Positions 1-64,000 of a stretch of 64,000 nucleotides of DNA are shown piece by piece. The DNA is from Intestinimonas massiliensis (ex Afouda et al. 2020). Its GTDB lineage: Bacteria > Bacillota > Clostridia > Oscillospirales > Oscillospiraceae. Numbering within the stretch: the first letter of the stretch is position 1; each line of letters begins with the position of its first letter. Position numbers and translations under genes: made by a program. Location of the stretch: NCBI RefSeq assembly GCF_001244995.1, contig NZ_LN869528.1, positions 384,773 to 448,772 of the forward strand. Direction: 5' to 3'. The notes beneath the pieces were generated by a model. It ran no database searches and had not been told where the DNA came from. It worked only from the letters and a program-made list of their open reading frames with translations.

Positions 1-2
1 TT

Positions 3-251
3 TACCCCACTGCGTTTGCCTTTGGCAGCGACTGCATCCGGGGCAACGACCTGGGCTGCAGTGTCATGATCTTTACCGGCAGCGCCGGCGGCATCCTCAC
101 CCCGGCCATGGTGGGTTTTGTAGCCGAGTGGGCGGGCATCCGGGCGGGGATGGGCCTGATTGTGGTATTTGCGGCCCTGCTGCTGTTTTCCATCCTCCTC
201 AGCGTGTTCAGCGTACGCACAGCCCAGGCTCTACCCGAAAAAGGAGAATGA
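3..251 (+). CDS. MFS-type transporter, C-terminal fragment (5' end outside window)
   Basis: The frame is open from the window edge and ends in TGA at 249-251, giving about 82 residues. The visible part has a glycine-rich segment (GSAGGILTP), a loop, and a final hydrophobic helix (LIVVFAALLLFSILLSVF) before a short charged tail, as in the last two helices of major facilitator permeases. It overlaps the start of the tagaturonate reductase gene, so it is translationally coupled to the hexuronate genes. A hexuronate or related sugar-acid importer (ExuT-like) is the natural inference, but substrate cannot be read from this fragment. Confidence 0.6.
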   Translation, partial: YPTAFAFGSDCIRGNDLGCSVMIFTGSAGGILTPAMVGFVAEWAGIRAGMGLIVVFAALLLFSILLSVFSVRTAQALPEKGE

Positions 252-1750
252 TGCGAATGGAAACACTCTCTTACAAGACTCTGGAAGCACAGGGCTATAG
301 CGGATATCTGCTCAGAGACGCCCCGGAAAAGGTCCTCCAGTTCGGCGAGGGCAACTTCCTGCGGGCTTTCGTGGACTACTGGTTTGACGTCTCCAATGAA
401 AAGGCGGGCTGGAACGGCAAATGCGTCCTGGTCCAGCCCATCCCCCAGGGCCTGGCCAGCCCCATCAACCGCCAGGAAGGGCTCTACACGCTCTATCTCA
501 GGGGCCGCCATAATGGAAAAAAGGTGGATCGGAAGCGGGTCATCTCCTCCGTCAGCCGCTGCCTTAACCCCTATGAGGCGGAGGACTACGCCGCCATGAT
601 GGCCCTGGCCGTCTCCGACGACCTGGAATACGTGGTTTCCAATACGCCCGAGGCGGGCATCGTCTACGCCCCCGCCTGCAAACCGGATGACGCGCCCCCC
701 GCCTCCTTCCCCGCCAAGCTGACTCAGGTCCTCTACGCCCGCTGGAAGGCCGGCAGGCCGGGCTTAGTCATTCTCTCCTGCGAGCTGATCGACAACAACG
801 GCAGGGAATTACTCCGATGCGTGAACCGGTATATCGACCAGTGGGCCCTGGAACCCGAATTCCGCACCTGGGTTATGGGGGAGTGCACCTTCTGCTCCAC
901 CCTGGTGGACCGCATCGTCCCCGGTCGGGTGAAGGACCCGATAGAGGCCGCCGCCATGGAAGCCGCCAACGGCTATCGGGATGATCTCATCGACGTGGGG
1001 GAAATCTTCGGCGTGTGGAACATCGAAGGTCCGGCATGGCTGGAGGAGAAGCTGCCCTTTAAGCGGGCGGGCCTCAACTGCCCGGTAGTCCCCGACGTGA
1101 CCCCCTATAAAAAGCGCAAGGTACGCATTCTCAACGGCGCCCACACCGGCTTCGTGCTGGGGGCCTATCTGGCCGGCTTCGACATCGTGCGGGACTGCAT
1201 GGGGGACGACACCGTCCGGGGCTTCATGAACCGGATGCTCCATGAGGAGGTTATTCCCACCCTTCCCCTGGATAGACAGGATCTGGAGGCGTTTGCCTCC
1301 GCTGTCCAGGACCGGTTCAACAACCCCTTCGTGGATCACGAGCTCATGAGCATCTCTCTCAACTCCACCTCCAAGTGGCGGGCCCGGAACCTGCCCAGCC
1401 TGCTGGAATATGTGGAGCAGACGGGAGCGCTGCCCGCCTGCCTCGCTATGAGCTTTGCCGCCTATGTGGCCTTTTACTCCAACGATGTCCAGAGGCTCAC
1501 CGATGCCGGGCTGGTGTGCCGGCGGCCCAAGGGCGACGAGTATACCTGTTCCGACGACCGCTGGGTCCTGGAGTTCTACTGGGCTCACAGGGGCGACCGC
1601 CCGGAGGATCTGATCCACGCCGTTATGACCAATGAACGGATGTGGGGCCAGAATCTGACCGCCGTCCCTGGCTTTGAAGCTGCGGCCGTGGCCGATCTGA
1701 AGCTGATCCGGGAACAGGGCGCTCTGGCGGCCTATGCCGCCTGTCTGTAA
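251..1750 (+). CDS. uxaB: Tagaturonate reductase (mannitol dehydrogenase superfamily)
   Basis: The product is about 499 residues, close to E. coli UxaB (483). UxaB reduces D-tagaturonate to D-altronate with NADH in galacturonate catabolism. Near the N-terminus the FGEGNFLRAFVDYW segment matches the nucleotide-binding start of polyol/uronate reductases. The C-terminal half carries KKRKVRILNGAHTGF, the family segment with the catalytic Lys and the Asn-Gly-Ala-His turn. An AAGGAG site at 241-246 serves either ATG 251 (overlapping the upstream TGA) or ATG 257. The latter has better spacing, so two residues at the start are uncertain. uxaA follows 11 bases downstream, which supports the call. Fructuronate reductase (UxuB) is the close alternative. 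Confidence 0.88.
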   Translation: MRMETLSYKTLEAQGYSGYLLRDAPEKVLQFGEGNFLRAFVDYWFDVSNEKAGWNGKCVLVQPIPQGLASPINRQEGLYTLYLRGRHNGKKVDRKRVISSVSRCLNPYEAEDYAAMMALAVSDDLEYVVSNTPEAGIVYAPACKPDDAPPASFPAKLTQVLYARWKAGRPGLVILSCELIDNNGRELLRCVNRYIDQWALEPEFRTWVMGECTFCSTLVDRIVPGRVKDPIEAAAMEAANGYRDDLIDVGEIFGVWNIEGPAWLEEKLPFKRAGLNCPVVPDVTPYKKRKVRILNGAHTGFVLGAYLAGFDIVRDCMGDDTVRGFMNRMLHEEVIPTLPLDRQDLEAFASAVQDRFNNPFVDHELMSISLNSTSKWRARNLPSLLEYVEQTGALPACLAMSFAAYVAFYSNDVQRLTDAGLVCRRPKGDEYTCSDDRWVLEFYWAHRGDRPEDLIHAVMTNERMWGQNLTAVPGFEAAAVADLKLIREQGALAAYAACL

Positions 1751-1761
1751 GGAGGCGCACC

Positions 1762-3240
1762 ATGAACCTGATCCGCATTCATCCTCTGGATAACGTGGCG
1801 GTGGCCCTGGAGGACATTCCCGCAGGGGAGACCGTCACCGCCGGAGGTAGTACCGTCACCGCCCGCCAGGCCATTCCGCGGGGCCACAAGCTCGCCCTGG
1901 CAGCCGTTCCCGCGGGGGCCCGGATCATCAAATACGGCTGCACCATCGGTCTGGCCAAGGCGGACATCGCCCCCGGGGACTGGGTCCACGTCCACAACGT
2001 GCGCACCGGCCTCAGCGAGGACGGCGTGTACGCCTACCATCCCCGGGTCGGCGCCCTGCCCCCCGTCCCTCCCCGGACTTTCCAGGGCTACCGCCGCCCC
2101 GACGGCAGGGCCGCCATCCGCAATGAGCTGTGGGTCCTCCCCACTGTGGGCTGCGTCAACGCCATCGCCCAGGCCCTGGTACGGGAAAACCAGCATCTGA
2201 CAGGCGGCACGGTGGAAGGTCTTTATGCCTTTCCGCACCCCTTCGGGTGCAGCCAGATGGGGGAGGACCATGCCCAGACCCGGAAGCTGCTGGCCGCCCT
2301 GGCCCGCCACCCCAATGCGGGGGGCGTGCTGGTGCTGGGGCTGGGGTGCGAAAATCTGACGATGGAGCAATTTCAGGCCGAGCTGGGGCCCCATGACAAA
2401 AACCGCGTCCGTTTTCTGGTCTGTCAGGACGTGGAGGATGAGCTGGCCGCCGGTGCCGCCCTGCTCAAGGAACTGGCCGATTATGCCGGGACCTTCCGCC
2501 GGGAGCCGATTTCTGCCTCTGAGCTGGTGGTTGGTCTGAAATGCGGCGGCTCCGACGGTCTCAGCGGCATCACCGCCAACCCCGCAGTGGGTCGGTTTTC
2601 CGACCGGCTCATCGCCTTGGGCGGCTCTACTGTCCTCACCGAGGTACCTGAGATGTTCGGTGCGGAATCCATCCTCTTCGACCGCTGCAAGGATGAGGCC
2701 GTTTTTGACAAGGCCGTCCAAATGGTGGAGGCGTTTAAGCGCTACTTTATCCGCCACGGCCAGGTAGTCTATGAAAATCCCAGCCCCGGCAACAAGGCTG
2801 GGGGCATCACCACGCTGGAGGACAAGTCCTGCGGCTGTGTGCAAAAGGGTGGAAGCGCCCGGATCGTGGATGTGCTGGGTTACGGCGAGGCCGTGACCCG
2901 GCGGGGCCTGAACCTTCTCAGCGGACCGGGCAACGATCTGGTATCCACCACCGCCCTCACCGCGGCCGGTGCCCACCTCATTCTCTTTACCACCGGCCGC
3001 GGCACCCCCTTTGGGGCTCCGGCTCCAACGGTAAAAATCTCCAGTAATACCGCCCTTTTTCAGAAAAAGGGGAGCTGGATCGACTTTAACGCCGGTACGG
3101 TGGCGGAAGGCGAGACCCTGGATGCCGTGGGAGACCGCCTGTTGGATCTGGTGCTTGAGGCGGCCAGCGGCAGTCCTACGAAAACCGAACTCCACGGGGC
3201 CCGCGAGATTGCCATCTTTAAGGACGGCGTGGTGCTGTAA
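1762..3240 (+). CDS. uxaA: Altronate dehydratase
   Basis: The 492-residue product matches the usual UxaA length. UxaA dehydrates D-altronate to 2-keto-3-deoxygluconate. An N-terminal SAF-like domain (about residues 1-85, starting NLIRIHPLDNVAVAL) is followed by the large UxaA/GarD domain. That domain shows HPFGCSQMG, GLGCENLT, LKCGGSDGLSG and a late DKSCGCVQKGG segment, the cysteine-containing motifs of this metal-dependent family. GGAGG lies just before ATG 1762. Immediate linkage to uxaB makes altronate rather than galactarate the likely substrate. Confidence 0.92.
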   Translation: MNLIRIHPLDNVAVALEDIPAGETVTAGGSTVTARQAIPRGHKLALAAVPAGARIIKYGCTIGLAKADIAPGDWVHVHNVRTGLSEDGVYAYHPRVGALPPVPPRTFQGYRRPDGRAAIRNELWVLPTVGCVNAIAQALVRENQHLTGGTVEGLYAFPHPFGCSQMGEDHAQTRKLLAALARHPNAGGVLVLGLGCENLTMEQFQAELGPHDKNRVRFLVCQDVEDELAAGAALLKELADYAGTFRREPISASELVVGLKCGGSDGLSGITANPAVGRFSDRLIALGGSTVLTEVPEMFGAESILFDRCKDEAVFDKAVQMVEAFKRYFIRHGQVVYENPSPGNKAGGITTLEDKSCGCVQKGGSARIVDVLGYGEAVTRRGLNLLSGPGNDLVSTTALTAAGAHLILFTTGRGTPFGAPAPTVKISSNTALFQKKGSWIDFNAGTVAEGETLDAVGDRLLDLVLEAASGSPTKTELHGAREIAIFKDGVVL

Positions 3241-3257
3241 GAAAGGAAGCAGGTTTT

Positions 3258-3677
3258 ATGAAAGACCCTCATTGCGGCTACTGCGCAGGCGGAGAGACCC
3301 TGGCCGCCTTCGGCATTCCCATCTGTGAGCTGAGCGTCAGCACGCTCATCCTCTTTCAGGAACAGAGCCACCCCGGCCGCTGTATCCTGGCCTATAAGGA
3401 TCATATCAGTGAGTTGGTGGACCTGACCGACGCGGAGCGGAACGCCTTCTTCACGGACGTAGCCAGAGCAGCCAGGGCGATCCACGCCGTCTTTCACCCG
3501 GACAAGGTAAACTACGGCGCTTACGGAGATACCGGAAGGCACCTTCACTTTCACTTGGTCCCCAAGTATCAGGGCGGCTACGAGTGGGGAGACGTCTTTG
3601 GGATGAATCCCGGCCGAACGTTTCTCTCCCAGGAGGAGTATACGCGCATGATCGAGCAGATCAAGCTCCATCTGTAA
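3258..3677 (+). CDS. HIT-family nucleotide hydrolase/transferase
   Basis: The 139-residue product has the histidine-triad signature near residues 94-100 (HLHFHLVPK, the H-x-H-x-H core). It also has an N-terminal CGYC pair and the HIT-fold strand CILAYKDHISELVDL. HIT proteins hydrolyse or transfer nucleoside monophosphates from dinucleotide or adenylated substrates. A GAAAGGAAG site precedes ATG 3258. It sits between uxaA and kduI with 15-17 base gaps, so it is co-transcribed with the uronate genes. The sequence does not say what its substrate there is. Confidence 0.85.
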   Translation: MKDPHCGYCAGGETLAAFGIPICELSVSTLILFQEQSHPGRCILAYKDHISELVDLTDAERNAFFTDVARAARAIHAVFHPDKVNYGAYGDTGRHLHFHLVPKYQGGYEWGDVFGMNPGRTFLSQEEYTRMIEQIKLHL

Positions 3678-3692
3678 AAGGAGAATATCTAT

Positions 3693-4535
3693 ATGGATAT
3701 CCGTTATTCCGCCAATCCGCGGGACTTCAAGCGCTATACCACGGAGGAGATCCGAAAGGAGTTCCTTATCGAAGATCTTTACCGGCCTGACCAGGTGACG
3801 GCGGTCTACTCCCATATTGACCGAATGGTCACCCTGGGCTGCATGCCGGTAACCAAAAGCATACCCATCGATCAGGGCATTGATGTGTGGGCCAATTTTG
3901 GCACTCATTTCTTTCTGGAGCGCCGGGAGGTCGGCCTGTTCAATATCGGCGGGCCAGGTCAGGTAACCGTAGACGGCACAGTCTATCCCATGGGCTATAA
4001 GGACTGCCTGTATATTACCCGCGGGAGTCGTGAGGTGTTGTTTTCCAGCGACAGCCCTACCGCCCCCGCCAAATTCTACATGGTCTCCGCCCCGGCCCAC
4101 TGCTCCTATGAGACCCGGATCATCCGGCTTTCCGACGCCGCCAGAAAGCCCCTGGGCGCTTTGGAAACCTCCAATAAGCGGGTCATCCACCAGTTTATCC
4201 ACCCCGACGTACTCCCGACCTGCCAGCTATCCATGGGCATGACCGTACTGGAGCCGGGCAGCGTGTGGAACACAATGCCTGCCCACACACACGAACGGCG
4301 CATGGAGGTATATACCTACTTCGAGATCCCTGCGGGCAATGTGGTTTTCCATATGATGGGTGAGGGGCAGGAGACCCGCCACATTGTCCTGCAGAACGAG
4401 CAGGCCGTGATCTCCCCCTCCTGGTCCATTCATGCCGGAGCCGGCACCGGAAGCTATTCCTTTATCTGGGCAATGGGCGGTGAAAATCAGGCCTTTGACG
4501 ACATGGATGTGATTCCTGTCACCGCGCTGAGGTGA
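3693..4535 (+). CDS. kduI: 5-keto-4-deoxyuronate isomerase
   Basis: The 280-residue product is almost the length of E. coli KduI (278). KduI converts 5-keto-4-deoxyuronate, the product of unsaturated pectin or glycosaminoglycan uronates, to 2,5-diketo-3-deoxygluconate. The cupin metal-site motif HTHERRMEVYTYF lies around residues 195-207, and a second conserved block (WSIHAGAGTGSYSFIW) lies near the C-terminus. An AAAGGAG site precedes ATG 3693. Its stop overlaps a GTG of the next gene. With the SDR gene it forms a KduI-KduD pair feeding the same KDG pool as uxaA. Confidence 0.94.
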   Translation: MDIRYSANPRDFKRYTTEEIRKEFLIEDLYRPDQVTAVYSHIDRMVTLGCMPVTKSIPIDQGIDVWANFGTHFFLERREVGLFNIGGPGQVTVDGTVYPMGYKDCLYITRGSREVLFSSDSPTAPAKFYMVSAPAHCSYETRIIRLSDAARKPLGALETSNKRVIHQFIHPDVLPTCQLSMGMTVLEPGSVWNTMPAHTHERRMEVYTYFEIPAGNVVFHMMGEGQETRHIVLQNEQAVISPSWSIHAGAGTGSYSFIWAMGGENQAFDDMDVIPVTALR

Positions 4536-4540
4536 CGGTC

Positions 4541-5341
4541 ATGGATATGTTGGGTCAATTTTCCCTAAAGGGAAAAGTTGCTCTGGTCACCGGGGCCAGC
4601 CATGGGATCGGCTTTTCCATGGCCGTCGCTCTGGCCGGCGCGGGCGCCGAAATTGCCTTTAACGGCCACAGTCCGGACCGGCTGAAGGCCGCTGAGGCCG
4701 AGTACGCCGCGCGGGGAATCCATGCGCGGGGCTATCTTTGCGACGTCACTGACGAGACCGCCGTCCAGAACATGGTAGCCCGGATCTCTGCCGACTTGGG
4801 GCCGGTGGACATTCTGGTCAACAATGCGGGGATGATCCAGCGTACTCCCCTGTTGGATATGTCCGCCCAGGATTTTCGCCGCGTAGTAGACGTCGATCTG
4901 ACCGCTCCGTTTATTGTGGCCAAAGCCTGTATCCCGGGCATGATCGCAAAGGGACATGGCAAAATCATCAACATCTGCTCCATGATGAGCGAGCTTGGCC
5001 GGGAGACGGTCTCTGCCTACGCCGCCGCCAAGGGCGGGCTAAAAATGCTCACCCGAAACATCTGCGCCGAGTTTGGTGGAGCCAACATCCAGTGCAACGG
5101 TATCGGCCCCGGCTATATTGCCACTTCCCAAACAGCCCCCCTGCGTGAGCCACAGCCAGACGGCAGCCGTCACCCCTTCGACCAGTTTATCTGCTCCAAA
5201 ACCCCGGCGGGGCGGTGGGGCAGGCCGGAAGATCTGGCTGGTCCCGCCGTCTTTCTTGCCTCTGATGCCTCCAATTTTGTCAACGGCCACATCCTGTATG
5301 TGGACGGCGGCATCTTAGCCTATATTGGCAAGCAGCCCTGA
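4541..5341 (+). CDS. kduD: KduD/gluconate 5-dehydrogenase-like short-chain dehydrogenase
   Basis: This classical SDR has about 266 residues. It shows the nucleotide-binding TGASHGIG near residue 18, NNAG near residue 94, and the catalytic S-x12-YAAAK (SAYAAAKGG). I chose ATG 4541 because the GAGGTGA at 4529-4535 is correctly spaced for it. An upstream in-frame GTG at 4532 overlaps the kduI stop. Family members are often annotated gluconate 5-dehydrogenase. Direct adjacency to kduI favours 2-dehydro-3-deoxygluconate 5-dehydrogenase activity (diketo-deoxygluconate to KDG). It is the last gene before a strong terminator. Confidence 0.85.
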   Translation: MDMLGQFSLKGKVALVTGASHGIGFSMAVALAGAGAEIAFNGHSPDRLKAAEAEYAARGIHARGYLCDVTDETAVQNMVARISADLGPVDILVNNAGMIQRTPLLDMSAQDFRRVVDVDLTAPFIVAKACIPGMIAKGHGKIINICSMMSELGRETVSAYAAAKGGLKMLTRNICAEFGGANIQCNGIGPGYIATSQTAPLREPQPDGSRHPFDQFICSKTPAGRWGRPEDLAGPAVFLASDASNFVNGHILYVDGGILAYIGKQP

Positions 5342-5387
5342 TCCGCTGGCTGCTTCCATTGACGTATACGCCTTCAAATACCGAAAA

Positions 5388-5430
5388 GGGAGTCCCCCGG
5401 TCTTGTAGCCGGGGGACTCCCTCTCGTTTT
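5388..5430 (+). terminator. Strong intrinsic terminator after the uronate operon
   Basis: A 13-bp perfect GC-rich stem (GGGAGTCCCCCGG paired with CCGGGGGACTCCC) has an 8-base loop and is followed by TCTCGTTTT. It lies 47 bases after the kduD-like stop and may also serve the convergent SLH gene. Confidence 0.92.
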
Positions 5431-5491
5431 CGGGGCAAAGAGCACGTTTTTCTCCCCATGGAGTCACAGCGCTCTTCAGGGTATGCGCCGC

Positions 5492-7828
5492 TTACTGGCG
5501 CAGGATCAGGGCGGCGTTAAACTCCGCGCCATCGTAGGCTCCGTTCACCTGAAGGTAATCCCCCACCTCCAGCTTCCGCAGGGTCAGGGTTCCGCCGTCC
5601 CACTCCAGGAACTTGGTGTCGTCGTCCACATGGACGGTGATGAGCTCCTCGTTGCCGGCGCTGTCCAGGCTGCGCAGATAGATGTACTGATTGCCACGCT
5701 CCGTGCTGACATAGACCACGGTGCCGTTGAGCTGGCTGCCGGAGGTGACGGCCTGCTGGACCTCGATGGCGGCGACCTGGTCGCCGTTGACCACCAGGCC
5801 GATCTTGTAGCCCGGCTTCAGGGCGGACAGTGCGATGGTCTTGCCGCTCTGGGTAATGGAGGTGGCCGAGGTAACCGTATAGGACGCTTCCTCCCCATCG
5901 GAGAGGGTCACCTCCAGAGTGCTGCCGCCCACCTCCTGAATGATGCGGTTGATGGTACCGGTCATATTGGCGCTCTGGGGGGTGGCCTCGATGCGGGTAA
6001 CCACGTGGTAACGGACGGTGACCTCCACCTCGTCACCCAGCCGCAGCTTGTCAATGGCGCTCTTCTCCTCGTTGCGGTAGATGGCGGGGGGATCGGACAG
6101 GTCGATGGCAAAGCTCACTACGGTGTCGTCACTCTCGGTGACCTCCAGGGTGACGGTGGAGCCGCTGGAGGTGAACACCCGGTTGGTAAGAACGCCCTCG
6201 GTCACCGCCGAGCCGGGGTAGCAGTCCAGCCGCACCAGCTTCTCTCCAGAGAAGCGGGCGGTGGCGAACCACTCCTTCTCCAGCTCTTTGAGCTTGATGG
6301 CCGAGCCGTTATAGGTGAATACGCAGCTATCGGCCACGTCATAGCTGGTGGATTTACCGGTGGCCGGGTCGGTGAGGGTAACGGTGTTGGTGCTGCTGGC
6401 CCAGGTAAAGGCCTTGATACCGCCCTGCACATATTTCGTGACGGAATCCACCGAGACGGACAGGGCGGAGCCATCCTCGTTGGATACCCGCAGAGAGACG
6501 TAGCACCCCTCGTAACCGGAGGACAGGGTCCCCTCCAGGCCGTTGACGGTGACGGCGGAGCCGCCGGGCACGGCATACTGGTGGGTGACGCCGTCAAACC
6601 CGCTGACCCGCAGGGTACAGCCGCTGCCGGACTTCTCCACGCTGGAGAGAATGCCCGTCTCCTCCCGGGTGCCGCCGGTGAGGCGGACAGCCACCAGACG
6701 GCCCTGGTCGTCGGTCATGCAGACGGCGGTGGCGTAGCCCGCGTCGGGGTCCACCACCGAGCGGTCCCCGATGGTCTTGGAGCCCACCTGCACCTGGGTG
6801 AAGCGGTTCATGGTGACCACCCGACCGGCACCGCCCACCGTCAGGGCAATACTGTTGTCCTCGATGCCGTTGACCGAGCCGGTGAACTCCTTCAGGGCGG
6901 CGCTGAGGTAGACGTCCTCCGCCACGCCCTTGCTGGTCAGGGAGATGCGGACGTGCTTGCCCGCCTTGAGGCTGCTGCTGGTGGTCTCCATATTGTTCTC
7001 ATAGATGACGGCGTCGGCGGGCAGGGAGATGCTGCTGGTGGCGCCGGTCAGATCGCCGGTGAGGGTCAGGACCACCACGCCGCTGTCCCCCTTGGTGACG
7101 GCGGCAATGGTGCCCTGGATAAAGTCATAGTCGTCGTACTCGCTCAGGTCGGTGATGGTGCCCCGCTCCTCCATGAACGTCAGGGCGCGGGAGAGCATGG
7201 TGGCCATGATGGCCCGAGTGACCTCGCCCTTGGGGCCATAGGCGTTGTTGGTGTCGCCCTGGACGATGCCGTAGACGTTGAGCAGATAAACATAGGGCTT
7301 GGCCGACTCGCGGATGGAGGCGGTGTCGCGGAAGGTCATGGAATAGGAGTCCAGTCCCTCGGCCATGGGACCGAGCTGCATGGCTCGCACCAGGTAGACC
7401 GACAGGTCCTCCTTCTCGATGGGCTTGGAGAGACTCCCGTTCTGCACCAGACCCTTGAGCTCGGTGTAGGAGAGGATGCCGGTCTCCAGGCAGATGGCGA
7501 ACTCCCGGTAGAACCAGGACTGGGCCCCGTTCAGCAGGCCGTCTACATCCTTCTTGCGGTCGGAGGCAATCCGGTCGGCGATCCCCTGTTTGACGGGTAC
7601 GGCCCGGGCGCAGAGGGCCAGGGCCTCCGCCGTAGTCAGCTTGTTTTCCGGCTTGAAGGTGCCGTCCTCATAGCCCTTGAACATGCCCGCGTCGGTCATT
7701 TCCTCGATGTAGCTCTTGGCCCAATGGCTGGCAATGTCCGGGAAAGTGGCCGCCGAAGCCGGAAGCGCCGTCATGGTCAGCGTCAGGGCGAAGGCCAGCA
7801 GGCAAGTGAGCAGTCGTTTGGATTTCAT
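5492..7828 (-). CDS. SLH-domain cell-surface protein
   Basis: The 778-residue product has a clear signal peptide (MKSKRLLTCLLAFALTLTM, cleaved after ASA near residue 27). Three S-layer homology repeats follow, at about residues 28-225 (FPDIASHWA, GYEDGTFKPENKLTTAEA, YGPKGEVTRAIMATMLSRA), and anchor the protein to secondary wall polymer. The remaining 550 residues are beta-rich repeats with many short Thr/Ser/Val strands and no catalytic motif that I recognise, suggesting a structural S-layer-associated protein. GGAGGT precedes ATG 7828, and a sigma-A-type promoter lies 57 bases further upstream. Confidence 0.85.
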   Translation of the reverse strand: MKSKRLLTCLLAFALTLTMTALPASAATFPDIASHWAKSYIEEMTDAGMFKGYEDGTFKPENKLTTAEALALCARAVPVKQGIADRIASDRKKDVDGLLNGAQSWFYREFAICLETGILSYTELKGLVQNGSLSKPIEKEDLSVYLVRAMQLGPMAEGLDSYSMTFRDTASIRESAKPYVYLLNVYGIVQGDTNNAYGPKGEVTRAIMATMLSRALTFMEERGTITDLSEYDDYDFIQGTIAAVTKGDSGVVVLTLTGDLTGATSSISLPADAVIYENNMETTSSSLKAGKHVRISLTSKGVAEDVYLSAALKEFTGSVNGIEDNSIALTVGGAGRVVTMNRFTQVQVGSKTIGDRSVVDPDAGYATAVCMTDDQGRLVAVRLTGGTREETGILSSVEKSGSGCTLRVSGFDGVTHQYAVPGGSAVTVNGLEGTLSSGYEGCYVSLRVSNEDGSALSVSVDSVTKYVQGGIKAFTWASSTNTVTLTDPATGKSTSYDVADSCVFTYNGSAIKLKELEKEWFATARFSGEKLVRLDCYPGSAVTEGVLTNRVFTSSGSTVTLEVTESDDTVVSFAIDLSDPPAIYRNEEKSAIDKLRLGDEVEVTVRYHVVTRIEATPQSANMTGTINRIIQEVGGSTLEVTLSDGEEASYTVTSATSITQSGKTIALSALKPGYKIGLVVNGDQVAAIEVQQAVTSGSQLNGTVVYVSTERGNQYIYLRSLDSAGNEELITVHVDDDTKFLEWDGGTLTLRKLEVGDYLQVNGAYDGAEFNAALILRQ

Positions 7829-7884
7829 ATCGCACCTCCATGCAGTTGTCGCGCGCAGGGTAACATAACCATACTACTTTTAAA

Positions 7885-7913
7885 ATTATAACGTTCTCCC
7901 GGCAAAAAAGCAA
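7885..7913 (-). promoter_or_regulatory. Sigma-A promoter of the SLH gene
   Basis: On the minus strand TTGCTT and TATAAT are separated by exactly 17 bases. The -10 box lies 57 bases upstream of the SLH-protein start. Confidence 0.7.
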
Positions 7914-7980
7914 CCGGCAGTTGTCGGAATCGTCAAAAACCTGGACAAGCGAGGCCCCGGACCCTCCGGCGCGGTTGGCG

Positions 7981-8179
7981 GGCAGTCTCCAAACGGAGAC
8001 TGCCTGTTTTAAAGGCCCGGCTACAGAAAATCATCCGCGTAAAACGCGAACAAAGAATGTTTTCTTTTACTTAAAAGTGAAATAATGGTTTTTAAGATTT
8101 TTATTTTTTTGCAATTTTGCCTTCTCTCTGGCCGTTTATCGCGTCTCCATTTGGATACATTCAGTGCCATGCGGAGACG
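7981..8179 (+). promoter_or_regulatory. Two inverted repeats with GTCTCC half-sites: likely enhancer (UAS) for the sigma-54 promoter at 8281
   Basis: GGCAGTCTCC-AAAC-GGAGACTGCC (7981-8004) is a perfect 10-bp inverted repeat. CGTCTCC (8142-8148) and GGAGACG (8173-8179) repeat the same core. They lie about 300 and 135 bases upstream of the expected start of the -24/-12 promoter, the usual range for bacterial enhancer-binding proteins. The first repeat could instead be read as a terminator, but no plus-strand gene ends before it. This is part of the 573-base gap 7829-8401, which otherwise holds AT-rich sequence and no gene. Confidence 0.55.
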
Positions 8180-8280
8180 ATTTTGCCCAGCCGCTTCTAC
8201 TTTTTTGAGGCCCCCCTACAAAAAGTCCAGCGTTTTTTTGCGCTAGGCGTCCAAGGGATTCCGGATCTGGTCGCACCAAT

Positions 8281-8296
8281 TGGCACAGACTTTGCT
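8281..8296 (+). promoter_or_regulatory. Sigma-54 (-24/-12) promoter of the crotonase operon
   Basis: TGGCAC-N5-TTGCT matches the sigma-54 consensus (TGGCAC-N5-TTGCW) at every defined base. It lies 105 bases before the crotonase ATG. Two sigma-54 activator genes lie in the same island, which supports function. Confidence 0.85.
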
Positions 8297-8401
8297 AGAA
8301 TTTTGGGACAAGAGACAACGCTCACGCGGCCGGCCGGCGCGGGGAGCTGCGGATCTGGCAAATTGGTTTGGATTGGAATTTTTGCAAGGAGGCTGTCAAC
8401 C

Positions 8402-9208
8402 ATGAGCGAAGCAATCAAGAAGCTGGCGGAAAGCCTGGAAAATACAAAGGTGGAGCAGGACGGGGCCATCGTCGTGATCACCATGAACCGTCCCAAAGCG
8501 CTCAACGCGCTCAACGACCAGACTCTAGGCGAGCTGGACCGGATCTTTAGCTGCATCGAGACCGAGGCGGAGGTGCTGGGCGTCATCATCACCGGCGAGG
8601 GCAAGGGCTTTGTGGCCGGCGCCGACATCAGCCAGATGAACGGCTACGGCGCCGAAGAAGGCCGCAACTACGCCAACCGCGCCCAGACCCTGTTCAATAA
8701 GATCGAGGGGCTGGAAAAGCCCGTGATCGCGGCGGTCAACGGCTATGCGCTGGGCGGCGGCTGCGAGCTGAGCATGAGCTGCGATATCCGTATCGCCTCC
8801 GAGAAGGCTGTGTTCGGCCAGCCCGAGGTCAACCTGGGTCTGGTCCCCTGCTTCGGCGGCACCCAGCGTCTCAGCCGCCTGGTGGGCACTGGCATCGCCA
8901 AGGAGATGATCTTCACCGCCCGCCAGATCAAGGCCGACGAGGCCAAGGCCATCGGCCTGGTCAACAAGGTCGTGGCGCCCGAGGCCCTGCTGGACGAGGC
9001 CAAGGCCATGATGGGCGTCATCATCAGCAAGGCCCCCATGGCCGTACGCTATGCCAAGGTAGCCATCAACAAGGGCGTCAATATGGATCTGATGAACGGT
9101 CTGGAGCTGGAGAAGGACGTCGCCGCCCTGGCCTTTGCCTCCGAGGACGCCAAGGAAGGCACCGCCGCGTTCCTGGCCAAGCGTCCCGCCGTGTTTCAAA
9201 ACAAGTGA
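8402..9208 (+). CDS. Enoyl-CoA hydratase/3-hydroxybutyryl-CoA dehydratase (crotonase)
   Basis: This 268-residue crotonase-fold protein has the oxyanion-hole segments [13 protein letters not shown] (near residue 68) and [20 protein letters not shown] (near residue 112). The conserved catalytic Glu region appears as [27 protein letters not shown] at 8386-8392 sets ATG 8402; the frame is open further upstream but lacks a ribosome site there. It reversibly hydrates short trans-2-enoyl-CoA such as crotonyl-CoA. A CaiD-like role cannot be excluded because CaiB- and acyl-CoA dehydrogenase-type genes follow. It is the first gene behind the sigma-54 promoter at 8281. Confidence 0.9.
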
Positions 9209-9261
9209 TTCTCCCCTGCAAGAGAAAGAAAGAGAATTGAATTGATTAAGGAGGAGCTTCT

Positions 9262-10578
9262 ATGACCGTTCTTGGTATCATCGGCATCATTGCGGCTTTC
9301 TGTTTACTGATGTATATGATCATGAAGGGCTTCAACATCTATCTGACCGTGTTTGTCTGCACCCTGGTGGTGGCGCTGACCAGCCAGATGAATGTGTACG
9401 AGGCGTACAAGGTCCACTTCATGACCGGCTTTACCAACTTCTTTAAGAACTACTACCTGGTCTTCCTGACCGGCACCCTGATGGCCAAAGCCATGGATAT
9501 CACCGGCGGCGCCAAGGCCATCGCCAAGGCCATCATCAAAATCATGGGCACGGAGTGGGCCTTTATTTCCGTGCCTCTGGCCTGCGGCGTGCTGTGCTAC
9601 GGCGGCGTGTCCGCCTTCGTATGCTCCTTCTGCGTGTTCCCCATCGCCCTGCAGGTCTTCCGGGCCGCCGACCTGCCCCGCCGCGGCATCCCCGGCGCGC
9701 TGTGCTTCGGCTGCTCCACCTTCGCCATGATCGCCCCCGGCGCCGTGCAGATCCACAACGCCGTGCCCTCCACCAACCTGGGCACCACCTATATGGCCGG
9801 CGCGGTCAACGGCTTCCTGGCCTGCGGCTTCATGCTGGTGGTCGGCATCATCTACCTGCACTTCTGGCTGAAAAAGGCCAAGAACAACGGCGAGCACTTT
9901 GTGGCCAAGGCCAGCGACGACTTCGGCGACGACGCCAACGAGAGCCTGCCCAACCCCATCGTGGCCCTGCTGCCCCTGGTCATCACCATCTGCCTGGTCA
10001 ACATCAAGGTAGGCGGCGTGGTCATCGCCCCCGTTGAGGTTGGCGTGCTGGCCGGTGCTGTGTCCGCCGTCATCCTGATGATCAAGTACATCGACGTCAA
10101 GCAGTTGCCCAAGCACTTTGCCGACGGCGCCGCCATGGCTCTGATCTCCATCACCAACACCTGCGCCGTCAACGGCTTCGGCGGCGTAGCCTCCAACAGC
10201 CCTGTGTTCTCCACCATCACCGACGCCATGGTGAACATCCCCGGCCCCAAGCTGCTGGGCCTGGTCATCGGCACCACCGTCATCGCCGGCATCTGCGGCT
10301 CTGCCTCCGGCGGTCTGGGCATCGCAGTGCCCATCCTGGGGCCGGTTTACACTCAGTTGGGTATCGCCCCCTCCATCGTCCACCGCGTCATGGCCCTGTC
10401 CTCCTCCGCGCTGGACTCCCTGCCCCATAACGGCTACATCGTCACCGTCACCAACGGCCTGTGCAACGAGACCCACAAGGACTCCTACGGCCTGACCTTC
10501 GCTCTGACCGTGGTCATCCCCTTCCTGGGCTCGCTGGTGGGCGTACTGCTCTTTACCATCTTCCCCAACCTGCCCTGA
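9262..10578 (+). CDS. GntP-family permease (short hydroxy/keto-acid type)
   Basis: The 438-residue protein has about 12 hydrophobic segments and resembles GntP/hydroxybutyrate permeases. It shows the conserved GGVSAFVCSFCVFPIA and GCSTFAMIAPGAVQIHNAVPS loops and the late SSALDSLPHNGYIVTV motif. It probably imports a sugar acid or, given its operon, a 3-hydroxy or keto short-chain acid. AAGGAGG precedes ATG 9262. It is 53 bases after the crotonase gene and therefore probably shares the sigma-54 promoter. Confidence 0.82.
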   Translation: MTVLGIIGIIAAFCLLMYMIMKGFNIYLTVFVCTLVVALTSQMNVYEAYKVHFMTGFTNFFKNYYLVFLTGTLMAKAMDITGGAKAIAKAIIKIMGTEWAFISVPLACGVLCYGGVSAFVCSFCVFPIALQVFRAADLPRRGIPGALCFGCSTFAMIAPGAVQIHNAVPSTNLGTTYMAGAVNGFLACGFMLVVGIIYLHFWLKKAKNNGEHFVAKASDDFGDDANESLPNPIVALLPLVITICLVNIKVGGVVIAPVEVGVLAGAVSAVILMIKYIDVKQLPKHFADGAAMALISITNTCAVNGFGGVASNSPVFSTITDAMVNIPGPKLLGLVIGTTVIAGICGSASGGLGIAVPILGPVYTQLGIAPSIVHRVMALSSSALDSLPHNGYIVTVTNGLCNETHKDSYGLTFALTVVIPFLGSLVGVLLFTIFPNLP

Positions 10579-10635
10579 CCGGGCGGTCCATCCCACTGCT
10601 TTCTCCCTTGCCATACGATGCTTCTCTCCCATCCT

Positions 10636-10689
10636 GTCCGGAGGCCGGCGCGGCGTTCCCTCCATCCGCCGCGCCGCCTCTCTCCGGAC
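10636..10689 (+). other. GC-rich hairpin between permease and CoA-transferase genes
   Basis: GTCCGGAG...GGCGCGGCG pairs with CGCCGCGCC...CTCCGGAC around an 11-base loop. No T-run follows, so it is more likely an mRNA stability or processing element inside the operon than a terminator. Confidence 0.5.
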
Positions 10690-10724
10690 CCTGCGGGGGG
10701 AACGATTGAAAGGAGTTTTCTGTT

Positions 10725-11963
10725 ATGTTTAAGCCTTTGGAAGGCGTAAAAGTCATTGACCTGACCTACTTCGTCGCCGGCCCCGGCGCGGCCCGCATCC
10801 TGGCCGACTGGGGTGCCGACGTCATCAAGGTGGAGCCCAGCTTCGGCGACCCCGGACGCGGCACCGGCGCCACCATGTCCTGCCCCACCAACAAGGACTG
10901 CAACCCCTTCTACACCGCCTACAACGCCAACAAGCGGGGCCTGTCCCTCAACCTGAAGAGCGAGGACGGCAAGGCCATTCTGGACAAGATGCTGGAAACC
11001 GCCGACGTGTTTGTGTCCAGCTACCGTACCGGCGCCCTGAAGCGCCTGGGCCTGGACTACGATTCTCTGAGCAAGAAGTTCCCCCACCTCATCTGGGCCC
11101 AGATCAACGGCTTCGGCGACTTCGGCCCCGCCAAGGACAACGCCGGCTTTGACACCGTGGCCTTCTGGGCCCGCTCCGGCGCCATGATCGACATCACCGA
11201 GAAGGACACCTCCCCCGTCAACCCCCTCATCGGCTTCGGCGACGCCACCACCTCCTGCTCCCTGTCCGGCGGCATCTGCGCGGCCCTCTATCAGAAGGCC
11301 AAGACCGGCAAGGGCTGCAAGGTCATGGTCTCCCTGTTCGCCCAGGCCATCTGGAGCGAAAGCGCCGGCATGGTCTCCACCCAGTATGGCGACGAGTACC
11401 CCAAAACCCGCCTGAATCCCGGGTCTCCCGTCATGGACACCTTCAAGAGCTCCGACGGCAAGTGGTTCTACATGAGCATCCTGGAGCCCGACCGCTACAA
11501 CGACGCCCTCTTCAAGGAGCTGGGCCTGAACGAGCTCATTGGCAATCCCGACTACTCCACCGCCGTGGGCAGCAAGGCTCACACCGCGGAGCTGGTCGCC
11601 ATCCTGAGCAAGGCCTTCGCCCAGCACACCATGGATGACATCTCCGGCATGTTTGCCCGGGCCGATATCGCCTATGACCGGGTCCAGCACATTAAGGAAG
11701 TCCTGGACGATCCCCAGGCCCTGGAGAACATGTACATCGTCCCCATGGCGAACAAGGACGGCACTGTCACCAAGCAGCCCGCCACGCCCATTCGCTTCGC
11801 CCTGACCGAGCCCACCTGCATCGAGGACATCGCCCCCACCATGGACCGTCAGGCCCCCATGGTCGGCGAGCACTCCGCCGAGATCCTCCGGGAGTACGGC
11901 TATTCCGACGCCGACATCGAAAGATTCCTGGCCGACAAGGTCATCACCATCGAAAAGCTGTAA
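10725..11963 (+). CDS. CaiB/BaiF-type (class III) CoA-transferase
   Basis: The 412-residue product begins with the family signature LEGVKVIDLTYFVAGPGAARILADWGAD. It has the KVEP strand, NANKRGLSLNLK, and the conserved Asp region INGFGDFGPAKDNAGFD, which supplies the aspartyl-CoA nucleophile. Class III enzymes move CoA between carboxylic acids. Here it would activate the imported acid for the crotonase and acyl-CoA dehydrogenase steps. AAAGGAG precedes ATG 10725. The sequence does not identify the acid. Confidence 0.9.
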   Translation: MFKPLEGVKVIDLTYFVAGPGAARILADWGADVIKVEPSFGDPGRGTGATMSCPTNKDCNPFYTAYNANKRGLSLNLKSEDGKAILDKMLETADVFVSSYRTGALKRLGLDYDSLSKKFPHLIWAQINGFGDFGPAKDNAGFDTVAFWARSGAMIDITEKDTSPVNPLIGFGDATTSCSLSGGICAALYQKAKTGKGCKVMVSLFAQAIWSESAGMVSTQYGDEYPKTRLNPGSPVMDTFKSSDGKWFYMSILEPDRYNDALFKELGLNELIGNPDYSTAVGSKAHTAELVAILSKAFAQHTMDDISGMFARADIAYDRVQHIKEVLDDPQALENMYIVPMANKDGTVTKQPATPIRFALTEPTCIEDIAPTMDRQAPMVGEHSAEILREYGYSDADIERFLADKVITIEKL

Positions 11964-11973
11964 ATTCCCCCTG

Positions 11974-12002
11974 TTGTGCAGCGCGGGGTTCCATGGTACA
12001 AT
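11974..12002 (+). promoter_or_regulatory. Possible sigma-A promoter before the acyl-CoA dehydrogenase
   Basis: TTGTGC and TACAAT are separated by 17 bases, 56 bases upstream of the acyl-CoA dehydrogenase ATG. Confidence 0.45.
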
Positions 12003-12057
12003 AACTTAACCTGTGCTCCGCGCCCCATCCGCCTTATGTGAAAGGAAGGGTTTCCCT

Positions 12058-13190
12058 ATGCTATTTACCGAAGATCAACAGATGATCCAGCAACTGGCCC
12101 GGGACTTTGCGGAGTCCGAGCTGGCCCCCATCGCCGCCGAGATCGACCGGGAGGAGCGCATCCCCAAGGAGATCATCGAGAAGATGGCCGAGATCGGCTT
12201 CACCGCCCTGAACGTCCCCGAGGAGTACGGCGGGCCCGGTCTGGACACCGTGTGCAAGGTGCTGGTGGTCTCCGAGCTGGCCCGGCAGTGCGCCAGCACC
12301 GCGGAGGTCATCGCCGTGCATACCCTGGTCAACGACATCTTCCTCAAGCACGGCACCGAGGCGCAGAAGCAGAAGTACCTCACCGCCGCCGGATACAGGG
12401 GGATGATCGGCGCCTTCCCCCTCCCCGGGGCGGGGGCTCCCCCGCCCCGCGGCCAAGACCAAGGCCGTGGTGGACGGGGACGACTACGTCATCAACGGCA
12501 GCAAGTGCTTCATCTCCAACATGGGCCCCACCGAGGGCGACTATGTGGTGGTCATCGCCCTCACCGAGCCGGAGAAGGGCGTCAAGGGCATGTCCGCCAT
12601 CGTGGTGGACCGGGGCACCCCCGGCTTCACCGTGGGCAAGCGGGAAGAGAAGATGGGCATCCGGGGCGCGGATATCTCCGAGCTGATCTTTGAGGACTGC
12701 CGGGTCCCCCGCAGCAACCTGGTGGGCAAGGAGGGCGAAGGCTTCAAGATCGCCATGGGCTGCCTGCTCGGCGGGGCCGGCGGAATTGCCGCCCGGGTGA
12801 CTGGGCATCTGCGAGGCCGCCATCGCCGCCTCCGTCAAGTACATGGGCGAGCGGGTCCAGTTCGGCAAGCCCATCGGAAAGAACCAGGGCCTGCAGTGGT
12901 ATCTGGCCGACATGGCCACCCGCACCGAGGCCGCCAAGGCCCTCATCCTGGAGGCCGCCGTCGCCGCCGACAACGGCCAGCCGCTGTCCAAGCTGGCCGC
13001 CATGTGCAAATACTACGCCTCTGAGAACGCCGTCTGGGTCACCAACAAGGCCCTTCAGATCCACGGCGGCTACGGCTACATGCGGGACTACCCCATCGAG
13101 CGCATGTACCGCGACGCACGCATCGTCCCCATCTACGAGGGCACCTCCGAGGTCCAAAAGATGGTCATCGCACGCGAGGTCATGAAGTAA
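12058..13190 (+). pseudogene. Short-chain acyl-CoA dehydrogenase, reading frame broken twice
   Basis: The protein is readable in three consecutive frames: 12058 to about 12420 (LFTEDQQMIQQLARDFAESE), about 12440-12770 (VDGDDYVINGSKCFISNMGP), and about 12800-13190 (MGERVQFGKPIGKNQGLQWY, ending IVPIYEGTSEVQKMVIAREV). Together they span a normal butyryl-CoA-dehydrogenase-length protein of about 378 residues. The FAD/substrate signature normally read as TEPGAGSD is scrambled at the first break. At the second break the helix after FKIAM is replaced by GCLLGGAGGIA. AAAGGAAGG precedes ATG 12058. Flanking genes are intact. Either this is a genuine recent pseudogene or the consensus sequence is wrong at two GC-rich points. 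Confidence 0.85.
12750..12803 (+). repeat. 54-bp patch shared with 20414-20467
   Basis: The segment beginning CGCCATGGGCTGCCTGCTCG is identical for over 30 bases, with only four mismatches over 54, to a stretch inside the RseC-like gene at 20414-20467. It coincides with the second frame break of the acyl-CoA dehydrogenase. Confidence 0.85.
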
Positions 13191-13208
13191 CCAATCACCG
13201 CCGGTACC

Positions 13209-13243
13209 AGGGAAGTCTTGACATTGGTCAGGGCTTCCCTTTC
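13209..13243 (+). terminator. Probable terminator after the acyl-CoA dehydrogenase
   Basis: AGGGAAG and CTTCCCT form a stem with an 18-base loop, followed by a short T/C stretch. Confidence 0.45.
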
Positions 13244-13272
13244 CGGCTTTTCCGACGACGGGAGGAAGCGCC

Positions 13273-14694
13273 ATGCCGGAACCTGATATCGCCCGCTACA
13301 AGTACATTTTGGATGAGATCCTGCGCCTGACCGACGACGGCTTCATTGTGGTGGACCCCCAGGGCGTGGTCACTGACATCAACGAGCAGTACTGCGACTT
13401 CCTGGGCCGGACCCGGGACGAGGTGGTGGGCTATCCCATCACTAAGGTCATCAAGAACTCCAAGATGATCGACATCGTCCGCAGGCGGTACAGCGAGGAG
13501 CTGGCCCTCCACAAGTACGTCCCGGGCGACACCAAGGCCAACGACGACAACTTCGTGCTGGTCAGCCGCTCCTGCGTCTTTGACGACGCCGATCAGGTCG
13601 TGGCTGGTGTAGCCCAGGTGAAGTTCCGGCTCCAAACCCTGGACTCGGCCAAACGGCTGATGAGCGAGTACGCCGAGTTGGAATTTTACCGGGAAGAGTA
13701 CCAGAACTACAGCGGCAACCAGTACAGCTTTGAGCACATCGTGGGCAGCGGCGAGCGCTTCCTGGAAACCAAGCGGGCAGGGCTCAAGGCGGCCAAGACC
13801 GACTTTGCCGTCCTGCTCACGGGTGAGACGGGCACCGGCAAGGAGGTCTTTGCCCGGGCCATCCACAACAACAGCCCCCGTTCCGACAAGCCCATGGTCA
13901 GCATCAACTGTGCCGCCATCCCCTCCGAGCTGCTGGAGTCGGAGCTCTTCGGCTACGCCGAGGGGGCCTTTACCGGGGCCAAAAAGGGCGGTAAAAAGGG
14001 CAAGTTTCAGATGGCCAACGGCGGCACTCTCTTTCTGGACGAGATCGGCGACATGCCCCTGCACATGCAGGCCAAAATCCTGCGCGTCCTTCAGGAGGGC
14101 GAGGTGGAGCCGGTGGGCGGCTCCGGACCCGAGCCGGTGGACGTGCGCATCCTCTCCGCCACCCGGAAGAACCTGACCGAGATGATCCAGCGGGGCGAGT
14201 TCCGGGAGGATCTCTACTACCGCCTGAACGTCATCAACATTGAGATGGTGCCCCTGCGCCAGCGGCGGGGTGACATCCTGGAGCTGGCCAACTACTTTCT
14301 GGCCCGGCTGAACAAGACCTACCACCAGTCCACCGTCCTCTCCGGCGAGGTGAAGCGTTGCCTGATGAACTACCAGTGGCCGGGCAACATCCGGGAGCTG
14401 GACAACGTCATCAAGGGGGCCTACGCCACCTGCGACGGCTTCTCCATCGACATGATCGACCTGCCCGCCCGTCTGGCCAATCTGCAGAAGGGAGCCGGAC
14501 CGGGTGCGGAGGGCTCCAAAAAGCTGGCCGAGCTGATGGACAACTACGAGCGGGAGATTATCAAGTCCACCCTGCGGGCGACGGGCGGCAACTGCCAGCA
14601 GGCGGCGGAGGAACTGGGCATCCATCGCAGCGCCCTGTATAAAAAGATGGCCCGGCTGAGCATCCACCGCCGGAAAGAGAACGTCTATGAGTGA
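13273..14694 (+). CDS. Sigma-54-dependent transcriptional activator (PAS-AAA-Fis) 1
   Basis: The 473-residue product has an N-terminal PAS domain (about residues 10-120, IVVDPQGVVTDINEQYCDFLG). The AAA+ sigma-54 contact domain (about 150-390) shows Walker A GETGTGKE, the sigma-54-binding loop GAFTGA near residue 233, Walker B GTLFLDEIGDM, and the R-finger region. A C-terminal Fis-type helix-turn-helix (GGNCQQAAEELGIHRSALYKK) binds DNA. There is no phospho-receiver domain, so a ligand sensed by the PAS domain is likely. GGAGG precedes ATG 13273. It probably controls one of the two sigma-54 promoters flanking the regulator pair. Confidence 0.93.
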   Translation: MPEPDIARYKYILDEILRLTDDGFIVVDPQGVVTDINEQYCDFLGRTRDEVVGYPITKVIKNSKMIDIVRRRYSEELALHKYVPGDTKANDDNFVLVSRSCVFDDADQVVAGVAQVKFRLQTLDSAKRLMSEYAELEFYREEYQNYSGNQYSFEHIVGSGERFLETKRAGLKAAKTDFAVLLTGETGTGKEVFARAIHNNSPRSDKPMVSINCAAIPSELLESELFGYAEGAFTGAKKGGKKGKFQMANGGTLFLDEIGDMPLHMQAKILRVLQEGEVEPVGGSGPEPVDVRILSATRKNLTEMIQRGEFREDLYYRLNVINIEMVPLRQRRGDILELANYFLARLNKTYHQSTVLSGEVKRCLMNYQWPGNIRELDNVIKGAYATCDGFSIDMIDLPARLANLQKGAGPGAEGSKKLAELMDNYEREIIKSTLRATGGNCQQAAEELGIHRSALYKKMARLSIHRRKENVYE

Positions 14695-14705
14695 GCACTC
14701 CACCC

Positions 14706-14743
14706 GGGGCGCCGGACATCTGTCCGGTGCCCCTTTCTTCTTT
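14706..14743 (+). terminator. Intrinsic terminator between the two activator genes
   Basis: A 13-bp stem (GGGGCGCCGGACA with TGTCCGGTGCCCC, one G-T pair) with a 2-base loop is followed by TTTCTTCTTT. The second activator is therefore expressed separately; a TATAAT box occurs near 14792. Confidence 0.8.
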
Positions 14744-14826
14744 GCGCGCGGCAGAGCAACTTTCTGTCGATATTCCCGCGGTTGTGTTATATAATAGCAG
14801 CAGCAACAGGAAAGGGAGGTCCCAGT

Positions 14827-16327
<1,501 letters not shown>

Positions 16328-16332
<5 letters not shown>

Positions 16333-16499
16333 ACTTTGTCACCACCCAGGTGATTTTTTTCACCATTTGATTTTGCCGCTGTTTCCTGTGCACCCTGTCC
16401 AAATATAAGGGAATCGGTTTGTCGCAAACTCATTAAAAAGGCCGGGTTTTTTGCTTGTGTTTTTAAAAACGAGTGGTGAAAATTTTCACCACTCGTTTT
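16328..16499 (+). promoter_or_regulatory. Cluster of TTTCACCA/TGGTGAAA sites: likely enhancer for the sigma-54 promoter at 16592
   Basis: A perfect 34-bp palindrome at 16466-16499 has arms AAAACGAGTGGTGAAAA and its complement. Upstream, TCACC-ACCCA-GGTGA (16339-16353), TTTCACCA (16358-16365) and GGTGA (16328-16332) repeat its core. The palindrome is about 140 bases and the upstream set about 270 bases from the expected transcription start. The palindrome could also act as a terminator for the activator gene. This fills most of the 336-base gap 16333-16668. Confidence 0.65.
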
Positions 16500-16591
16500 G
16501 CTGTCTTTCCAAAGTCCCAGGGTGATCCAAACAAAAAAATTACTTAGGGGCAGAAGGGATTGCAGGCTTTCCCGCTCTTTGCTCCGGACTT

Positions 16592-16608
16592 TGGCACGGC
16601 TCTTGCAT
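16592..16608 (+). promoter_or_regulatory. Sigma-54 (-24/-12) promoter of the BKACE operon
   Basis: TGGCAC-GGCTC-TTGCAT is a perfect sigma-54 consensus, 61 bases before the BKACE ATG. Confidence 0.9.
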
Positions 16609-16668
16609 AAACAAAGGCTGTGAGCGGGCAGCCGCCCGAAACCAGAAAGAAAGCAGAGGTTCATCGCA

Positions 16669-17508
16669 ATGAAAAAGACCATTATCACTGTGGCCACCAC
16701 CGGCGCCTGGCCCAAGAAGGAGAATAATCCCAACGTCCCCATGACGCCCGCCGAGATTGCCGAGGACGTGTACGCCTGCTGGAAGGCCGGCGCGGCCATG
16801 GCCCACCTGCACATGCGGGACGATGCCGGCAACGGCACCATGGACAAGAACAAGTTCCGTCAGACCGTGGAGCTGCTGCGGAAAAACCATCCCGAGTGCG
16901 ATATCATCCTCAATATGACCACCTCGGGCGACCTGAACGCCACGGACGAGACCCGTCAGGCCCATCTGGAAGAGCTGCGCCCCGAGATGGGCTCCTACGA
17001 CTGCGGCTCTATGAACTGGCTGCACTCCAGCCTGTTCCTCAATCACCCCAAGTTCCTGGAGGAGCTGGGCCAGCACATGCAGGAGTGGGGCGTGAAGCCC
17101 GAGATCGAGGCCTTTGATCCCGGCATGATTGCCAACGCGGCCTACTACCTGAAAAAGGGCGTGCTGAAGGCCCCTCTTCACTTCCAGTTCTGCATGGGCT
17201 GCGCCAACGGCATCCCCGGCAGCATAAAGAACCTGGTGTTTATGAAGGAGACCATGGAGTCCCTCTGCCCGGGCTCCACCTGGAGCTGCTTTGGCGTGGG
17301 CCATTCCGCCATGGAGATGCTCTACGGCGCTGTGGCGCTGGGCGGCCACATCCGTGTGGGCATGGAGGACAACGTGATGTACGCCAAGGGCCAGTTGGCG
17401 GCCTGCAACGCCCAGTTTGTGGAGCGCGCCGCCCGGGTCATCCGGGAGTACGGCAACGAGGTGGCCACCCCCGCCGAGGCCCGCGAGATTCTGGGTCTGA
17501 AGAAATGA
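16669..17508 (+). CDS. Beta-keto acid cleavage enzyme (BKACE, DUF849 family)
   Basis: The 279-residue TIM-barrel protein starts KKTIITVATTGAWPKKENNP. It carries the zinc-ligand HLHMRD motif near residue 46 and a late GHSAMEMLYGAVALGGHIRVGMEDN, both diagnostic of BKACE/3-keto-5-aminohexanoate cleavage enzymes. These condense a beta-keto acid with acetyl-CoA to give acetoacetate and a new acyl-CoA. Substrates vary within the family (3-keto-5-aminohexanoate, dehydrocarnitine and others) and no kam lysine-fermentation genes are nearby, so the substrate is open. The gene follows the sigma-54 promoter directly and overlaps the next gene by 4 bases. Confidence 0.9.
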   Translation: MKKTIITVATTGAWPKKENNPNVPMTPAEIAEDVYACWKAGAAMAHLHMRDDAGNGTMDKNKFRQTVELLRKNHPECDIILNMTTSGDLNATDETRQAHLEELRPEMGSYDCGSMNWLHSSLFLNHPKFLEELGQHMQEWGVKPEIEAFDPGMIANAAYYLKKGVLKAPLHFQFCMGCANGIPGSIKNLVFMKETMESLCPGSTWSCFGVGHSAMEMLYGAVALGGHIRVGMEDNVMYAKGQLAACNAQFVERAARVIREYGNEVATPAEAREILGLKK

Positions 17509-17696
17509 GCTGGGGCGTCTACTGGCTGTTCTACCAATGCCCCCAGTGCGGAAAGAAATTCAAGTCCGGCGCCGATACCATCACCGAGCCCACCTTCGGC
17601 ATGTGCCCTGCCTGCCACGCCGAAGGCGTGCTGGTGGGGGAGAGCGGCAAGGCAAGCCCGTCCGACGCCAACGACTACGAGGATACTGCTGAATAA
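17505..17696 (+). CDS. Small zinc-ribbon protein
   Basis: The 63-residue protein has two CxxC pairs (CPQCGKKF near residue 12 and CPAC near residue 35), a typical zinc ribbon or rubredoxin-like knuckle, and an acidic tail. ATG 17505 overlaps the BKACE stop (ATGA), and the next gene starts 15 bases after its stop, so it is co-translated with two enzymes of the pathway. I do not recognise a named family. It might bind metal or RNA or form part of an enzyme complex. Confidence 0.75.
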   Translation: MSWGVYWLFYQCPQCGKKFKSGADTITEPTFGMCPACHAEGVLVGESGKASPSDANDYEDTAE

Positions 17697-17710
17697 GGAG
17701 ACGGTCTCAA

Positions 17711-18640
17711 ATGAATGCTATCAAGTATATCCTGATCTGCGGCGCCGGCATGATGGGCAAAAACATTGCCTTCGTCATGGCGTCCAACCCCGCCTATCAG
17801 GTGGGGGTCTATGACCTGTATGAAACCGACGTGCCCGGCGGTATCCGGGCCAACACCAGGCAGCTCATCGCCAAGGGAGCGCTGACGGAGGAGGAACTGG
17901 ACGCCCGGCTGTCCCGCATCTCCTTCACCACCGACCTGGATTCCGAGCTGGTCTCCCGCGCCGACCTGGTGATTGAGGCCGTGTTCGAGGACATGAAGAT
18001 CAAGCGCGAGACCTTCGCCAAGCTGGAGGCCCGCTGCCGGCCCGACACCATCTTCTGCACCAACTCCTCCGTCATGAGCCCCAGCGAGATCTCCGCCGAG
18101 CTCCGGCACCGGGAGCGCTTCGTGGGCACCCACTTCTGGAACCCCGGCCATCTGATCCCCCTGGTGGAGGTGGTCAAGTCCGACGCCTCCTCCGATGAGA
18201 CGGCCCAGACCGTAATGGAGGTGCTCTCCTCCGCCGGCAAGGAGCCCGTCCTGTGCAAAAAGGACGTGCCCGGCTTCATCGCCAACCGGATGCAGCACGC
18301 CCTGTGGCGGGAGGCCATCTCCATCGTGGAGCGGGGCATCGCCGACGCCGCCACCGTGGACAAGGCCGTGCGCTACTCCTTTGGCCTGCGCCTGCCCCAG
18401 CTCGGCCCCATGGAGAACGCCGACATGGTGGGTACTGATTTGACCTACAATATCCACGACTACATCCTTAAGGACCTGGAGGACTCCCACGAGCCCTCCC
18501 CCCTGCTGACCCGGCTGCGGGATGAGGGGAAGCTGGGCTTCAAGACTGGCGAGGGCTTCCAGACGTGGACCCCCCAGCAGATTGAGCAGTCCAAGGAAGC
18601 CCTGAACGACTACCTGGTGGACATGCTCTACGGTAAGTAG
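17711..18640 (+). CDS. 3-hydroxyacyl-CoA dehydrogenase family protein
   Basis: The 309-residue product has an N-terminal Rossmann motif with a Met substitution (ICGAGMMGKNIA). It has DLVIEAVFEDMKIKRETF, the TNSSVMSPSEI strand, and the catalytic His segment FVGTHFWNPGHLIPLVEVV. KDVPGFIANRMQ begins the C-terminal domain. Related enzymes oxidise 3-hydroxybutyryl-CoA, and some oxidise free acids such as carnitine. GGAG precedes ATG 17711. Co-transcription with BKACE suggests it makes the beta-keto substrate that BKACE cleaves. Confidence 0.88.
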   Translation: MNAIKYILICGAGMMGKNIAFVMASNPAYQVGVYDLYETDVPGGIRANTRQLIAKGALTEEELDARLSRISFTTDLDSELVSRADLVIEAVFEDMKIKRETFAKLEARCRPDTIFCTNSSVMSPSEISAELRHRERFVGTHFWNPGHLIPLVEVVKSDASSDETAQTVMEVLSSAGKEPVLCKKDVPGFIANRMQHALWREAISIVERGIADAATVDKAVRYSFGLRLPQLGPMENADMVGTDLTYNIHDYILKDLEDSHEPSPLLTRLRDEGKLGFKTGEGFQTWTPQQIEQSKEALNDYLVDMLYGK

Positions 18641-18700
18641 CTCCCGCGTATCACATCCGCGTATCATTTTAGAATGTTGAGAGAGAAAGGAAGCGATCCC

Positions 18701-20101
18701 ATGTCCGAGCAGACCAAGTCCCGCTCCGCCTCCCAGGGCACCCTACTTTGGCGGATCAGCAAGAAGTTCAACTTTGCCGCCGAGAAAATCATTCCGGATT
18801 CCTTTGTATTCTGTGTCATCCTGATGCTCGCCGTCTTTGTCCTGTCCCTGCTGCTCTGCGGCAAGTCCCCCCTGGATCTGTTGATTGCCTGGTGGAACGG
18901 CCTGAGCAGCCAGTTCACCCTGGCCTTCCAGATGGGCCTGATGGTCATTGTCACCTCCACCTGCGCCCGCAGCCCCCAGGCCGCGAAGCTGCTCAACAAA
19001 ATCGCCAGTCTGGTGAACACCCGCACCGCCGCTCTGATCGTGCTGATGATCTTCGGCTATGTGACCTCCATGCTCAACTGGGCCTTCTGCACCATCGTCA
19101 CCCCCATTCTGGCCATGCACCTCGCCAAGCGCATCAAGGGCCTCCACTTCCCCATGATGGTGGCCGGCGGCTATTCCTGCATGATCCTGGGCCAGTGCCT
19201 TGGGCCCTCCGCCACTCTGTACTCCAACCTAGCCACCGAGGGCAGCTCCTATGCTGAAATTGTAGGCCAGTCTATGAGCGTAGCCGAAACCTGCTACAAC
19301 CCCATGAACATCATCCTCTGGGTCGTGCTGGCCGTAGTGTTTATCCTGCTGGTCCTTTTCACCCGTCCGGGTGAGCATGAACTGGTGGAGCTGGGCAACA
19401 TCGCCACCGAGGCTGACGTGGAGCCCGAGTCCTACAAGAGCACCAAGAAGCCCGAGAATGCGGCCGAACACATGAACACCTTCAGGCCCTTCATGTGGAT
19501 CACCGGAGCCTTCATCTTCTTCTACATTGTCTACTCCGTGGCCACCAAGGGCCTGCTGGGCGCACTGAACATGAATCTGGTGATCTTCCTTTTCGTGGGC
19601 ATCAACTGCTTCCTGTTCCCCGAGCCCCACCAGTGGATCGAGGCCCACAAGAACAGCATGCACCTGGCCACCGACGTTATGCTTCAGTTCCCCTTCTACG
19701 GCGCCATCATGGGCATGATGTACCTGGACGGCGGCCTGGGCTCCGTGCTCATCAACGCCATGGTCTCTGTGGCCAACGCCCAGACCCTGCCCATTTTCTC
19801 CTTCCTGTCCGCCTGCATCGTGAACCTGTTCATCCCCTCTCAGGGCGGCCAGTTTACCGTGCAGGGTCCTCTGATCGTTGCGGCGGCCAAGGCCATTCCC
19901 GACGCCAACCTGGTCAACTGCCTGAACGCCTTCGTCTACGGCGACGAGTGCACCAATCTGCTGCAGCCTCTGTACGTCATCCCCGCTCTGTCCGTGGTGG
20001 GCATGAAGCTGAAGGATGTGTGGGGCTTTATGGCCTTCATCTGCGTCTTCTGGGTGGTGATTGTCTGCGCCGGTCTGTACTTTATCCCCATGTTCCTCTG
20101 A
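18701..20101 (+). CDS. AtoE-type short-chain fatty acid permease
   Basis: The 466-residue multi-span membrane protein matches the AtoE/TIGR00366 family. Features are a cytoplasmic start, then IIPDSFVFCVILMLAVFVLSLL, WWNGLSSQFTLAFQMGLMVI, MLNWAFCTIVTPILAMHLAKR, and the late IPSQGGQFTVQGPLIVAAA. AAAGGA at about 18687 favours ATG 18701 over the upstream in-frame ATG 18674. AtoE carriers move acetoacetate, butyrate or crotonate. Here it would import substrate or export the acetoacetate or short acids formed by BKACE. It is the last gene before a strong terminator. Confidence 0.88.
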   Translation: MSEQTKSRSASQGTLLWRISKKFNFAAEKIIPDSFVFCVILMLAVFVLSLLLCGKSPLDLLIAWWNGLSSQFTLAFQMGLMVIVTSTCARSPQAAKLLNKIASLVNTRTAALIVLMIFGYVTSMLNWAFCTIVTPILAMHLAKRIKGLHFPMMVAGGYSCMILGQCLGPSATLYSNLATEGSSYAEIVGQSMSVAETCYNPMNIILWVVLAVVFILLVLFTRPGEHELVELGNIATEADVEPESYKSTKKPENAAEHMNTFRPFMWITGAFIFFYIVYSVATKGLLGALNMNLVIFLFVGINCFLFPEPHQWIEAHKNSMHLATDVMLQFPFYGAIMGMMYLDGGLGSVLINAMVSVANAQTLPIFSFLSACIVNLFIPSQGGQFTVQGPLIVAAAKAIPDANLVNCLNAFVYGDECTNLLQPLYVIPALSVVGMKLKDVWGFMAFICVFWVVIVCAGLYFIPMFL

Positions 20102-20142
20102 GCCCAACGGCGTTTCCCTGATTCCTTGATCCAATACATGAC

Positions 20143-20178
20143 AAAAAAGGGGGGGGGCCGGAAGGTCCCCCCCCTTTT
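20143..20178 (+). terminator. Intrinsic terminator ending the BKACE operon
   Basis: A run of eight or more G paired with eight C around a short loop, flanked by AAAAA and TTTT, forms an A/T-extended G-C stem 45 bases after the permease stop. Confidence 0.85.
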
Positions 20179-20202
20179 CGGTCCATAGAAAGGAGCCCAA
20201 CC

Positions 20203-20592
20203 ATGTGTGAACCCATTACCGCCACTATCACCCGTGTCATCACCAAGGGCTATGCGGAGTGCGCCCTGTGGGAAAACGGCGCGCCGGGGAAGCGGCACTG
20301 TATCATTGAAGACTCTTTCGGCAGCCGCCGCGGGGCCGTGGTGGAGCTTGCCTCTGCCTCCCCCCGGGAGGAGCCCCTGGCCCGCCTGGCCTATTTGGCG
20401 GTCCCCGTCTTCTTCGCCATGGGCTGCCTGCTCGGCGGGGCCGGCGGTATTGCCGACCGGTTGACTGCCGGGGGAGTGCTGGCGCTCCTCACCTTCGTTA
20501 TGGCCTGGCTCATGAACCGCCGGGCCCGGATGCGCCGGATCATGGAATACCGGGTGACCCGTGTCCTTGCGCCGGCTTCGGACATGCGGTAG
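20203..20592 (+). CDS. Small membrane protein, RseC/SoxR-reducing-like
   Basis: The 129-residue product begins with a short beta domain (about residues 1-55, ITATITRVITKGYAECALWE). Two membrane segments follow (about 64-85 and 90-108) and then a basic tail. The layout of a small soluble domain, two helices and a basic end resembles RseC/SoxR-reducing proteins, but the usual cysteine cluster is reduced to two cysteines, so the family call is tentative. AAAGGAG precedes ATG 20203. The first membrane helix contains the 54-bp segment that also occurs in the broken acyl-CoA dehydrogenase. Confidence 0.6.
   Translation: MCEPITATITRVITKGYAECALWENGAPGKRHCIIEDSFGSRRGAVVELASASPREEPLARLAYLAVPVFFAMGCLLGGAGGIADRLTAGGVLALLTFVMAWLMNRRARMRRIMEYRVTRVLAPASDMR
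20414..20467 (+). repeat. 54-bp patch shared with 12750-12803
   Basis: See 12750-12803. Here the segment reads in frame as AMGCLLGGAGGIADRLT, a plausible membrane helix and turn, so this copy looks like the native one. Confidence 0.85.
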
Positions 20593-20628
20593 CCCCGGGG
20601 CGCTTCTCATTCCCGGACATGGCGGTCT

Positions 20629-20657
20629 GATTCTTGTCATATATATGACCGAGAATC
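20629..20657 (+). promoter_or_regulatory. Imperfect palindrome before the deacetylase gene
   Basis: GATTCT-GTCAT-atat-ATGAC-AGAATC arms are offset by one base. It lies immediately before the ribosome-binding site at 20659-20666 and could be an operator or an mRNA hairpin affecting translation. Confidence 0.4.
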
Positions 20658-20676
20658 AAAAGGAGGAATGCCCGCC

Positions 20677-21432
20677 ATGAAGATGTTTCTGGTCAAACGA
20701 AAGATACTGACGGCCGCGGTCTGTCTGCTGCTGGCCGCCGGCATGTTCTATGTGGTCAATCACCCCGCCATTGTCGGAGCCGCCGCCGCCGCCCGCCAGC
20801 TTCCCATCTACTGCGTCCAGCGGGACCAGAAGGTCCTCTCCATCTCTTTTGACGCCGCCTGGGGGAATGAGGACACCCAGATGCTCATCGACATCCTGGG
20901 CAAGTATAAGATTAAAGCCACCTTTTTTGTGGTGGGGGAGTGGGTGGACAAATATCCAGAATCCGTCAAGGCCCTCCACGACGCCGGACATGAGGTCATG
21001 AACCACTCCAATACCCACGCCCATATGTCGCAGCTCTCCAAGGATGAGATCATTGCCGACGTGGAGGCGTGCAACGACAAGATTGAGGCAGTCACCGGTG
21101 TGCGCCCCACCCTGATCCGCCCGCCCTATGGGGAATATGACGACAACGTTATTACCGCCATCCGTTCCATCGGCATGGAGCCCATCCAGTGGGACGTGGA
21201 CAGCCTGGACTGGAAGGATCTGTCCGCCCCCGAGATCACGAAACGGGTGACCGGGAAGGTCCAGCCCGGCTCCATCGTTCTTTTCCACAACGCCGCCCTC
21301 CACACACCCGAGGCCCTGCCCGGCATCATCGAAACTCTGCTGCAGGATGGCTACACCTTCGTCCCCATCTCAGAGATCATCCTTCCGCAGCCCTACACCA
21401 TTGACCACACCGGGCGGCAACTGCCCGCATAA
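20677..21432 (+). CDS. Polysaccharide deacetylase, PdaB-like
   Basis: The 251-residue NodB-fold protein follows an N-terminal membrane anchor (about residues 8-25, KILTAAVCLLLAAGMFYVV). The NodB motifs are ISFDAAWGNEDT (motif 1, with the second Asp replaced by Ala-Trp as in PdaB-type proteins), HSNTHAHM (metal His pair), RPPYGEYDD (motif 3) and WDVDSLDW. PdaB is a sporulation-associated cell-wall deacetylase. AAAGGAGG lies only one base from ATG 20668, so ATG 20677 is the better start. A strong bidirectional terminator follows. Confidence 0.87.
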   Translation: MKMFLVKRKILTAAVCLLLAAGMFYVVNHPAIVGAAAAARQLPIYCVQRDQKVLSISFDAAWGNEDTQMLIDILGKYKIKATFFVVGEWVDKYPESVKALHDAGHEVMNHSNTHAHMSQLSKDEIIADVEACNDKIEAVTGVRPTLIRPPYGEYDDNVITAIRSIGMEPIQWDVDSLDWKDLSAPEITKRVTGKVQPGSIVLFHNAALHTPEALPGIIETLLQDGYTFVPISEIILPQPYTIDHTGRQLPA

Positions 21433-21461
21433 GACCAAACCCTCGACCTAAACCCCCTTTC

Positions 21462-21511
21462 CCGATAAGAAAGGAGCGCCTCTCCGCGGAGAGGCGCTCC
21501 TTTCTTATCGG
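21462..21511. terminator. Bidirectional terminator between convergent genes
   Basis: A nearly perfect 24-bp stem (CCGATAAGAAAGGAGCGCC and its complement) has an A-rich run on one arm and a T-rich run on the other. It sits between the deacetylase and the giant SLH protein and works on either strand. Confidence 0.9.
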
Positions 21512-21524
21512 ATTGGGCCCTGTG

Positions 21525-24500
21525 TTATGCGTTTTGCTCAACAAACCGCATCAGGATGGCGGCCACCTCGGCGCGGGTGGCGGTGCCCTGGGGGTCCAGC
21601 AGGCTCCCCGGTTTGCCGGAGATCAGGCCGCCAGACACCGCCCAGGCCATGGCATCGGCCGCCCAGGCAGATACCTGCCCGCTGTCGCCATAGGCGGCCG
21701 TTCCGCCGCCGGAGGCGGGGCTGCCCGCATAGCGGTAGAGGATGGTGGCAAGCTGCTCCCGGGTGACGCTGCCCTCGGGGTTGCTCCCATCGGAAACGCC
21801 CCGCTCCACAGCCCAGCTCAGCGCATCGGAATACCAGGCCGCACCGGTGCCGGAGTCCTTGCCGCCGTCCATACGGTACAGCACGGTCAGCAGCATGGCC
21901 CGGCTCATGGTCCCGTCCGGATCAAATGCGGTCTCGGAGGTCCCTTTCATCAGCCCCTGTCTTGCTACATAGGCAATGCTCTCCGCCGCCCAGTGGCCCT
22001 CCACATCGGCAAAGGTGGGGGCCGGGGCCTCCGGTGCGGCAGGCTCATCTGGCACGACGGGCTGTGCGGGCTCGGCGGGCACTTCCGGCGTGGCGGCGCT
22101 GCCCCCTGCGGAACCGGAGCCGCTGCCGGAGGAGCCCGAATCATTGCTGGAAGCGTGACGGGTACGGACCCGGACGCTGCACTGGGCCGTAAAACCGCCG
22201 TCGGCGCTGGTCACGGTGATGACGGCGGTGCCCTCCGCCACAGCCCGAACCAGTCCGTCCTCCACGGTGGCCACGCCCTCGTCGCTGGAGCTCCAGGTGA
22301 CGGTCTGCTTCGCGCCCTCCGGCAGGACGGAGGCGGTCAGGACGGCAGTGCGGGGACTGGCGTTGTGATACAGGCGCAGGCTGGTCTGGTCCAGGGTGAT
22401 GCCGGTGGCGCCGGGGGCCGCGTAGGCAGCCACCGCGACGGGAATGCTCTGGCTGGCCAGGACCGTGCCGGAGCCGGCCGCCCGCACCAGGTAGACGCCG
22501 GGCGCCACCTCCACCGTATCAGCGTCCCCACCCACGGCAGTCCATTCCGCATCGTTCTGGGCCCTATATTCCATGGAGCTGTCCACGCCGGTGAGGGCGC
22601 CCGAGGCGGCGGCGGTCTGTCCGATACGTCCCACGCCTGTGGGGGCCTCCGCCCGGGCCAGGGAGATGAACTGCTCGTCCGAATCGCTGCTCTCCCCCTC
22701 CACGCCGGGGACATAAATCCGGATGCCCTGCTCGACGGTCACGTCCTCTTCGCACAGTTGGACCTCGTCGCTCCCGGCGTCATTCCAGGTCGCGCCGCCG
22801 TCCAGGGAGTAGGCCTGTCCGGCAGCCAAATCGGAGAGGGTCATGGAGGAGGCGTCAAACTCCGCCTCTGGGGTCTCATTTCGCTCAGGGGCCTCAAAGT
22901 CCAGAATCGATACCGCCACGGCCACGCTGGGCGCCTGGGTATCGGTCCCGGCGTACCGGACCCGATAGTTTCCAGGGGCCAGACCCTCTGCGGTCTCCCC
23001 CTCCGCGCCGGTCCATTCGTCGGCATCGGCGGCCTTGTACTCCATGGAGGCGTCCAGTCCTGTGAGGGCTCCGGCGCCGCCCTCCTCGTCGGCGTCGATG
23101 CCGCGCACCCCTTCCGGCGCGGCCTGGAGGGCCTTGCCGATCTCGGCGGTGTCGGCGGTAAAGCTGCCTTCGTAGCCCCTCACGCCGGTGACGGTCAGGG
23201 TGAGAATGCTGCCGATGTCCGCAGCGGTCAGAGTATAGCCCTCTTCCGCCCCTACCGGCTCCTCTCCGCCGTCGCGGGTCCACTGGTACGTCAGCTTGGC
23301 GTCGGCAGGCAGCAGTCCGGTGGTGACGGCGGTCAGGGTCTCACCATACCGGCCCTCCCCCAGGATGGCCACGCTGCCGGTCAGCTCCACCGGCTCGTAA
23401 GCCGTGGCGGTAATTACCCCCGTCTTTGGCTCCAGAACGGCGGTCCCGCCGCCCAGGGTCAGGGTGATGGTATAGGTGAAGCTCCCGTCGGTCCCGGCGT
23501 AGTTCTCCACCCCGCCGGCCGATGCCTCCACGAAGTCCGCGATCTCCACCTGGACCTCCGCGCCGGTGACCCCGAAGCCGGGCAGGGTCCGGACGGCGTT
23601 CCTCAGGGCCTGAGCGGCCGCTTCGGCGTCGGCAGCCTCGGCCTGGGGCAGAGTGCCCAGGCTCTCCGTACCTTCCACAATGGACTGGGCGGCCGCCAGC
23701 ATGGCGGCGTCGTCCCCGCGCTTCAGGACGGTGAACTGGTCCACCAGAACGCTCTCGCCGTCTTTCAGGGCGTAGGCCTCGAAGTTCAGGACGCCATCGC
23801 GCAGCTTGAGCACGGAGAACACCGGGTTATTCTCGTCGTAGACCACGTCCTGCCAGGGGCGGCCGTTGCTGTCGGCGTCGTAGTACTTGGAGCCGGAAGA
23901 GCAGCCGCCCACCACATAGGCGATACCGGAGCCGGGGGCCTTTTCACCTCCGTACATCTCGGTGCGGTTATAGATGTGGTCGTGGCCCGAGAGGACCAGG
24001 CTGACCCCCATCTCCTCAAAGTCGGCGTGCAGGGCCCGGACGTCGGCCTCGTCGTAGCTCATGGGGTAGGCCGAGCGGTGCATCAGCACCACCTTATACC
24101 CCGCGTCGGAGCCGTCAAAGACCTCCCGCATGCGGGCAAGCTGTTCGGCAAAGCCGGGGTCATAGGTGTAGGTGGCCTCGGTATCCAGGTTATAGAAGAG
24201 GATGTCGCCCACCCGGAACCAGTAGTTGCGGGGGGTATCGTAGGTGCCGTTGTCCGGGCCGTAGAAGTACGAGGTAAAGGCCTGGGCATCGCTGCTGGAG
24301 TCGTGGTTGCCGATGGTGGGGGCCCAGATGCGGCTGGAGAGGTAGCTGCCGAAGCCGCTGTAGGCGTTGGTCCAGTCGCTGTAGGCCTGTCCGTCGTCGG
24401 ATACGTCCCCGGCCTGGAGGTTCAGGTCAATGTCGGGATACCGGCCCTCCAGGGCTTTGATGGCTTCGGGGAACTGATTATACGCCCCCTGGATGTCGCC

Positions 24501-27500
24501 GTAAAAGGCCAGGGTCAGGTCCCCTTCGGCGGGGGCGGTGGTGAAGGACTGGATGGGGCTGTAGTGCCCCTCGCAGCCCACCTGATAGTAGTAGGTGGTG
24601 TCGCTCTTCAGCCCGGTGGCTCGGACGCCCCAGGACTGGTAGTTGCGCACAAAGCCGTTCATTTTGGTGTCGATGGTGCGCCCGGCGGCGGACAGGGTCC
24701 GGGTGTCGTCTCCGGTCAGGTCGGCGGTGGTCCCGAGGATCAGCTCACCCGCGTCCACGCTCAGGCTGGTCTCCCAGCTCACACCCACGGCGGTGGCCGG
24801 GTCCTCGCCGGTGGTAATGGTCACCTTTGCGGGATCGGCGGTGCCCAGGCTGTCATAGACGGTGATCTTCTGGGTGTTGCTGAGGGCGCCGGCGGCGTCC
24901 TCCACCCACACCTGAAACTCCGTGCCCGCGGGATAAGCGCCAAAAAAGTCGGTGGACACCGTGCCGTCGCCGCCGGTCACCGCGTCAAAATCCACGGCCT
25001 CACCGTTCTGGGTCACATGGAAGCCCAGACCGGGCACGGGCTCGCCGGCGCTGTCGGCCAGCTTGAGGACGGTCTCGCCGCCCACGGTGGAGCCGGTCCA
25101 GGAGAGGGTGTACTTCAGGGCCACCTCCCGGTCGTAGCCGTCCAGCACCAGGTCGGCGCCGTCGATCTCGCCCGTTTGACGGACCACCGCCTTGTTGACC
25201 TTGATGCCGGTCTGGCCGCCGGCTGTCCGGCCGACCTGGAAGGTCAGGTCCACCAGGGGCCGGCCGGCATCCTTCTGGAGGGCGGCCATGCCGGTGAGGG
25301 TGTATTTGACCGAACCGCTCTCCCCATCCACCTCGCTGACCGGGGCGGTCAGCCGGTCGTCGTAGCCGGCATCCAGCAGGGTCACATACTTGGGATCGAA
25401 GCTCAGCTCAAACTGGAACTCCTCGAAGTTCTTGTAGTCCGTGGCGTTGACGATGTAGTGGAAGGTGCTGCCCGCAGCAGCCTTCTCGTCGGCGGGACAG
25501 GTCTCCTCTAGATTGACGGCGTAGCCTGCCACGGTGAAGGACCACTCCTGGAAGAATTTGTTTCCCGCATTGTCCTCCACCCGGTACTTGATCCTGTTGA
25601 GGCCGGGTCGCAGGGCGGTGAGGGCGCCGGGATGGAAGGTGATCTTCACCGAGCCGTCGGCCGCCACCTCCTGCTGGATGGCGGCGTGGTCCATAACCTT
25701 ACCGTTGATCCACAGCTTGGTCCGCCCGGTATGGATCCCGGTGTAGGGCTGACCCTCCGTCTGGGGGTCCCGGACCGTGAGGGAGATGTCCGGCTCATTG
25801 GCCACGTCCACCGCGCCGTCGGCGGGGGTCACGCCGGTACCTGGGACCAGCTCAGGGGCCAGCGTGTCGTCATTTTTGAAGTCATAGACCGCCCGCAGGC
25901 CGTCCACATAGATGGTGCCCTTCTTGCCGTTGGCGGTATTGGGTGTGCCCAGCACCCGTACGCCCCACACCAGCCGGTAGGGGAAGGATGCCGTGGTCGG
26001 AATGGCGTTTTCCACGTACTTCCAGCCCACCCAGTCCACATACACGTCGCCGGCATAGGCGGCGGGGGCCAGTTGGATGCGCACCCAGGCGCCGTTGCCG
26101 TCGCCGTAGATCCAGCAGCCGATGGCCTTGGGCTGACCCTCCAGGTACAGCTCCCCAACGGGGCCGGTCTCGCAGGTGACGGTGCCGGTGAGGGGCTTGG
26201 TGGCAAAGTCGTAGTCCACCCGCAGGGAACCGTCGCCGCTTTTGACGTACCGCTCATCGTAATTGATGGACATCCTGGCGTCGCCGCCCCGGTCCCCCAG
26301 GCCGCCGTCGGCGCCGTTGAAGTAGCGCCACTTCCAGCCCGCGTCGCCGAAGTCCTCTTCAAAGTCATTGAGGAGCACCGGCAGCTTGCCGATCTCCACC
26401 GGCAGGGTGAGGGTGTAGTCCTTGTAGGAGATCTTCAGTTCGCCGGTACCCTGGGTGTCGGCGGCGGTAAAGGTGCCGTCGGCGGCCATGGAGCCCAGTG
26501 AGGGGTCGGAGAGCTGGAAGGTCAGAGCTTCGCTGGTGAGCACCACCGGGCTGCCGTTGTACTCGGCGGTAAAGCGCATCTGGGTGGTGGCGCCGGGGGC
26601 CACCGACAGGATAGAGCGGTCGGCGGTGAGCTTGGTGATGGAGTCCACCACCCGGACGGAGATCGCACCGCTGGCGGAGCCGTCCTGGGTGGAGACGGTG
26701 ATCCTGCCCTCATGGGTGCCGGTCGCCGCCGTCAGCACGCCAGCTTTGGAGACGGAGCCGATGCCGCCCTCGGCGGTGTATTTCAGGCCGGTGCTCCCCA
26801 GGTCCTGATAGTGGTAATTGCCGTCGGTGGCCCCCACCCTCAGGCCCAGCTTGCCGTTTTCCAGCACCATGACCTTGTTGCCGTACCCTTCGTCGATATC
26901 GGGGTAGACGTGGAGGAGCTCCCTGCTCTCGTCCGGCTGGCTGGTGGCCACGAAGAGCAGGGCGTTGCAGTTGGCCCGCTCGCTGCCGTCAGAGGGGCGG
27001 TTGAGGATGGTGGAGCTCTTGTCGCCGGGCAGCGTGGCCGTGATGGTAGAGCTGCCGCCGCCGTCAAAGTTGAAGATGGTGACGCAGCCCTGGTCCCTCA
27101 GGTAGTCCACAATGTTCCGGAAGCTGATGCCCAGCGCCCAGCCCGCCTGACGGCCGTCGCACTGGAACAACACCACGCTTCCGTCGGCTTTGACGCCCAG
27201 CACGGTGCGGGGATTGGCAGCCAGAGCGTAGATGTCGGCGTCTCCCGAGTAGGCGCCCTCGTTGACCACACCGTTCAGCATCAGCACATGGAAAATGCCC
27301 AGCGCCTGAGCCGCCTGGCTCCAGTCCACGTCGCTGTTGTTGTTCTGCACGTCCACCGTTACCCTCTGGCCGACCGTCAGGGCGCTTAGTGCGGCGTAGC
27401 GGCTGCTGCCGGTGTTGGCGCTGAGGACAATCTGCCCCTTCCCGATGGGGGTGGTGTTCTTGTCCACGTTGGCCTCCACCTGATTGACGCTGGCCACCGA

Positions 27501-28205
27501 GGCGGTGATCTGCCCGCCGATGACCAGGCCCTGATAGCCTGGGGTGGTGACGTTGAGCACCACCTCCACGCCGGGCTGGGTGGAGCTGGTGGTCTTGGCA
27601 AACTGCTCGGTGAGCAGGTATACGTTCTCGGTATCCAGCTTGCGCTCTTTGTTCACATGGAACACCGTGATGGGGGAGCCGCCCTCCGGCGTGGCGGTGA
27701 TGTTCAGGCTGGTGTGGCCGTAGATGACCGTACCGTCGGCCTTGAAGCCCACGGCCTCGGCGCTGTTGTTGTACGACGTGGAAATAAGGACGCCGTTTTT
27801 GATCATCAGGCCGTTGGAGACGCCGTTGCTGGTATCATAGGCGTCGCCGTTGATGGCAAAGACCACCTTGGAGCCATCGGCCTCCACCTGGGCCACCATG
27901 TCGGACATGATGTCCCCGCCCATGACGTAGGGGCCGTAGTTGAGGACCGGCCGGATCTGCGTGGTCTGGGGATCGTACGTAACGGTATAGCTTTTTTGCA
28001 GCCCATGTTCGTTTTCACTGGCCACATGGTCCAGGGTGACGCCGTTGTAAATGTCCCGGCTCCACTCCATGGATACCGTGCCCAGTCCCGGGGTCTGGGC
28101 GTCCTGTGTGCTCTGCGCGCCCGCCGCAAACGCGCCGGGGACCTGTCCCAGCAGCAGAGCGCAGGTCAGTGCGCCCGATAGCAGGCGCCGTCCAATGACG
28201 TTCAA
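21525..28205 (-). CDS. Giant multidomain surface protein: phosphodiester glycosidase + metallophosphatase + SLH
   Basis: The product has about 2226 residues. I chose TTG 28205 because AAGGAGGT lies 7 bases upstream; the frame is open to 28274 without a site. After a signal peptide (SGALTCALLLGQVPGAFA), residues 90-415 form a phosphodiester glycosidase (NAGPA-like) domain with AINGDAYD and FNFDGGGSST. Residues 610-775 look like a carbohydrate-binding module. Residues 790-990 hold Ig- and cohesin-like domains. A fibronectin-like domain (1130-1225) precedes a calcineurin-type phosphatase (1225-1430) with FYGDIQ, AGDVSDDG, GNHDSSS, VLMHRS and GHDHIYN. More Ig-like repeats, a Big_2 domain (about 1930-2015) and three SLH repeats (2060-2226) end the chain. 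It probably trims phosphodiester-linked glycans at the cell surface. Confidence 0.87.
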   Translation of the reverse strand: MNVIGRRLLSGALTCALLLGQVPGAFAAGAQSTQDAQTPGLGTVSMEWSRDIYNGVTLDHVASENEHGLQKSYTVTYDPQTTQIRPVLNYGPYVMGGDIMSDMVAQVEADGSKVVFAINGDAYDTSNGVSNGLMIKNGVLISTSYNNSAEAVGFKADGTVIYGHTSLNITATPEGGSPITVFHVNKERKLDTENVYLLTEQFAKTTSSTQPGVEVVLNVTTPGYQGLVIGGQITASVASVNQVEANVDKNTTPIGKGQIVLSANTGSSRYAALSALTVGQRVTVDVQNNNSDVDWSQAAQALGIFHVLMLNGVVNEGAYSGDADIYALAANPRTVLGVKADGSVVLFQCDGRQAGWALGISFRNIVDYLRDQGCVTIFNFDGGGSSTITATLPGDKSSTILNRPSDGSERANCNALLFVATSQPDESRELLHVYPDIDEGYGNKVMVLENGKLGLRVGATDGNYHYQDLGSTGLKYTAEGGIGSVSKAGVLTAATGTHEGRITVSTQDGSASGAISVRVVDSITKLTADRSILSVAPGATTQMRFTAEYNGSPVVLTSEALTFQLSDPSLGSMAADGTFTAADTQGTGELKISYKDYTLTLPVEIGKLPVLLNDFEEDFGDAGWKWRYFNGADGGLGDRGGDARMSINYDERYVKSGDGSLRVDYDFATKPLTGTVTCETGPVGELYLEGQPKAIGCWIYGDGNGAWVRIQLAPAAYAGDVYVDWVGWKYVENAIPTTASFPYRLVWGVRVLGTPNTANGKKGTIYVDGLRAVYDFKNDDTLAPELVPGTGVTPADGAVDVANEPDISLTVRDPQTEGQPYTGIHTGRTKLWINGKVMDHAAIQQEVAADGSVKITFHPGALTALRPGLNRIKYRVEDNAGNKFFQEWSFTVAGYAVNLEETCPADEKAAAGSTFHYIVNATDYKNFEEFQFELSFDPKYVTLLDAGYDDRLTAPVSEVDGESGSVKYTLTGMAALQKDAGRPLVDLTFQVGRTAGGQTGIKVNKAVVRQTGEIDGADLVLDGYDREVALKYTLSWTGSTVGGETVLKLADSAGEPVPGLGFHVTQNGEAVDFDAVTGGDGTVSTDFFGAYPAGTEFQVWVEDAAGALSNTQKITVYDSLGTADPAKVTITTGEDPATAVGVSWETSLSVDAGELILGTTADLTGDDTRTLSAAGRTIDTKMNGFVRNYQSWGVRATGLKSDTTYYYQVGCEGHYSPIQSFTTAPAEGDLTLAFYGDIQGAYNQFPEAIKALEGRYPDIDLNLQAGDVSDDGQAYSDWTNAYSGFGSYLSSRIWAPTIGNHDSSSDAQAFTSYFYGPDNGTYDTPRNYWFRVGDILFYNLDTEATYTYDPGFAEQLARMREVFDGSDAGYKVVLMHRSAYPMSYDEADVRALHADFEEMGVSLVLSGHDHIYNRTEMYGGEKAPGSGIAYVVGGCSSGSKYYDADSNGRPWQDVVYDENNPVFSVLKLRDGVLNFEAYALKDGESVLVDQFTVLKRGDDAAMLAAAQSIVEGTESLGTLPQAEAADAEAAAQALRNAVRTLPGFGVTGAEVQVEIADFVEASAGGVENYAGTDGSFTYTITLTLGGGTAVLEPKTGVITATAYEPVELTGSVAILGEGRYGETLTAVTTGLLPADAKLTYQWTRDGGEEPVGAEEGYTLTAADIGSILTLTVTGVRGYEGSFTADTAEIGKALQAAPEGVRGIDADEEGGAGALTGLDASMEYKAADADEWTGAEGETAEGLAPGNYRVRYAGTDTQAPSVAVAVSILDFEAPERNETPEAEFDASSMTLSDLAAGQAYSLDGGATWNDAGSDEVQLCEEDVTVEQGIRIYVPGVEGESSDSDEQFISLARAEAPTGVGRIGQTAAASGALTGVDSSMEYRAQNDAEWTAVGGDADTVEVAPGVYLVRAAGSGTVLASQSIPVAVAAYAAPGATGITLDQTSLRLYHNASPRTAVLTASVLPEGAKQTVTWSSSDEGVATVEDGLVRAVAEGTAVITVTSADGGFTAQCSVRVRTRHASSNDSGSSGSGSGSAGGSAATPEVPAEPAQPVVPDEPAAPEAPAPTFADVEGHWAAESIAYVARQGLMKGTSETAFDPDGTMSRAMLLTVLYRMDGGKDSGTGAAWYSDALSWAVERGVSDGSNPEGSVTREQLATILYRYAGSPASGGGTAAYGDSGQVSAWAADAMAWAVSGGLISGKPGSLLDPQGTATRAEVAAILMRFVEQNA

Positions 28206-28373
28206 AATCTCTACCTCCTTGAGAAAACTGTCGTTTAGTATAGAGTTTTTTCCCGCGCCCATCCACCACGCCATTGTAGGGATTGCGTAAAGTCTCTTTT
28301 ACAAAGTCAAGACCTTATGCGCCGCTCTCTTTTCCTGTCCGAAGGTTTTGTTGTGCATATTACTAAAAATAAA

Positions 28374-28402
28374 TTGTAATTTTTCATCAGATCCTGTAGA
28401 AT
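28374..28402 (+). promoter_or_regulatory. Promoter of the cas operon
   Basis: TTGTAA and TAGAAT are separated by 17 bases, 51 bases before the cas3 ATG, in an AT-rich pocket. Confidence 0.6.
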
Positions 28403-28452
28403 GTATCTATCACAATTTGGCAGCATTACGCTGCCCATAGGAGGTGTCCGCC

Positions 28453-30600
28453 ATGCCCGTCCGCCGCTGTCTCGCCCACGTCTCTGAGGACGGCTCCGAG
28501 CAGTCCGTGGAAGCCCACCTGGAGGGAACGGCCGCTCTGGCCGCCGGCTTCGCCGCGCCCTTCGGCGCCGGGGCGCAGGGCCGTTTCGTGGGGCTGGCCC
28601 ACGACATTGGAAAGTATTCCGAAGCCTTTCAGCGCCGCCTGCTGGAGAATGGCAGAAAGGTGGATCATGCCACCGCCGGCGCGGTGGAGTGCGCCCGCCT
28701 GGGGGCGGAGTGGGCCGCCTTCTGCGTGGCCGGCCATCACGGCGGCCTGCCGGACGGGGGCTCAAGCCTGGATGATGCCGGCTGCTCCACCCTGATGGGC
28801 CGCCTGAAAAGGGGCCTGTCCGGCGGCATTCCCGACTACTCCGCCTGGCCTGGGGGCCTGCCGCCTTCCACGCCGCCGGCCCTTTGGGGCCGGGACCCGT
28901 TGACCGACTCTTTTTTCGTCCGGATGCTCTACTCCTGCCTGGTGGACGGCGATTACCTGGATACGGAGGCGTTCCTGCGCGCCGCGCCGCCGCCCCGGGG
29001 CGGGCATGACCCCCTGCCCGTGCTGCTGGAGCGCCTGGAAGGGCATATCTCCGGCTGGTGGCCGCCCAAAACTGACCTGAACCGCCGCCGATGCCAAATC
29101 CTGCGCGCCTGCCTGGACGGCGGAGACCGCCCCCGGGGCCTGTACACTCTCACGGTGCCCACCGGAGGCGGTAAGACCGTGGCCTCCCTGGCCTTCGCCC
29201 TCCGCCACGCCATCGCCAACGGGCTGGACCGGGTGATCTACATCATTCCGTATACCTCCATCATCGAACAGAACGCGGCCGTCTTTCGGGGCATTCTGGG
29301 GGAGGGCAACGTAGTGGAACACCATTCCGGCGTAAATTGGGACCCGGAGGACGAGACCGCCCCTGCCCGGTACCGGCAGACCCTGGCGGCGGAGAATTTC
29401 GACGCGCCGGTGGTGGTGACCACGGCGGTACAGTTCTTCGAGTCCCTGTACGCCAGCCGCCCCTCCCAATGCCGCAAGCTCCACAATTGTTCCAATAGCG
29501 TGCTCATCTTTGACGAGGCGCAGATGCTCCCCCTGGAACATCTGCGGCCCTGCGTGGCGGCCATCGCCCAGCTCGTGGCTCACTTCCGCTCCACGGCGGT
29601 GCTGTGTACCGCCACCCAGCCCGCCCTGGAGGCGCAGTTCCGGGCGTTTGCCCCCGCCCTGCCCATACAGGAGCTCTGCCCCGGCACCTCCGATCTCTAC
29701 GAGCACTTCCGCCGCGTGACCTTTGCCCGTGCAGGGCGGCTGAGCCGGGAGGCGCTGGCGGAGCGGCTGGCCGCCCAGCCCCAGGCGCTGTGCATCGTCA
29801 ACAGCCGCAAGAGCGCCGGGGCGCTCTACCGGCTCCTGCCGCCGGAGCACCGCTTCCACCTGTCCACGCTCATGTTCCCCGTCCATCGCCGGGCCGTACT
29901 GGACCAGGTCCGCCGCCGCTTAAAAAACGGCCTGCCCTGCCGGGTGGTCTCCACCAGTCTGATCGAAGCCGGGGTGGACGTGGACTTTCCGGCGGTCTGG
30001 CGGGAGGAGGCGGGGCTGGATTCCATCCTGCAGGCCGCCGGCCGGTGCAACCGGGAGGGCCGCCGCCCGCCGCAGGAGAGCACCGTCACCGTCTTTCAGG
30101 GGGAGGAAGCCCCGCCGCCCCTCTTCCGCCGCAGCATCGGCGCCGCCCGGGAGGCCCTGTCCGACGGGGCCGACCCCGCCCGGCCGGAGACGGTCCGCCG
30201 CTACTTTTTGTCCCTGCTGGACCTGTCCGGCCCTGCCCTGGACCGGTATGGGGTCCTGGACGCCTTTCAGCGGGGGTCGGATGCGGGACGGATGCCTTTC
30301 CGCTCCGTATCAGAGCGCTTCCACCTGATCGACAGCCCCACAAAGACGGTCTACATCCCCCTGGACGGGGGCGTCCCGCTGACGGACCGGCTCCGCGCCG
30401 GGGAGCGCTCCCGGGCCCTGTTCCGCCAGTTGGGCCAGTATGGCGTCAGCCTCTACGACCAGCACTACCGGGCCCTGCGGTCCGCCGGAGACCTGGAGGA
30501 GCTGGAGGACGGCACGGCAGTGCTGGCCAACCTGTCTCTCTACAGCCGGGAGACCGGCCTCTCCCTGGACGCCGATTTTGGAAAAGGGCTGTTTGTCTGA
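28453..30600 (+). CDS. cas3: CRISPR-associated helicase/nuclease Cas3 (type I-C)
   Basis: The 715-residue product has an N-terminal HD nuclease domain (about residues 10-200) with LAHDIGKYS and AGHHGGL. The SF2 helicase has Walker A VPTGGGKT near residue 237, the DEAQ box VLIFDEAQML near residue 354, TATQPAL, and the C-terminal motif VI region QAAGRCNREGR. AGGAGGT at 28439-28445 fixes ATG 28453. Cas3 is recruited by Cascade to nick and degrade target DNA. It opens a seven-gene type I-C operon. Confidence 0.96.
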   Translation: MPVRRCLAHVSEDGSEQSVEAHLEGTAALAAGFAAPFGAGAQGRFVGLAHDIGKYSEAFQRRLLENGRKVDHATAGAVECARLGAEWAAFCVAGHHGGLPDGGSSLDDAGCSTLMGRLKRGLSGGIPDYSAWPGGLPPSTPPALWGRDPLTDSFFVRMLYSCLVDGDYLDTEAFLRAAPPPRGGHDPLPVLLERLEGHISGWWPPKTDLNRRRCQILRACLDGGDRPRGLYTLTVPTGGGKTVASLAFALRHAIANGLDRVIYIIPYTSIIEQNAAVFRGILGEGNVVEHHSGVNWDPEDETAPARYRQTLAAENFDAPVVVTTAVQFFESLYASRPSQCRKLHNCSNSVLIFDEAQMLPLEHLRPCVAAIAQLVAHFRSTAVLCTATQPALEAQFRAFAPALPIQELCPGTSDLYEHFRRVTFARAGRLSREALAERLAAQPQALCIVNSRKSAGALYRLLPPEHRFHLSTLMFPVHRRAVLDQVRRRLKNGLPCRVVSTSLIEAGVDVDFPAVWREEAGLDSILQAAGRCNREGRRPPQESTVTVFQGEEAPPPLFRRSIGAAREALSDGADPARPETVRRYFLSLLDLSGPALDRYGVLDAFQRGSDAGRMPFRSVSERFHLIDSPTKTVYIPLDGGVPLTDRLRAGERSRALFRQLGQYGVSLYDQHYRALRSAGDLEELEDGTAVLANLSLYSRETGLSLDADFGKGLFV

Positions 30601-30666
30601 AAGGTCCGTTCTTTGGGACATTTCTTGCTGTATTCTGCGATCATCCAATCGAAAGGAGTGAGCCTC

Positions 30667-31332
30667 ATGTCCATTCGTGTAGAGGTCTGGGGTGACTATG
30701 CCTGCTTCTCCCGCCCGGAGATGAAGGTGGAGCGGGTCAGCTACGACGTGATGACCCCCTCGGCCGCCCGCGGCCTGATCGAAGCCGTCTACTGGCATCC
30801 GGGTCTGCGCTGGGTCATCGACCGCATCCATGTCTGCGCCCCCATCCGCTTTACCAACATCCGGCGCAACGAGGTCAAGGACGTGATCAGCGCCCAGAAG
30901 GTGCGCGCCGTGATGGAGCGGCGGCAGGGGGAGCTCTATCTGGCCACCCCGGAGAGCATCCAGCAGCGGGCCGCCATGGTGCTGCGGAACGTGCGCTACG
31001 TCATTGACGCCCATTTTGACCTGGTGCCCCAGCAGGCCGCCCCCGGCGACAACCCCGGCAAGTTCCAGGACATTGTGAAGCGCCGCCTCAGCCGGGGGCA
31101 GCACTACCACCAGCCCTGCTTCGGCGTGCGGGAGTTCCCCGCCCAGTTCGCGCCCTGCCAGGATGTTCCGCCCTGCCCCGAGGAACTGTTGGGGGAGCGC
31201 GACCTGGGCTGGATGCTGCTGGACATGGACTACTCCGACCCCCAGGACATCCGCCCCATGTTCTTCCGGGCCGTCCTGCAAGACGGCGTGCTGGTTGTCC
31301 CGCCCCTGGGCTGCGAGGGGGTGGTCCGATGA
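30667..31332 (+). CDS. cas5c: Cas5 (type I-C, crRNA-processing subunit)
   Basis: The 221-residue RAMP protein starts with the Cas5 strand VEVWGDYACFSRPEMKVERVSYDVMTPSAARG. In type I-C, Cas5 replaces Cas6: it cuts the repeat and stays on the 5' handle. GAAAGGAG precedes ATG 30667. It overlaps cas8c by 4 bases. Confidence 0.96.
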   Translation: MSIRVEVWGDYACFSRPEMKVERVSYDVMTPSAARGLIEAVYWHPGLRWVIDRIHVCAPIRFTNIRRNEVKDVISAQKVRAVMERRQGELYLATPESIQQRAAMVLRNVRYVIDAHFDLVPQQAAPGDNPGKFQDIVKRRLSRGQHYHQPCFGVREFPAQFAPCQDVPPCPEELLGERDLGWMLLDMDYSDPQDIRPMFFRAVLQDGVLVVPPLGCEGVVR

Positions 31333-33041
31333 TCCTGCAGGCGCTGGTAAAGCTCTATGAGGACCTGGCGGCTCAGGGCAAAATTGCCCGGCCGGGCTGG
31401 AGCCCCGTCCAGGTGAGCTGGGCCCTGTGCCTGGATGCCGGCGGCCGTCTGATCCAGGTCATTCCCCTTCTGGAGGGGCAGAAAAACGGGGGGAGCACCG
31501 CACAGAGCATGGAGCTTCCCACTCCGGTGGCACGGTCGGTCAACATTGATTCAAATTTCCTGTGGGACCATTCCGGTTATCTGCTGGGCATCGACGCCAA
31601 GGGAAAGCCAGAGCGCAGCCGGCAGTGCTTTGACGCCTGCCGCAGGCTGCATGAGCAGGTCCTGGACGGCGTGGACTCTCCCATATCAAGGGCCATCCTC
31701 GCCTATTTTTCACAGTGGCAGCCGGCGCGGGCGGCAGAGCACCCCGCTCTGTCCGACTGTCTGGAGGAGGTGCGAAAGGGCGCCAATCTGGTCTTCCGTG
31801 TGGAGGGCCGTTTCGCCCAGGAGGACGCCGCCATCCGCGCAGCTTGGCAGAACCACTATGACAGCGGTGGCGACGGCCCCGACATGCAGTGTCTCGTCAC
31901 CGGACAGATGGGGCCTGTCGCCAGGCTCCATCCCGCCGTCAAGGGGGTGCGGGGCGCCCAGTCCAGCGGCGCGTCCCTGGTGTCGTTCAACGCCCCCGCC
32001 TTCTGCTCCTACGGCAGGGAGCAGAGCCTGAACGCCCCCACCGGCAAGTACGCCGCCTTCGCCTACACCGCCGCTCTGAACCACCTGCTCTCCGACCGGG
32101 CGCATGTGCAGCGCCTCGGGGACACCACGGTGGTCTTCTGGGCGGCGGGGGCCGATCCGGCCTACCAGGCCTTCTCCGCCGCCGCCCTCTTCGGCGGCCC
32201 GCCCCCCGCCGGGCTGGAGGAAGCCACGCTGCGGGCCGCTCTGAAAAAACTATCCCGCATGGAGCGCTGCGCCGAGGTGCCCCTGGACCCCGCCCGCCCC
32301 TTCTATATTCTGGGTCTGTCCCCCAACGCCGCCCGCCTGTCGGTGCGGTTCTTCCTGCGCGACTGCTTCGGCGGCTTTCTGTCCCATGTCAACGCCCACC
32401 ATGCCCGCATGGAGATCGTCCGTCCTGCCAACGACCCCTACGAGACCATCTCGCTGTGGGCTCTTCTCCAGGAGACCGTTCCTCAAACCGTCAGGGACAA
32501 GTCCCCTTCTCCCGTCCTGGCCGGCGCGACCGCCCGGGCCATTCTGTCCAACACCGACTATCCCGCGGCGCTGCTCAACGGCGTGATGCTCCGTATCCGC
32601 GCCGACCGCAAAATCACCCGTGGACGAGCCGCCATTCTGAAAGCCTATTACCTGAAAAATCCGCACACTGAGTGTCCGAAGGAGGTATTGACCGTGAGCC
32701 TGAACGAAACCAGCTCCATTGTCCCCTATAACCTGGGCCGTCTGTTCTCCGTGCTGGAGGCCATCCAGCAGGCGGCCAACCCCGGCATCAACCCCACCAT
32801 CAAGGACAAGTATTTTAACTCCGCATCGGCCACCCCCGCCACCATTTTTCCCATCCTCAACAACCTGGCCCAAAAGCATTTAAAAAAGCTGGATACCGGC
32901 CTGCGCATCCATTATGACCGTCAGCTCGGCCAGATCAAGGAGCTGCTGGGCGAGACGCTGCCCGGACGGCTGTCCCTTCCGGAGCAGGCGTCCTTCGACC
33001 TGGGCTACTATCACCAGACACAAAAGCGATACAGTAAATAA
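31329..33041 (+). CDS. cas8c: Cas8c (Csd1), Cascade large subunit
   Basis: The 570-residue protein has typical Csd1 features: an N-terminal segment starting ILQALVKLYEDLAAQGKIARPGW, DSNFLWDHSGYLLGID, and GASLVSFNAPAFCSYGREQSLNAP mid-chain. The C-terminal helical region is the one that in I-C also yields an internally translated Cas11 small subunit. GTG and ATG codons in the last 400 bases could serve that role. In particular a GGAGG is followed by GTG at 32694 (VSLNETSSIVPYNLGRLFSV). ATG 31329 overlaps the cas5 stop. Confidence 0.95.
   Translation: MILQALVKLYEDLAAQGKIARPGWSPVQVSWALCLDAGGRLIQVIPLLEGQKNGGSTAQSMELPTPVARSVNIDSNFLWDHSGYLLGIDAKGKPERSRQCFDACRRLHEQVLDGVDSPISRAILAYFSQWQPARAAEHPALSDCLEEVRKGANLVFRVEGRFAQEDAAIRAAWQNHYDSGGDGPDMQCLVTGQMGPVARLHPAVKGVRGAQSSGASLVSFNAPAFCSYGREQSLNAPTGKYAAFAYTAALNHLLSDRAHVQRLGDTTVVFWAAGADPAYQAFSAAALFGGPPPAGLEEATLRAALKKLSRMERCAEVPLDPARPFYILGLSPNAARLSVRFFLRDCFGGFLSHVNAHHARMEIVRPANDPYETISLWALLQETVPQTVRDKSPSPVLAGATARAILSNTDYPAALLNGVMLRIRADRKITRGRAAILKAYYLKNPHTECPKEVLTVSLNETSSIVPYNLGRLFSVLEAIQQAANPGINPTIKDKYFNSASATPATIFPILNNLAQKHLKKLDTGLRIHYDRQLGQIKELLGETLPGRLSLPEQASFDLGYYHQTQKRYSK
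32694..33041 (+). CDS. Possible internally initiated Cas11c small subunit within cas8c
   Basis: In frame with cas8c, GAAGGAGG at about 32679-32686 is followed at 7 bases by GTG 32694, giving a 115-residue helical product starting VSLNETSSIVPYNLG. Type I-C systems are known to make Cas11 from an internal cas8c start near this position. I infer the same here from the strong internal ribosome site. Confidence 0.55.
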   Translation: MSLNETSSIVPYNLGRLFSVLEAIQQAANPGINPTIKDKYFNSASATPATIFPILNNLAQKHLKKLDTGLRIHYDRQLGQIKELLGETLPGRLSLPEQASFDLGYYHQTQKRYSK

Positions 33042-33055
33042 GGAGGAAAATTGAG

Positions 33056-33949
33056 ATGAGCGCCATTCAAAACCGCTATGAATTCGTCATCCTTTTCGAC
33101 GTGGAGAACGGCAACCCCAATGGCGATCCCGACGCCGGCAACATGCCCCGCATCGACCCCGAAACTGGCCTGGGCCTGGTCACCGACGTGTGCCTCAAGC
33201 GGAAAATCCGCAACTATGTGGAGACTGTAAAGGACAATGCCCCCGGCTACCGCATCTACATCAAGGACAGCGTACCCCTCAACCGCAGCGATGGGGAGGC
33301 CTATACCGCATATCAGGTGGATGAAAAGACCATTAAGAACGCCAAAAAGAAGGACCCGGACCTGGACCGCAAGCTTCGGGACTGGATGTGCGAAAACTTT
33401 TACGACATCCGTACCTTTGGGGCGGTGATGACCACCTTTGTCAAGGCCGCGCTCAACTGTGGTCAGGTCCGGGGTCCTGTTCAGCTCGGGTTTGCCCGCA
33501 GTGTAGAGCCCGTGGTGCCCCAGGAGATCACCATTACCCGGGTGGCCATCGCCACCGAGGCCGACGCGGAGAAGAAGAGCACCGAGATGGGCCGCAAGTA
33601 CATCATCCCCTACGGCCTTTACCGGGCCGAGGGCTATGTCTCCGCCAATCTGGCCCGGAAAACCACCGGCTTCAGCCAGGAGGATCTGGATCTGCTGTGG
33701 CAGGCCATTTTGAACCTGTTTGAGCATGATCACTCCGCCGCCCGGGGCAAGATGGCCGTCCGGGAACTCATCGTCTTCCGGCACGACTCCGAGCTGGGCA
33801 ACGCCCCCGCCTATAAGCTCTTCGACGCCGTCCAGGTAACCCGGGCCGCCTCCAGCGCCCCCGGCCCCGCCCGCTCCTTTGCCGACTACCAGATCACCGT
33901 GGAGGAAGGCGCCATTCCCGCCGGCGTCACCTGCACCCGGATGGGGTGA
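33056..33949 (+). CDS. cas7c: Cas7 (Csd2), Cascade backbone subunit
   Basis: The 297-residue protein opens with the Csd2 signature YEFVILFDVENGNPNGDPDAG. IRTFGAVMT follows mid-chain, then a C-terminal ELIVFRHDSELGNAPAYKLFD. Several copies form the crRNA-binding filament. AAGGAGG precedes ATG 33056. The stop overlaps the GTG start of cas4. Confidence 0.96.
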   Translation: MSAIQNRYEFVILFDVENGNPNGDPDAGNMPRIDPETGLGLVTDVCLKRKIRNYVETVKDNAPGYRIYIKDSVPLNRSDGEAYTAYQVDEKTIKNAKKKDPDLDRKLRDWMCENFYDIRTFGAVMTTFVKAALNCGQVRGPVQLGFARSVEPVVPQEITITRVAIATEADAEKKSTEMGRKYIIPYGLYRAEGYVSANLARKTTGFSQEDLDLLWQAILNLFEHDHSAARGKMAVRELIVFRHDSELGNAPAYKLFDAVQVTRAASSAPGPARSFADYQITVEEGAIPAGVTCTRMG

Positions 33950-34611
33950 CCGACTATCCCGAGGAGCAGTGGCTCCTCCTCTCCGGCCTGCAGCACTTCC
34001 GGTTCTGCCGCCGCCAGTGGGCCCTGATCCACATCGAGCAGCAGTGGGCGGAAAACGAGCGCACGGTGGACGGCACGCTGATGCACCAGCGCGCCCACGA
34101 CCGGGACCGGAAGGAGGTTCGGGGCGGCGCCGTCATCACCCGTGGCATGTCCGTCTTTTCCGCCCGTCTGGGCATTTCCGGAGCCTGTGATGTGGTGGAG
34201 TTCCATCCGGACCCGGAGGGCGTCCCCCTTTCGGGTCGGGCCGGCCGGTGGCGGCCCTTCCCGGTGGAGTACAAGCGGGGAGCTCCCAAGCCCCACGATG
34301 CGGATGAACTGCAGCTCTGCGCCCAGGCCATGTGCCTGGAGGAAATGCTCTGCACCGCCGTTCCCGACGGCGCGCTCTATTACGGCGAGACCCGCCGCCG
34401 GGTGCCGGTCTCCTTTTCCGAGCCGCTCCGGGCCGAGGTGCGCGCCTGCCTCACCGAAATGCACGATCTGTTCCGCCGGGGGCACACGCCGAAGGTCAAG
34501 CCCGCCCGGGCCTGCAGCGCCTGCTCCCTAAAGGATTTGTGCTTGCCAAGGCTTCTGTCCGCCCGGTCGGTGTCCGACTATCTGCGCGAGAGCCTGGAGG
34601 TGCGCCCATGA
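33946..34611 (+). CDS. cas4: Cas4 exonuclease (spacer acquisition)
   Basis: The 221-residue RecB-type nuclease has four Fe-S cysteines: one in LQHFRFCRRQWALIH and three near the C-terminus (CSACSLKDLCLP). The nuclease motif is FPVEYKRG. It starts at GTG 33946, overlapping the cas7 stop (GTGA). Cas4 trims prespacers and selects the PAM with Cas1-Cas2. Confidence 0.95.
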   Translation: MTDYPEEQWLLLSGLQHFRFCRRQWALIHIEQQWAENERTVDGTLMHQRAHDRDRKEVRGGAVITRGMSVFSARLGISGACDVVEFHPDPEGVPLSGRAGRWRPFPVEYKRGAPKPHDADELQLCAQAMCLEEMLCTAVPDGALYYGETRRRVPVSFSEPLRAEVRACLTEMHDLFRRGHTPKVKPARACSACSLKDLCLPRLLSARSVSDYLRESLEVRP

Positions 34612-35639
34612 AACATCTGCTCAACACCCTGTTTGTCACCAGCCAGGACGCCTACCTGGCGCTGGAGGGAGAGACCGTGGTGGTCTACCGGGAAAAGCAG
34701 GCCGCCGGACGCTTTCCCCTCCATACCCTCAGCGGCATTCTCTCCTTCTCCTACGCCGGCGCCTCCCCCGCCCTGATGGGTGCCTGTGCCCAGCGTGGGG
34801 TCAACCTGGCATTCTGCACCCCCAGGGGCCGCTTTCTGGCCCGGGCCGTGGGCCCCAGCCACGGCAGCGTCCTGCTGCGCCGGACCCAGTACCGCTTTGC
34901 AGACGACCCCGCGCAAAGCGGGCAGGTAGCCCGGAATTTCCTCTTCGGCATGGTCTATAACGCCCGCTGGAGCATCGAGCGCACCCTCCGGGATCACGCT
35001 CTGCGGGTGGACGCGCCCCGGCTGAAGGAGGCCTCCCTCCAGCTCCGGGAAACTCTCCCCCGCCTGGCGGCTGAGACCGATCCGGGCTCTCTGCGGGGCC
35101 TGGAGGGCGCGGCTGCCGCCCTCTATTTCGGCGTTCTGGACGATATGATCCTGAACGGGAAAGATGCCTTCTTCTTCCACGGACGCAGCCGCCGTCCACC
35201 TCTGGACCCATTCAACGCTCTGCTCTCCTTCGCCTATTCCCTGCTGGCCAATGACTGCGCCGCCGCCCTGGAGGCGGCGGGTCTGGACTCCTATGTGGGG
35301 TTTCTCCACCGGGACCGGCCTGGTCGGGTCTCACTGGCGCTGGATCTGATGGAGGAGCTACGTCCCTGCATGGCGGATCGTTTTGTCCTGACGCTCTTCA
35401 ACAATCGAATGATCGCCTCCACTGATTTTGAATTTCTGGAGAGCGGCGCTGTATTCATACGCGACGAGGCCCGCCGGGCCTTTTTGCAGGCGTGGCAGGC
35501 CAAGAAACAGGAGTCCATCACCCATCCCTATCTAAAGGAAAAGCTGCCTTGGGGCCTGGTGCCCTACATTCAGGCACTGCTGCTGGCCCGCTACTTGCGG
35601 GGGGATCTGGACGGCTATCCGCCGTTTCTGTGGAAGTGA
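34608..35639 (+). CDS. cas1: Cas1 integrase (type I-C)
   Basis: The 343-residue protein has N-terminal beta strands (HLLNTLFVTSQDAYLALEGE). The helical catalytic domain has the metal residues in AAAALYFGVLDD (Glu), HRDRPGRVSLALDLMEE (His and Asp region), and a late FLQAWQAKKQ. ATG 34608 overlaps the cas4 stop. Confidence 0.96.
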   Translation: MKHLLNTLFVTSQDAYLALEGETVVVYREKQAAGRFPLHTLSGILSFSYAGASPALMGACAQRGVNLAFCTPRGRFLARAVGPSHGSVLLRRTQYRFADDPAQSGQVARNFLFGMVYNARWSIERTLRDHALRVDAPRLKEASLQLRETLPRLAAETDPGSLRGLEGAAAALYFGVLDDMILNGKDAFFFHGRSRRPPLDPFNALLSFAYSLLANDCAAALEAAGLDSYVGFLHRDRPGRVSLALDLMEELRPCMADRFVLTLFNNRMIASTDFEFLESGAVFIRDEARRAFLQAWQAKKQESITHPYLKEKLPWGLVPYIQALLLARYLRGDLDGYPPFLWK

Positions 35640-35649
35640 GGCGGTCCTT

Positions 35650-35940
35650 TTGCTGGTAGTCATCACCTATGACGTCAACACCGGGGATGCCGCCGGGCGC
35701 AGGCGGCTGCGGCAGATCGCCAGGCAGTGCGTCAACTACGGCCAAAGGGTGCAAAACTCGGTCTTTGAATGCCTCCTGGATGGGGCCCAGTGCCGGCTGC
35801 TACAGGCCAAGCTGCTGGCACTTATGGACTCTGAAAAGGGCAGTCTGCGCTTTTATTATCTGGGCAACAAGTATCAAACCAGGATCGAGCACTTCGGCGC
35901 CAAGCAGAGCTACGAACCCGAAGGCGTCCTGATGATCTGA
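35650..35940 (+). CDS. cas2: Cas2 (spacer acquisition)
   Basis: The 96-residue ferredoxin-fold protein starts LVVITYDVNTGD, the Cas2 first strand with its conserved Asp, and contains GQRVQNSVFECLL. The start is TTG 35650; no ATG is available. It is the last cas gene, followed by the leader and the array. Confidence 0.95.
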   Translation: MLVVITYDVNTGDAAGRRRLRQIARQCVNYGQRVQNSVFECLLDGAQCRLLQAKLLALMDSEKGSLRFYYLGNKYQTRIEHFGAKQSYEPEGVLMI

Positions 35941-36115
35941 TCCGGTGCGAGGGGCCGGTGGGTTGAAAAAAACGGCATAGTTCGCACCAGACCGGTGCCA
36001 TTTCTCGTGTCATCCAATCCTATTTGCATGGGTTCTTATGGAGTTTGACCCTCGGTATTTTTCTTCTTTTAGGAAATTTATAAAAAATTTTAAGAAGTTT
36101 TTATGCAGTTTTGCT
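35941..36115 (+). promoter_or_regulatory. CRISPR leader
   Basis: The 175 bases between cas2 and the first repeat become strongly AT-rich from about 36050 (runs such as AAATTTATAAAAAATTTTAAG), in contrast to the GC-rich surroundings. This is the expected leader carrying the array promoter and integration signals. Confidence 0.75.
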
Positions 36116-36687
36116 GTCGCACCCCTCGCGGGGTGCGTGGATTGAAATAAATGCATCCTTTATGCCCACAGTGAAGAGCGCAAGTCGCACCCCTCGCGGG
36201 GTGCGTGGATTGAAATAATGTCGTGGACCAGGGGGGAGCCGCGCAGCTCTGTCGCACCCCTCGCGGGGTGCGTGGATTGAAATCCGACGTACTTAATGAG
36301 GATGCACTGTGTGTTGCCGTCGCACCCCTCGCGGGGTGCGTGGATTGAAATCTCCTGGCCCAATCATATCACCCCCGGTAAGCATGTCGCACCCCTCGCG
36401 GGGTGCGTGGATTGAAATTGGCGCTCGGCGGCCAGCTCCGCCTCAAGCTGCCGTCGCACCCCTCGCGGGGTGCGTGGATTGAAATGGTTATATGGACAAA
36501 TCATTTGTCTCGCCTCCTAGTCGCACCCCTCGCGGGGTGCGTGGATCGAAATCCTGCATTGCCAAGTTGCTTCTTGGCGATATTGTAGTCGCACCCCTCG
36601 CGGGGTGCGTGGATTGAAATCGCAGAAGCAGGAGATTACCCAGGAGTGGCAGGAGTCGCACCCCTCGCGGGGTGCGTGGGCTAGAGC
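36116..36687 (+). CRISPR. Type I-C CRISPR array, 9 repeats and 8 spacers
   Basis: The 33-base repeat starts GTCGCACCCCTCGCGGGG and ends GTGGATTGAAAT. It contains the CACCCC...GGGGTG hairpin typical of I-C. Repeats begin at 36116, 36184, 36251, 36319, 36386, 36453, 36520, 36588 and 36655. Spacers are 34-35 bases. The seventh repeat has one change (GGATCGAAAT), and the ninth matches only its first 25 bases (36655-36679), marking the leader-distal end. Orientation (ATTGAAAT handle at the 3' end of each repeat) and the leader position imply transcription on the plus strand. Confidence 0.98.
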
Positions 36688-36690
36688 AGC

Positions 36691-36732
36691 GGGAAGCGGG
36701 ACGGCCACAGGCTGTCCCGCTTCCCACCTTTT
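36691..36732. terminator. Hairpin between the array and the efflux operon
   Basis: GGGAAGCGGGAC and GTCCCGCTTCCC form a 12-bp stem with an 11-base loop, followed on the plus strand by ACCTTTT. It may end array transcription and, on the other strand, the RND operon. Confidence 0.6.
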
Positions 36733-36739
36733 ACTCCGC

Positions 36740-39700
36740 TTACTCCGCCGCAACCGGGGTGGAGGTCTCGCTCTCCCGCTTTCTGCGGTGGAATATATGG
36801 CTGATATTGTCAATGACTGAATAATACACCGGGGTAAACAGCAGGGTGATAACGGTCGAAACCACCATGCCGCTGATCATAGTGACACCCATATCCGCCA
36901 TCATCTCAGCCGCGCCGCTCATACCCAGAGCCATGGGAACCACGGCCAGGATGGTGGTGAGTGTCGTCATCATCACAGGACGAATCCGCAGGGGACAGGC
37001 GTTGAGGATGGCTTCCTCGCGGCTCTCGCCCCGGGCCCGCCGGGTTTGGATGTAGTCCACCAGGATGATGGAGGCGTTGACCACGGTGCCGGCCAGCATA
37101 ATGAGCGCCACCAGGGAAATCATCGACAGGTCCCGTCCGGTGAGCGGCAGGGCAAACAGGGCTCCCGCAAAGGCCACCGGCAGGATCATCATGACGATGA
37201 CCGGCATGAGAAAGGACTCAAACTGGGAGGCCAAAATGAAATACACCAGGCCCAGGGCCACCAGTAGAGCCAGCAGCAGGTCGCTGAAGCTGTCCATCAT
37301 GTCGGCGTAGCTGCCACCGCTCTCGGCGGTGTAGCCCTCCGGCATCGGATACTCGGCTAGAATCTCCTTGATCTGCTTGGTCATGGCGGTAGTATTGCCG
37401 CTGATGGTGTCGCCGGTGACGGTGATCTGGCGGGACTGATTGACCCTGGTAATGCTCTGGGGCGCCAGCTCCACGTTCACCTCGGCCACGGAGGACAGCG
37501 GTACATAGCCTCCGTAGGCGGAGGCCACCGGCATGGAGCGCAGCGCGTCCAGACTCCGGGCGGCCACGCCGTCGCCCCGGACTACCACGTCCAGCTCCTT
37601 ATGGTCGATGGTAACAGTGGTAGCAGTGGTGCCGGTGAGCTCGGCGCGCACCGCCGCGCCGATGGCGGCGGCGGTCAGGCCGTATTGGGCGGCCGCCTGG
37701 CGGTTCACGGTCACCGCAACCTGAGGCACCTGCTCGGACACCGAGCTGGACACGTCAATGGCGTCCTCCAGCGAGGCGATGCGCGCAGCCAGGTCCTCAC
37801 CAATCTGGCTGAGGACCTGATAATCCTCACCGGTAACCGCCACACTGATGTCGCTGCTGCTGCCCATCATGGCCGTCATGTCGGAGGCGCTGGTGGTAAT
37901 CTCACACCCGGCGATATCCCGGAGATACTCCCGCAGGTCCGCCGCCACCTGGGCGCTGCTGCGGGTCCGCTCGGTCTTATCCACCAGATTGAGCATGATG
38001 GTGGCCGACTCCGCCTGGGTCTGATAATACAGGTCGTTCAGCTCCGGACAGTGGTCCTGGGCCACGGCCACCACCCGGTCGGCGATGGCGGCGGTCTCCT
38101 CCAGCTCGGAGCCGACGGGCGTACTGACCTGGATGGTGACCTGGCCCTGATCCATCTCGGGCATGAGGACCATGTTGGTGGACAGGCAGGCGCCCACGAA
38201 CACCGCCACCAGGGCGATGGAGGCCGCCATGCCCAGGCCCAAATGCCGCACGAAGAACCGCAGCACCCCGGTATAGGCCTTCCGGGCCCGCTGCACCAGG
38301 GACGGCCGGCCCGCCCGCTTGGCGTCCCGGGCTTCCCGGCGCAGCCTCTGCCGCCGGACCTTCTCCTCGTCCAGCAGGAAGTAGCACAGCAGCGGCACCA
38401 GGGTCACGGCAATGGCCAGAGAGGCCAGGATCAGGAAGGCGATGGTAAAGCAGAAATCCTTGAAGATCATACCCGCCAGGCCGCCGGTGAGACCCAGGGG
38501 CAGGAACACGGCCACGGTGGTCAGGGTAGAAGCCGTCAGGGAGAGCATGACCTCCCGGGTCCCCTCCACGCAGGAGGTCATCCGGTCATGGCCCTCTCCG
38601 GCGTAGCGGTAGACGTTCTCCAGCACCACGATGGAGTTGTCCACGATCATGCCCACGCCCATGGCGATGCCGCCCAGACTCATCATGTTCAAGGTCAGGT
38701 CAAACACGTTCATGAGCACGAAGACCGACAGGATACACACGGGCATGGAGATGGCGATGGTCATGGTAGCGTCCGGCCGTCGCAGGAAGAGGAACACCAC
38801 GATAGCGGCCAGCACCACGCCCAAAACGATATTCTGGATGGCGGATTCCACTGCCATGTTGATGTAGTCGGTGGCCAGATAGGGTAGGGTATAGCGGATG
38901 GAGGGGGCCTTGGCCTGAAGTTCGGCCATTTTGGCCTCTACGGCGTTGGCGGTCGTGACCTCGTTGGCGCCGGATTGCTTGGTCACCTGAAGGAGTACGC
39001 AGGCCGTGCCATCTACCTTGGCGATGGTGTCCGGATCGGTAGTCTCCAGCGCCACGTCCGCCACCTCGGACAGGCGGATGGTACCGCCGGCGGGCAGGGC
39101 CAGGAGCATATTGGCCACGTCGTCCACCGTCTGGAACTTGGCGTCGGTGGAGACCGTCAGGGTCTTGGAGCCGTTTTGCATGTCGCCGCCGGGGTAGAGC
39201 AGATTTTCCGCAGCCAGGAAATTACAGACATAGGCATTGGACAGGCCGTAGCCCGCCGCCCGGGTGGGGTCGAGCTGTACGGCGACCTGCTGGCCCACGC
39301 CGCCAAAGATGTCCACGGCGGCCACACCTCCGATGCGCTCCAGGGCCGGCCCCACGGTGTCCTCCGCCAGAGCCTGCAGCTCAGACAGGTCGTCGCCCAT
39401 CAGGGCCACCATGGCGGCGGGCATCATATCGCTGATGTTCAGGTTGATGATGACCGGGTCGGAGCAGCCGTCCGGCAGGGAGAGGGCGTCGAACTGCTCC
39501 CGCAGCTTGGCGGCGGCGATATCCACGTCGGTGCCGTCCACATAGAGGATCTGCACGGTGGTGACGCTGTCGGCGGAGCTGGACTGGACCTCATCCACGC
39601 CGGAGACCGACATGATGGCCGATTCCAGGGGGCGGGTAACCAGCTCCTCCATGTCGCTGGGGCCGGCGCCGTTGTAGTAGCAATAGACATAGGCCGCCGG

Positions 39701-39826
39701 GTAGGACATATTGGGCAACAGGGACATCTGGAGCTGGGTGGTAAAGACCACGCCGAAGACCAGGATCAGGATGACCGCCAGAAGGGTGGTCACCTTATGC
39801 TTGATGCAAAATTTTGAGATGGTCAT
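36740..39826 (-). CDS. RND-type efflux transporter (HAE1/AcrB family)
   Basis: The 1028-residue pump has a first helix at residues 11-32 (VTTLLAVILILVFGVVFTTQL), then a large extracytoplasmic loop. A helix block (about 325-510) has GGIAMGVGMIVDNSIVVLENVYR, the TM4 proton-relay segment with Asp. A second loop and a second helix block (about 850-1010) follow. This two-fold 12-helix plan is RND. With the adaptor and TolC-like genes upstream in the same operon it would export drugs or metabolites. The helix-free C-terminal tail is short. The start ATG 39826 lies 6 bases after the adaptor stop. Confidence 0.93.
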   Translation of the reverse strand: MTISKFCIKHKVTTLLAVILILVFGVVFTTQLQMSLLPNMSYPAAYVYCYYNGAGPSDMEELVTRPLESAIMSVSGVDEVQSSSADSVTTVQILYVDGTDVDIAAAKLREQFDALSLPDGCSDPVIINLNISDMMPAAMVALMGDDLSELQALAEDTVGPALERIGGVAAVDIFGGVGQQVAVQLDPTRAAGYGLSNAYVCNFLAAENLLYPGGDMQNGSKTLTVSTDAKFQTVDDVANMLLALPAGGTIRLSEVADVALETTDPDTIAKVDGTACVLLQVTKQSGANEVTTANAVEAKMAELQAKAPSIRYTLPYLATDYINMAVESAIQNIVLGVVLAAIVVFLFLRRPDATMTIAISMPVCILSVFVLMNVFDLTLNMMSLGGIAMGVGMIVDNSIVVLENVYRYAGEGHDRMTSCVEGTREVMLSLTASTLTTVAVFLPLGLTGGLAGMIFKDFCFTIAFLILASLAIAVTLVPLLCYFLLDEEKVRRQRLRREARDAKRAGRPSLVQRARKAYTGVLRFFVRHLGLGMAASIALVAVFVGACLSTNMVLMPEMDQGQVTIQVSTPVGSELEETAAIADRVVAVAQDHCPELNDLYYQTQAESATIMLNLVDKTERTRSSAQVAADLREYLRDIAGCEITTSASDMTAMMGSSSDISVAVTGEDYQVLSQIGEDLAARIASLEDAIDVSSSVSEQVPQVAVTVNRQAAAQYGLTAAAIGAAVRAELTGTTATTVTIDHKELDVVVRGDGVAARSLDALRSMPVASAYGGYVPLSSVAEVNVELAPQSITRVNQSRQITVTGDTISGNTTAMTKQIKEILAEYPMPEGYTAESGGSYADMMDSFSDLLLALLVALGLVYFILASQFESFLMPVIVMMILPVAFAGALFALPLTGRDLSMISLVALIMLAGTVVNASIILVDYIQTRRARGESREEAILNACPLRIRPVMMTTLTTILAVVPMALGMSGAAEMMADMGVTMISGMVVSTVITLLFTPVYYSVIDNISHIFHRRKRESETSTPVAAE

Positions 39827-39832
39827 CCGGCA

Positions 39833-41008
39833 TCAGCCCTCCCCGGTTACGATCCGGACCAGGGCTCCGTCGGAGAGGTAGGCCTGCCCAACGGTGACCA
39901 GCTGCTGCCCGGCCTCCAGGCCCGAGGTGATCTCGGTGACACCGTTTCCGGTCAGGCCGGTGGTCACCTCCACATACCGGGCAGTGTCCCCCTCCACCAC
40001 GTAGACATACTGGGTGCTGCCGCTGGTCAGGATGGCCTGGGTGGGAATCACGATGGTATCGGCAGAGGTGTCGGTATGGAAGGTCACGTCGGCAAACATG
40101 CCTGACAGCAGGCCCTCCACCTCGGCGGGAATGGATACCGTCACGGTATACAGCTTGGTCTGAAGACTGGCGGCCTTGTCCACGGAGCGGATGGCGCCGG
40201 TAAAGGCGGCGCCCACGGAGCTGACGGTCACGTCCACCGCGTCCCCGATCTTCAACTTGGGCACCAGGGCCTCAGAGACGGTGACGGTGATCTTGAGCTG
40301 ATCCACCCCGTCGATGACGGCCACCGGCGTGGCGCTGGAGACGAAGGCATCCTGCACCGCCGACAGGGACAGCAGCACGCCGGAAATGGGGGCGATGACA
40401 TTTCCGCTTCCGTCCACGTTCTCCAGAGCGGTGGCAAGCTGCTCCACGTTGGCCTTGGAGCTCTGGATTCCCGCCTCGAGCTGGGCCAGGGTGGAGTCCC
40501 GGGTCACCTGGGCGGACAGCAGGGTCAGCTCCGCCCCGTCGATCTCCGCCTGGGAGGCGGCGCCGATCTCCTGAAGGGCCCTCAGATCGCTGAGGTTCTT
40601 CTCGTACAGGGCAATCTGCTTTTCAAACAGGGCGGCCTGGTCCTGATAGCTCTTCACGGTGGAATCATAGCTGATGCTGGCCGCCTGGTAGGAGGACAGG
40701 GTACTGGCCAGATCCAGGGTGCAGATGGCCTGCCCCGCCCGGACGGTGTCGCCCACCTCCACATAGACCGCAGTGCACTTGGCCGCGGTGGCTACAAAGA
40801 CCGACGCGTCCGTGTCGGACTCCACCTTGCCGGAGACCTTGTTCTCCGTGGAGATGGTGTTGGCGTTTACGGTCTCCACCTGGACGGCGGTGCCGGCGGG
40901 GGGCTCACTTTCGGCCGGGCTGTTTTGCGCGCCTCCCCCGCCGCAGGCGCTGAGGGAAACCAGCAGCGCGCCGCAGAGCAGCAGTGCCGGAATACGATGG
41001 CTTTTCAT
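39833..41008 (-). CDS. RND efflux periplasmic-adaptor-type lipoprotein (membrane fusion protein)
   Basis: The 391-residue product has a lipoprotein signal ending LVSLSAC (lipobox Cys about residue 22). The barrel-sandwich segment is split around a coiled-coil hairpin (about residues 105-200: YQDQAALFEKQIALYEKNLSDL), with the beta-barrel and membrane-proximal domains after it. It links the RND pump to the TolC-like protein in Gram-negatives. Here, in an apparently monoderm host, it would be membrane-anchored. GGAGG precedes ATG 41008. Confidence 0.9.
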   Translation of the reverse strand: MKSHRIPALLLCGALLVSLSACGGGGAQNSPAESEPPAGTAVQVETVNANTISTENKVSGKVESDTDASVFVATAAKCTAVYVEVGDTVRAGQAICTLDLASTLSSYQAASISYDSTVKSYQDQAALFEKQIALYEKNLSDLRALQEIGAASQAEIDGAELTLLSAQVTRDSTLAQLEAGIQSSKANVEQLATALENVDGSGNVIAPISGVLLSLSAVQDAFVSSATPVAVIDGVDQLKITVTVSEALVPKLKIGDAVDVTVSSVGAAFTGAIRSVDKAASLQTKLYTVTVSIPAEVEGLLSGMFADVTFHTDTSADTIVIPTQAILTSGSTQYVYVVEGDTARYVEVTTGLTGNGVTEITSGLEAGQQLVTVGQAYLSDGALVRIVTGEG

Positions 41009-41027
41009 ACGATGTAGGTCCTCCTTG

Positions 41028-42323
41028 TCAGTTCAGGATGCCGTGCTCCACAGCCCAGCGGTAGGTATTGTACGCGGAGAACAGGTCCAGCCGGGCCTGT
41101 TCCACCGTCTCCTCGGCGGCGCTCACCTTGTCGGCGGCATCCAGCAGGGCGTTGTGGGAGATGCTGCCCTGCTGATATTTGAGCTCCATGGAGGCATAGG
41201 TGTCCCGCTCGCAGGACAGGGCCGTCCAGGCAGCCGCCAGGACCTGCTGGTAATCCTTCACCTGGAAGTACAGGGTCCGGAAGGCCATCTCAAAGTTCTG
41301 CACCGTGGCGCTGTATGTATACTGGGCGGCCTGGCAGGTATGCAGCGCGGAAGCCAGTTGGTAGCGGCTGGTGTCGTAGTGGTATTTCTTGGCGGCGTCC
41401 TTGTAGTCCTCCTCAGCGTCCTGCAGGGTCAGCTCCGCGGCATACAGACTGTAGCTGGCCGCCTTGGCCTCGGCCAGGTCGGTCTCCAGGTCCATGGCCG
41501 CCAGCGCCTCGTCGCTCACCTCCGGCAGCTCGCCCAGCTTCATCTCTCCCGTCAGCTCGGCGCCCACCATCAGCTCCAGCTGCATGGTGTAGTTGGTCCG
41601 GTTCATGGCCAGGGTCTGGCGGCCGCTGACCAGCGAGGTGCGGCCGGCCGTCACCTGCTGCAGGGTCAGGGCGGAGATCTGTCCCAGGTCATAGCGCAGC
41701 TCCATCTCCTGAATGGAGCGCTCCAGCGTGTCCAGACTGCGGCCCAGGGAGGCGTCGGTCAGGTCCATCTCCAGCAGCGCCACGTACAGGGACTCCGCCG
41801 CCATGACCACCTGGTTCTCCGCCGCCCGGAGCTGGCGGACGATGTCGGCGTTGTCCTGCTGCAGCTCGCCATCCTTGATGGCGTCAAAGGTGTCCCGCAC
41901 GGCGCTGTAGTTCTGCGCCAGCATGGCGGAGGAATAGGAGTTTCCCTGGCCGAACTGGATGAGCATCCACTGGTAATCGGCGATCTCGTTGAGCTGCTTT
42001 TTCAGGCTGTCGTACATTTTGTCGTAGTCGAGCACCTCGATGGAGGCAATGTTCTCCTCCAGGGCCAGCAGGTTGTAGTTGTTTTCCCGCAGGCGGCCCT
42101 CCAGGTTCTCAAAGGACAGGACGCCCACCGGGTCCGGCTGGGCCGGAGCCGTCGGCAGGGCCGCTTCCGCCTCCCCGGTCTCCTCCGGCGCCTGTACGGC
42201 GGAGGCCTCCTCCGCCGGGACCGCTGTCCCGTCCTCCGTCTGCCCCGCTGCGAAGGCGGACAGAACGCAGAGGGAGATCGTCATGGCCACTGCCAGCAGC
42301 AGCGCGATGGCTCTTCGATTCAT
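41028..42323 (-). CDS. TolC-family (outer membrane efflux protein-like) protein
   Basis: The 431-residue product has a signal peptide (IALLLAVAMTISLCVLSAFA). After a Pro/Ala/Glu linker comes the repeated helical pattern of the OEP/TolC family: two similar halves with long amphipathic helices such as AAESLYVALLEMDLTDASLGRSLDTL and SCERDTYASMELKYQQGSISHNALLD. Family members normally form an outer-membrane duct. Its operon with adaptor and RND genes is canonical. ATG 42323 overlaps the TetR gene stop (ATGA). Confidence 0.85.
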   Translation of the reverse strand: MNRRAIALLLAVAMTISLCVLSAFAAGQTEDGTAVPAEEASAVQAPEETGEAEAALPTAPAQPDPVGVLSFENLEGRLRENNYNLLALEENIASIEVLDYDKMYDSLKKQLNEIADYQWMLIQFGQGNSYSSAMLAQNYSAVRDTFDAIKDGELQQDNADIVRQLRAAENQVVMAAESLYVALLEMDLTDASLGRSLDTLERSIQEMELRYDLGQISALTLQQVTAGRTSLVSGRQTLAMNRTNYTMQLELMVGAELTGEMKLGELPEVSDEALAAMDLETDLAEAKAASYSLYAAELTLQDAEEDYKDAAKKYHYDTSRYQLASALHTCQAAQYTYSATVQNFEMAFRTLYFQVKDYQQVLAAAWTALSCERDTYASMELKYQQGSISHNALLDAADKVSAAEETVEQARLDLFSAYNTYRWAVEHGILN

Positions 42324-42967
42324 GCTTGTATTCCTCCTTGTTGGGTTCGTGCGGCCTCTGGCCGGCTGTCCAGGCTGCCGTACTCCAGGATCTTAATGCG
42401 TTCCTCCAGCCTCCTGCGCTGCCGCTCCGTCTCGCCCGGATGTGTAAGGGCCTCCACCACGGCCGAGACCAGCGACATGACGGTCAGGGAAAAGACGGAC
42501 TCCACAAACATCCGGTCCTTTTTCCGGAACCGCCTGACATCAATCTTTTGATAGAGCTCCTCCGGCAAAAACTCCGGCTCCTTGGACATCGTCTGCAAAA
42601 AATCCATCCCGGGATTGGCGCGCATAAACTGGATGCAGCGGTACATGGACGGGTCCTGGTTGTCCCCCCACTGCACCAGATCGTCATACGCCAGCAGGTG
42701 CATCTGGAACAGATCGCCCCCCGCCCGGTCCAGCAGCTTGCAGAAAACCTGGATGAAGTGGCGGTGCACATCGTCCAGCAGGTAGAAAAACAGGTCCTCC
42801 TTGCCCTCAAAATACTGATAAAAGCTCCCCCGAGGGATGCCGGCGATCTGGATGATCTTGTTGATGGATACCTCCGTATAGCTGGTGCGGACAAATTCCT
42901 CCCAGGCGGCCTCCATCAGGCGCCTTTGCTTCTCCTCCGGCAGACGGAAAAAAGTCCCGGTCGGCAT
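42320..42967 (-). CDS. TetR-family regulator of the efflux operon
   Basis: The 215-residue product has an N-terminal helix-turn-helix (about residues 10-55: RLMEAAWEEFVRTSYTEVSINKI, IPRGSFYQYFEGKEDLF) and a helical ligand domain. The frame is open to 43027, but GGGGAGG lies 6 bases before ATG 42967. Being first in the operon and preceded by an inverted repeat overlapping the transcription start, it is probably autoregulatory. Confidence 0.92.
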   Translation of the reverse strand: MPTGTFFRLPEEKQRRLMEAAWEEFVRTSYTEVSINKIIQIAGIPRGSFYQYFEGKEDLFFYLLDDVHRHFIQVFCKLLDRAGGDLFQMHLLAYDDLVQWGDNQDPSMYRCIQFMRANPGMDFLQTMSKEPEFLPEELYQKIDVRRFRKKDRMFVESVFSLTVMSLVSAVVEALTHPGETERQRRRLEERIKILEYGSLDSRPEAARTQQGGIQA

Positions 42968-42983
42968 GCAATTCCTCCCCATG

Positions 42984-42996
42984 TGACAAGCTGTCA
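42984..42996 (-). promoter_or_regulatory. Probable TetR operator
   Basis: TGACA-AGC-TGTCA is a perfect short inverted repeat just downstream of the -10 box and upstream of the TetR ribosome site, the expected location for repression. Confidence 0.6.
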
Positions 42997-42998
42997 TA

Positions 42999-43027
42999 AT
43001 TATAGAGAGACCGCCCTCTCCTGTCAA
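42999..43027 (-). promoter_or_regulatory. Perfect sigma-A promoter of the efflux operon
   Basis: TTGACA-N17-TATAAT on the minus strand matches the housekeeping consensus at all twelve positions. Confidence 0.9.
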
Positions 43028-43064
43028 CTATTTTTTGTTCTTTTTGCTCCGACCGGCACAGCGG

Positions 43065-43093
43065 TTGATTTCGGGCGGAAAACTTGTTAAACT
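43065..43093 (+). promoter_or_regulatory. Promoter of lysA
   Basis: TTGATT and TAAACT are separated by 17 bases, 30 bases before the lysA start. It is divergent from the efflux promoter. Confidence 0.55.
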
Positions 43094-43123
43094 GGGAGAA
43101 AACCAAAGCGGAGGCGCATCACC

Positions 43124-44419
43124 ATGCTCAACGAGGTCCGAGACAACACCCTCTATTTCGACGGCTGCTCTACGGTGGAGCTGGCCCGCCAATACGGCAC
43201 CCCTCTCTACGTGTTTTCCGAAAGCGAGATCGTCCGCCGCTGCTCCGAGCTGCGCCGCTGCTTTCTGACGGTCTGGCCCAACACCCGGGCGGCCTATGCC
43301 TGCAAGGCGTTCTGCACCCCCGCCATGCTTCGCCTGGTCCAGCGGGAGGGCCTGTGCATCGACGTGGTCTCCGGCGGTGAGCTGTACACCGCCATCCAGG
43401 CGGGCTTCCCCGCCGAGCGCATCGAATTCAACGGCAACAACAAGCTGCGCGCCGAGCTGGAGCTGGCGGTAGACTACGGCATCGGGCGGGTCATCCTGGA
43501 CGGTCTGCAGGAGCTGCCCCTGCTGGAGGAGATCTGCGCCGCACGGGGCAAAAAGATGAATGTTCTCTATCGGGTCACCCCCGGCATCCAGGCCGACTCC
43601 CACGACTATATCGTCACCGGCCGGAAGGACTCCAAGTTCGGCATCCCGCTGGATGACGACGTGCTGTATCCCGCCGTCCGTGCAGCCCTGGACTCCAAGT
43701 GGGTCAACTTCCTGGGCTTCCACTTCCATGTGGGCTCCCAGCTCTTTGACAACGCCCCCTATCTGGCCGCCCTGGAGGTGGTGCTGGGCCTGGTGCGGGA
43801 GGTCCGCCGCCGGTTCGGACACACGGTGGCCGAGCTGAACCTGGGCGGCGGCTTCGGCGTCACCTACACCGACGAGGCGCGCCCCCCCTACGCCTATTTT
43901 CTGGACCCCCTCATGGCCCGGCTGGAGGCATTCTGCCAGGACGAGGGCATGACCCGTCCCGCCGTGGTGATAGAACCCGGCCGCAGCATCGTGGCGGAGG
44001 CCGGTCTGAGCCTCTACACCGTGGGCTCCATCAAGGACATCCGGGGCGTACGTAAGTATGTGTCGGTAGACGGCGGCATGACCGACAATATCCGCCCCTC
44101 CCTCTACGGCGCGGTGTACCGGGGGCTGCTGGCCAACCGGGCGGAGGAGGCCTCCACCGACACGGCCACCATCTGCGGCAAGTGCTGTGAGTCCGGCGAC
44201 ATCCTCATCCGGGACGCCCGCATCCCCCCGGCCCGGCCCGGCGACCTGCTGGCGGTCTTCTCCACCGGGGCCTACGGCTTTTCCATGGCCAGCAACTACA
44301 ATTCCAGCCCCATCCCCGCCGTAGTGCTGGTAAAGGAGGGCCGCAGCGAGCTCATCGTCCGGCGGCAGAGCTACGCCGATCTGCTGGCCACCGCCGTCAT
44401 TCCGGAGTCTCTGCAATGA
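43124..44419 (+). CDS. lysA: Diaminopimelate decarboxylase
   Basis: The 431-residue product is a fold-type III PLP enzyme. The PLP lysine lies in RAAYACKAFCTPAML near residue 50. The phosphate-binding glycines are in LNLGGGFGVTY near residue 245, IEPGRSIVAEAG follows, and the substrate cysteine/aspartate motif is ICGKCCESGD. GAYGFSMASNYN is the C-terminal Tyr segment. LysA makes L-lysine from meso-diaminopimelate. The gene has its own promoter, and its stop overlaps a short dihydroorotase-like remnant. Confidence 0.94.
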   Translation: MLNEVRDNTLYFDGCSTVELARQYGTPLYVFSESEIVRRCSELRRCFLTVWPNTRAAYACKAFCTPAMLRLVQREGLCIDVVSGGELYTAIQAGFPAERIEFNGNNKLRAELELAVDYGIGRVILDGLQELPLLEEICAARGKKMNVLYRVTPGIQADSHDYIVTGRKDSKFGIPLDDDVLYPAVRAALDSKWVNFLGFHFHVGSQLFDNAPYLAALEVVLGLVREVRRRFGHTVAELNLGGGFGVTYTDEARPPYAYFLDPLMARLEAFCQDEGMTRPAVVIEPGRSIVAEAGLSLYTVGSIKDIRGVRKYVSVDGGMTDNIRPSLYGAVYRGLLANRAEEASTDTATICGKCCESGDILIRDARIPPARPGDLLAVFSTGAYGFSMASNYNSSPIPAVVLVKEGRSELIVRRQSYADLLATAVIPESLQ

Positions 44420-44589
44420 GCGCGGGACGCACACTGATTCAGGACGGGCTGGTGCTCGACCCGGCCAGCGGGGTGCAGGCCCGGCAAAACCTGCCGCTGG
44501 AGGGCGGAGACCTGGGCCGTTCGGTCCGAAAATACGTGCAAAACAAACGCGCGCCCAGAGATTTTGACTCTGCGGCGCGCGTTTGTTGA
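44416..44589 (+). pseudogene. N-terminal remnant of a dihydroorotase-like amidohydrolase
   Basis: An ATG overlapping the lysA stop (ATGA) opens a 57-codon frame. Its first 25 residues (RTLIQDGLVLDPASGVQA) match the universal start of dihydroorotase/allantoinase-type amidohydrolases, which read LIKNGRVVDPASG. After that the frame runs into a hairpin and stops at 44589, with no metal-binding HxH downstream. It appears to be the 5' scrap of a gene once translationally coupled to lysA. Confidence 0.6.
44541..44588 (+). terminator. Hairpin after lysA and the remnant
   Basis: AACAAACGCGCG pairs with CGCGCGTTTGTT, with an inner CAGAG/CTCTG stem. It is A/T-flanked like an intrinsic terminator. Together with 44590-44703 it fills the gap before spoIIID. 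A CATATACAT at 44658-44666 could be the -10 of a sigma-E-type promoter. Confidence 0.6.
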
Positions 44590-44703
44590 TCCGAATCACG
44601 TTTCAATCCGTCCTGCCGCCTTTCCAGATTCTCTCTTCATAACAATGCCCCCGCGCGCATATACATCCGACAGTGAGATTCAGATGCGGGGAGTGTTGTC
44701 AGC

Positions 44704-44952
44704 GTGAAAGGGAACATCGAGGAGCGGGCCTGCCAGTTGGCCCTTTACATAATCGAGAACAAGGCGACGGTGCGCGCGGCGGCCCACAAGTTCGGCATCA
44801 GCAAGTCCACCGTACACAAGGACCTTTCCGAGCGTTTGCCCGCCTTTAACCAGTCTCTGTACCACCAGGTCAAAAGCGTCCTGGATGAAAACAAGGCCGA
44901 GCGGCACATCCGCGGCGGCATCGCCACCCGCAAGAAGTACAAAGGCAACTAA
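44704..44952 (+). CDS. spoIIID: Sporulation transcriptional regulator SpoIIID
   Basis: The 82-residue product is full length for SpoIIID. It has the helix-turn-helix TVRAAAHKFGISKSTVHKDLSERL at residues 22-46 and a basic tail ending RGGIATRKKYKGN. It acts in the mother cell, activating and repressing sigma-E-dependent genes. Translation starts at GTG 44704 behind a GGGGAG. It is strong evidence that the host forms endospores. Confidence 0.96.
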   Translation: MKGNIEERACQLALYIIENKATVRAAAHKFGISKSTVHKDLSERLPAFNQSLYHQVKSVLDENKAERHIRGGIATRKKYKGN

Positions 44953-44988
44953 AAACGCCCGGGCGGACCCCAGTCCGTCCGGGCGTTT
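44952..44988. terminator. Bidirectional terminator between spoIIID and the aro operon
   Basis: AAACGCCCGGGCGGAC and GTCCGTCCGGGCGTTT form a near-perfect stem with A and T runs outside, usable by both convergent units. Confidence 0.85.
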
Positions 44989-44998
44989 CCCGTTCCGC

Positions 44999-45871
44999 TT
45001 ACAGCTCCTTGAGGGCCTGCTCCACCAGGGCCCGCATGGCTCCGGCGTCCAGCGCCACGTCCGCGAAGTGCTCCAGCGCGTATACCGCCTGATAGATCAG
45101 CATGCCCAGACCGTTGAGGGCGGGATGCCCCGCCTCCCGGGCCCGGCACAGCAGCTCGGTCTCCGCCGGGTGGTAGATGAGGTCGCACACCGCCGCCGCC
45201 GGGGGCAACTCCTTCAGAAAGCTCAGGTCCTCAAACTGCCCGCCGGTCCCGGCCATGCCCAGGCTGGTGCAGTTGACCAGCAGCTCGGCCCGGGCCGCCT
45301 CCCGCCGCAGAGTGGCCTGGTCGAAGCCTGCCGCCTTCATCACAGCCGGGGCATGTTGACATAATTCTTCTGCCTTGGCCGCAGTCCGGTTGCACACCGT
45401 CACCGAGGCCGCCCCCTGCTGAACCAGCTTCAAAGCCACGGCCTTGGCCGCGCCGCCGGAGCCCAACAGCAGGACCCGCCGGCCCGCCGGGTCCACGCCT
45501 GCGTCGGCCAAAGCCCGGATAAAGCCCCGTCCGTCCGTGTTGCATCCGTATAATTTACCATTTCTTATACAAACCGTATTCACCGATTGGTACAGCGCCG
45601 CGTCCTGGTCCAGTTCGTCCATGCGGGGCACGAGGTCCAGCTTATGGGGCATGGTGGCATTGAATCCGGCGTACCCCGCCTCCCGGGCAGCATCCAGCCA
45701 GGCCGCCGCCCGCCCCGCCTTCACCGGTTGACATAAATAAACATAGTCCAGTCCCAGCGCCCGGATCATGGTGTTCTGGATCAGAGGGGATTTGGAGTGG
45801 AGCACCGGGTCCCCGATGACGCAGAGCTTCTTGGTGGTATTCTTCAATTCTACCTGCATGCCTTCGTCCAC
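44999..45871 (-). CDS. aroE: Shikimate dehydrogenase
   Basis: The 290-residue product has the substrate site KLCVIGDPVLHSKSPLIQNT, GFNATMPHK (catalytic Lys), the NADP-binding LLGSGGAAKAVALKL, and the CNRTAAKAEEL strand. It reduces 3-dehydroshikimate to shikimate. GTG 45871 gives the longest form, 6 bases after the aroQ stop. ATG 45859 is possible; neither has a good ribosome site. It is the last gene of the operon. Confidence 0.93.
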   Translation of the reverse strand: MDEGMQVELKNTTKKLCVIGDPVLHSKSPLIQNTMIRALGLDYVYLCQPVKAGRAAAWLDAAREAGYAGFNATMPHKLDLVPRMDELDQDAALYQSVNTVCIRNGKLYGCNTDGRGFIRALADAGVDPAGRRVLLLGSGGAAKAVALKLVQQGAASVTVCNRTAAKAEELCQHAPAVMKAAGFDQATLRREAARAELLVNCTSLGMAGTGGQFEDLSFLKELPPAAAVCDLIYHPAETELLCRAREAGHPALNGLGMLIYQAVYALEHFADVALDAGAMRALVEQALKEL

Positions 45872-45877
45872 ATCCCG

Positions 45878-46330
45878 TCAGTCAACGTTCTCTTTGCCTG
45901 CCTTCTCTTGCAAGAGAAAGTAGGACATCGCCGCCTCATAGCCGTAGAGGCCCAAGCCGCAGATCTGCCCCACACAGGCGGGGGCGGTCACCGAGGTGTG
46001 GCGGAATTCCTCCCGCTGGTGGACATTGGAGATGTGGACCTCGACGCAGGGCACCCGCACCGCCTTGAGGGCGTCCAGAAGGGCGTAGCTATAGTGGGTA
46101 AAGGCGCCGGGGTTCATGACGATGGCGTCGTAGACCCCCTGGGCGGCGTGGATGGCGTCGATGATGGCGCCCTCGTGGTTGGACTGGAAGCAGTCGGCGG
46201 CGGCGCCGTGGGCGGCAGCGAAGTCCTTGAGCCGCCGGCACAAGGACTCGTAGTTCTCCCGGCCGTAGATCCCCGGCTCACGCTGGCCCAGCAGGTTCAG
46301 GTTGGGCCCATTGATGATGAGGAATTTCAT
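45878..46330 (-). CDS. aroQ: Type II 3-dehydroquinate dehydratase
   Basis: The 150-residue product carries the dodecameric type II signature [17 protein letters not shown]. The catalytic Tyr loop is followed by [26 protein letters not shown] (Asn and His) and [15 protein letters not shown]. It converts 3-dehydroquinate to 3-dehydroshikimate. ATG 46330 overlaps the aroK stop. Confidence 0.96.
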
Positions 46331-46821
46331 ATGTCCAGCACCTCCAAAATCGTTTGCACCGTGGTCTCCGGGTCGGAAAAGTTGGTGACGGTGTGATGGG
46401 CGGCCGCCCGGTACACCGGCTCCCGCTGGCGAAAGCGCGCCAGAAAAGCCGCCCGGCCGTCCTGGGCCAGGGGCCGGCCCGCCATGGATTCGGCGTCATA
46501 GGTCTCCCCCGGGTCCCGGGCCAGGAAGATCACCGTCCCCGTCTCCCGCAGAGGGTCCATGGCGGCAGGGCGCAGGGGCAGTCCTCCGCCGCAGGCGACG
46601 ATCAGTCCCTCCCGCCGGGCCAGCTCCCCCGCCGCCTCCACCTCCCGGGCGCGGAAATAGTCCTCCCCGCTCTGGGCAAAGATGTCCGGGATGGAGCGGC
46701 CCTCCCGCTCCACGATGAGGGCGTCGGTATCCACCAGCTCCCGCCCCAGGCGCCGGGCCAGCAGGCGGCCGCAGGTGGTCTTGCCGCAGCCCATCATGCC
46801 AATGAGTATGATGTTTTTCAT
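46327..46821 (-). CDS. aroK: Shikimate kinase
   Basis: The 164-residue P-loop kinase has Walker [17 protein letters not shown] at residue 7, LVDTD (shikimate Asp), [15 protein letters not shown], and the LID Arg region AGRPLA. It phosphorylates shikimate. ATG 46821 is 2 bases after the pheA stop. The open frame continues upstream in the pheA region but has no role. Confidence 0.95.
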
Positions 46822-46822
46822 A

Positions 46823-47977
46823 TCAGCCTCCGCACGTCCGGTAGTTGCCCAGGACCCGGAGGCTCTCAGCGGTCTGGGAAAGCTCCCGGAGCACCCCATC
46901 CATGGCCGGATCGGCCAGGTCGCCGGTGAAATCCACAAAGAACAGGTACTCCCAGCTCCGGCCCACAATGGGGCGGGACTCCAGCTTCATCATGTTCAGA
47001 CCGTTGACGGCGAAGAGGGTCATGATCTCGTGGAGCGCACCGCTGCGGTGGGGCAGGACAAACAGGGCGCTGACCTTGTCGCTGCCCGACCGGCGCTCCA
47101 TCACCGGCGAGACCACCACAAAGCGGGTGTAGTTGCTCTCGCTGAGGCTGATGTGCTCGGCCAGGATCTCCAGGCCGTAGAGGGCGGCCGCCCGCCGGGA
47201 GCAGATGGCGGCCTTCGTCACGTCGCCGCTGCCGGCCACGTACCTGCCCGCCTCGGCGGTGTTGAGCCGTGCGATGCCCTTCCAGGCCGGGTGGGCCTTC
47301 AGAAAATCCGCGCACTGACGCAGGCCCTGCTCGTGGGAGTAGACCTCCCGGACGGTGTCCAGGGTGGCCCCTTTGGGGGCCAGCAGGCAGTGCTCCACCT
47401 TGACCACCTGCTCCCCCACGATATAGTGGCCGTACTTGGCCAGCAGGTCGTAGACCTGACTGATGGAGCCGGTGGAGCTGTTCTCGATGGGCACCACGCC
47501 GTAGTCCGCCCGGCCCTCCCTGAGGGCCAGAAAGACCTCCTCCCAGGTCTCCGCCGCCTGCCGGGGGCGCTCCTCCCCGAAGAAGAGGGCGGTGGCCTCC
47601 TCGGCGTAGGCGCCGGGCACCCCCTGATAGAGCACCCTGGGCTGTGTCAGGGGCGGCCGTGCCCCGGCCAGGGCGGCGCGGATACGGGCGTAGCCCTCGT
47701 CCCCCGCCTCGGTCACCAGCTTACGCTGCTGCCGCCGGGAGAGGCCCAGGATGGTCTCGTACAGGGCGGTGACGTCGGCCTTGGCCGCTTGTCCCTCGGC
47801 CAGCGCCGCCTTCCGGGCCAGTACGTCCTTCTCCCGGGCGGCGTCCAGCACCGGGAGGCCGTGGGCCTGCTTATAGGCCCCCACCCGGCCCGTCACCTCC
47901 ATCCGGCGGAGAAACAGGCGGGTCAACTCTCCGTCGATGGCGTCGATCTCTCTGCGGTACGCTTCCAGTTCCGTCAT
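46823..47977 (-). CDS. pheA: Bifunctional chorismate mutase/prephenate dehydratase
   Basis: The 384-residue fusion starts with an AroQ-type chorismate mutase (about residues 1-90, LEAYRREIDAIDGELTRLFLRRM). The prephenate dehydratase domain (about 110-290) has YQGVPGAYAEEA, GVVPIENSSTGSI and the catalytic Thr motif ESNYTRFVVV. A C-terminal ACT domain holds the Phe-binding GALHEIMTLFAVNGLNMMKLESRP. Phenylalanine feedback is therefore expected. It lies between aroC and aroK; no tyrA is in the window. Confidence 0.96.
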   Translation of the reverse strand: MTELEAYRREIDAIDGELTRLFLRRMEVTGRVGAYKQAHGLPVLDAAREKDVLARKAALAEGQAAKADVTALYETILGLSRRQQRKLVTEAGDEGYARIRAALAGARPPLTQPRVLYQGVPGAYAEEATALFFGEERPRQAAETWEEVFLALREGRADYGVVPIENSSTGSISQVYDLLAKYGHYIVGEQVVKVEHCLLAPKGATLDTVREVYSHEQGLRQCADFLKAHPAWKGIARLNTAEAGRYVAGSGDVTKAAICSRRAAALYGLEILAEHISLSESNYTRFVVVSPVMERRSGSDKVSALFVLPHRSGALHEIMTLFAVNGLNMMKLESRPIVGRSWEYLFFVDFTGDLADPAMDGVLRELSQTAESLRVLGNYRTCGG

Positions 47978-47986
47978 ACCGTCACC

Positions 47987-48964
47987 TCACAGGTCCAGCA
48001 GTGCGCAGCTCGCCAGGGCGGCGGCCGCCTCGATGACCACCACCGCCCGGGGCACGATGCAGGGGTCGTGCCGGCCGTGGATAGACAGCCTGGCGTCACA
48101 GCCCCGCTCTAGGTCCACGGTGTCCTGCTCCAGAGAAATGGAGGGAGTGGGCCGGATACAGACCTCGAACTCCACCGGCATCCCGTTGGTGATGCCGCCA
48201 TTGACCCCGCCGGAGCGGTTGGTCCGGGTCCGGACGGTCTCTCCCTCCATATAGAAGGGATCGTTGGCCTGGCTGCCCCGGAGGGCGGCGAAGCCGAAGC
48301 CTGCGCCGAAGGCCACCGCCTTGACGGCGGGGACGGCATACAGGTATTGGGCGAACAGGCCCTCCACGTTACACCCGAAGTCGGGGCTCCCCAGCCCGGC
48401 GGGCAGGCCGGTGACGGTACAGCGGATGCACCCCCCCACCGAGTCCCCGTCGGCCTTGGCGGCCAGGACGGCCTGCTCCATCTGCTCCGGGGTGGGGTCG
48501 GGAATGCCCGCCACGTTGGAGACGGCGGCGGCGACCGCCACCCCCCACTCCCGCAGGATCAGCTTAGCCACCGCCCCGGCGAACACCAGGGGGGCGGTGA
48601 GCCGGCCGGAGAAGTGGCCGCCGCCCCGGTAGTCGTTGTGGCCGCCGTAGCGGACGCCGCCGCTGTAGTCGGCGTGGCCCGGCCGGGGCAGCGCCTTGAG
48701 CTGGGCGTAGTCCCCGCTGCGGGTGTCGGTGTTTGAGATGACGGCACACAGGGGGGTGCCGGTGGTCTTTCCCTCAAAGACGCCGGAGAGGATCTGGACC
48801 TCGTCGGCCTCCTTCCGGGCGGTGGACATGGCGCTCCCGCCCGGAGCCCGGCGGGCCATCTCGGCCCGGATGAAGTCCCAGTCCAACGCCACGCCGGAGG
48901 GCGCCCCCTCCAGGGTGACGCCGATGGCGGGGCCGTGGGACTCTCCGAAGATGATGTGTCGCAT
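47987..48964 (-). CDS. aroC: Chorismate synthase
   Basis: The 325-residue product begins RHIIFGESHGPAIGV, the first conserved block, so it lacks the 8-10 residues that normally precede it. The family usually has 350-390 residues, so it is a compact form. Later motifs are GGHNDYRGGGHFSGRLT (FMN/EPSP loop), TNRSGGVNGGITNGMP and HDPCIVPRAVVV. It makes chorismate from EPSP with reduced FMN. ATG 48964 follows the aroA stop by 5 bases. Confidence 0.95.
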   Translation of the reverse strand: MRHIIFGESHGPAIGVTLEGAPSGVALDWDFIRAEMARRAPGGSAMSTARKEADEVQILSGVFEGKTTGTPLCAVISNTDTRSGDYAQLKALPRPGHADYSGGVRYGGHNDYRGGGHFSGRLTAPLVFAGAVAKLILREWGVAVAAAVSNVAGIPDPTPEQMEQAVLAAKADGDSVGGCIRCTVTGLPAGLGSPDFGCNVEGLFAQYLYAVPAVKAVAFGAGFGFAALRGSQANDPFYMEGETVRTRTNRSGGVNGGITNGMPVEFEVCIRPTPSISLEQDTVDLERGCDARLSIHGRHDPCIVPRAVVVIEAAAALASCALLDL

Positions 48965-48969
48965 AGTGT

Positions 48970-50142
48970 TCAGCTCCTCTGTATCTGTCCGCCCAGGCGC
49001 TCGTAGTCCTCCCAGAAGTCGGGGTAGGACTTGGCCACGCACTCCGCCCCGGTGATGGTGACGGGGGCGGCGCAGCGGGTGGCCGCGACAGCGGCCATCA
49101 TGGCGATGCGGTGGTCGTTGTGGCTGTCCACCGTCACGCCCCCGGCCAGGCCCTCCGGCTGTCCGGTGATGGTCAGGCGGTCCGCCCCCTCAACCACGTC
49201 GGCCCCCAGGGCGGTGAGCACCTGGGTGACGGCGGTCAGCCGGTCGCTCTCCTTGATGCGCAGCCGGGCGGCGTTGACGATCCGGGTGATCCCCTGCCGC
49301 AGGGCGGCGTGGGCCGCCAGAGGCGGGACCAGGTCGGGGCACTGGGATACGTCCAGCTCCGCCTCGCCGGGACTGCACAATTGCATATGGTAGGGCACGA
49401 TGCACCGGTCCCCCTGGGCGGAGCGGGGGTTGAGCCCCAGAATCTCCACCTGACCGCCCAGACCGTTGGCGGCGTAATAGAAGGCGGCCTGGGAGTAGTC
49501 GCTCTCCACCGCGGCGCGGCAGGGGCGGTAGGTCTGCCCGCCGGGGACCCGTAGGGTCCGCCCGTCGGGGCACTCCGCCCGGATGCCGAAGCGCTCCAGG
49601 GCCTCCAGGGTCATGTCCACGTAGCCCCGGGACTCCAGCGGAGTGGTCAGCGTGATCCGGGAGTCCCCCTCCAGCAGGGGCAGGGCATAGAGCAGGCCGG
49701 TGACAAACTGGGAGGATACGTCCCCGGGCAGGGCAAAGGTCCCCGGCGTGAGCCTCCCTTGGACGGTAAGGACTCCGTCCTCCTGCCGGTAAGCGATCCC
49801 CTTCTCGTCAAAGAGATCGAAGTAGGGCTTCTGGGGCCGCGCCATGAGCCGCCCCCGGCCGGTGAAGCGCCCGCCGCCCCGCAGGGCCAGGGCCACCGGG
49901 ATCAGAAAGCGCAGTGTGGAGCCCGACTCGCCGCAGTCCAGGACGGGCAGGTCCTCCCCCGGCGCTTTCAGCGCGGCCATGCAGCGGCGGGTGGCCTGGA
50001 TGTCCTGGGAGTCCGCCAGATGTTCGATCCGGCTCTCCCCGTCCGCCAGGGCGGCGGCGATGAGCAGCCGGTGGGCCTGGGACTTGGAGGGGGGCGGCGT
50101 GATGGCCCCCCTCAGCAGGCCGGGGGTGATGGTCACATTCAT
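48970..50142 (-). CDS. aroA: 3-phosphoshikimate 1-carboxyvinyltransferase (EPSP synthase)
   Basis: The 390-residue product is slightly shorter than the usual 425-430. PPPSKSQAHRLLIAAAL is the shikimate-phosphate Lys/Ser/Arg block, GESGSTLRFLIPVAL the PEP loop, and GDVSSQFVTGLLYALPLL and SHNDHRIAMMAAVAA the later motifs. ATG 50142 overlaps the aroB stop. An upstream extension of the frame overlaps aroB and is a shadow. Confidence 0.95.
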   Translation of the reverse strand: MNVTITPGLLRGAITPPPSKSQAHRLLIAAALADGESRIEHLADSQDIQATRRCMAALKAPGEDLPVLDCGESGSTLRFLIPVALALRGGGRFTGRGRLMARPQKPYFDLFDEKGIAYRQEDGVLTVQGRLTPGTFALPGDVSSQFVTGLLYALPLLEGDSRITLTTPLESRGYVDMTLEALERFGIRAECPDGRTLRVPGGQTYRPCRAAVESDYSQAAFYYAANGLGGQVEILGLNPRSAQGDRCIVPYHMQLCSPGEAELDVSQCPDLVPPLAAHAALRQGITRIVNAARLRIKESDRLTAVTQVLTALGADVVEGADRLTITGQPEGLAGGVTVDSHNDHRIAMMAAVAATRCAAPVTITGAECVAKSYPDFWEDYERLGGQIQRS

Positions 50143-51215
50143 TCCGCGCAGCCCTCCAGCAGTCCCAGCAGCTCCCGCTTGGACATCCGGTGCAGGACGG
50201 CCCTGCCCAGGTCCTCCAGAAGGACAAGGGTGATCTGTTCTCCCGTCCCCTTCTTGTCCAGGCCGACGGCGGCGGCGTAGTCGGCCTGGGTACAGGGAAT
50301 TCGGGTCGGCAGGCCGAAGGCGGAGACCAGGGCCTCGACGCGCTCCGGCACCCCCGCCGGGGTCACCCCCAGCGCCGCTCCCAGCCGGGCGGCCAGGCAC
50401 ATGCCCGCCGCCACGGCCTGGCCGTGGGTCCAGGTCTCATAGTGTCCCGCCTTCTCATAGGCGTGGCCCAGAGTGTGGCCGAAGTTGAGCACCATCCGCT
50501 CGCCGGTGTCCCGCTCGTCCTTCTCCACCACCGCCCGCTTCAAATCACAGCAGGTATACAGGACCGATTCGATGTTCTCCATCACCGCCCGGCGGCTGGG
50601 CGTCTTCTCCAGGGCCCGAAAGAAGGCGGCGTCCCGGATGCAGCCATATTTGATGACCTCGGCCATGCCGTCGGAGAAGGTCTTGTCCTCCAGCGTGTCC
50701 AACACCTCCGGGTCCATGACCACCAGGCGCGGCTGCCAGAAGGCCCCGGCCAGATTCTTGCCGGCGGGCAGGTCGATGGCCACCTTGCCCCCCACGGAGG
50801 AGTCCACCTGGGCCAGCAGGGTGGTAGGGACCTGCACAAAGTCTACCCCCCGCAGGATGGTGGCGGCGGCAAAGCCCGCCAGGTCGCCCACCACGCCGCC
50901 GCCCAGGGCCACCACGGCGTCGGTGCGGGTGAGGCCCATCTCCATAAAGGAGTCGTAGAGCACCCCCAGGTTGTGCAGGCTCTTGGTCTGCTCCCCGGCG
51001 GGCAGGGAGATTACCGAGGCGGTGTACCCCCTGGCCCAGAGGCTCTGGAGCAGCCGATGGGCATACAGGCCCCCCACGGTGTCGTCGGTGACCACTGCCA
51101 GGCGAGTGGCCCTGGGCAGCACATGCTGGCACAGCTTGCCCGTGTCGTCCAGCCGTCCGGGGGCGATGTGGATGTCATAGGAGCGATCTCCCAGGGAAAC
51201 AGGCAGCAATTTCAT
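50139..51215 (-). CDS. aroB: 3-dehydroquinate synthase
   Basis: The 358-residue product has GGGVVGDLAGFAAATILRGVDFVQVPTTLLAQVDSSVGGK, the NAD/metal core of DHQ synthase. It also has LNFGHTLGHAYE with the zinc His residues and HGQAVAAGM. It cyclises DAHP to 3-dehydroquinate. ATG 51215 lies 38 bases after the DAHP synthase stop. Confidence 0.96.
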   Translation of the reverse strand: MKLLPVSLGDRSYDIHIAPGRLDDTGKLCQHVLPRATRLAVVTDDTVGGLYAHRLLQSLWARGYTASVISLPAGEQTKSLHNLGVLYDSFMEMGLTRTDAVVALGGGVVGDLAGFAAATILRGVDFVQVPTTLLAQVDSSVGGKVAIDLPAGKNLAGAFWQPRLVVMDPEVLDTLEDKTFSDGMAEVIKYGCIRDAAFFRALEKTPSRRAVMENIESVLYTCCDLKRAVVEKDERDTGERMVLNFGHTLGHAYEKAGHYETWTHGQAVAAGMCLAARLGAALGVTPAGVPERVEALVSAFGLPTRIPCTQADYAAAVGLDKKGTGEQITLVLLEDLGRAVLHRMSKRELLGLLEGCAE

Positions 51216-51253
51216 TTCTGCGCACCAGCCTTTCCGGCGAGTTTGGGCCCGGC

Positions 51254-52273
51254 TTACAGCACCAGGCTCTTGCCCATCATGGGTACCATGGTCTTGACTT
51301 TTTTCATCAGCGCGTCAAACTTCTCCGGCGTCAGGGACTGCTGTCCGTCGCACTTGGCGTGGGGCGGGTCGTTGTGGACCTCGACAATCAGTCCGTCGGC
51401 CCCGGCGGCGATGGCCGCCATGGCCAGGGGCTCCACCATCCAGTACATGCCGGCGGCATGGGAGGGGTCCACGATGACGGGTAGGTGGCTCATCTTCTTC
51501 ACCGCCGGAATGGCCGACACGTCCAGGGTGTTGCGGGTGTAAGTCTCGAAGGTGCGGATGCCCCGTTCACAGAGAATGACGTTCTCGTTGCCCTCCGACA
51601 TGATGTACTCGGCGGACATGATCCACTCCTCGTAGCTGTTGGACAGGCCCCGCTTGAGGAGAATGGGCTTGGACATCCTGCCCACCTCCTTGAGCAGCTC
51701 GAAGTTCTGCATGTTCCGGGCGCCCACCTGGACCACGTCCACCTCCCGCTCGAACAGGTCGGCCATGCGGGGGTCCATGATCTCGGTGACGATGGGCAGA
51801 CCGGTGGCCTGGCGGGCCTCCATCAGCAGGTCCAGGCCGGGGGTGCCCATGCCCTGGAAGGAGTAGGGGGAGGTGCGGGGCTTGAAAGCGCCGCCCCGCA
51901 GCAGGGCCGCGCCGGAGCGCTTCACGTCCTTGGCGACCTCCACGATCTGCTCCTCCGACTCCACAGAGCAGGGGCCGGCGATGACCGAGAAGCTGCCGCC
52001 GCCGATCCGGGCCTTGCCCACCTCCACCACGGTGTCCTCGGGGTGGAACTTGCGGTTGGCCTTCTTGTAGGGCTCCTGGACCCGCATCACCCGCTCCACA
52101 TGGGGATTGATGCTGATTTTGTCCATGTCCACGGCGGTGGTGTCTCCCACCAGGCCCAGGATGGTGCAGCCCACGCCGTTGGTGACGCCCACCTCCAGGC
52201 CCTGGGCCTTGAACTGTTCGGCCAGGGCGGCGATGTCCTCCTGCCGGGTACCGGGTCTCATAACGACTACCAT
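51254..52273 (-). CDS. aroF: 3-deoxy-7-phosphoheptulonate (DAHP) synthase, type I-beta with regulatory N-domain
   Basis: The 339-residue product has an N-terminal ferredoxin-like regulatory domain (about residues 1-68) seen in feedback-sensitive I-beta enzymes. The barrel follows with VIAGPCSVESEEQI, GGAFKPRTSPYSFQG, LLKRGLSN, CERGIRTFETYTRNTLD and VIVDPSHAAG. It commits PEP and erythrose-4-phosphate to aromatic synthesis. AAAGGGAG precedes ATG 52273. It is the first enzyme gene of the operon and directly follows the attenuator. Confidence 0.96.
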   Translation of the reverse strand: MVVVMRPGTRQEDIAALAEQFKAQGLEVGVTNGVGCTILGLVGDTTAVDMDKISINPHVERVMRVQEPYKKANRKFHPEDTVVEVGKARIGGGSFSVIAGPCSVESEEQIVEVAKDVKRSGAALLRGGAFKPRTSPYSFQGMGTPGLDLLMEARQATGLPIVTEIMDPRMADLFEREVDVVQVGARNMQNFELLKEVGRMSKPILLKRGLSNSYEEWIMSAEYIMSEGNENVILCERGIRTFETYTRNTLDVSAIPAVKKMSHLPVIVDPSHAAGMYWMVEPLAMAAIAAGADGLIVEVHNDPPHAKCDGQQSLTPEKFDALMKKVKTMVPMMGKSLVL

Positions 52274-52310
52274 AACTGTTGACTCCCTTTCCGCAATGGG
52301 CGCGGAACAG

Positions 52311-52351
52311 ATATAAAAAATGCGCCCATTGACGATAAAATCAATGAGCGC
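52311..52351 (-). terminator. Attenuator terminator upstream of aroF
   Basis: On the minus strand GCGCTCATTGA pairs with TCAATGGGCGC (11 bp, one G-U) around an 8-base loop and is followed by ATTTTTTATAT. It lies 43 bases after the leader-peptide stop and 38 bases before the aroF start, so it controls read-through into the operon. Confidence 0.88.
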
Positions 52352-52395
52352 AGCTCAAAACATGCCCATGGGCCCCCTTGCGGGGCCCGCCCATT
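52343..52395 (-). promoter_or_regulatory. Antiterminator pairing and inner hairpin in the aro leader RNA
   Basis: AATGGGCG, overlapping the leader-peptide stop (52388-52395), can pair with CGCTCATT (52343-52350) of the terminator 5' arm. Seven of eight pairs are Watson-Crick, enclosing a 7-bp GGGCCCC/GGGGCCC hairpin (52370-52388). A ribosome at the leader stop would block this pairing and allow the terminator; a ribosome stalled at aromatic codons would leave it free. Confidence 0.7.
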
Positions 52396-52505
52396 CACTT
52401 TATCCCGCTGTATTTCTCCACGCCAAAAAAGCCGGCGCCCATAAATCGAGCCCAGCCAAAATAGGGAAAGCAGCGGGATGCAGTTGTGAGGAGATCGTAT
52501 CGCAT
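52395..52505 (-). CDS. Aromatic-rich leader peptide of the aro operon
   Basis: A 36-residue frame starts at ATG 52505 behind GTGAGG and ends in TGA. Nine residues are aromatic: five Phe, three Tyr and one Trp, concentrated in CFPYFGWARF and FFGVEKY. Being upstream of a terminator and the DAHP synthase gene, it fits a ribosome-mediated sensor of charged tRNA-Phe, tRNA-Tyr and tRNA-Trp. I know of no named homologue. Confidence 0.8.
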   Translation of the reverse strand: MRYDLLTTASRCFPYFGWARFMGAGFFGVEKYSGIK

Positions 52506-52536
52506 ACTGGCAGCCTCACTTTGAATGGTTAAGGGC

Positions 52537-52565
52537 ATTGTACACCCAACCGGCGGAAAAGGCAA
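52537..52565 (-). promoter_or_regulatory. Promoter of the aro operon
   Basis: TTGCCT-N17-TACAAT on the minus strand, with the -10 about 32 bases upstream of the leader-peptide ATG. Confidence 0.7.
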
Positions 52566-52582
52566 GGGGAAATTTTAATGCG

Positions 52583-52611
52583 TTGAAGCGGAAAAGAAAA
52601 GGTAGTATAAT
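52583..52611 (+). promoter_or_regulatory. Promoter of the 52636 membrane-protein gene
   Basis: TTGAAG-N17-TATAAT, 25 bases before ATG 52636; it is divergent from and next to the aro promoter. Confidence 0.6.
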
Positions 52612-52635
52612 GGGGGCCACAAGGGGGGCTGCGAG

Positions 52636-53652
52636 ATGGGAGCCAAGAGACGTACCGTCAGTGCGTGGATCTGCCGTGTCCTGCACACACTGTTCATGGG
52701 TCTGGCACTTCTGGCGGCCGGACTGTTCGTCCTGCGGCTGCTGCTGGTGGACCCGCTGGCGCGGGGGATCGGCTACAAAACACCCAAGACGCGGGAGCTG
52801 CTGCCTCCCGAGCCCATCGACGCGGTCATGGAGCGGGAGGGGCAGATCTATGTGCTGTACGGCGGCACCGCGGTGGTAGACGTGTACGACTCCGCCGGGC
52901 AGTTTTTGTGGGCGGTGTCTGTCCCCTACCACGACCACAACGAGGACGCCAAAATGAAGGTGGAGGGCGGGAGTTTGTTTCTCTATCAGGTCAGGCACCA
53001 GGTCTATGAGTATCGCTGCACGGACGGTCGGTTTCTGGGCAGCTTCGACCAGGAGGCGGAGGCGGAGCGGTTCCCGGGCGGCGGCTATCAGACCCGCCCC
53101 GTACAGGACGGGGAGGCGACGGCTGGGACGCTATACTTCAAGCATCTGCAAGTGCTGCGTGGGGACACGTCGGGGGGCTTTGTCCCAGTCATCTCTCACA
53201 GTCGCTGGTGGGAGCTCCTGTACTTCCACAATATCTGGCTGCTGGGGTTCTCCTCCGGCGTGGCCCTCTTCCTTCTGGAGCACATCCGCCTGCCCAAGCT
53301 GGCGCTGAAACAGGCCCGGCAGGAGCGGGGAGCGGAGGAGAAGATCTACCCCAAGAGCCAGGGGGCAAGGGCCTTCCTCAAGCACGCCCGGATCACTGTG
53401 GCCGTGGACCTCGCCTATCTGGCGGTCAACCTGACGGCGGTATTGGGGTTCCACTCAGCCAGCCTCTCCATCGGCATCATGCCGGTGGCGCTCTGGTTCA
53501 TCGGCTCCAACATCGTGGTGGGAAACAGGGTGGAAAAGCAGCACCTCTGGGGAACGGATGCCCTCCTGGTCCAGAAGTGGACGGGGTATCTCTGGGCGTC
53601 CTTTATCGCGGCCTTTGTCTCGGTGATGGCGGGCAGCCTGCTGATACACTAG
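52636..53652 (+). CDS. Membrane protein of unknown function
   Basis: The 338-residue product has an N-terminal membrane helix (about residues 18-38, LFMGLALLAAGLFVLRLLLV). An extracytoplasmic domain of about 155 residues follows, with beta-propeller-like strands (REGQIYVLYGGTAVVDVYDSAGQFLWAVSVP). Three or four more helices (about 200-335) complete it. The VYDSAGQFLW pattern resembles a single PQQ- or NHL-like blade. I do not recognise a family. It is transcribed away from the aro operon from its own promoter. Confidence 0.75.
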   Translation: MGAKRRTVSAWICRVLHTLFMGLALLAAGLFVLRLLLVDPLARGIGYKTPKTRELLPPEPIDAVMEREGQIYVLYGGTAVVDVYDSAGQFLWAVSVPYHDHNEDAKMKVEGGSLFLYQVRHQVYEYRCTDGRFLGSFDQEAEAERFPGGGYQTRPVQDGEATAGTLYFKHLQVLRGDTSGGFVPVISHSRWWELLYFHNIWLLGFSSGVALFLLEHIRLPKLALKQARQERGAEEKIYPKSQGARAFLKHARITVAVDLAYLAVNLTAVLGFHSASLSIGIMPVALWFIGSNIVVGNRVEKQHLWGTDALLVQKWTGYLWASFIAAFVSVMAGSLLIH

Positions 53653-53789
53653 CTGCACTCAGGCGGGTCTCCGGAGGCCTCCTCCACCTTTGTATAGAGG
53701 AGGACCGCCCCCAGCACCCCCAGGAAGAGCACCGCCCGGGGGTCAATCTTTCGTTCCGTCTTGCCTTCCATCCTGATTTTCATGGGCAT
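53649..53789 (-). CDS. Small single-span protein
   Basis: A 46-residue frame starts at ATG 53789 behind AAAGAGGG. It is basic at the N-terminus (KIRMEGKTERKIDP), has one hydrophobic helix (AVLFLGVLGAVLLY), and then an acidic tail. A longer version starting at 53867 overlaps the fakA stop. Its coding status is uncertain. It lies downstream of fakA in the same direction. Confidence 0.45.
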   Translation of the reverse strand: MPMKIRMEGKTERKIDPRAVLFLGVLGAVLLYTKVEEASGDPPECS

Positions 53790-53863
53790 TCGGCCCTCTT
53801 TCCCTGTGGGTTCCTGGACCGCAAAAGCGGGGGCGGCCGCGGCCGCCCCCGTCTGTTCCGCGC

Positions 53864-55513
53864 TCATTCCGCAGAGATCATATAGTAATAGACCGGCTGG
53901 CCCCCGGCCAGCAGAGTGATCTCGGCGTTGGGGCAGGCGGCGGTGAAGATCTCCAGGGCGGTCTGGGCCTGGGTCTCGCTGACGTCCTCGCCGTAGAAGA
54001 TGGTGATGAACTCGGCCTCCTGCTGGGGCTCCGCGCCGGCCAGGCGCTTGAGCAGGGCCGTCAGGTCCTTGTCGGTGCCGAACAGGGCGCTCTCTGCCAG
54101 AGCCAGATAGTCCCCCTGCTGGATATCAAAGCCGTCAAAGTCGGAATTCCGGGCGGCATAGGTGATCTGGCTGGTGTGGACGTTGCCGAAAGCCTCGGTC
54201 ATGCCGGAGACATTGTCCGCCTCAGAGGCGTCTGGGTCGAAGGCCAGCATGGCTGAGATGCCCTGCGGCACCGTCTTGGTGGGCAGGACCACCACCTTTT
54301 TTCCCTCGGCCAGGGGGATACACTGCTCGGCCGCCATGATGATGTTTTTGTTGTTGGGCAGGACAAAGACCACCTCGGCGGGGGTCTTGTCGATCTCCTT
54401 GAGGATGTCCTCGGTGGAGGGGTTCATGGTCTGTCCGCCGCAGATGATGCCGTCCACTCCCAGGTCATGGAAGACCTCGGCCAGGCCGGTGCCGGCGCAG
54501 ACCGACACGAAGCCGAAGGGCTTCTCCGCCGGCGCGATTTTCCGGGTCTGGTCCGCCTCGCCCTCCTGGGCGGCCTCGGCCAGGATCTCAGTGTGCTGAT
54601 TGCGCATATTCTCGATCTTCACGGTCTGAAGCGCGCCGTAGGTGATGGCCTCCTCCAGCACTTTGCCGGGATGGTTGGTATGGACGTGGACCTTGATGAT
54701 CTCGTCGTCGTCCACCAGCACCAGGGAGTCGCCCAGGGCATTGAGGAAGCCCCGCAGGGCCTCCGGGTCCTTCTTGGTATCCCGGGAGCAGATGAACTCG
54801 GTGCAGTAGCCGAACTTGATATCGGCGGTGTCGAAGCTGCCGAAGTCGGCGTGCTCCTTCACCGGAGCCGCGGCCTCGCCGTCCGATTCGGGCATGGGCT
54901 CGCCCCGCAGCTCGTCCAGCATTCCCTGGAGGATGATAAGGAAGCCCTTGCCGCCGGCGTCCACCACCCCGGCCTTCTTCAGCACCGGGTTTTGGTTGAC
55001 GGTGTCAGCCAGGGCCACGTGGCCCTCCTTGATGGCCTCTTCCAGCACATACTCCACATTCCGGTCCTCCCGGGCGGCCTCGGCGGCCCTTCTCGCGCAC
55101 AGCCGGGAGACGGTGAGGATGGTGCCCTCGGCGGGCTTCATCACCGCCTTGTAGGCGGTGGCCACGCCGTAATCCAGGGCGATGGCGAAATCGGCACCGT
55201 CGGCGGTATCCTTGTCCTTTAGGGCCTTGCCAAAGCCCCGGAAGAGCAGGGAGAGGATGACGCCGGAGTTGCCCCGGGCTCCCCGCAGCAGGGCGGAGGC
55301 GTTGGCGTTGGCGGCGGCCCCCACCGAGGCCCAGGATTTTTTCTTCAGCTCGGCGGCGGCGGTGCCGATGGTAAGGCTCATATTGGTGCCCGTATCCCCG
55401 TCGGGGACAGGGAAGACGTTGAGCTCGTTGATCTGCTGCTTCTGTGAATTGATGGAGGCCGCGGCGTGGATGACCATCTGCGCCAGAGACGCTCCGTCAA
55501 TGGTTCCTCTCAT
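53864..55513 (-). CDS. fakA: DAK2/DhaL-domain fatty-acid kinase-like protein (FakA/YloV)
   Basis: The product has about 549 residues. The N-terminal DhaL nucleotide-binding domain (about residues 1-200) has NELNVFPVPDGDTGTNMSLT, SALLRGARGNSGVILSLLFRG and VVDAGGKGFLI. The C-terminal half is a YloV-type domain with HVHTNHPGKVLEEAI. FakA phosphorylates fatty acids bound to FakB/DegV proteins. AAAGGA precedes ATG 55513. asp23 lies directly upstream, the usual yloU-yloV pairing. Confidence 0.88.
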   Translation of the reverse strand: MRGTIDGASLAQMVIHAAASINSQKQQINELNVFPVPDGDTGTNMSLTIGTAAAELKKKSWASVGAAANANASALLRGARGNSGVILSLLFRGFGKALKDKDTADGADFAIALDYGVATAYKAVMKPAEGTILTVSRLCARRAAEAAREDRNVEYVLEEAIKEGHVALADTVNQNPVLKKAGVVDAGGKGFLIILQGMLDELRGEPMPESDGEAAAPVKEHADFGSFDTADIKFGYCTEFICSRDTKKDPEALRGFLNALGDSLVLVDDDEIIKVHVHTNHPGKVLEEAITYGALQTVKIENMRNQHTEILAEAAQEGEADQTRKIAPAEKPFGFVSVCAGTGLAEVFHDLGVDGIICGGQTMNPSTEDILKEIDKTPAEVVFVLPNNKNIIMAAEQCIPLAEGKKVVVLPTKTVPQGISAMLAFDPDASEADNVSGMTEAFGNVHTSQITYAARNSDFDGFDIQQGDYLALAESALFGTDKDLTALLKRLAGAEPQQEAEFITIFYGEDVSETQAQTALEIFTAACPNAEITLLAGGQPVYYYMISAE

Positions 55514-55556
55514 GTCGATGTTCCTTTCTGTCAATGGTTCCGGCTGCTGTGGTCAG

Positions 55557-55907
55557 TCAGCCGATGACCATGGAATCCACGCATACGTCCACGCTCTTGA
55601 CCTTGGTGCCGGTGATGCGTTCCACCATATAGCGCACCTCGCTCATGATCGAGCGGCTGACGGCGGTCAGGTTGACCCCGTTGTCCACGATGATGTGCAG
55701 CTCGATGGAGACGGTGTCGTCCTCATTGAAGCGCACCTTCACGCCCTTGGCCATGGACTCACGGCGCAGGAGATGCACCAGCCCGTCGGTCTTGGACCGG
55801 ACCGCCATGCCCTTGACGCCGAAGCAGTTGGTGGCGGCGGCGCCGGTGATGTTGGTAAACACATCGCTGCCGATGGTGATGGCGCCTTTTTCTGTCTGCA
55901 GCTTCAT
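55557..55907 (-). CDS. Asp23/Gls24-family protein (YloU-like)
   Basis: The 116-residue product shows the Asp23 pattern ITIGSDVFTNITGAAATNCFGVKGMA, VKVRFNEDDTVSIELHIIVDNGVNLTAVS, and a final VKSVDVCVDSM. Asp23 proteins are cytoplasmic or membrane-linked and implicated in envelope stress. AAGGAGG precedes ATG 55907; a false upstream extension in the frame has no ribosome site. It is the first gene of the asp23-fakA unit. Confidence 0.9.
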   Translation of the reverse strand: MKLQTEKGAITIGSDVFTNITGAAATNCFGVKGMAVRSKTDGLVHLLRRESMAKGVKVRFNEDDTVSIELHIIVDNGVNLTAVSRSIMSEVRYMVERITGTKVKSVDVCVDSMVIG

Positions 55908-55951
55908 TGGAAACCTCCTTGTGCAGGAAACTATACTTTTACAGTTCATAT

Positions 55952-55980
55952 ATTGTATTCTATTTCCCCGTAAATTACAA
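55952..55980 (-). promoter_or_regulatory. Promoter of asp23-fakA
   Basis: TTGTAA-N17-TACAAT on the minus strand, with the -10 45 bases before the asp23 ATG. Confidence 0.6.
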
Positions 55981-56063
55981 GATAAAAAGTTGTTTGGGGT
56001 GATTGTAATTTGCCCTGCAATCGTGTAAACTATGGGTATCTCTATCATCAGGAGGCGACAGGA

Positions 56064-56255
56064 ATGAAAGTTGCCCGCTTTGTGCTGAAGATTGTCGGGT
56101 TCTCCCTGGCCGCTGCGGCCGCCGTGTGCTGCATCGTGGCCTATTGGGACAAGATCGCCGGATTCTGCTGCGGCGTGAAGGAGAAGGTCGCGGAGCGCAG
56201 CTCCTGCTGCTGCCACCCCTCGGAGTACGACGACTACGCAGACTGGGACGAGTAA
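56064..56255 (+). CDS. Small membrane protein with cysteine cluster
   Basis: The 63-residue protein has one N-terminal membrane helix (FVLKIVGFSLAAAAAVCCIVAYW), then a short soluble part with CC and CCC clusters and an acidic end (YDDYADWDE). AGGAGG precedes ATG 56064. A terminator follows at once, so it is monocistronic. No known function; small proteins of this kind are common near asp23/fakA in Oscillospirales. Confidence 0.7.
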   Translation: MKVARFVLKIVGFSLAAAAAVCCIVAYWDKIAGFCCGVKEKVAERSSCCCHPSEYDDYADWDE

Positions 56256-56263
56256 ATCAGGGC

Positions 56264-56304
56264 AAAAAGAGCCCGGAGTCAAATGGCTCCGGGCTCTTTT
56301 TCTT
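56264..56304. terminator. Bidirectional terminator
   Basis: AAAAAGAGCCCGGAG pairs with CTCCGGGCTCTTTTT around a short loop, between the small membrane-protein gene and the convergent thioesterase. Confidence 0.88.
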
Positions 56305-56740
56305 CTTCGGACTTCATCCAGCCGGTAATGTAGAAGGTAAAGTTGCCGCTGGCCACCTCCACCCCCTCGTCGTCGGTCAGGGACATGCCGAATACGCTCA
56401 GGGTCCTGCCCAGCTTGACGGCCTGGGCCCGGCAGCGGATCTTTCGATTGCTGCCCCATGCGGGCCGGAGAAAGTTCATGCTGTAGTTTACGGTGACGCA
56501 GCCTCTGCGGTAGGCGGCAAAGGTGGCCGCCCCGCCCACCGTGTCCGCCAGGGCGGCCAGAGCGCCGCCGTGGACGATGCCGTGGGGGTTCAGGCTGTGC
56601 CGACTGACCTCCAGCTCTCCCTCGGCCCAGCCGTCGCCCGCCGCCACGATGGAGATGCCATTGTATTTGTCGAACATGGGCTCGCCGCCGTTGCTGTAGT
56701 GGAGCTCGTTAAACACCCGGACCAGCTCGCCGTCGCTCAT
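56279..56740 (-). CDS. PaaI-family hotdog thioesterase
   Basis: The 153-residue hotdog-fold protein has the PaaI signature HSLNPHGIVHGGALAALADTVGGAA (catalytic His-Gly-Gly and Asp) and VTVNYSMNFLRPA. It hydrolyses acyl- or aryl-CoA thioesters. It starts 8 bases after the sufB-like gene stop, so it is probably the third gene of that operon. Its last residues overlap the terminator hairpin. Confidence 0.88.
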   Translation of the reverse strand: MSDGELVRVFNELHYSNGGEPMFDKYNGISIVAAGDGWAEGELEVSRHSLNPHGIVHGGALAALADTVGGAATFAAYRRGCVTVNYSMNFLRPAWGSNRKIRCRAQAVKLGRTLSVFGMSLTDDEGVEVASGNFTFYITGWMKSEEEKEPGAI

Positions 56741-56748
56741 ACCCCCGT

Positions 56749-57666
56749 TTACTGCAGGAATCCATCGAGAATCTTTTCCTCCGCTTCCTCCTCGGTGAGT
56801 CCCAAGGTCATGAGCTTCAGGATCTGATCACCGGCGATGCGCCCGATGGCGGCCTCGTGGATGAGCTGGGCGTCAGGGCTCTCGGCGGCAATGGCCGGGA
56901 TGGACTTGATTTTGGCGTTTCCCATGAGGATGGAGTCGCACTGGACATGGCCGAAGCACCGGGCCTCTCCGATCATCCGGGGATAAAAGACCTGGCGGGA
57001 TTCGTCCTGGGCCACGGAGCGGGAGATGACCCGGCCGCTGGCATCCTCCCCGGCCAGGACGATGTCCATCTCGGACTCGGCCGTCTGCCTGCCGTGGGTC
57101 AGCAGCTTTTCCGTGATGACCCCCTCGCCGCCGGCGCCCACCACAATTTTGGTGTACCGCTTGGTGGAGTCGATGCCCCGGATCTGGGTGGTCTCCATGT
57201 GGATGGAGGCCCCCTCCTCCAAGTAGACGATGGTCTGGGGATTCATGATGCGCTCGCCGGTGCCCTCGCCCTCGCCGTAATGCTTCTCCACATAGCGCAC
57301 CTTGGCGTTTTTCCCCACGTGGAAGGTATGCACACCGTCGTGCTGGCTGGTCTCGCAGCCGGAATTGTGGATGCCGCAGCCGGCGATGATGTCCACATCG
57401 CAGTCCGCGCCCACGTAAAAATCGTTGTAGACCAGGTCGTTCAGGCCGGTCTCGGTGATGATGACCGGGATGTGGACCGACTCGTTTTTGGTGCCCGGAG
57501 CAATGTGAATGTCGATGCCCGACTTGTCGGTCTTGGTGTCGATGACGATGTGGGCGGTGTTGGACCGCCCGTCCAGCCGCCCGTTCTTCCGGATGTTGTA
57601 GGCCCCCATCGGGGTCTTTTCCAGGTCCGCGATCTCCTTGAGGAGCTTCCAGTCCACGTTGTTCAC
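56749..57666 (-). CDS. sufB: Short SufB/SufD-type Fe-S assembly scaffold
   Basis: The 305-residue product is much shorter than classical SufB (about 470). It has the beta-helix core of the family: IHMETTQIRGIDSTKRYTKIVVGAGGEGVITE, FYPRMIGEARCFGHVQCDSILMG, and the late ESPDAQLIHEAAIGRIAGDQILKLMTLGLTEEEAEEKI, which contains the conserved Glu/His. Translation starts at GTG 57666, overlapping the sufC stop. With sufC alone beside it, this resembles the minimal two-gene SUF-like (Sms) system described in anaerobes. No sufS, sufD or sufU is present here. Confidence 0.85.
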   Translation of the reverse strand: MNNVDWKLLKEIADLEKTPMGAYNIRKNGRLDGRSNTAHIVIDTKTDKSGIDIHIAPGTKNESVHIPVIITETGLNDLVYNDFYVGADCDVDIIAGCGIHNSGCETSQHDGVHTFHVGKNAKVRYVEKHYGEGEGTGERIMNPQTIVYLEEGASIHMETTQIRGIDSTKRYTKIVVGAGGEGVITEKLLTHGRQTAESEMDIVLAGEDASGRVISRSVAQDESRQVFYPRMIGEARCFGHVQCDSILMGNAKIKSIPAIAAESPDAQLIHEAAIGRIAGDQILKLMTLGLTEEEAEEKILDGFLQ

Positions 57667-58400
57667 TTCATCGCCCCCTCGTTCATATAGCTGCACCCGG
57701 TGACAGTGTTGGCCAGGATCAAGGGGAAAATCTCCTCCTTGGGCCCGTACTGGGTGATCTGGCCGCCGGAGACCATGACGATCTCGTCGGCCAGGTTAAT
57801 GATGCGCTCCTGGTGGGAGATGACCACCAGCGTGGCGTCCTTCGCGTCATGGAGCTGCTGGAAGGTCTCGGTGAGCCGGGCAAAGGACCACAGGTCGATG
57901 CCGGCCTCGGGCTCGTCAAAGATCATGAGTCCGGCCTTCCGGGCCAGGATGGTGGCGATCTCGATGCGCTTGACCTCGCCGCCGGAGAGGGAGGTGTCCA
58001 CCTCCCGGTCAATATAGTCGTTGGCGCACAGACCCACACGGGTGAGGAACTGGCACTCCTCCTCGTGAGTCAGGCCCTTGCCGGAGGCCAGCTCCAGCAG
58101 GTCCTTCACCTTCAGGCCCTTGAACCGGGGGGGCTGCTGAAAGCCGTAGCTGATGCCCCTGCGGGCCCGCTCGGTGACGGAAAGGCCGGTCACATCCTCC
58201 CCGTTCCACAGGATCTGTCCGGAGGTGGGCTGTACCAGGCCCATGATGGCCTTGGCCAGGGTGGTCTTGCCGCCGCCGTTGGGGCCGGTGATGACCACAA
58301 ATCGGTTGTCGGAGATGGTGAGAGACACGTCGTTGAGGATGCCCAGCTCGCCGCCGGCCTCGTCCGTCACCTGATAGGATAGATGCCTGATTTCAAGCAT
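57663..58400 (-). CDS. sufC: SufC-type ATPase of Fe-S assembly
   Basis: The 245-residue ABC ATPase has Walker A ITGPNGGGKTTLAKAIM, Q-loop FQQPPRFKGL, signature SLSGGEVKRIEIA, Walker B AGLMIFDEPEAGIDLWS and H-loop VISHQERII, all in the SufC style. It powers the SufB scaffold. GAAGGAG precedes ATG 58400 and a promoter lies 41 bases further upstream. Confidence 0.93.
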   Translation of the reverse strand: MLEIRHLSYQVTDEAGGELGILNDVSLTISDNRFVVITGPNGGGKTTLAKAIMGLVQPTSGQILWNGEDVTGLSVTERARRGISYGFQQPPRFKGLKVKDLLELASGKGLTHEEECQFLTRVGLCANDYIDREVDTSLSGGEVKRIEIATILARKAGLMIFDEPEAGIDLWSFARLTETFQQLHDAKDATLVVISHQERIINLADEIVMVSGGQITQYGPKEEIFPLILANTVTGCSYMNEGAMK

Positions 58401-58440
58401 ATACGTCTGCTCCTTCTATTTTTATCTTTCGTAAGTGTAA

Positions 58441-58469
58441 ATTGTACCACGGTCCGCCCGCTAATACAA
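58441..58469 (-). promoter_or_regulatory. Promoter of sufCB
   Basis: TTGTAT-N17-TACAAT on the minus strand. Confidence 0.65.
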
Positions 58470-58606
58470 GCGGTTCAGTAGGATAAATTCTCTTTTCCCC
58501 TCTCCCGCACCGGGATTTTTTGCTTCAAAATCGGGACCTCCATGGCAGCGGCGCTCTTTCCCGCATAGTATGGACTGAATTTCTATGATTTAGGAGGGCT
58601 GATTGA

Positions 58607-59299
58607 ATGGAATGGGATCAGGGGTTCCGGCCCGAACCCGGACCGGGCCTGTGCGGCAGCGACCGCGAGATTTTTGAACGGGTGTGGCGGCGGGTCATGC
58701 CCGAAGACCGATATGACTCCCCGGTAATGCTCCTGGGGGAAGAGGCGCCGTGTCCAGCCCCCGCCGTCCCGGCGGCGGCGCCGCCGGCTTCACCGATGCC
58801 GTGCCCCACCCTGCCGCCGCCGCTGCCGGGGGTGTCCATCTGCGCCAACCCGGGGCCGATGGAGCCGTCCGGCGGCAACGTGCCCTGCCTGGGGACGGCC
58901 TCCGCCGTCCACGGGGCCGAGCTGCAGTCGTTCATCCTGCACGAGCTGATGGACGCCCGGACCTACCAGGCCATGGCCCGGCGGGCTGACCGCTCTGCCG
59001 CCCGGACCCTGTCCGGTATCTCCGCCGATGAAAGGCGGCACGCCAAGCGGCTGTCCACCGCCTATTTCCTCATCTCCGGCGTGCGCTACTGGCCGGTAGA
59101 GCAGGCGGTGGTCTCCCTGGACCTGCCGCTGGCCGCCCTGCTGCGGCGGCGCTTCTGGGAGGAGCAGGAGGGCGAAGCCGCCTACCGGGCGGCGGCGGCC
59201 GCCACGGCGGACCCCTGCCTGCAGGAGCTCTACATAGAGCTGGCGGAGGATGAAAATTCCCACGCCTGGCTCCTGCGGGGGATTCTGGAGGCCATGTAG
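58607..59299 (+). CDS. Ferritin-like protein with Pro-rich N-terminal region
   Basis: The 230-residue product has a disordered Pro/Ala-rich N-terminal region (about residues 1-100). A C-terminal ferritin-like four-helix domain follows with two carboxylate/His pairs: LHELMDARTYQAMARRA with ADERRHAKRL, and EEQEGEAAYRAA with AEDENSHAWLLR. The E-x-x-H spacing is typical of rubrerythrin-type diiron proteins. It may handle iron or oxidants. AGGAGG precedes ATG 58607. It is divergent from sufCB. An alternative is a coat-associated ferritin-like protein. Confidence 0.7.
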   Translation: MEWDQGFRPEPGPGLCGSDREIFERVWRRVMPEDRYDSPVMLLGEEAPCPAPAVPAAAPPASPMPCPTLPPPLPGVSICANPGPMEPSGGNVPCLGTASAVHGAELQSFILHELMDARTYQAMARRADRSAARTLSGISADERRHAKRLSTAYFLISGVRYWPVEQAVVSLDLPLAALLRRRFWEEQEGEAAYRAAAAATADPCLQELYIELAEDENSHAWLLRGILEAM

Positions 59300-59328
59300 G
59301 CCCGGCCCCGCGTCCCCCTGGGGGGTGC

Positions 59329-59450
59329 ATCCAATCAGGGGGACCGCAGTCCCCCTGATTGGTCGCTTTAAGGGGTTGGGTCCGGGGAAGGGGGAACTCG
59401 AAAGCCCCCTTCCCCGGCGCTTTTCCCGCCCCTTTTCCGGAAAAGGGGCG
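59329..59450 (+). repeat. Three consecutive GC-rich hairpins
   Basis: CCAATCAGGGGGAC/GTCCCCCTGATTGG (59331-59362), CCGGGGAAGGGGG/CCCCCTTCCCCGG (about 59382-59417) and the palindrome GCCCCTTTTC/GAAAAGGGGC (about 59429-59450) follow one another. The first can end the ferritin-like gene. The run as a whole looks like a small interspersed hairpin element. Confidence 0.6.
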
Positions 59451-59460
59451 CCGCCGGAGG

Positions 59461-59619
59461 CTACCCCTCCCGAGGCGTCCAGTGCGGGCAGGTCTGGTCC
59501 TTGGTGCGCTTTTTGATCCGGGGGTACTTGCAGTGTCCGCAGTCCACCTCGTGGTATCCCTTGCCCCATTTACGGTAGTGCTGGGCAAAGTATTTGCAGG
59601 TCCCGCAGGTCTTTTCCAT
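59461..59619 (-). CDS. Small cysteine-rich protein
   Basis: The 52-residue protein has CGTC near residue 5, then CGHCKY and a final CPHW, so two CxxC knuckles suggest a zinc or Fe-S site; the rest is basic. GGAGGTGGTGT precedes ATG 59619, while the longer open frame upstream has no site. It diverges from the ribbon-helix-helix gene at 59731. Confidence 0.65.
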   Translation of the reverse strand: MEKTCGTCKYFAQHYRKWGKGYHEVDCGHCKYPRIKKRTKDQTCPHWTPREG

Positions 59620-59637
59620 ATACACCACCTCCGCCAT

Positions 59638-59716
59638 AAGTATATACCATGTATGTACCATATGTAAACCACTTGTTGCAAAAAAGTGGGCATGATATAG
59701 TACATATATAGTACAG
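59638..59716. promoter_or_regulatory. Divergent promoter/operator region of the Cys-rich and RHH genes
   Basis: A short AT-rich stretch contains repeated TAGTACA (in ATAGTACATA and ATAGTACAGG) and near-copies TATGTACC and ATATGTAA. Such tandem short sites are typical of MetJ/Arc-type ribbon-helix-helix repressors. Confidence 0.5.
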
Positions 59717-59730
59717 GGGGAGGCTACATA

Positions 59731-59904
59731 ATGGGTGAAGCTCAATTAGTGAACCGGACCAAATTTGTTTCTTCCTTAAAAAATGAGCTGGTGCCTCTGT
59801 TTAACCAGCTTTCTGCGGATACCAGAGTACCAAAATCCCGCCTTTTGGACGAGGCCATTGAGGACCTGCTCAAAAAATACGAAAAAAGGAGGGCGCTCGA
59901 CTGA
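59731..59904 (+). CDS. Ribbon-helix-helix (Arc/MetJ-type) DNA-binding protein
   Basis: The 57-residue frame starts at ATG 59731 behind GGGGGAGG. It has the pattern LVNRTKFVSSLKNELVPL (beta strand then helix) and TRVPKSRLLDEAIEDLLKKY, the RHH core. Codons are less GC-rich than the surrounding genes (TTA, AAA, TTT), which suggests acquisition. Its stop codon lies inside the terminator stem at 59887-59918. It may be an autoregulator acting on the divergent promoter. Confidence 0.8.
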   Translation: MGEAQLVNRTKFVSSLKNELVPLFNQLSADTRVPKSRLLDEAIEDLLKKYEKRRALD

Positions 59905-59918
59905 GCGCCCTCCTTTTT
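59887..59918 (+). terminator. Terminator overlapping the RHH gene end
   Basis: GGAGGGCGCTC and GAGCGCCCTCC form an 11-bp stem whose loop is formed by the last codon, followed by TTTTTTC. It also serves the convergent V-ATPase operon. Confidence 0.9.
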
Positions 59919-59922
59919 TCAT

Positions 59923-60627
59923 TCAGATCTTCGCCTCATTGGACTGGAATGCCTCCAGGGCCTCCTGGTCCTCCTCGCGCTTCTCCTCAATGGCCTGCTG
60001 GAGGAGCATATCCTTCACCTTCATCAGGCGAATGGTGGCGGCGCGCTCGTTTTCGTCCAGCTTCATGGAGATATACTTGATGGACTCCTCCATCTGGGGG
60101 ATCTTCACATACTCCAGGGCGTTGACCCGGCGGCGGGTCTTTTCGATCTCCTCCGCCAAAAGCTGAGAGGTCTTTTCCACCTCCGCCAGGCGCAGCATAT
60201 CCTGGAACACCCCCGCCAGCGCGTCCACGGCGTCGTCCAGGGCGCCGGAGGTGGCGGCGAAGCCATAGGGATAGATGTCCCCCTGGTCCTCGTTTTTGGT
60301 CTTGAAGTGGTACTCGGGCACGTTGACCGACATGATGTTCTGGAAGCTCATGGTCAGGTCCACGGACTGTTTGGGGTACATGAGGGACTGCTCCAGCATC
60401 TCGGTGGACATGAGGGCGGAGGCCACGGTAAAAGACCCGTGGGCCCGCATCAGAGCTTCCTCCACCTTGGCGCGCAGGGCCCGGTTCTCCCGCACCACGT
60501 CCAGGAACTGCTTCATCAGCTCGTCCCGCTTATCCTTCAGGAGCTTATGGCCCCGGCGGGCCGTTTTCAGGCGGCCCTTCAGCCGGGTCAGCTCCATCCG
60601 GGTGGGGTTTACGTTGATCGCCGGCAT
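59923..60627 (-). CDS. atpD: V-type ATP synthase subunit D
   Basis: The 234-residue product is the central-stalk subunit. It has the coiled-coil start NPTRMELTRLKGRLKTARRGHKLLKDKRDEL and the C-terminal helix VEKTSQLLAEEIEKTRRRVNALEYVKIP, both diagnostic. It rotates inside the A3B3 ring. ATG 60627 is 3 bases after the subunit B stop. Last gene of the unit, followed by a terminator. Confidence 0.95.
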   Translation of the reverse strand: MPAINVNPTRMELTRLKGRLKTARRGHKLLKDKRDELMKQFLDVVRENRALRAKVEEALMRAHGSFTVASALMSTEMLEQSLMYPKQSVDLTMSFQNIMSVNVPEYHFKTKNEDQGDIYPYGFAATSGALDDAVDALAGVFQDMLRLAEVEKTSQLLAEEIEKTRRRVNALEYVKIPQMEESIKYISMKLDENERAATIRLMKVKDMLLQQAIEEKREEDQEALEAFQSNEAKI

Positions 60628-60630
60628 ACC

Positions 60631-62010
60631 TTACCCCTCCTTTTTCGGGAGGTACTTCTCGATCATCTCCGGCTTGATGCGCTTGAGCTCGGAGGTGGGC
60701 AGGATGGAGAGGAGCTCCCAGCCCAGGTCCAGGGTCTCCTGGATGGAGCGGTTCTCCTCGCTCCCCTGGTTGACATAGCGCTTCTCGAATTCGTCGGCGA
60801 ACTTGGCGTACAGCAGGTCGGTGGGGGACAGGGCGGCCTCGCCCAGGATGCTCATCAGCTCCTTGTTCTCCTTGCCGGTGGCGTAGGCGGCGAAGAGCTG
60901 GTTCATGGTCCCGGCGTGGTCCTCTCGGGTACGGCCCTCGCCGATGCCCTTGTCCTTCAGACGGGACAGGGAGGGCAGCACGTCCACCGGCGGGTTGATG
61001 CCCTTGCGGTACAGCTCCCGGGACAGGATGATCTGTCCCTCGGTGATGTAGCCGGTCAGGTCGGGGATGGGGTGGGTCTTGTCGTCCTCGGGCATGGTGA
61101 GGATGGGGATCATAGTGATGGAGCCCTCGCAGCCCAGGCGGCGGCCGGCCCGCTCGTACATGGTGGCCAGGTCGGTGTAGAGGTAGCCGGGGTAGCCGCG
61201 GCGGCCGGGGACCTCTTTCTTGGCTGCGGAGACCTCGCGCAGGGCCTCGGCGTAGTTGGTGATGTCGGTGAGGATGACCAGCACGTGCATGCCCTTCTCA
61301 AAGGCCAGGTACTCGGCGGCGGTCAGGGCCATGCGGGGGGTGGCAATACGCTCGACGGCCGGGTCGTTGGCCAGGTTGGTAAACAGCACGGTGCGGTCGA
61401 TGGCGCCGGTGCGGCGGAAGTCCTGGATGAAGAAGTCGGACTCCTCGAAGGTGATGCCGATGGCGGCAAAGACCACGGCAAAGTTGGACGCGCCGTCCAG
61501 CACCTTGGCCTGGCGGGCGATCTGGGCGGCCAGGGAGGCGTGGGGCAGGCCGGAGCCGGAAAAGATGGGCAGCTTCTGGCCGCGGACCAGGGTATTCAGG
61601 CCGTCGATGGTGGAGATGCCCGTCTGGATGAACTCGTTGGGGTAGTCCCGGGCGGCGGGGTTCATGGCCAGGCCGTTGATGTCCCGGTGCTCCTCGGCCA
61701 GGATGTCAGGGCCGCCGTCGATGGGCTTGCCCATGCCGTTGAAGACCCGGCCCAGCATGTCGCCGGACACGGCCAGCTCCAGGGGGTGGCCCAGGAAGCG
61801 GATCTTGGAGTCCTTCAGATTGATGCCGGCGGAGGGCTCGAAGAGCTGGACCACGGCGTTGTCGCCGTTGACCTCCAGCACCTTGCAGCGGCGCAGAGTG
61901 CCGTCGGGGAGCTCGATCTCGCCCAGCTCGTCGTAGGTGACGCCCTGGACCTTCTTGACCATCATCAGAGGGCCGTTGATCTCCTGTATGGTGCGGTATT
62001 CACGGATCAT
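60631..62010 (-). CDS. atpB: V-type ATP synthase subunit B
   Basis: The 459-residue product is the non-catalytic B subunit. It has a degenerate P-loop ([14 protein letters not shown]), [22 protein letters not shown], and [23 protein letters not shown]. It starts at ATG 62010, sharing one base with the subunit A stop (TGATG). Confidence 0.97.
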
Positions 62011-63785
62011 CAGAATTCCCCTCCCTTCGCGGCTGCGGCGTCGATCTGGTCGGCCATGTCCTTGCGGATGGCCTCATAGACCATGGGGTACTCCGCCTCG
62101 GGCACGCTCTTGGCCCGGCCGATGCGCTCCCGGGCGGGGATGTCGAACAGGGCGGAGGCAGCGGCCCCCTTGGCAATGGCGGCCCGGCAGAGCTTGTCGT
62201 ACTCCAGAATCATGGCCATCAGCTTTTCCTGCCGGTCATAGGAGGAGTAGTTGTCAATGTCCATAAAGGAGTTCTGCTGGAGGAAGTCCTCCCGCAGCAT
62301 CTTGGCGGTCTCCAGGGTGAGCTGATCGTTGGGGGACAGGGCGTCCTTACCGACGAGCTGCACGATCTCGTTCAGGCTGGCCTCCTCCTGGAGGATGTTC
62401 ATGGCCCGCTCCCGGTTCTGCAAAAACTCCTTGCCCAGGTGCTCGTCGAACCAGGGCTTCAGGGAGTCCAGATACAGGGAATAGGAGTTCAGCCAGTTGA
62501 TGGCGGGGAAGTGGCGGCGGTAGGCCAGAGAGGCGTCCAGGGCCCAGAACACCTTGACGATGCGCATGGTAGCCTGGCTGACGGGCTCGGACAGGTCGCC
62601 GCCGGGAGGGGAGACCGCGCCCACTGCGGTCAGGGAGCCCCGGCGCTCGTCGTCGGAGCCCAGGCACTCCACCATGCCGGCCCGCTCGTAGAACTGGGCC
62701 AGGCGGGAAGACAGGTAGGCGGGGTAGCCCTCCTCGCCGGGCATCTCTTCCAGACGGCCGGACATCTCGCGCAGAGCCTCGGCCCAGCGTGAGGTGGAGT
62801 CGGCGATGACGGCCACGTGGTAGCCCATGTCGCGGAAGTACTCGGCGATGGTGATGCCGGTGTAGATGGATGCCTCACGGGCGGCCACGGGCATGTCGGA
62901 GGTGTTGGCGATCAGCACGGTCCGCTTCATCAGGGACTCGCCGGTGCGGGGGTCCTGGAGCTCGGGGAACTCCCGGAGCACGTCGGTCATCTCGTTGCCG
63001 CGCTCGCCGCAGCCGATGTAGATGACGATGTCCACGTCGGACCACTTGGCTAGCTGGTGCTGCATCACCGTCTTGCCTGAGCCGAAGGGGCCGGGGATGG
63101 CCGCGGTGCCGCCCTTGGCCACGGGAAACAGAGTGTCCACGATGCGCTGGCCGGACAGCAGGGGGGCCTTGGGGGGATATTTGTGCTTATAGGGCCGGCC
63201 CACGCGGACGGGCCACTTCTGGGTCATGGTGAGCTCCACCTTGGAGCCGTCGTCCTTCTTCAGCACGGCCACAGTCTGGGTCACGTTGAACTTGCCGGCC
63301 TGGATGGACTCCACGGTGCCGGACAGGCGGGGGGGCACCATGATCTTGTGCAGCACTACGGCGGTCTCCTGGACGGTGCCCAGGATGTCGCCGCCGGTGA
63401 CCTTGTCGCCCGGCTTGGCCACGGGCACAAAGTCCCACAGCTTCTCCCGGTCCAGGGCGGGGACCTCCACGCCGCGCTCCAGGGTGTTCTTGCCGGTCTG
63501 CTTCATGATGACCTCCAGCGGGCGCTGGATGCCGTCGTAGATGTTCTCGATGATGCCGGGGCCCAGCTCCACCGACAGGGGAGAGCCGGTGGACTCCACC
63601 GCCGCGCCCGGCCCCAGGCCGGAGGTCTCCTCGTAGACCTGGATGGAGGCGGAGTCGCCGTTCATGGTGAGGATCTCGCCGATGAGGCGCTGCTCACCCA
63701 CGCGGACCACGTCGGCCATATTGGCGTCTTCCAGGCCCGTGGCTACCACCAGCGGTCCCGAAACCTTGACAATCTTTCCGCTCAA
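62010..63785 (-). CDS. atpA: V-type ATP synthase subunit A (catalytic)
   Basis: The 591-residue product has the full-length A-subunit plan: an N-terminal beta barrel, the non-homologous bulge (about residues 110-200), Walker [15 protein letters not shown] near residue 234, [13 protein letters not shown], and [27 protein letters not shown]. It is the catalytic subunit coupling ion flow to ATP. AAAGAAGG precedes ATG 63785. Confidence 0.97.
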
Positions 63786-63946
63786 ATATATCGACCTTCT
63801 TTCTCGTCAGGGCAGGCTGTGCATCCCTCGCCTCGGCGCAGACGCCAAGGCTCATTCGCCCGGCTGCCCCTCCTCTCCCCAACGAAATCTCGTGGCTTCG
63901 CCGGGGGTCCCATTCTTAAAATCGGGGGCGGCTCACGCCGCACTTC

Positions 63947-64000
63947 CTATAAAATGTCTGCGCCCACCGCGCGCTCCACGGATTTCTTCACGTTGTCCAT
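63947..64000 (-). CDS. V-type ATP synthase subunit F, C-terminal end (partial)
   Basis: The last 17 codons before TAG read DNVKKSVERAVGADIL, which is the typical C-terminus of V/A-type subunit F (pattern I-K-x-x-V-E-K-A-V-G-x-D-I-L). The gene continues outside the window. The 161 bases between it and subunit A (63786-63946) hold no gene and no hairpin that I can support. Confidence 0.75.
   Translation of the reverse strand: MDNVKKSVERAVGADIL

Follow-up and report, generated by a model that had tools for sequence, protein, structure and literature searches.

In the window, a 64,000-nucleotide stretch of Intestinimonas massiliensis DNA, the operon aroF-aroB-aroA-aroC-pheA-aroK-aroQ-aroE is very probably controlled by ribosome-mediated transcription attenuation in response to charged tRNA-Phe and, less so, charged tRNA-Tyr. 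This reading is well supported at the level of sequence: ahead of aroF we observe a leader ORF conserved in sequence and frame, a terminator, two covarying helices and a codon composition that matches the genes of the operon. When Phe-tRNA is scarce, a ribosome would stall where the aromatic codons of the leader begin. It would thereby mask the 5' strand of the helix around the control codons, so that the sequence at the end of the leader would be free to pair with the 5' arm of the terminator and RNA polymerase would read through. With ample Phe-tRNA, the ribosome would reach the stop codon and cover the leader-end sequence, the terminator would form and transcription would stop. A device of like layout, with more Tyr codons, would serve the sister aroF-tyrA operon of the same genome. 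The leader signals and the genes behind them are as follows.

52537..52565, minus strand: promoter-like site TTGCCT-N17-TACAAT (match to consensus only)
52395..52505, minus strand: leader ORF MRYDLLTTASRCFPYFGWARFMGAGFFGVEKYSGIK* (ORF call, homologue comparison, frame test)
51254..52273, minus strand: DAHP synthase of the aroF type, first gene of the operon (PF00793, PF18152)
50139..51215, minus strand: aroB, 3-dehydroquinate synthase (Pfam)
48970..50142, minus strand: aroA, EPSP synthase (Pfam)
47987..48964, minus strand: aroC, chorismate synthase (Pfam)
46823..47977, minus strand: pheA, chorismate mutase-prephenate dehydratase, the Phe-branch enzyme (Pfam/NCBIfam)
46327..46821, minus strand: aroK, shikimate kinase (Pfam)
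45878..46330, minus strand: aroQ, type II dehydroquinase (Pfam)
44999..45871, minus strand: aroE, shikimate dehydrogenase (Pfam)

Since pheA is among the genes behind aroF, the operon encodes more than the common pathway, to which an earlier note on this DNA had confined it. The same genome holds a second DAHP synthase gene (G000:C6:310484-311497), which has tyrA (prephenate dehydrogenase) directly behind it and a Tyr-rich leader, MRSFSGHVYYGSYYRYDFFGNGNFCCP, ahead of it at about 310307-310390.

The leader reading frame

The leader ORF runs on the minus strand from an ATG at 52505 to a TGA at 52397-52395. Its 36 codons include nine aromatic ones (five Phe, each TTT, three Tyr and one Trp), grouped in the clusters CFPYFGWARF and FFGVEKY; the counts and the clusters are those that the earlier note described. 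The promoter proposed upstream is matched by a consensus-like candidate at 52565-52537, from which transcription would presumably start, and promoter-like sites of the form TTGCAT...TGTAAAAT were seen by eye at the same position in several relatives. Translation would begin behind a TGAGG Shine-Dalgarno (SD) sequence which, like the ATG, is invariant in 20/20 rows of an alignment of close orthologs (alignment A1). The leader is also unannotated, as had been claimed: Rfam scans returned zero relevant families across the whole window and, in the leader region, only two eukaryotic families with scores far under their cut-offs, while a search of four leader peptides against Pfam and NCBIfam returned zero families.

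We compared the leader with those at 95 DAHP synthase loci, hand-picked from a larger list of matches within this genus, family and order. ORFs with an ATG, an SD and at least six aromatics per 20 residues were present in 79 of 93 upstream regions (two of the 95 were too short); of the controls, no reverse complement (0 of 93) and 86 of 2790 dinucleotide shuffles had one. The most aromatic ORF was taken as the leader of each region, and controls were picked by the identical rule. Across 89 leaders, the aromatic fraction was 0.27 in the leader frame versus 0.08 and 0.17 in the two alternative frames, which contained stops in 46/89 and 65/89 leaders, respectively. Phe codons in these leaders were TTT in 301 cases and TTC in 80, as compared with 20 and 43 in six genes of the window. 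The leader ORF exceeds chance.

The first locus set yielded a match at 112 of 115 loci (not L068, L087 and L104), with L006 having 7 bases upstream. We detected no leader at L187, L188, L189 and L202 among the 95 loci, nor at L059 and L062 outside them. Other examples outside the 95 are without a clear leader (L025, L030, L074, L076, L090, L091 and L092), have a leader (L086, L089, L016 and L114) or have a Tyr-rich one (L057, L058, L061 and L064). The four just named among the 95 are, like L259 and L263-L265, close orthologs that lack a recognisable leader. Among the first 50 named loci (L242-L291, from Flavonifractor, Pseudoflavonifractor, Intestinimonas, other Oscillospiraceae and unplaced records), an ORF with ATG and SD had at least five aromatics per 20 residues in 40 and at least six in 38; no leader was found in ten, one of which had 7 bases upstream. 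The stricter threshold of six was reached in 18 of the next 30 loci (L292-L321), including Clostridium zeae, C. guangxiense, C. tetanomorphum, C. bovifaecis, Pelosinus, Christensenella and Anaerostipes butyraticus. A 21-base pattern of the leader core, with two or fewer mismatches, occurred in 24 of 200 family genomes, once each, at DAHP synthase loci in several cases and elsewhere in a few. Four matches with one or two mismatches lie off the fetched DAHP synthase loci (G151:C102:76140, G090:C34:127667, G171:C118:15450 and G229:C48:11669) and may be due to chance or represent further leaders.

In Clostridia the expected device would be a T-box, which senses tRNA charging and controls read-through, or a TRAP-type attenuator, and the window's genome does contain 15 T-box matches, 4 of them above the cut-off. 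Yet the T-box covariance model had no match in the window at the gathering threshold and none in 52240-52640 at a relaxed threshold, and no TRAP gene was found in the genome by a search that detected the one in the control genome of Bacillus subtilis. On these scans and this gene search we ruled out both devices at the locus, which agrees with the earlier note; it is scarcely conceivable that either operates here. T-box matches of 75, 82 and 73 bits, all below the cut-off of 93, precede trpE, tyrS and pheS in the same genome (genes by Pfam), with specifiers read by eye as UGG, UAC and UUC, respectively. The Trp branch and two synthetases thus appear to be under T-boxes and both DAHP synthase operons under leaders. 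One further match (G000:C6:316775-317025, L127) lies near the aroF-tyrA operon, at a distance of a few kilobases, and the gene behind it is one that we take to encode a methionine-type ABC transporter binding protein.

T-boxes do stand directly ahead of DAHP synthase in other genomes, with specifiers read by eye as UUC (Phe) in G038 and G048, from the same order, and in Sedimentibacter (L304). The T-box operons of G038 and G048 contain pheA, and tyrA was not found in them. At two Sedimentibacter loci a T-box takes the leader's place, as seen in a scan of 20 of 32 loci (L290-L321). These UUC T-boxes at DAHP synthase genes point to Phe as the likely signal at the window locus as well.

Leader composition and operon content

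We established the order of the genes that follow each DAHP synthase by tblastn, using the window proteins and the genome's tyrA, and counted aromatic codons in 89 of the 95 loci, omitting L187, L188, L189 and L202 (no leader) and L239 and L240 (T-box); seven of the 89 leaders could not be classed from the available sequence. Leaders of operons with pheA but without tyrA (38 leaders) had on average 4.9 Phe, 1.5 Tyr and 0.8 Trp codons, with ranges of 3-8 for Phe and 0-4 for Tyr, and Phe exceeded Tyr in 34 of them and Tyr exceeded Phe in none. The means were 1.6 Phe and 5.6 Tyr ahead of aroF-tyrA operons (19 leaders) and 5.2 Phe and 3.6 Tyr ahead of operons with both pheA and tyrA (25 leaders). 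Accordingly, the median share of Tyr, Y/(F+Y), was 0.17 for pheA without tyrA, 0.40 for both and 0.80 for aroF-tyrA. In genomes that have both kinds of leader, the Tyr share was lower in the operon without tyrA in 17/17 pairs, one of which (G177) uses an unclassed leader. The Phe/Tyr mix of the leader follows the content of the operon.

Most of these loci fall in two clades and so represent few independent events. On a tree of the 95 loci, two independent pairs contrasted aroF-tyrA with pheA operons, and the difference lay in the expected direction in 1.5 of them on average and never in the opposite one; three pairs contrasted tyrA presence with absence (cut-off 0.3), of which 1.0 agreed, 0.5 were opposite and 1.5 tied. 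As two to three pairs cannot reach significance, we turned to independent contrasts, which over 98 rows gave p=0.002 with three-level coding and p=0.017 for tyrA presence alone. The same tendency was seen in 16 further leaders from named records, whose Tyr share was lower without tyrA behind aroF (5 leaders) than with it (11 leaders; p=0.017), for DAHP synthases that are 62-68% identical and downstream sequence that extends at most about 1.5 kb past the gene. These 16 come from 19 aromatic-rich leaders in L290 and L292-L321, of which L299, L315 and L318 were dropped for having no recognised neighbour gene.

The composition bears directly on the signal. The earlier note had held that the leader reads all three aromatics alike and so gauges the whole common pathway, and the window ORF does carry all three codon types, just as 29/38 leaders of this operon type carry a Trp codon. 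Across the 38 leaders, however, Tyr varies and Phe is steady, pheA is part of the operon, and the Trp codon lies inside a predicted stem and recurs in only 2/25 leaders of operons with tyrA and pheA; trpE, moreover, has its own UGG T-box. We therefore regard an even reading of all three aromatics as improbable, and a Phe-biased leader on a pheA operon, matched with a Tyr-biased leader on aroF-tyrA, replaces it. The position of the Trp codon within the predicted inner stem may be the reason for its retention.

Constraint on the peptide itself was assessed in 40 window-type leaders, comprising the 20 of alignment A1 and 20 named ones picked for ARF. These share the core FGWARFxGxGFFG, in which the conservation of A, R and F is partly built in because half of the leaders were selected for ARF. 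A conserved core of this kind could belong to an arrest peptide that, in the manner of the tryptophan-sensing TnaC, detects a free metabolite inside the ribosome tunnel. It is, though, conserved at the nucleotide level, third bases included, with pS close to pN (0.28 and 0.24 overall; 0.39 and 0.17 at seven aromatic columns), and the three operon classes are alike in composition more than in sequence, which makes an arrest peptide very unlikely. At 52448-52443 on the minus strand, the Arg codon is CGA and the next Phe codon is TTT in 40/40 leaders each, and CGA accounts for 1/114 Arg codons in six window genes. Such codon-exact retention argues for a constraint on codons or RNA; the rare CGA before TTT could pace the ribosome or form part of a hairpin loop. 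The more distant leader L014 has CGC at that Arg position.

RNA structure and modelled switching

Transcribed from the minus strand, the leader RNA contains the following segments and helices.

52514..52519, minus strand: segment 0, GTGAGG, which holds the leader SD and can pair with segment 1 (helix 1)
52486..52491, minus strand: segment 1, CCTCAC (codons 5-7), which can partner segment 0 or pair its CTCA with TGGG of segment 2
52472..52479, minus strand: 5' strand of helix P2, ATCCCGCT (codons 9-12), immediately ahead of the aromatic codons (covariation)
52430..52457, minus strand: predicted inner hairpin around GATTTA, codons GWARFMGAG (fold prediction)
52402..52409, minus strand: 3' strand of helix P2, AGCGGGAT, in the last codons of the leader (covariation)
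52388..52395, minus strand: segment 2, AATGGGCG, which overlaps the leader stop and is the 5' side of the proposed antiterminator
52340..52352, minus strand: segment 3, terminator 5' arm TGCGCTCATTGAT
52315..52333, minus strand: segment 4, terminator 3' arm and U tract
52294..52303, minus strand: segment 5, GCGCCCATTG, complementary to segment 4 and just 5' of the aroF SD (by eye)

The terminator that had been noticed behind the leader is borne out: at 52352-52321 on the minus strand, 13 pairs are followed by TTTTTT, with a folding energy of -19.1 kcal/mol. Terminators below -8 kcal/mol were found between the stop of the chosen ORF and the gene in 91/95 regions, including one T-box locus and one leaderless locus, versus 27/190 mononucleotide shuffles. 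Covariation supports both this helix and P2. Over the SD hairpin, P2 and the terminator taken together, 12 of 26 pairs changed on both sides among the 20 orthologs of A1, a number reached in 0/500 shuffles, and all 12 fall in P2 (4/8) and the terminator (8/12; 7/11 in its main helix). P2 was paired in 88.1% of cells in the 20 relatives. The SD hairpin, formed by segments 0 and 1, was paired in 99.2% of cells in the same number of relatives and is silent on covariation because 5 of its 6 pairs never vary. The inner hairpin had zero pairs changed on both sides and was broken in two of 20 rows.

For an attenuator, the control codons should lie within a helix; here P2 covaries, and the leader RNAs fold below their shuffles, with z-scores against dinucleotide shuffles not above 0 in 89/89 leaders, below -2 in 73 and averaging about -3. 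A stalled ribosome would presumably open P2. Alignment of related leaders, which the earlier note had recommended as a check for conserved aromatic codons and compensatory changes, showed compensatory changes in the terminator and P2. Tyr codons 3 and 32 of the window leader are common to 0 of the other 39 window-type leaders (Tyr 15 to six), and single-base indels near the leader end alter the last codons among relatives.

Those single-base indels, together with strong nucleotide conservation, covarying stems and folding below shuffles, would also suit a structured RNA, such as a riboswitch or a protein site, in which the ORF is incidental and the aromatics are encoded by the stems through coincidence. 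Under that explanation it would be hard to see why TGAGG and ATG never vary in A1, why indels in the aromatic core come as 3 or 6 bases, why the aromatic enrichment is frame-specific, or why Phe versus Tyr content follows operon content; Rfam, in addition, is without a match. We give it the same slim chance as an arrest peptide, and return to the attenuator.

The competing structure is where the attenuator reading is least secure, and the corresponding claim of the earlier note stands only in part. The sequence AATGGGCG (52395-52388), which resembles the terminator 3' arm, can indeed form 8 base pairs with CGCTCATT (52350-52343), part of the terminator 5' arm, and segments 2 and 3 are paired in 87.0% of cells. 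Tests of covariation, permutation and duplex strength were, however, negative: shuffles paired in 86.7% of cells, with 261/500 pairing equally well; matched antiterminator partners gave no signal relative to permuted ones (p=0.75); and the best duplex between segments 2 and 3 barely beat shuffles, with mean z of -0.65, +0.24 and -0.66 by class. The CTCA of segment 1 and the TGGG or TGAG of segment 2 were pairable in 97.4% of cells. As the latter motif can pair either with the CTCA of segment 1 or with that of segment 3, five consecutive segments are mutually complementary, and we conjecture that, through them, initiation on the leader is part of the switch.

We then modelled ribosome blocking on RNA ending at the terminator 5' arm at 88 loci, with three stall sites and three mononucleotide shuffles per locus (this test and the duplex test also omit L158). 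The extent to which upstream sequence paired with the terminator 5' arm was 0.47 with no ribosome, 0.59 with the first three aromatic codons blocked and 0.50 with the stop blocked, compared with 0.56, 0.55 and 0.55 in shuffled leaders. The increase on stalling had Wilcoxon p-values of 3e-9 against no ribosome and 4e-4 against the stop, for loci that are related to one another and with assumed footprint limits. Stalling exceeded no ribosome at 65/88 loci and exceeded the stop at only 55/88, including 20/37 of the window class and 12/19 Tyr leaders. By class, the effect of stalling was clearest among mixed leaders (0.39, 0.60 and 0.41 for none, stall and stop), could be seen among Tyr leaders relative to no ribosome (0.35, 0.55 and 0.47) and was small in the window's class (0.54, 0.58 and 0.55). 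The three values were 0.71, 0.75 and 0.62 for the window leader itself, and ran in the wrong direction for the genome's own Tyr leader, L116 (0.59, 0.42 and 0.55), as they did for L148 and L216. The antiterminator is the weakest link of the attenuator reading.

Several other features of these RNAs were seen. Stretches like GCGCCCATTG were seen by eye behind the terminator of several close relatives and of L165, the two partners having changed together in L165; they occur in only some relatives, and in the window segment 5 may act on read-through transcripts. Among the aroF-tyrA leaders, 8/19 (L116, L190-L193 and L195-L197) end in CP*. In several predicted folds, the codons of this ending pair with the first Tyr codons and supply the 3' strand of a long stem, which may be the reason for the shared end. 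In the leaders of L216 and L223, the codons for KVKV, after those for FYF, are close to the reverse complement of the latter and make a stem of at least 12 pairs.

Known leaders and significance

Leader control of aroF is already known in Corynebacterium and has been proposed in Acholeplasma. In Corynebacterium glutamicum, the aroR leader before aroF responds to Phe and not to Tyr (Neshat et al. 2014, as cited in PMC11802643). Like the window leader, aroR (Phe-Tyr-Phe) precedes a DAHP synthase operon, and its transcription rises on Phe limitation; compared by description only, it differs in belonging to Actinobacteria and in that the passages on it in PMC11802643 describe no second, Tyr-rich leader. 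For Actinobacteria more widely, the section of PMC1262725 on Phe/Tyr operons saw no conserved RNA element upstream. The proposed Acholeplasma element, uORFC-13-1, is likewise a uORF with Phe codon(s) that stands before a terminator and aroF; as described in the relevant part of PMC8632094, it is confined to Acholeplasma and environmental sequences (24 representatives), has at least one Phe codon and comes with no mention of a Tyr variant.

Two Escherichia coli systems invite comparison by description. The pheL leader controls pheA by Phe-tRNA charging (passage in PMC11802643) and resembles the window leader in this, although the window operon begins with DAHP synthase and includes the common pathway. 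For aroF-tyrA, the same gene pair as in the sister operon, attenuation-like control was hypothesised (Camakaris et al. 1980, cited in PMC8632094), and the 5' UTR reportedly differs from uORFC-13-1 (same source, in the part concerned). Firmicutes are described as having His leader peptides where others have T-boxes (in sections of PMC2965389 and PMC9413887), and these are histidine leaders, unlike the aromatic one of the window. The T-box family itself (RF00230) resembles the leader in preceding DAHP synthase in G038, G048 and Sedimentibacter; unlike the leader, it has no leader ORF, and it is absent from the window locus. Within the freely licensed literature, our searches turned up no description of leaders ahead of DAHP synthase in Clostridia, none of a Tyr-rich one preceding aroF-tyrA and none of leaders whose codon content tracks the genes of the operon; aroF goes unmentioned in the portion of the main text of PMC11109978 considered here.

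A wider proposal seems to us evenly poised between right and wrong. Clostridia and their relatives would share a family of DAHP synthase attenuators, widespread and unannotated, in which operon content sets the codon mix like a dial: Phe with pheA, Tyr (in a Tyr-specific leader peptide) with tyrA only, both with both. The leaders would have been rewritten after DAHP synthase duplicated and the operon split; in the window class, the leader SD would be the first of the five complementary segments, and initiation may be involved in the switch.

If the attenuator reading is true, ribosome-mediated attenuation would be a routine control of entry into aromatic biosynthesis in Clostridia, where T-boxes are expected. 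The two DAHP synthase isozymes of one cell are apparently assigned to Phe and Tyr through leader codons; in Escherichia coli, that division of labour falls to repressors and allosteric isozymes. Because three operon types coexist, how the specificity of a regulator is rewritten when an operon splits becomes testable, and the same system would allow one to ask why a leader peptide and a T-box swap at one gene.
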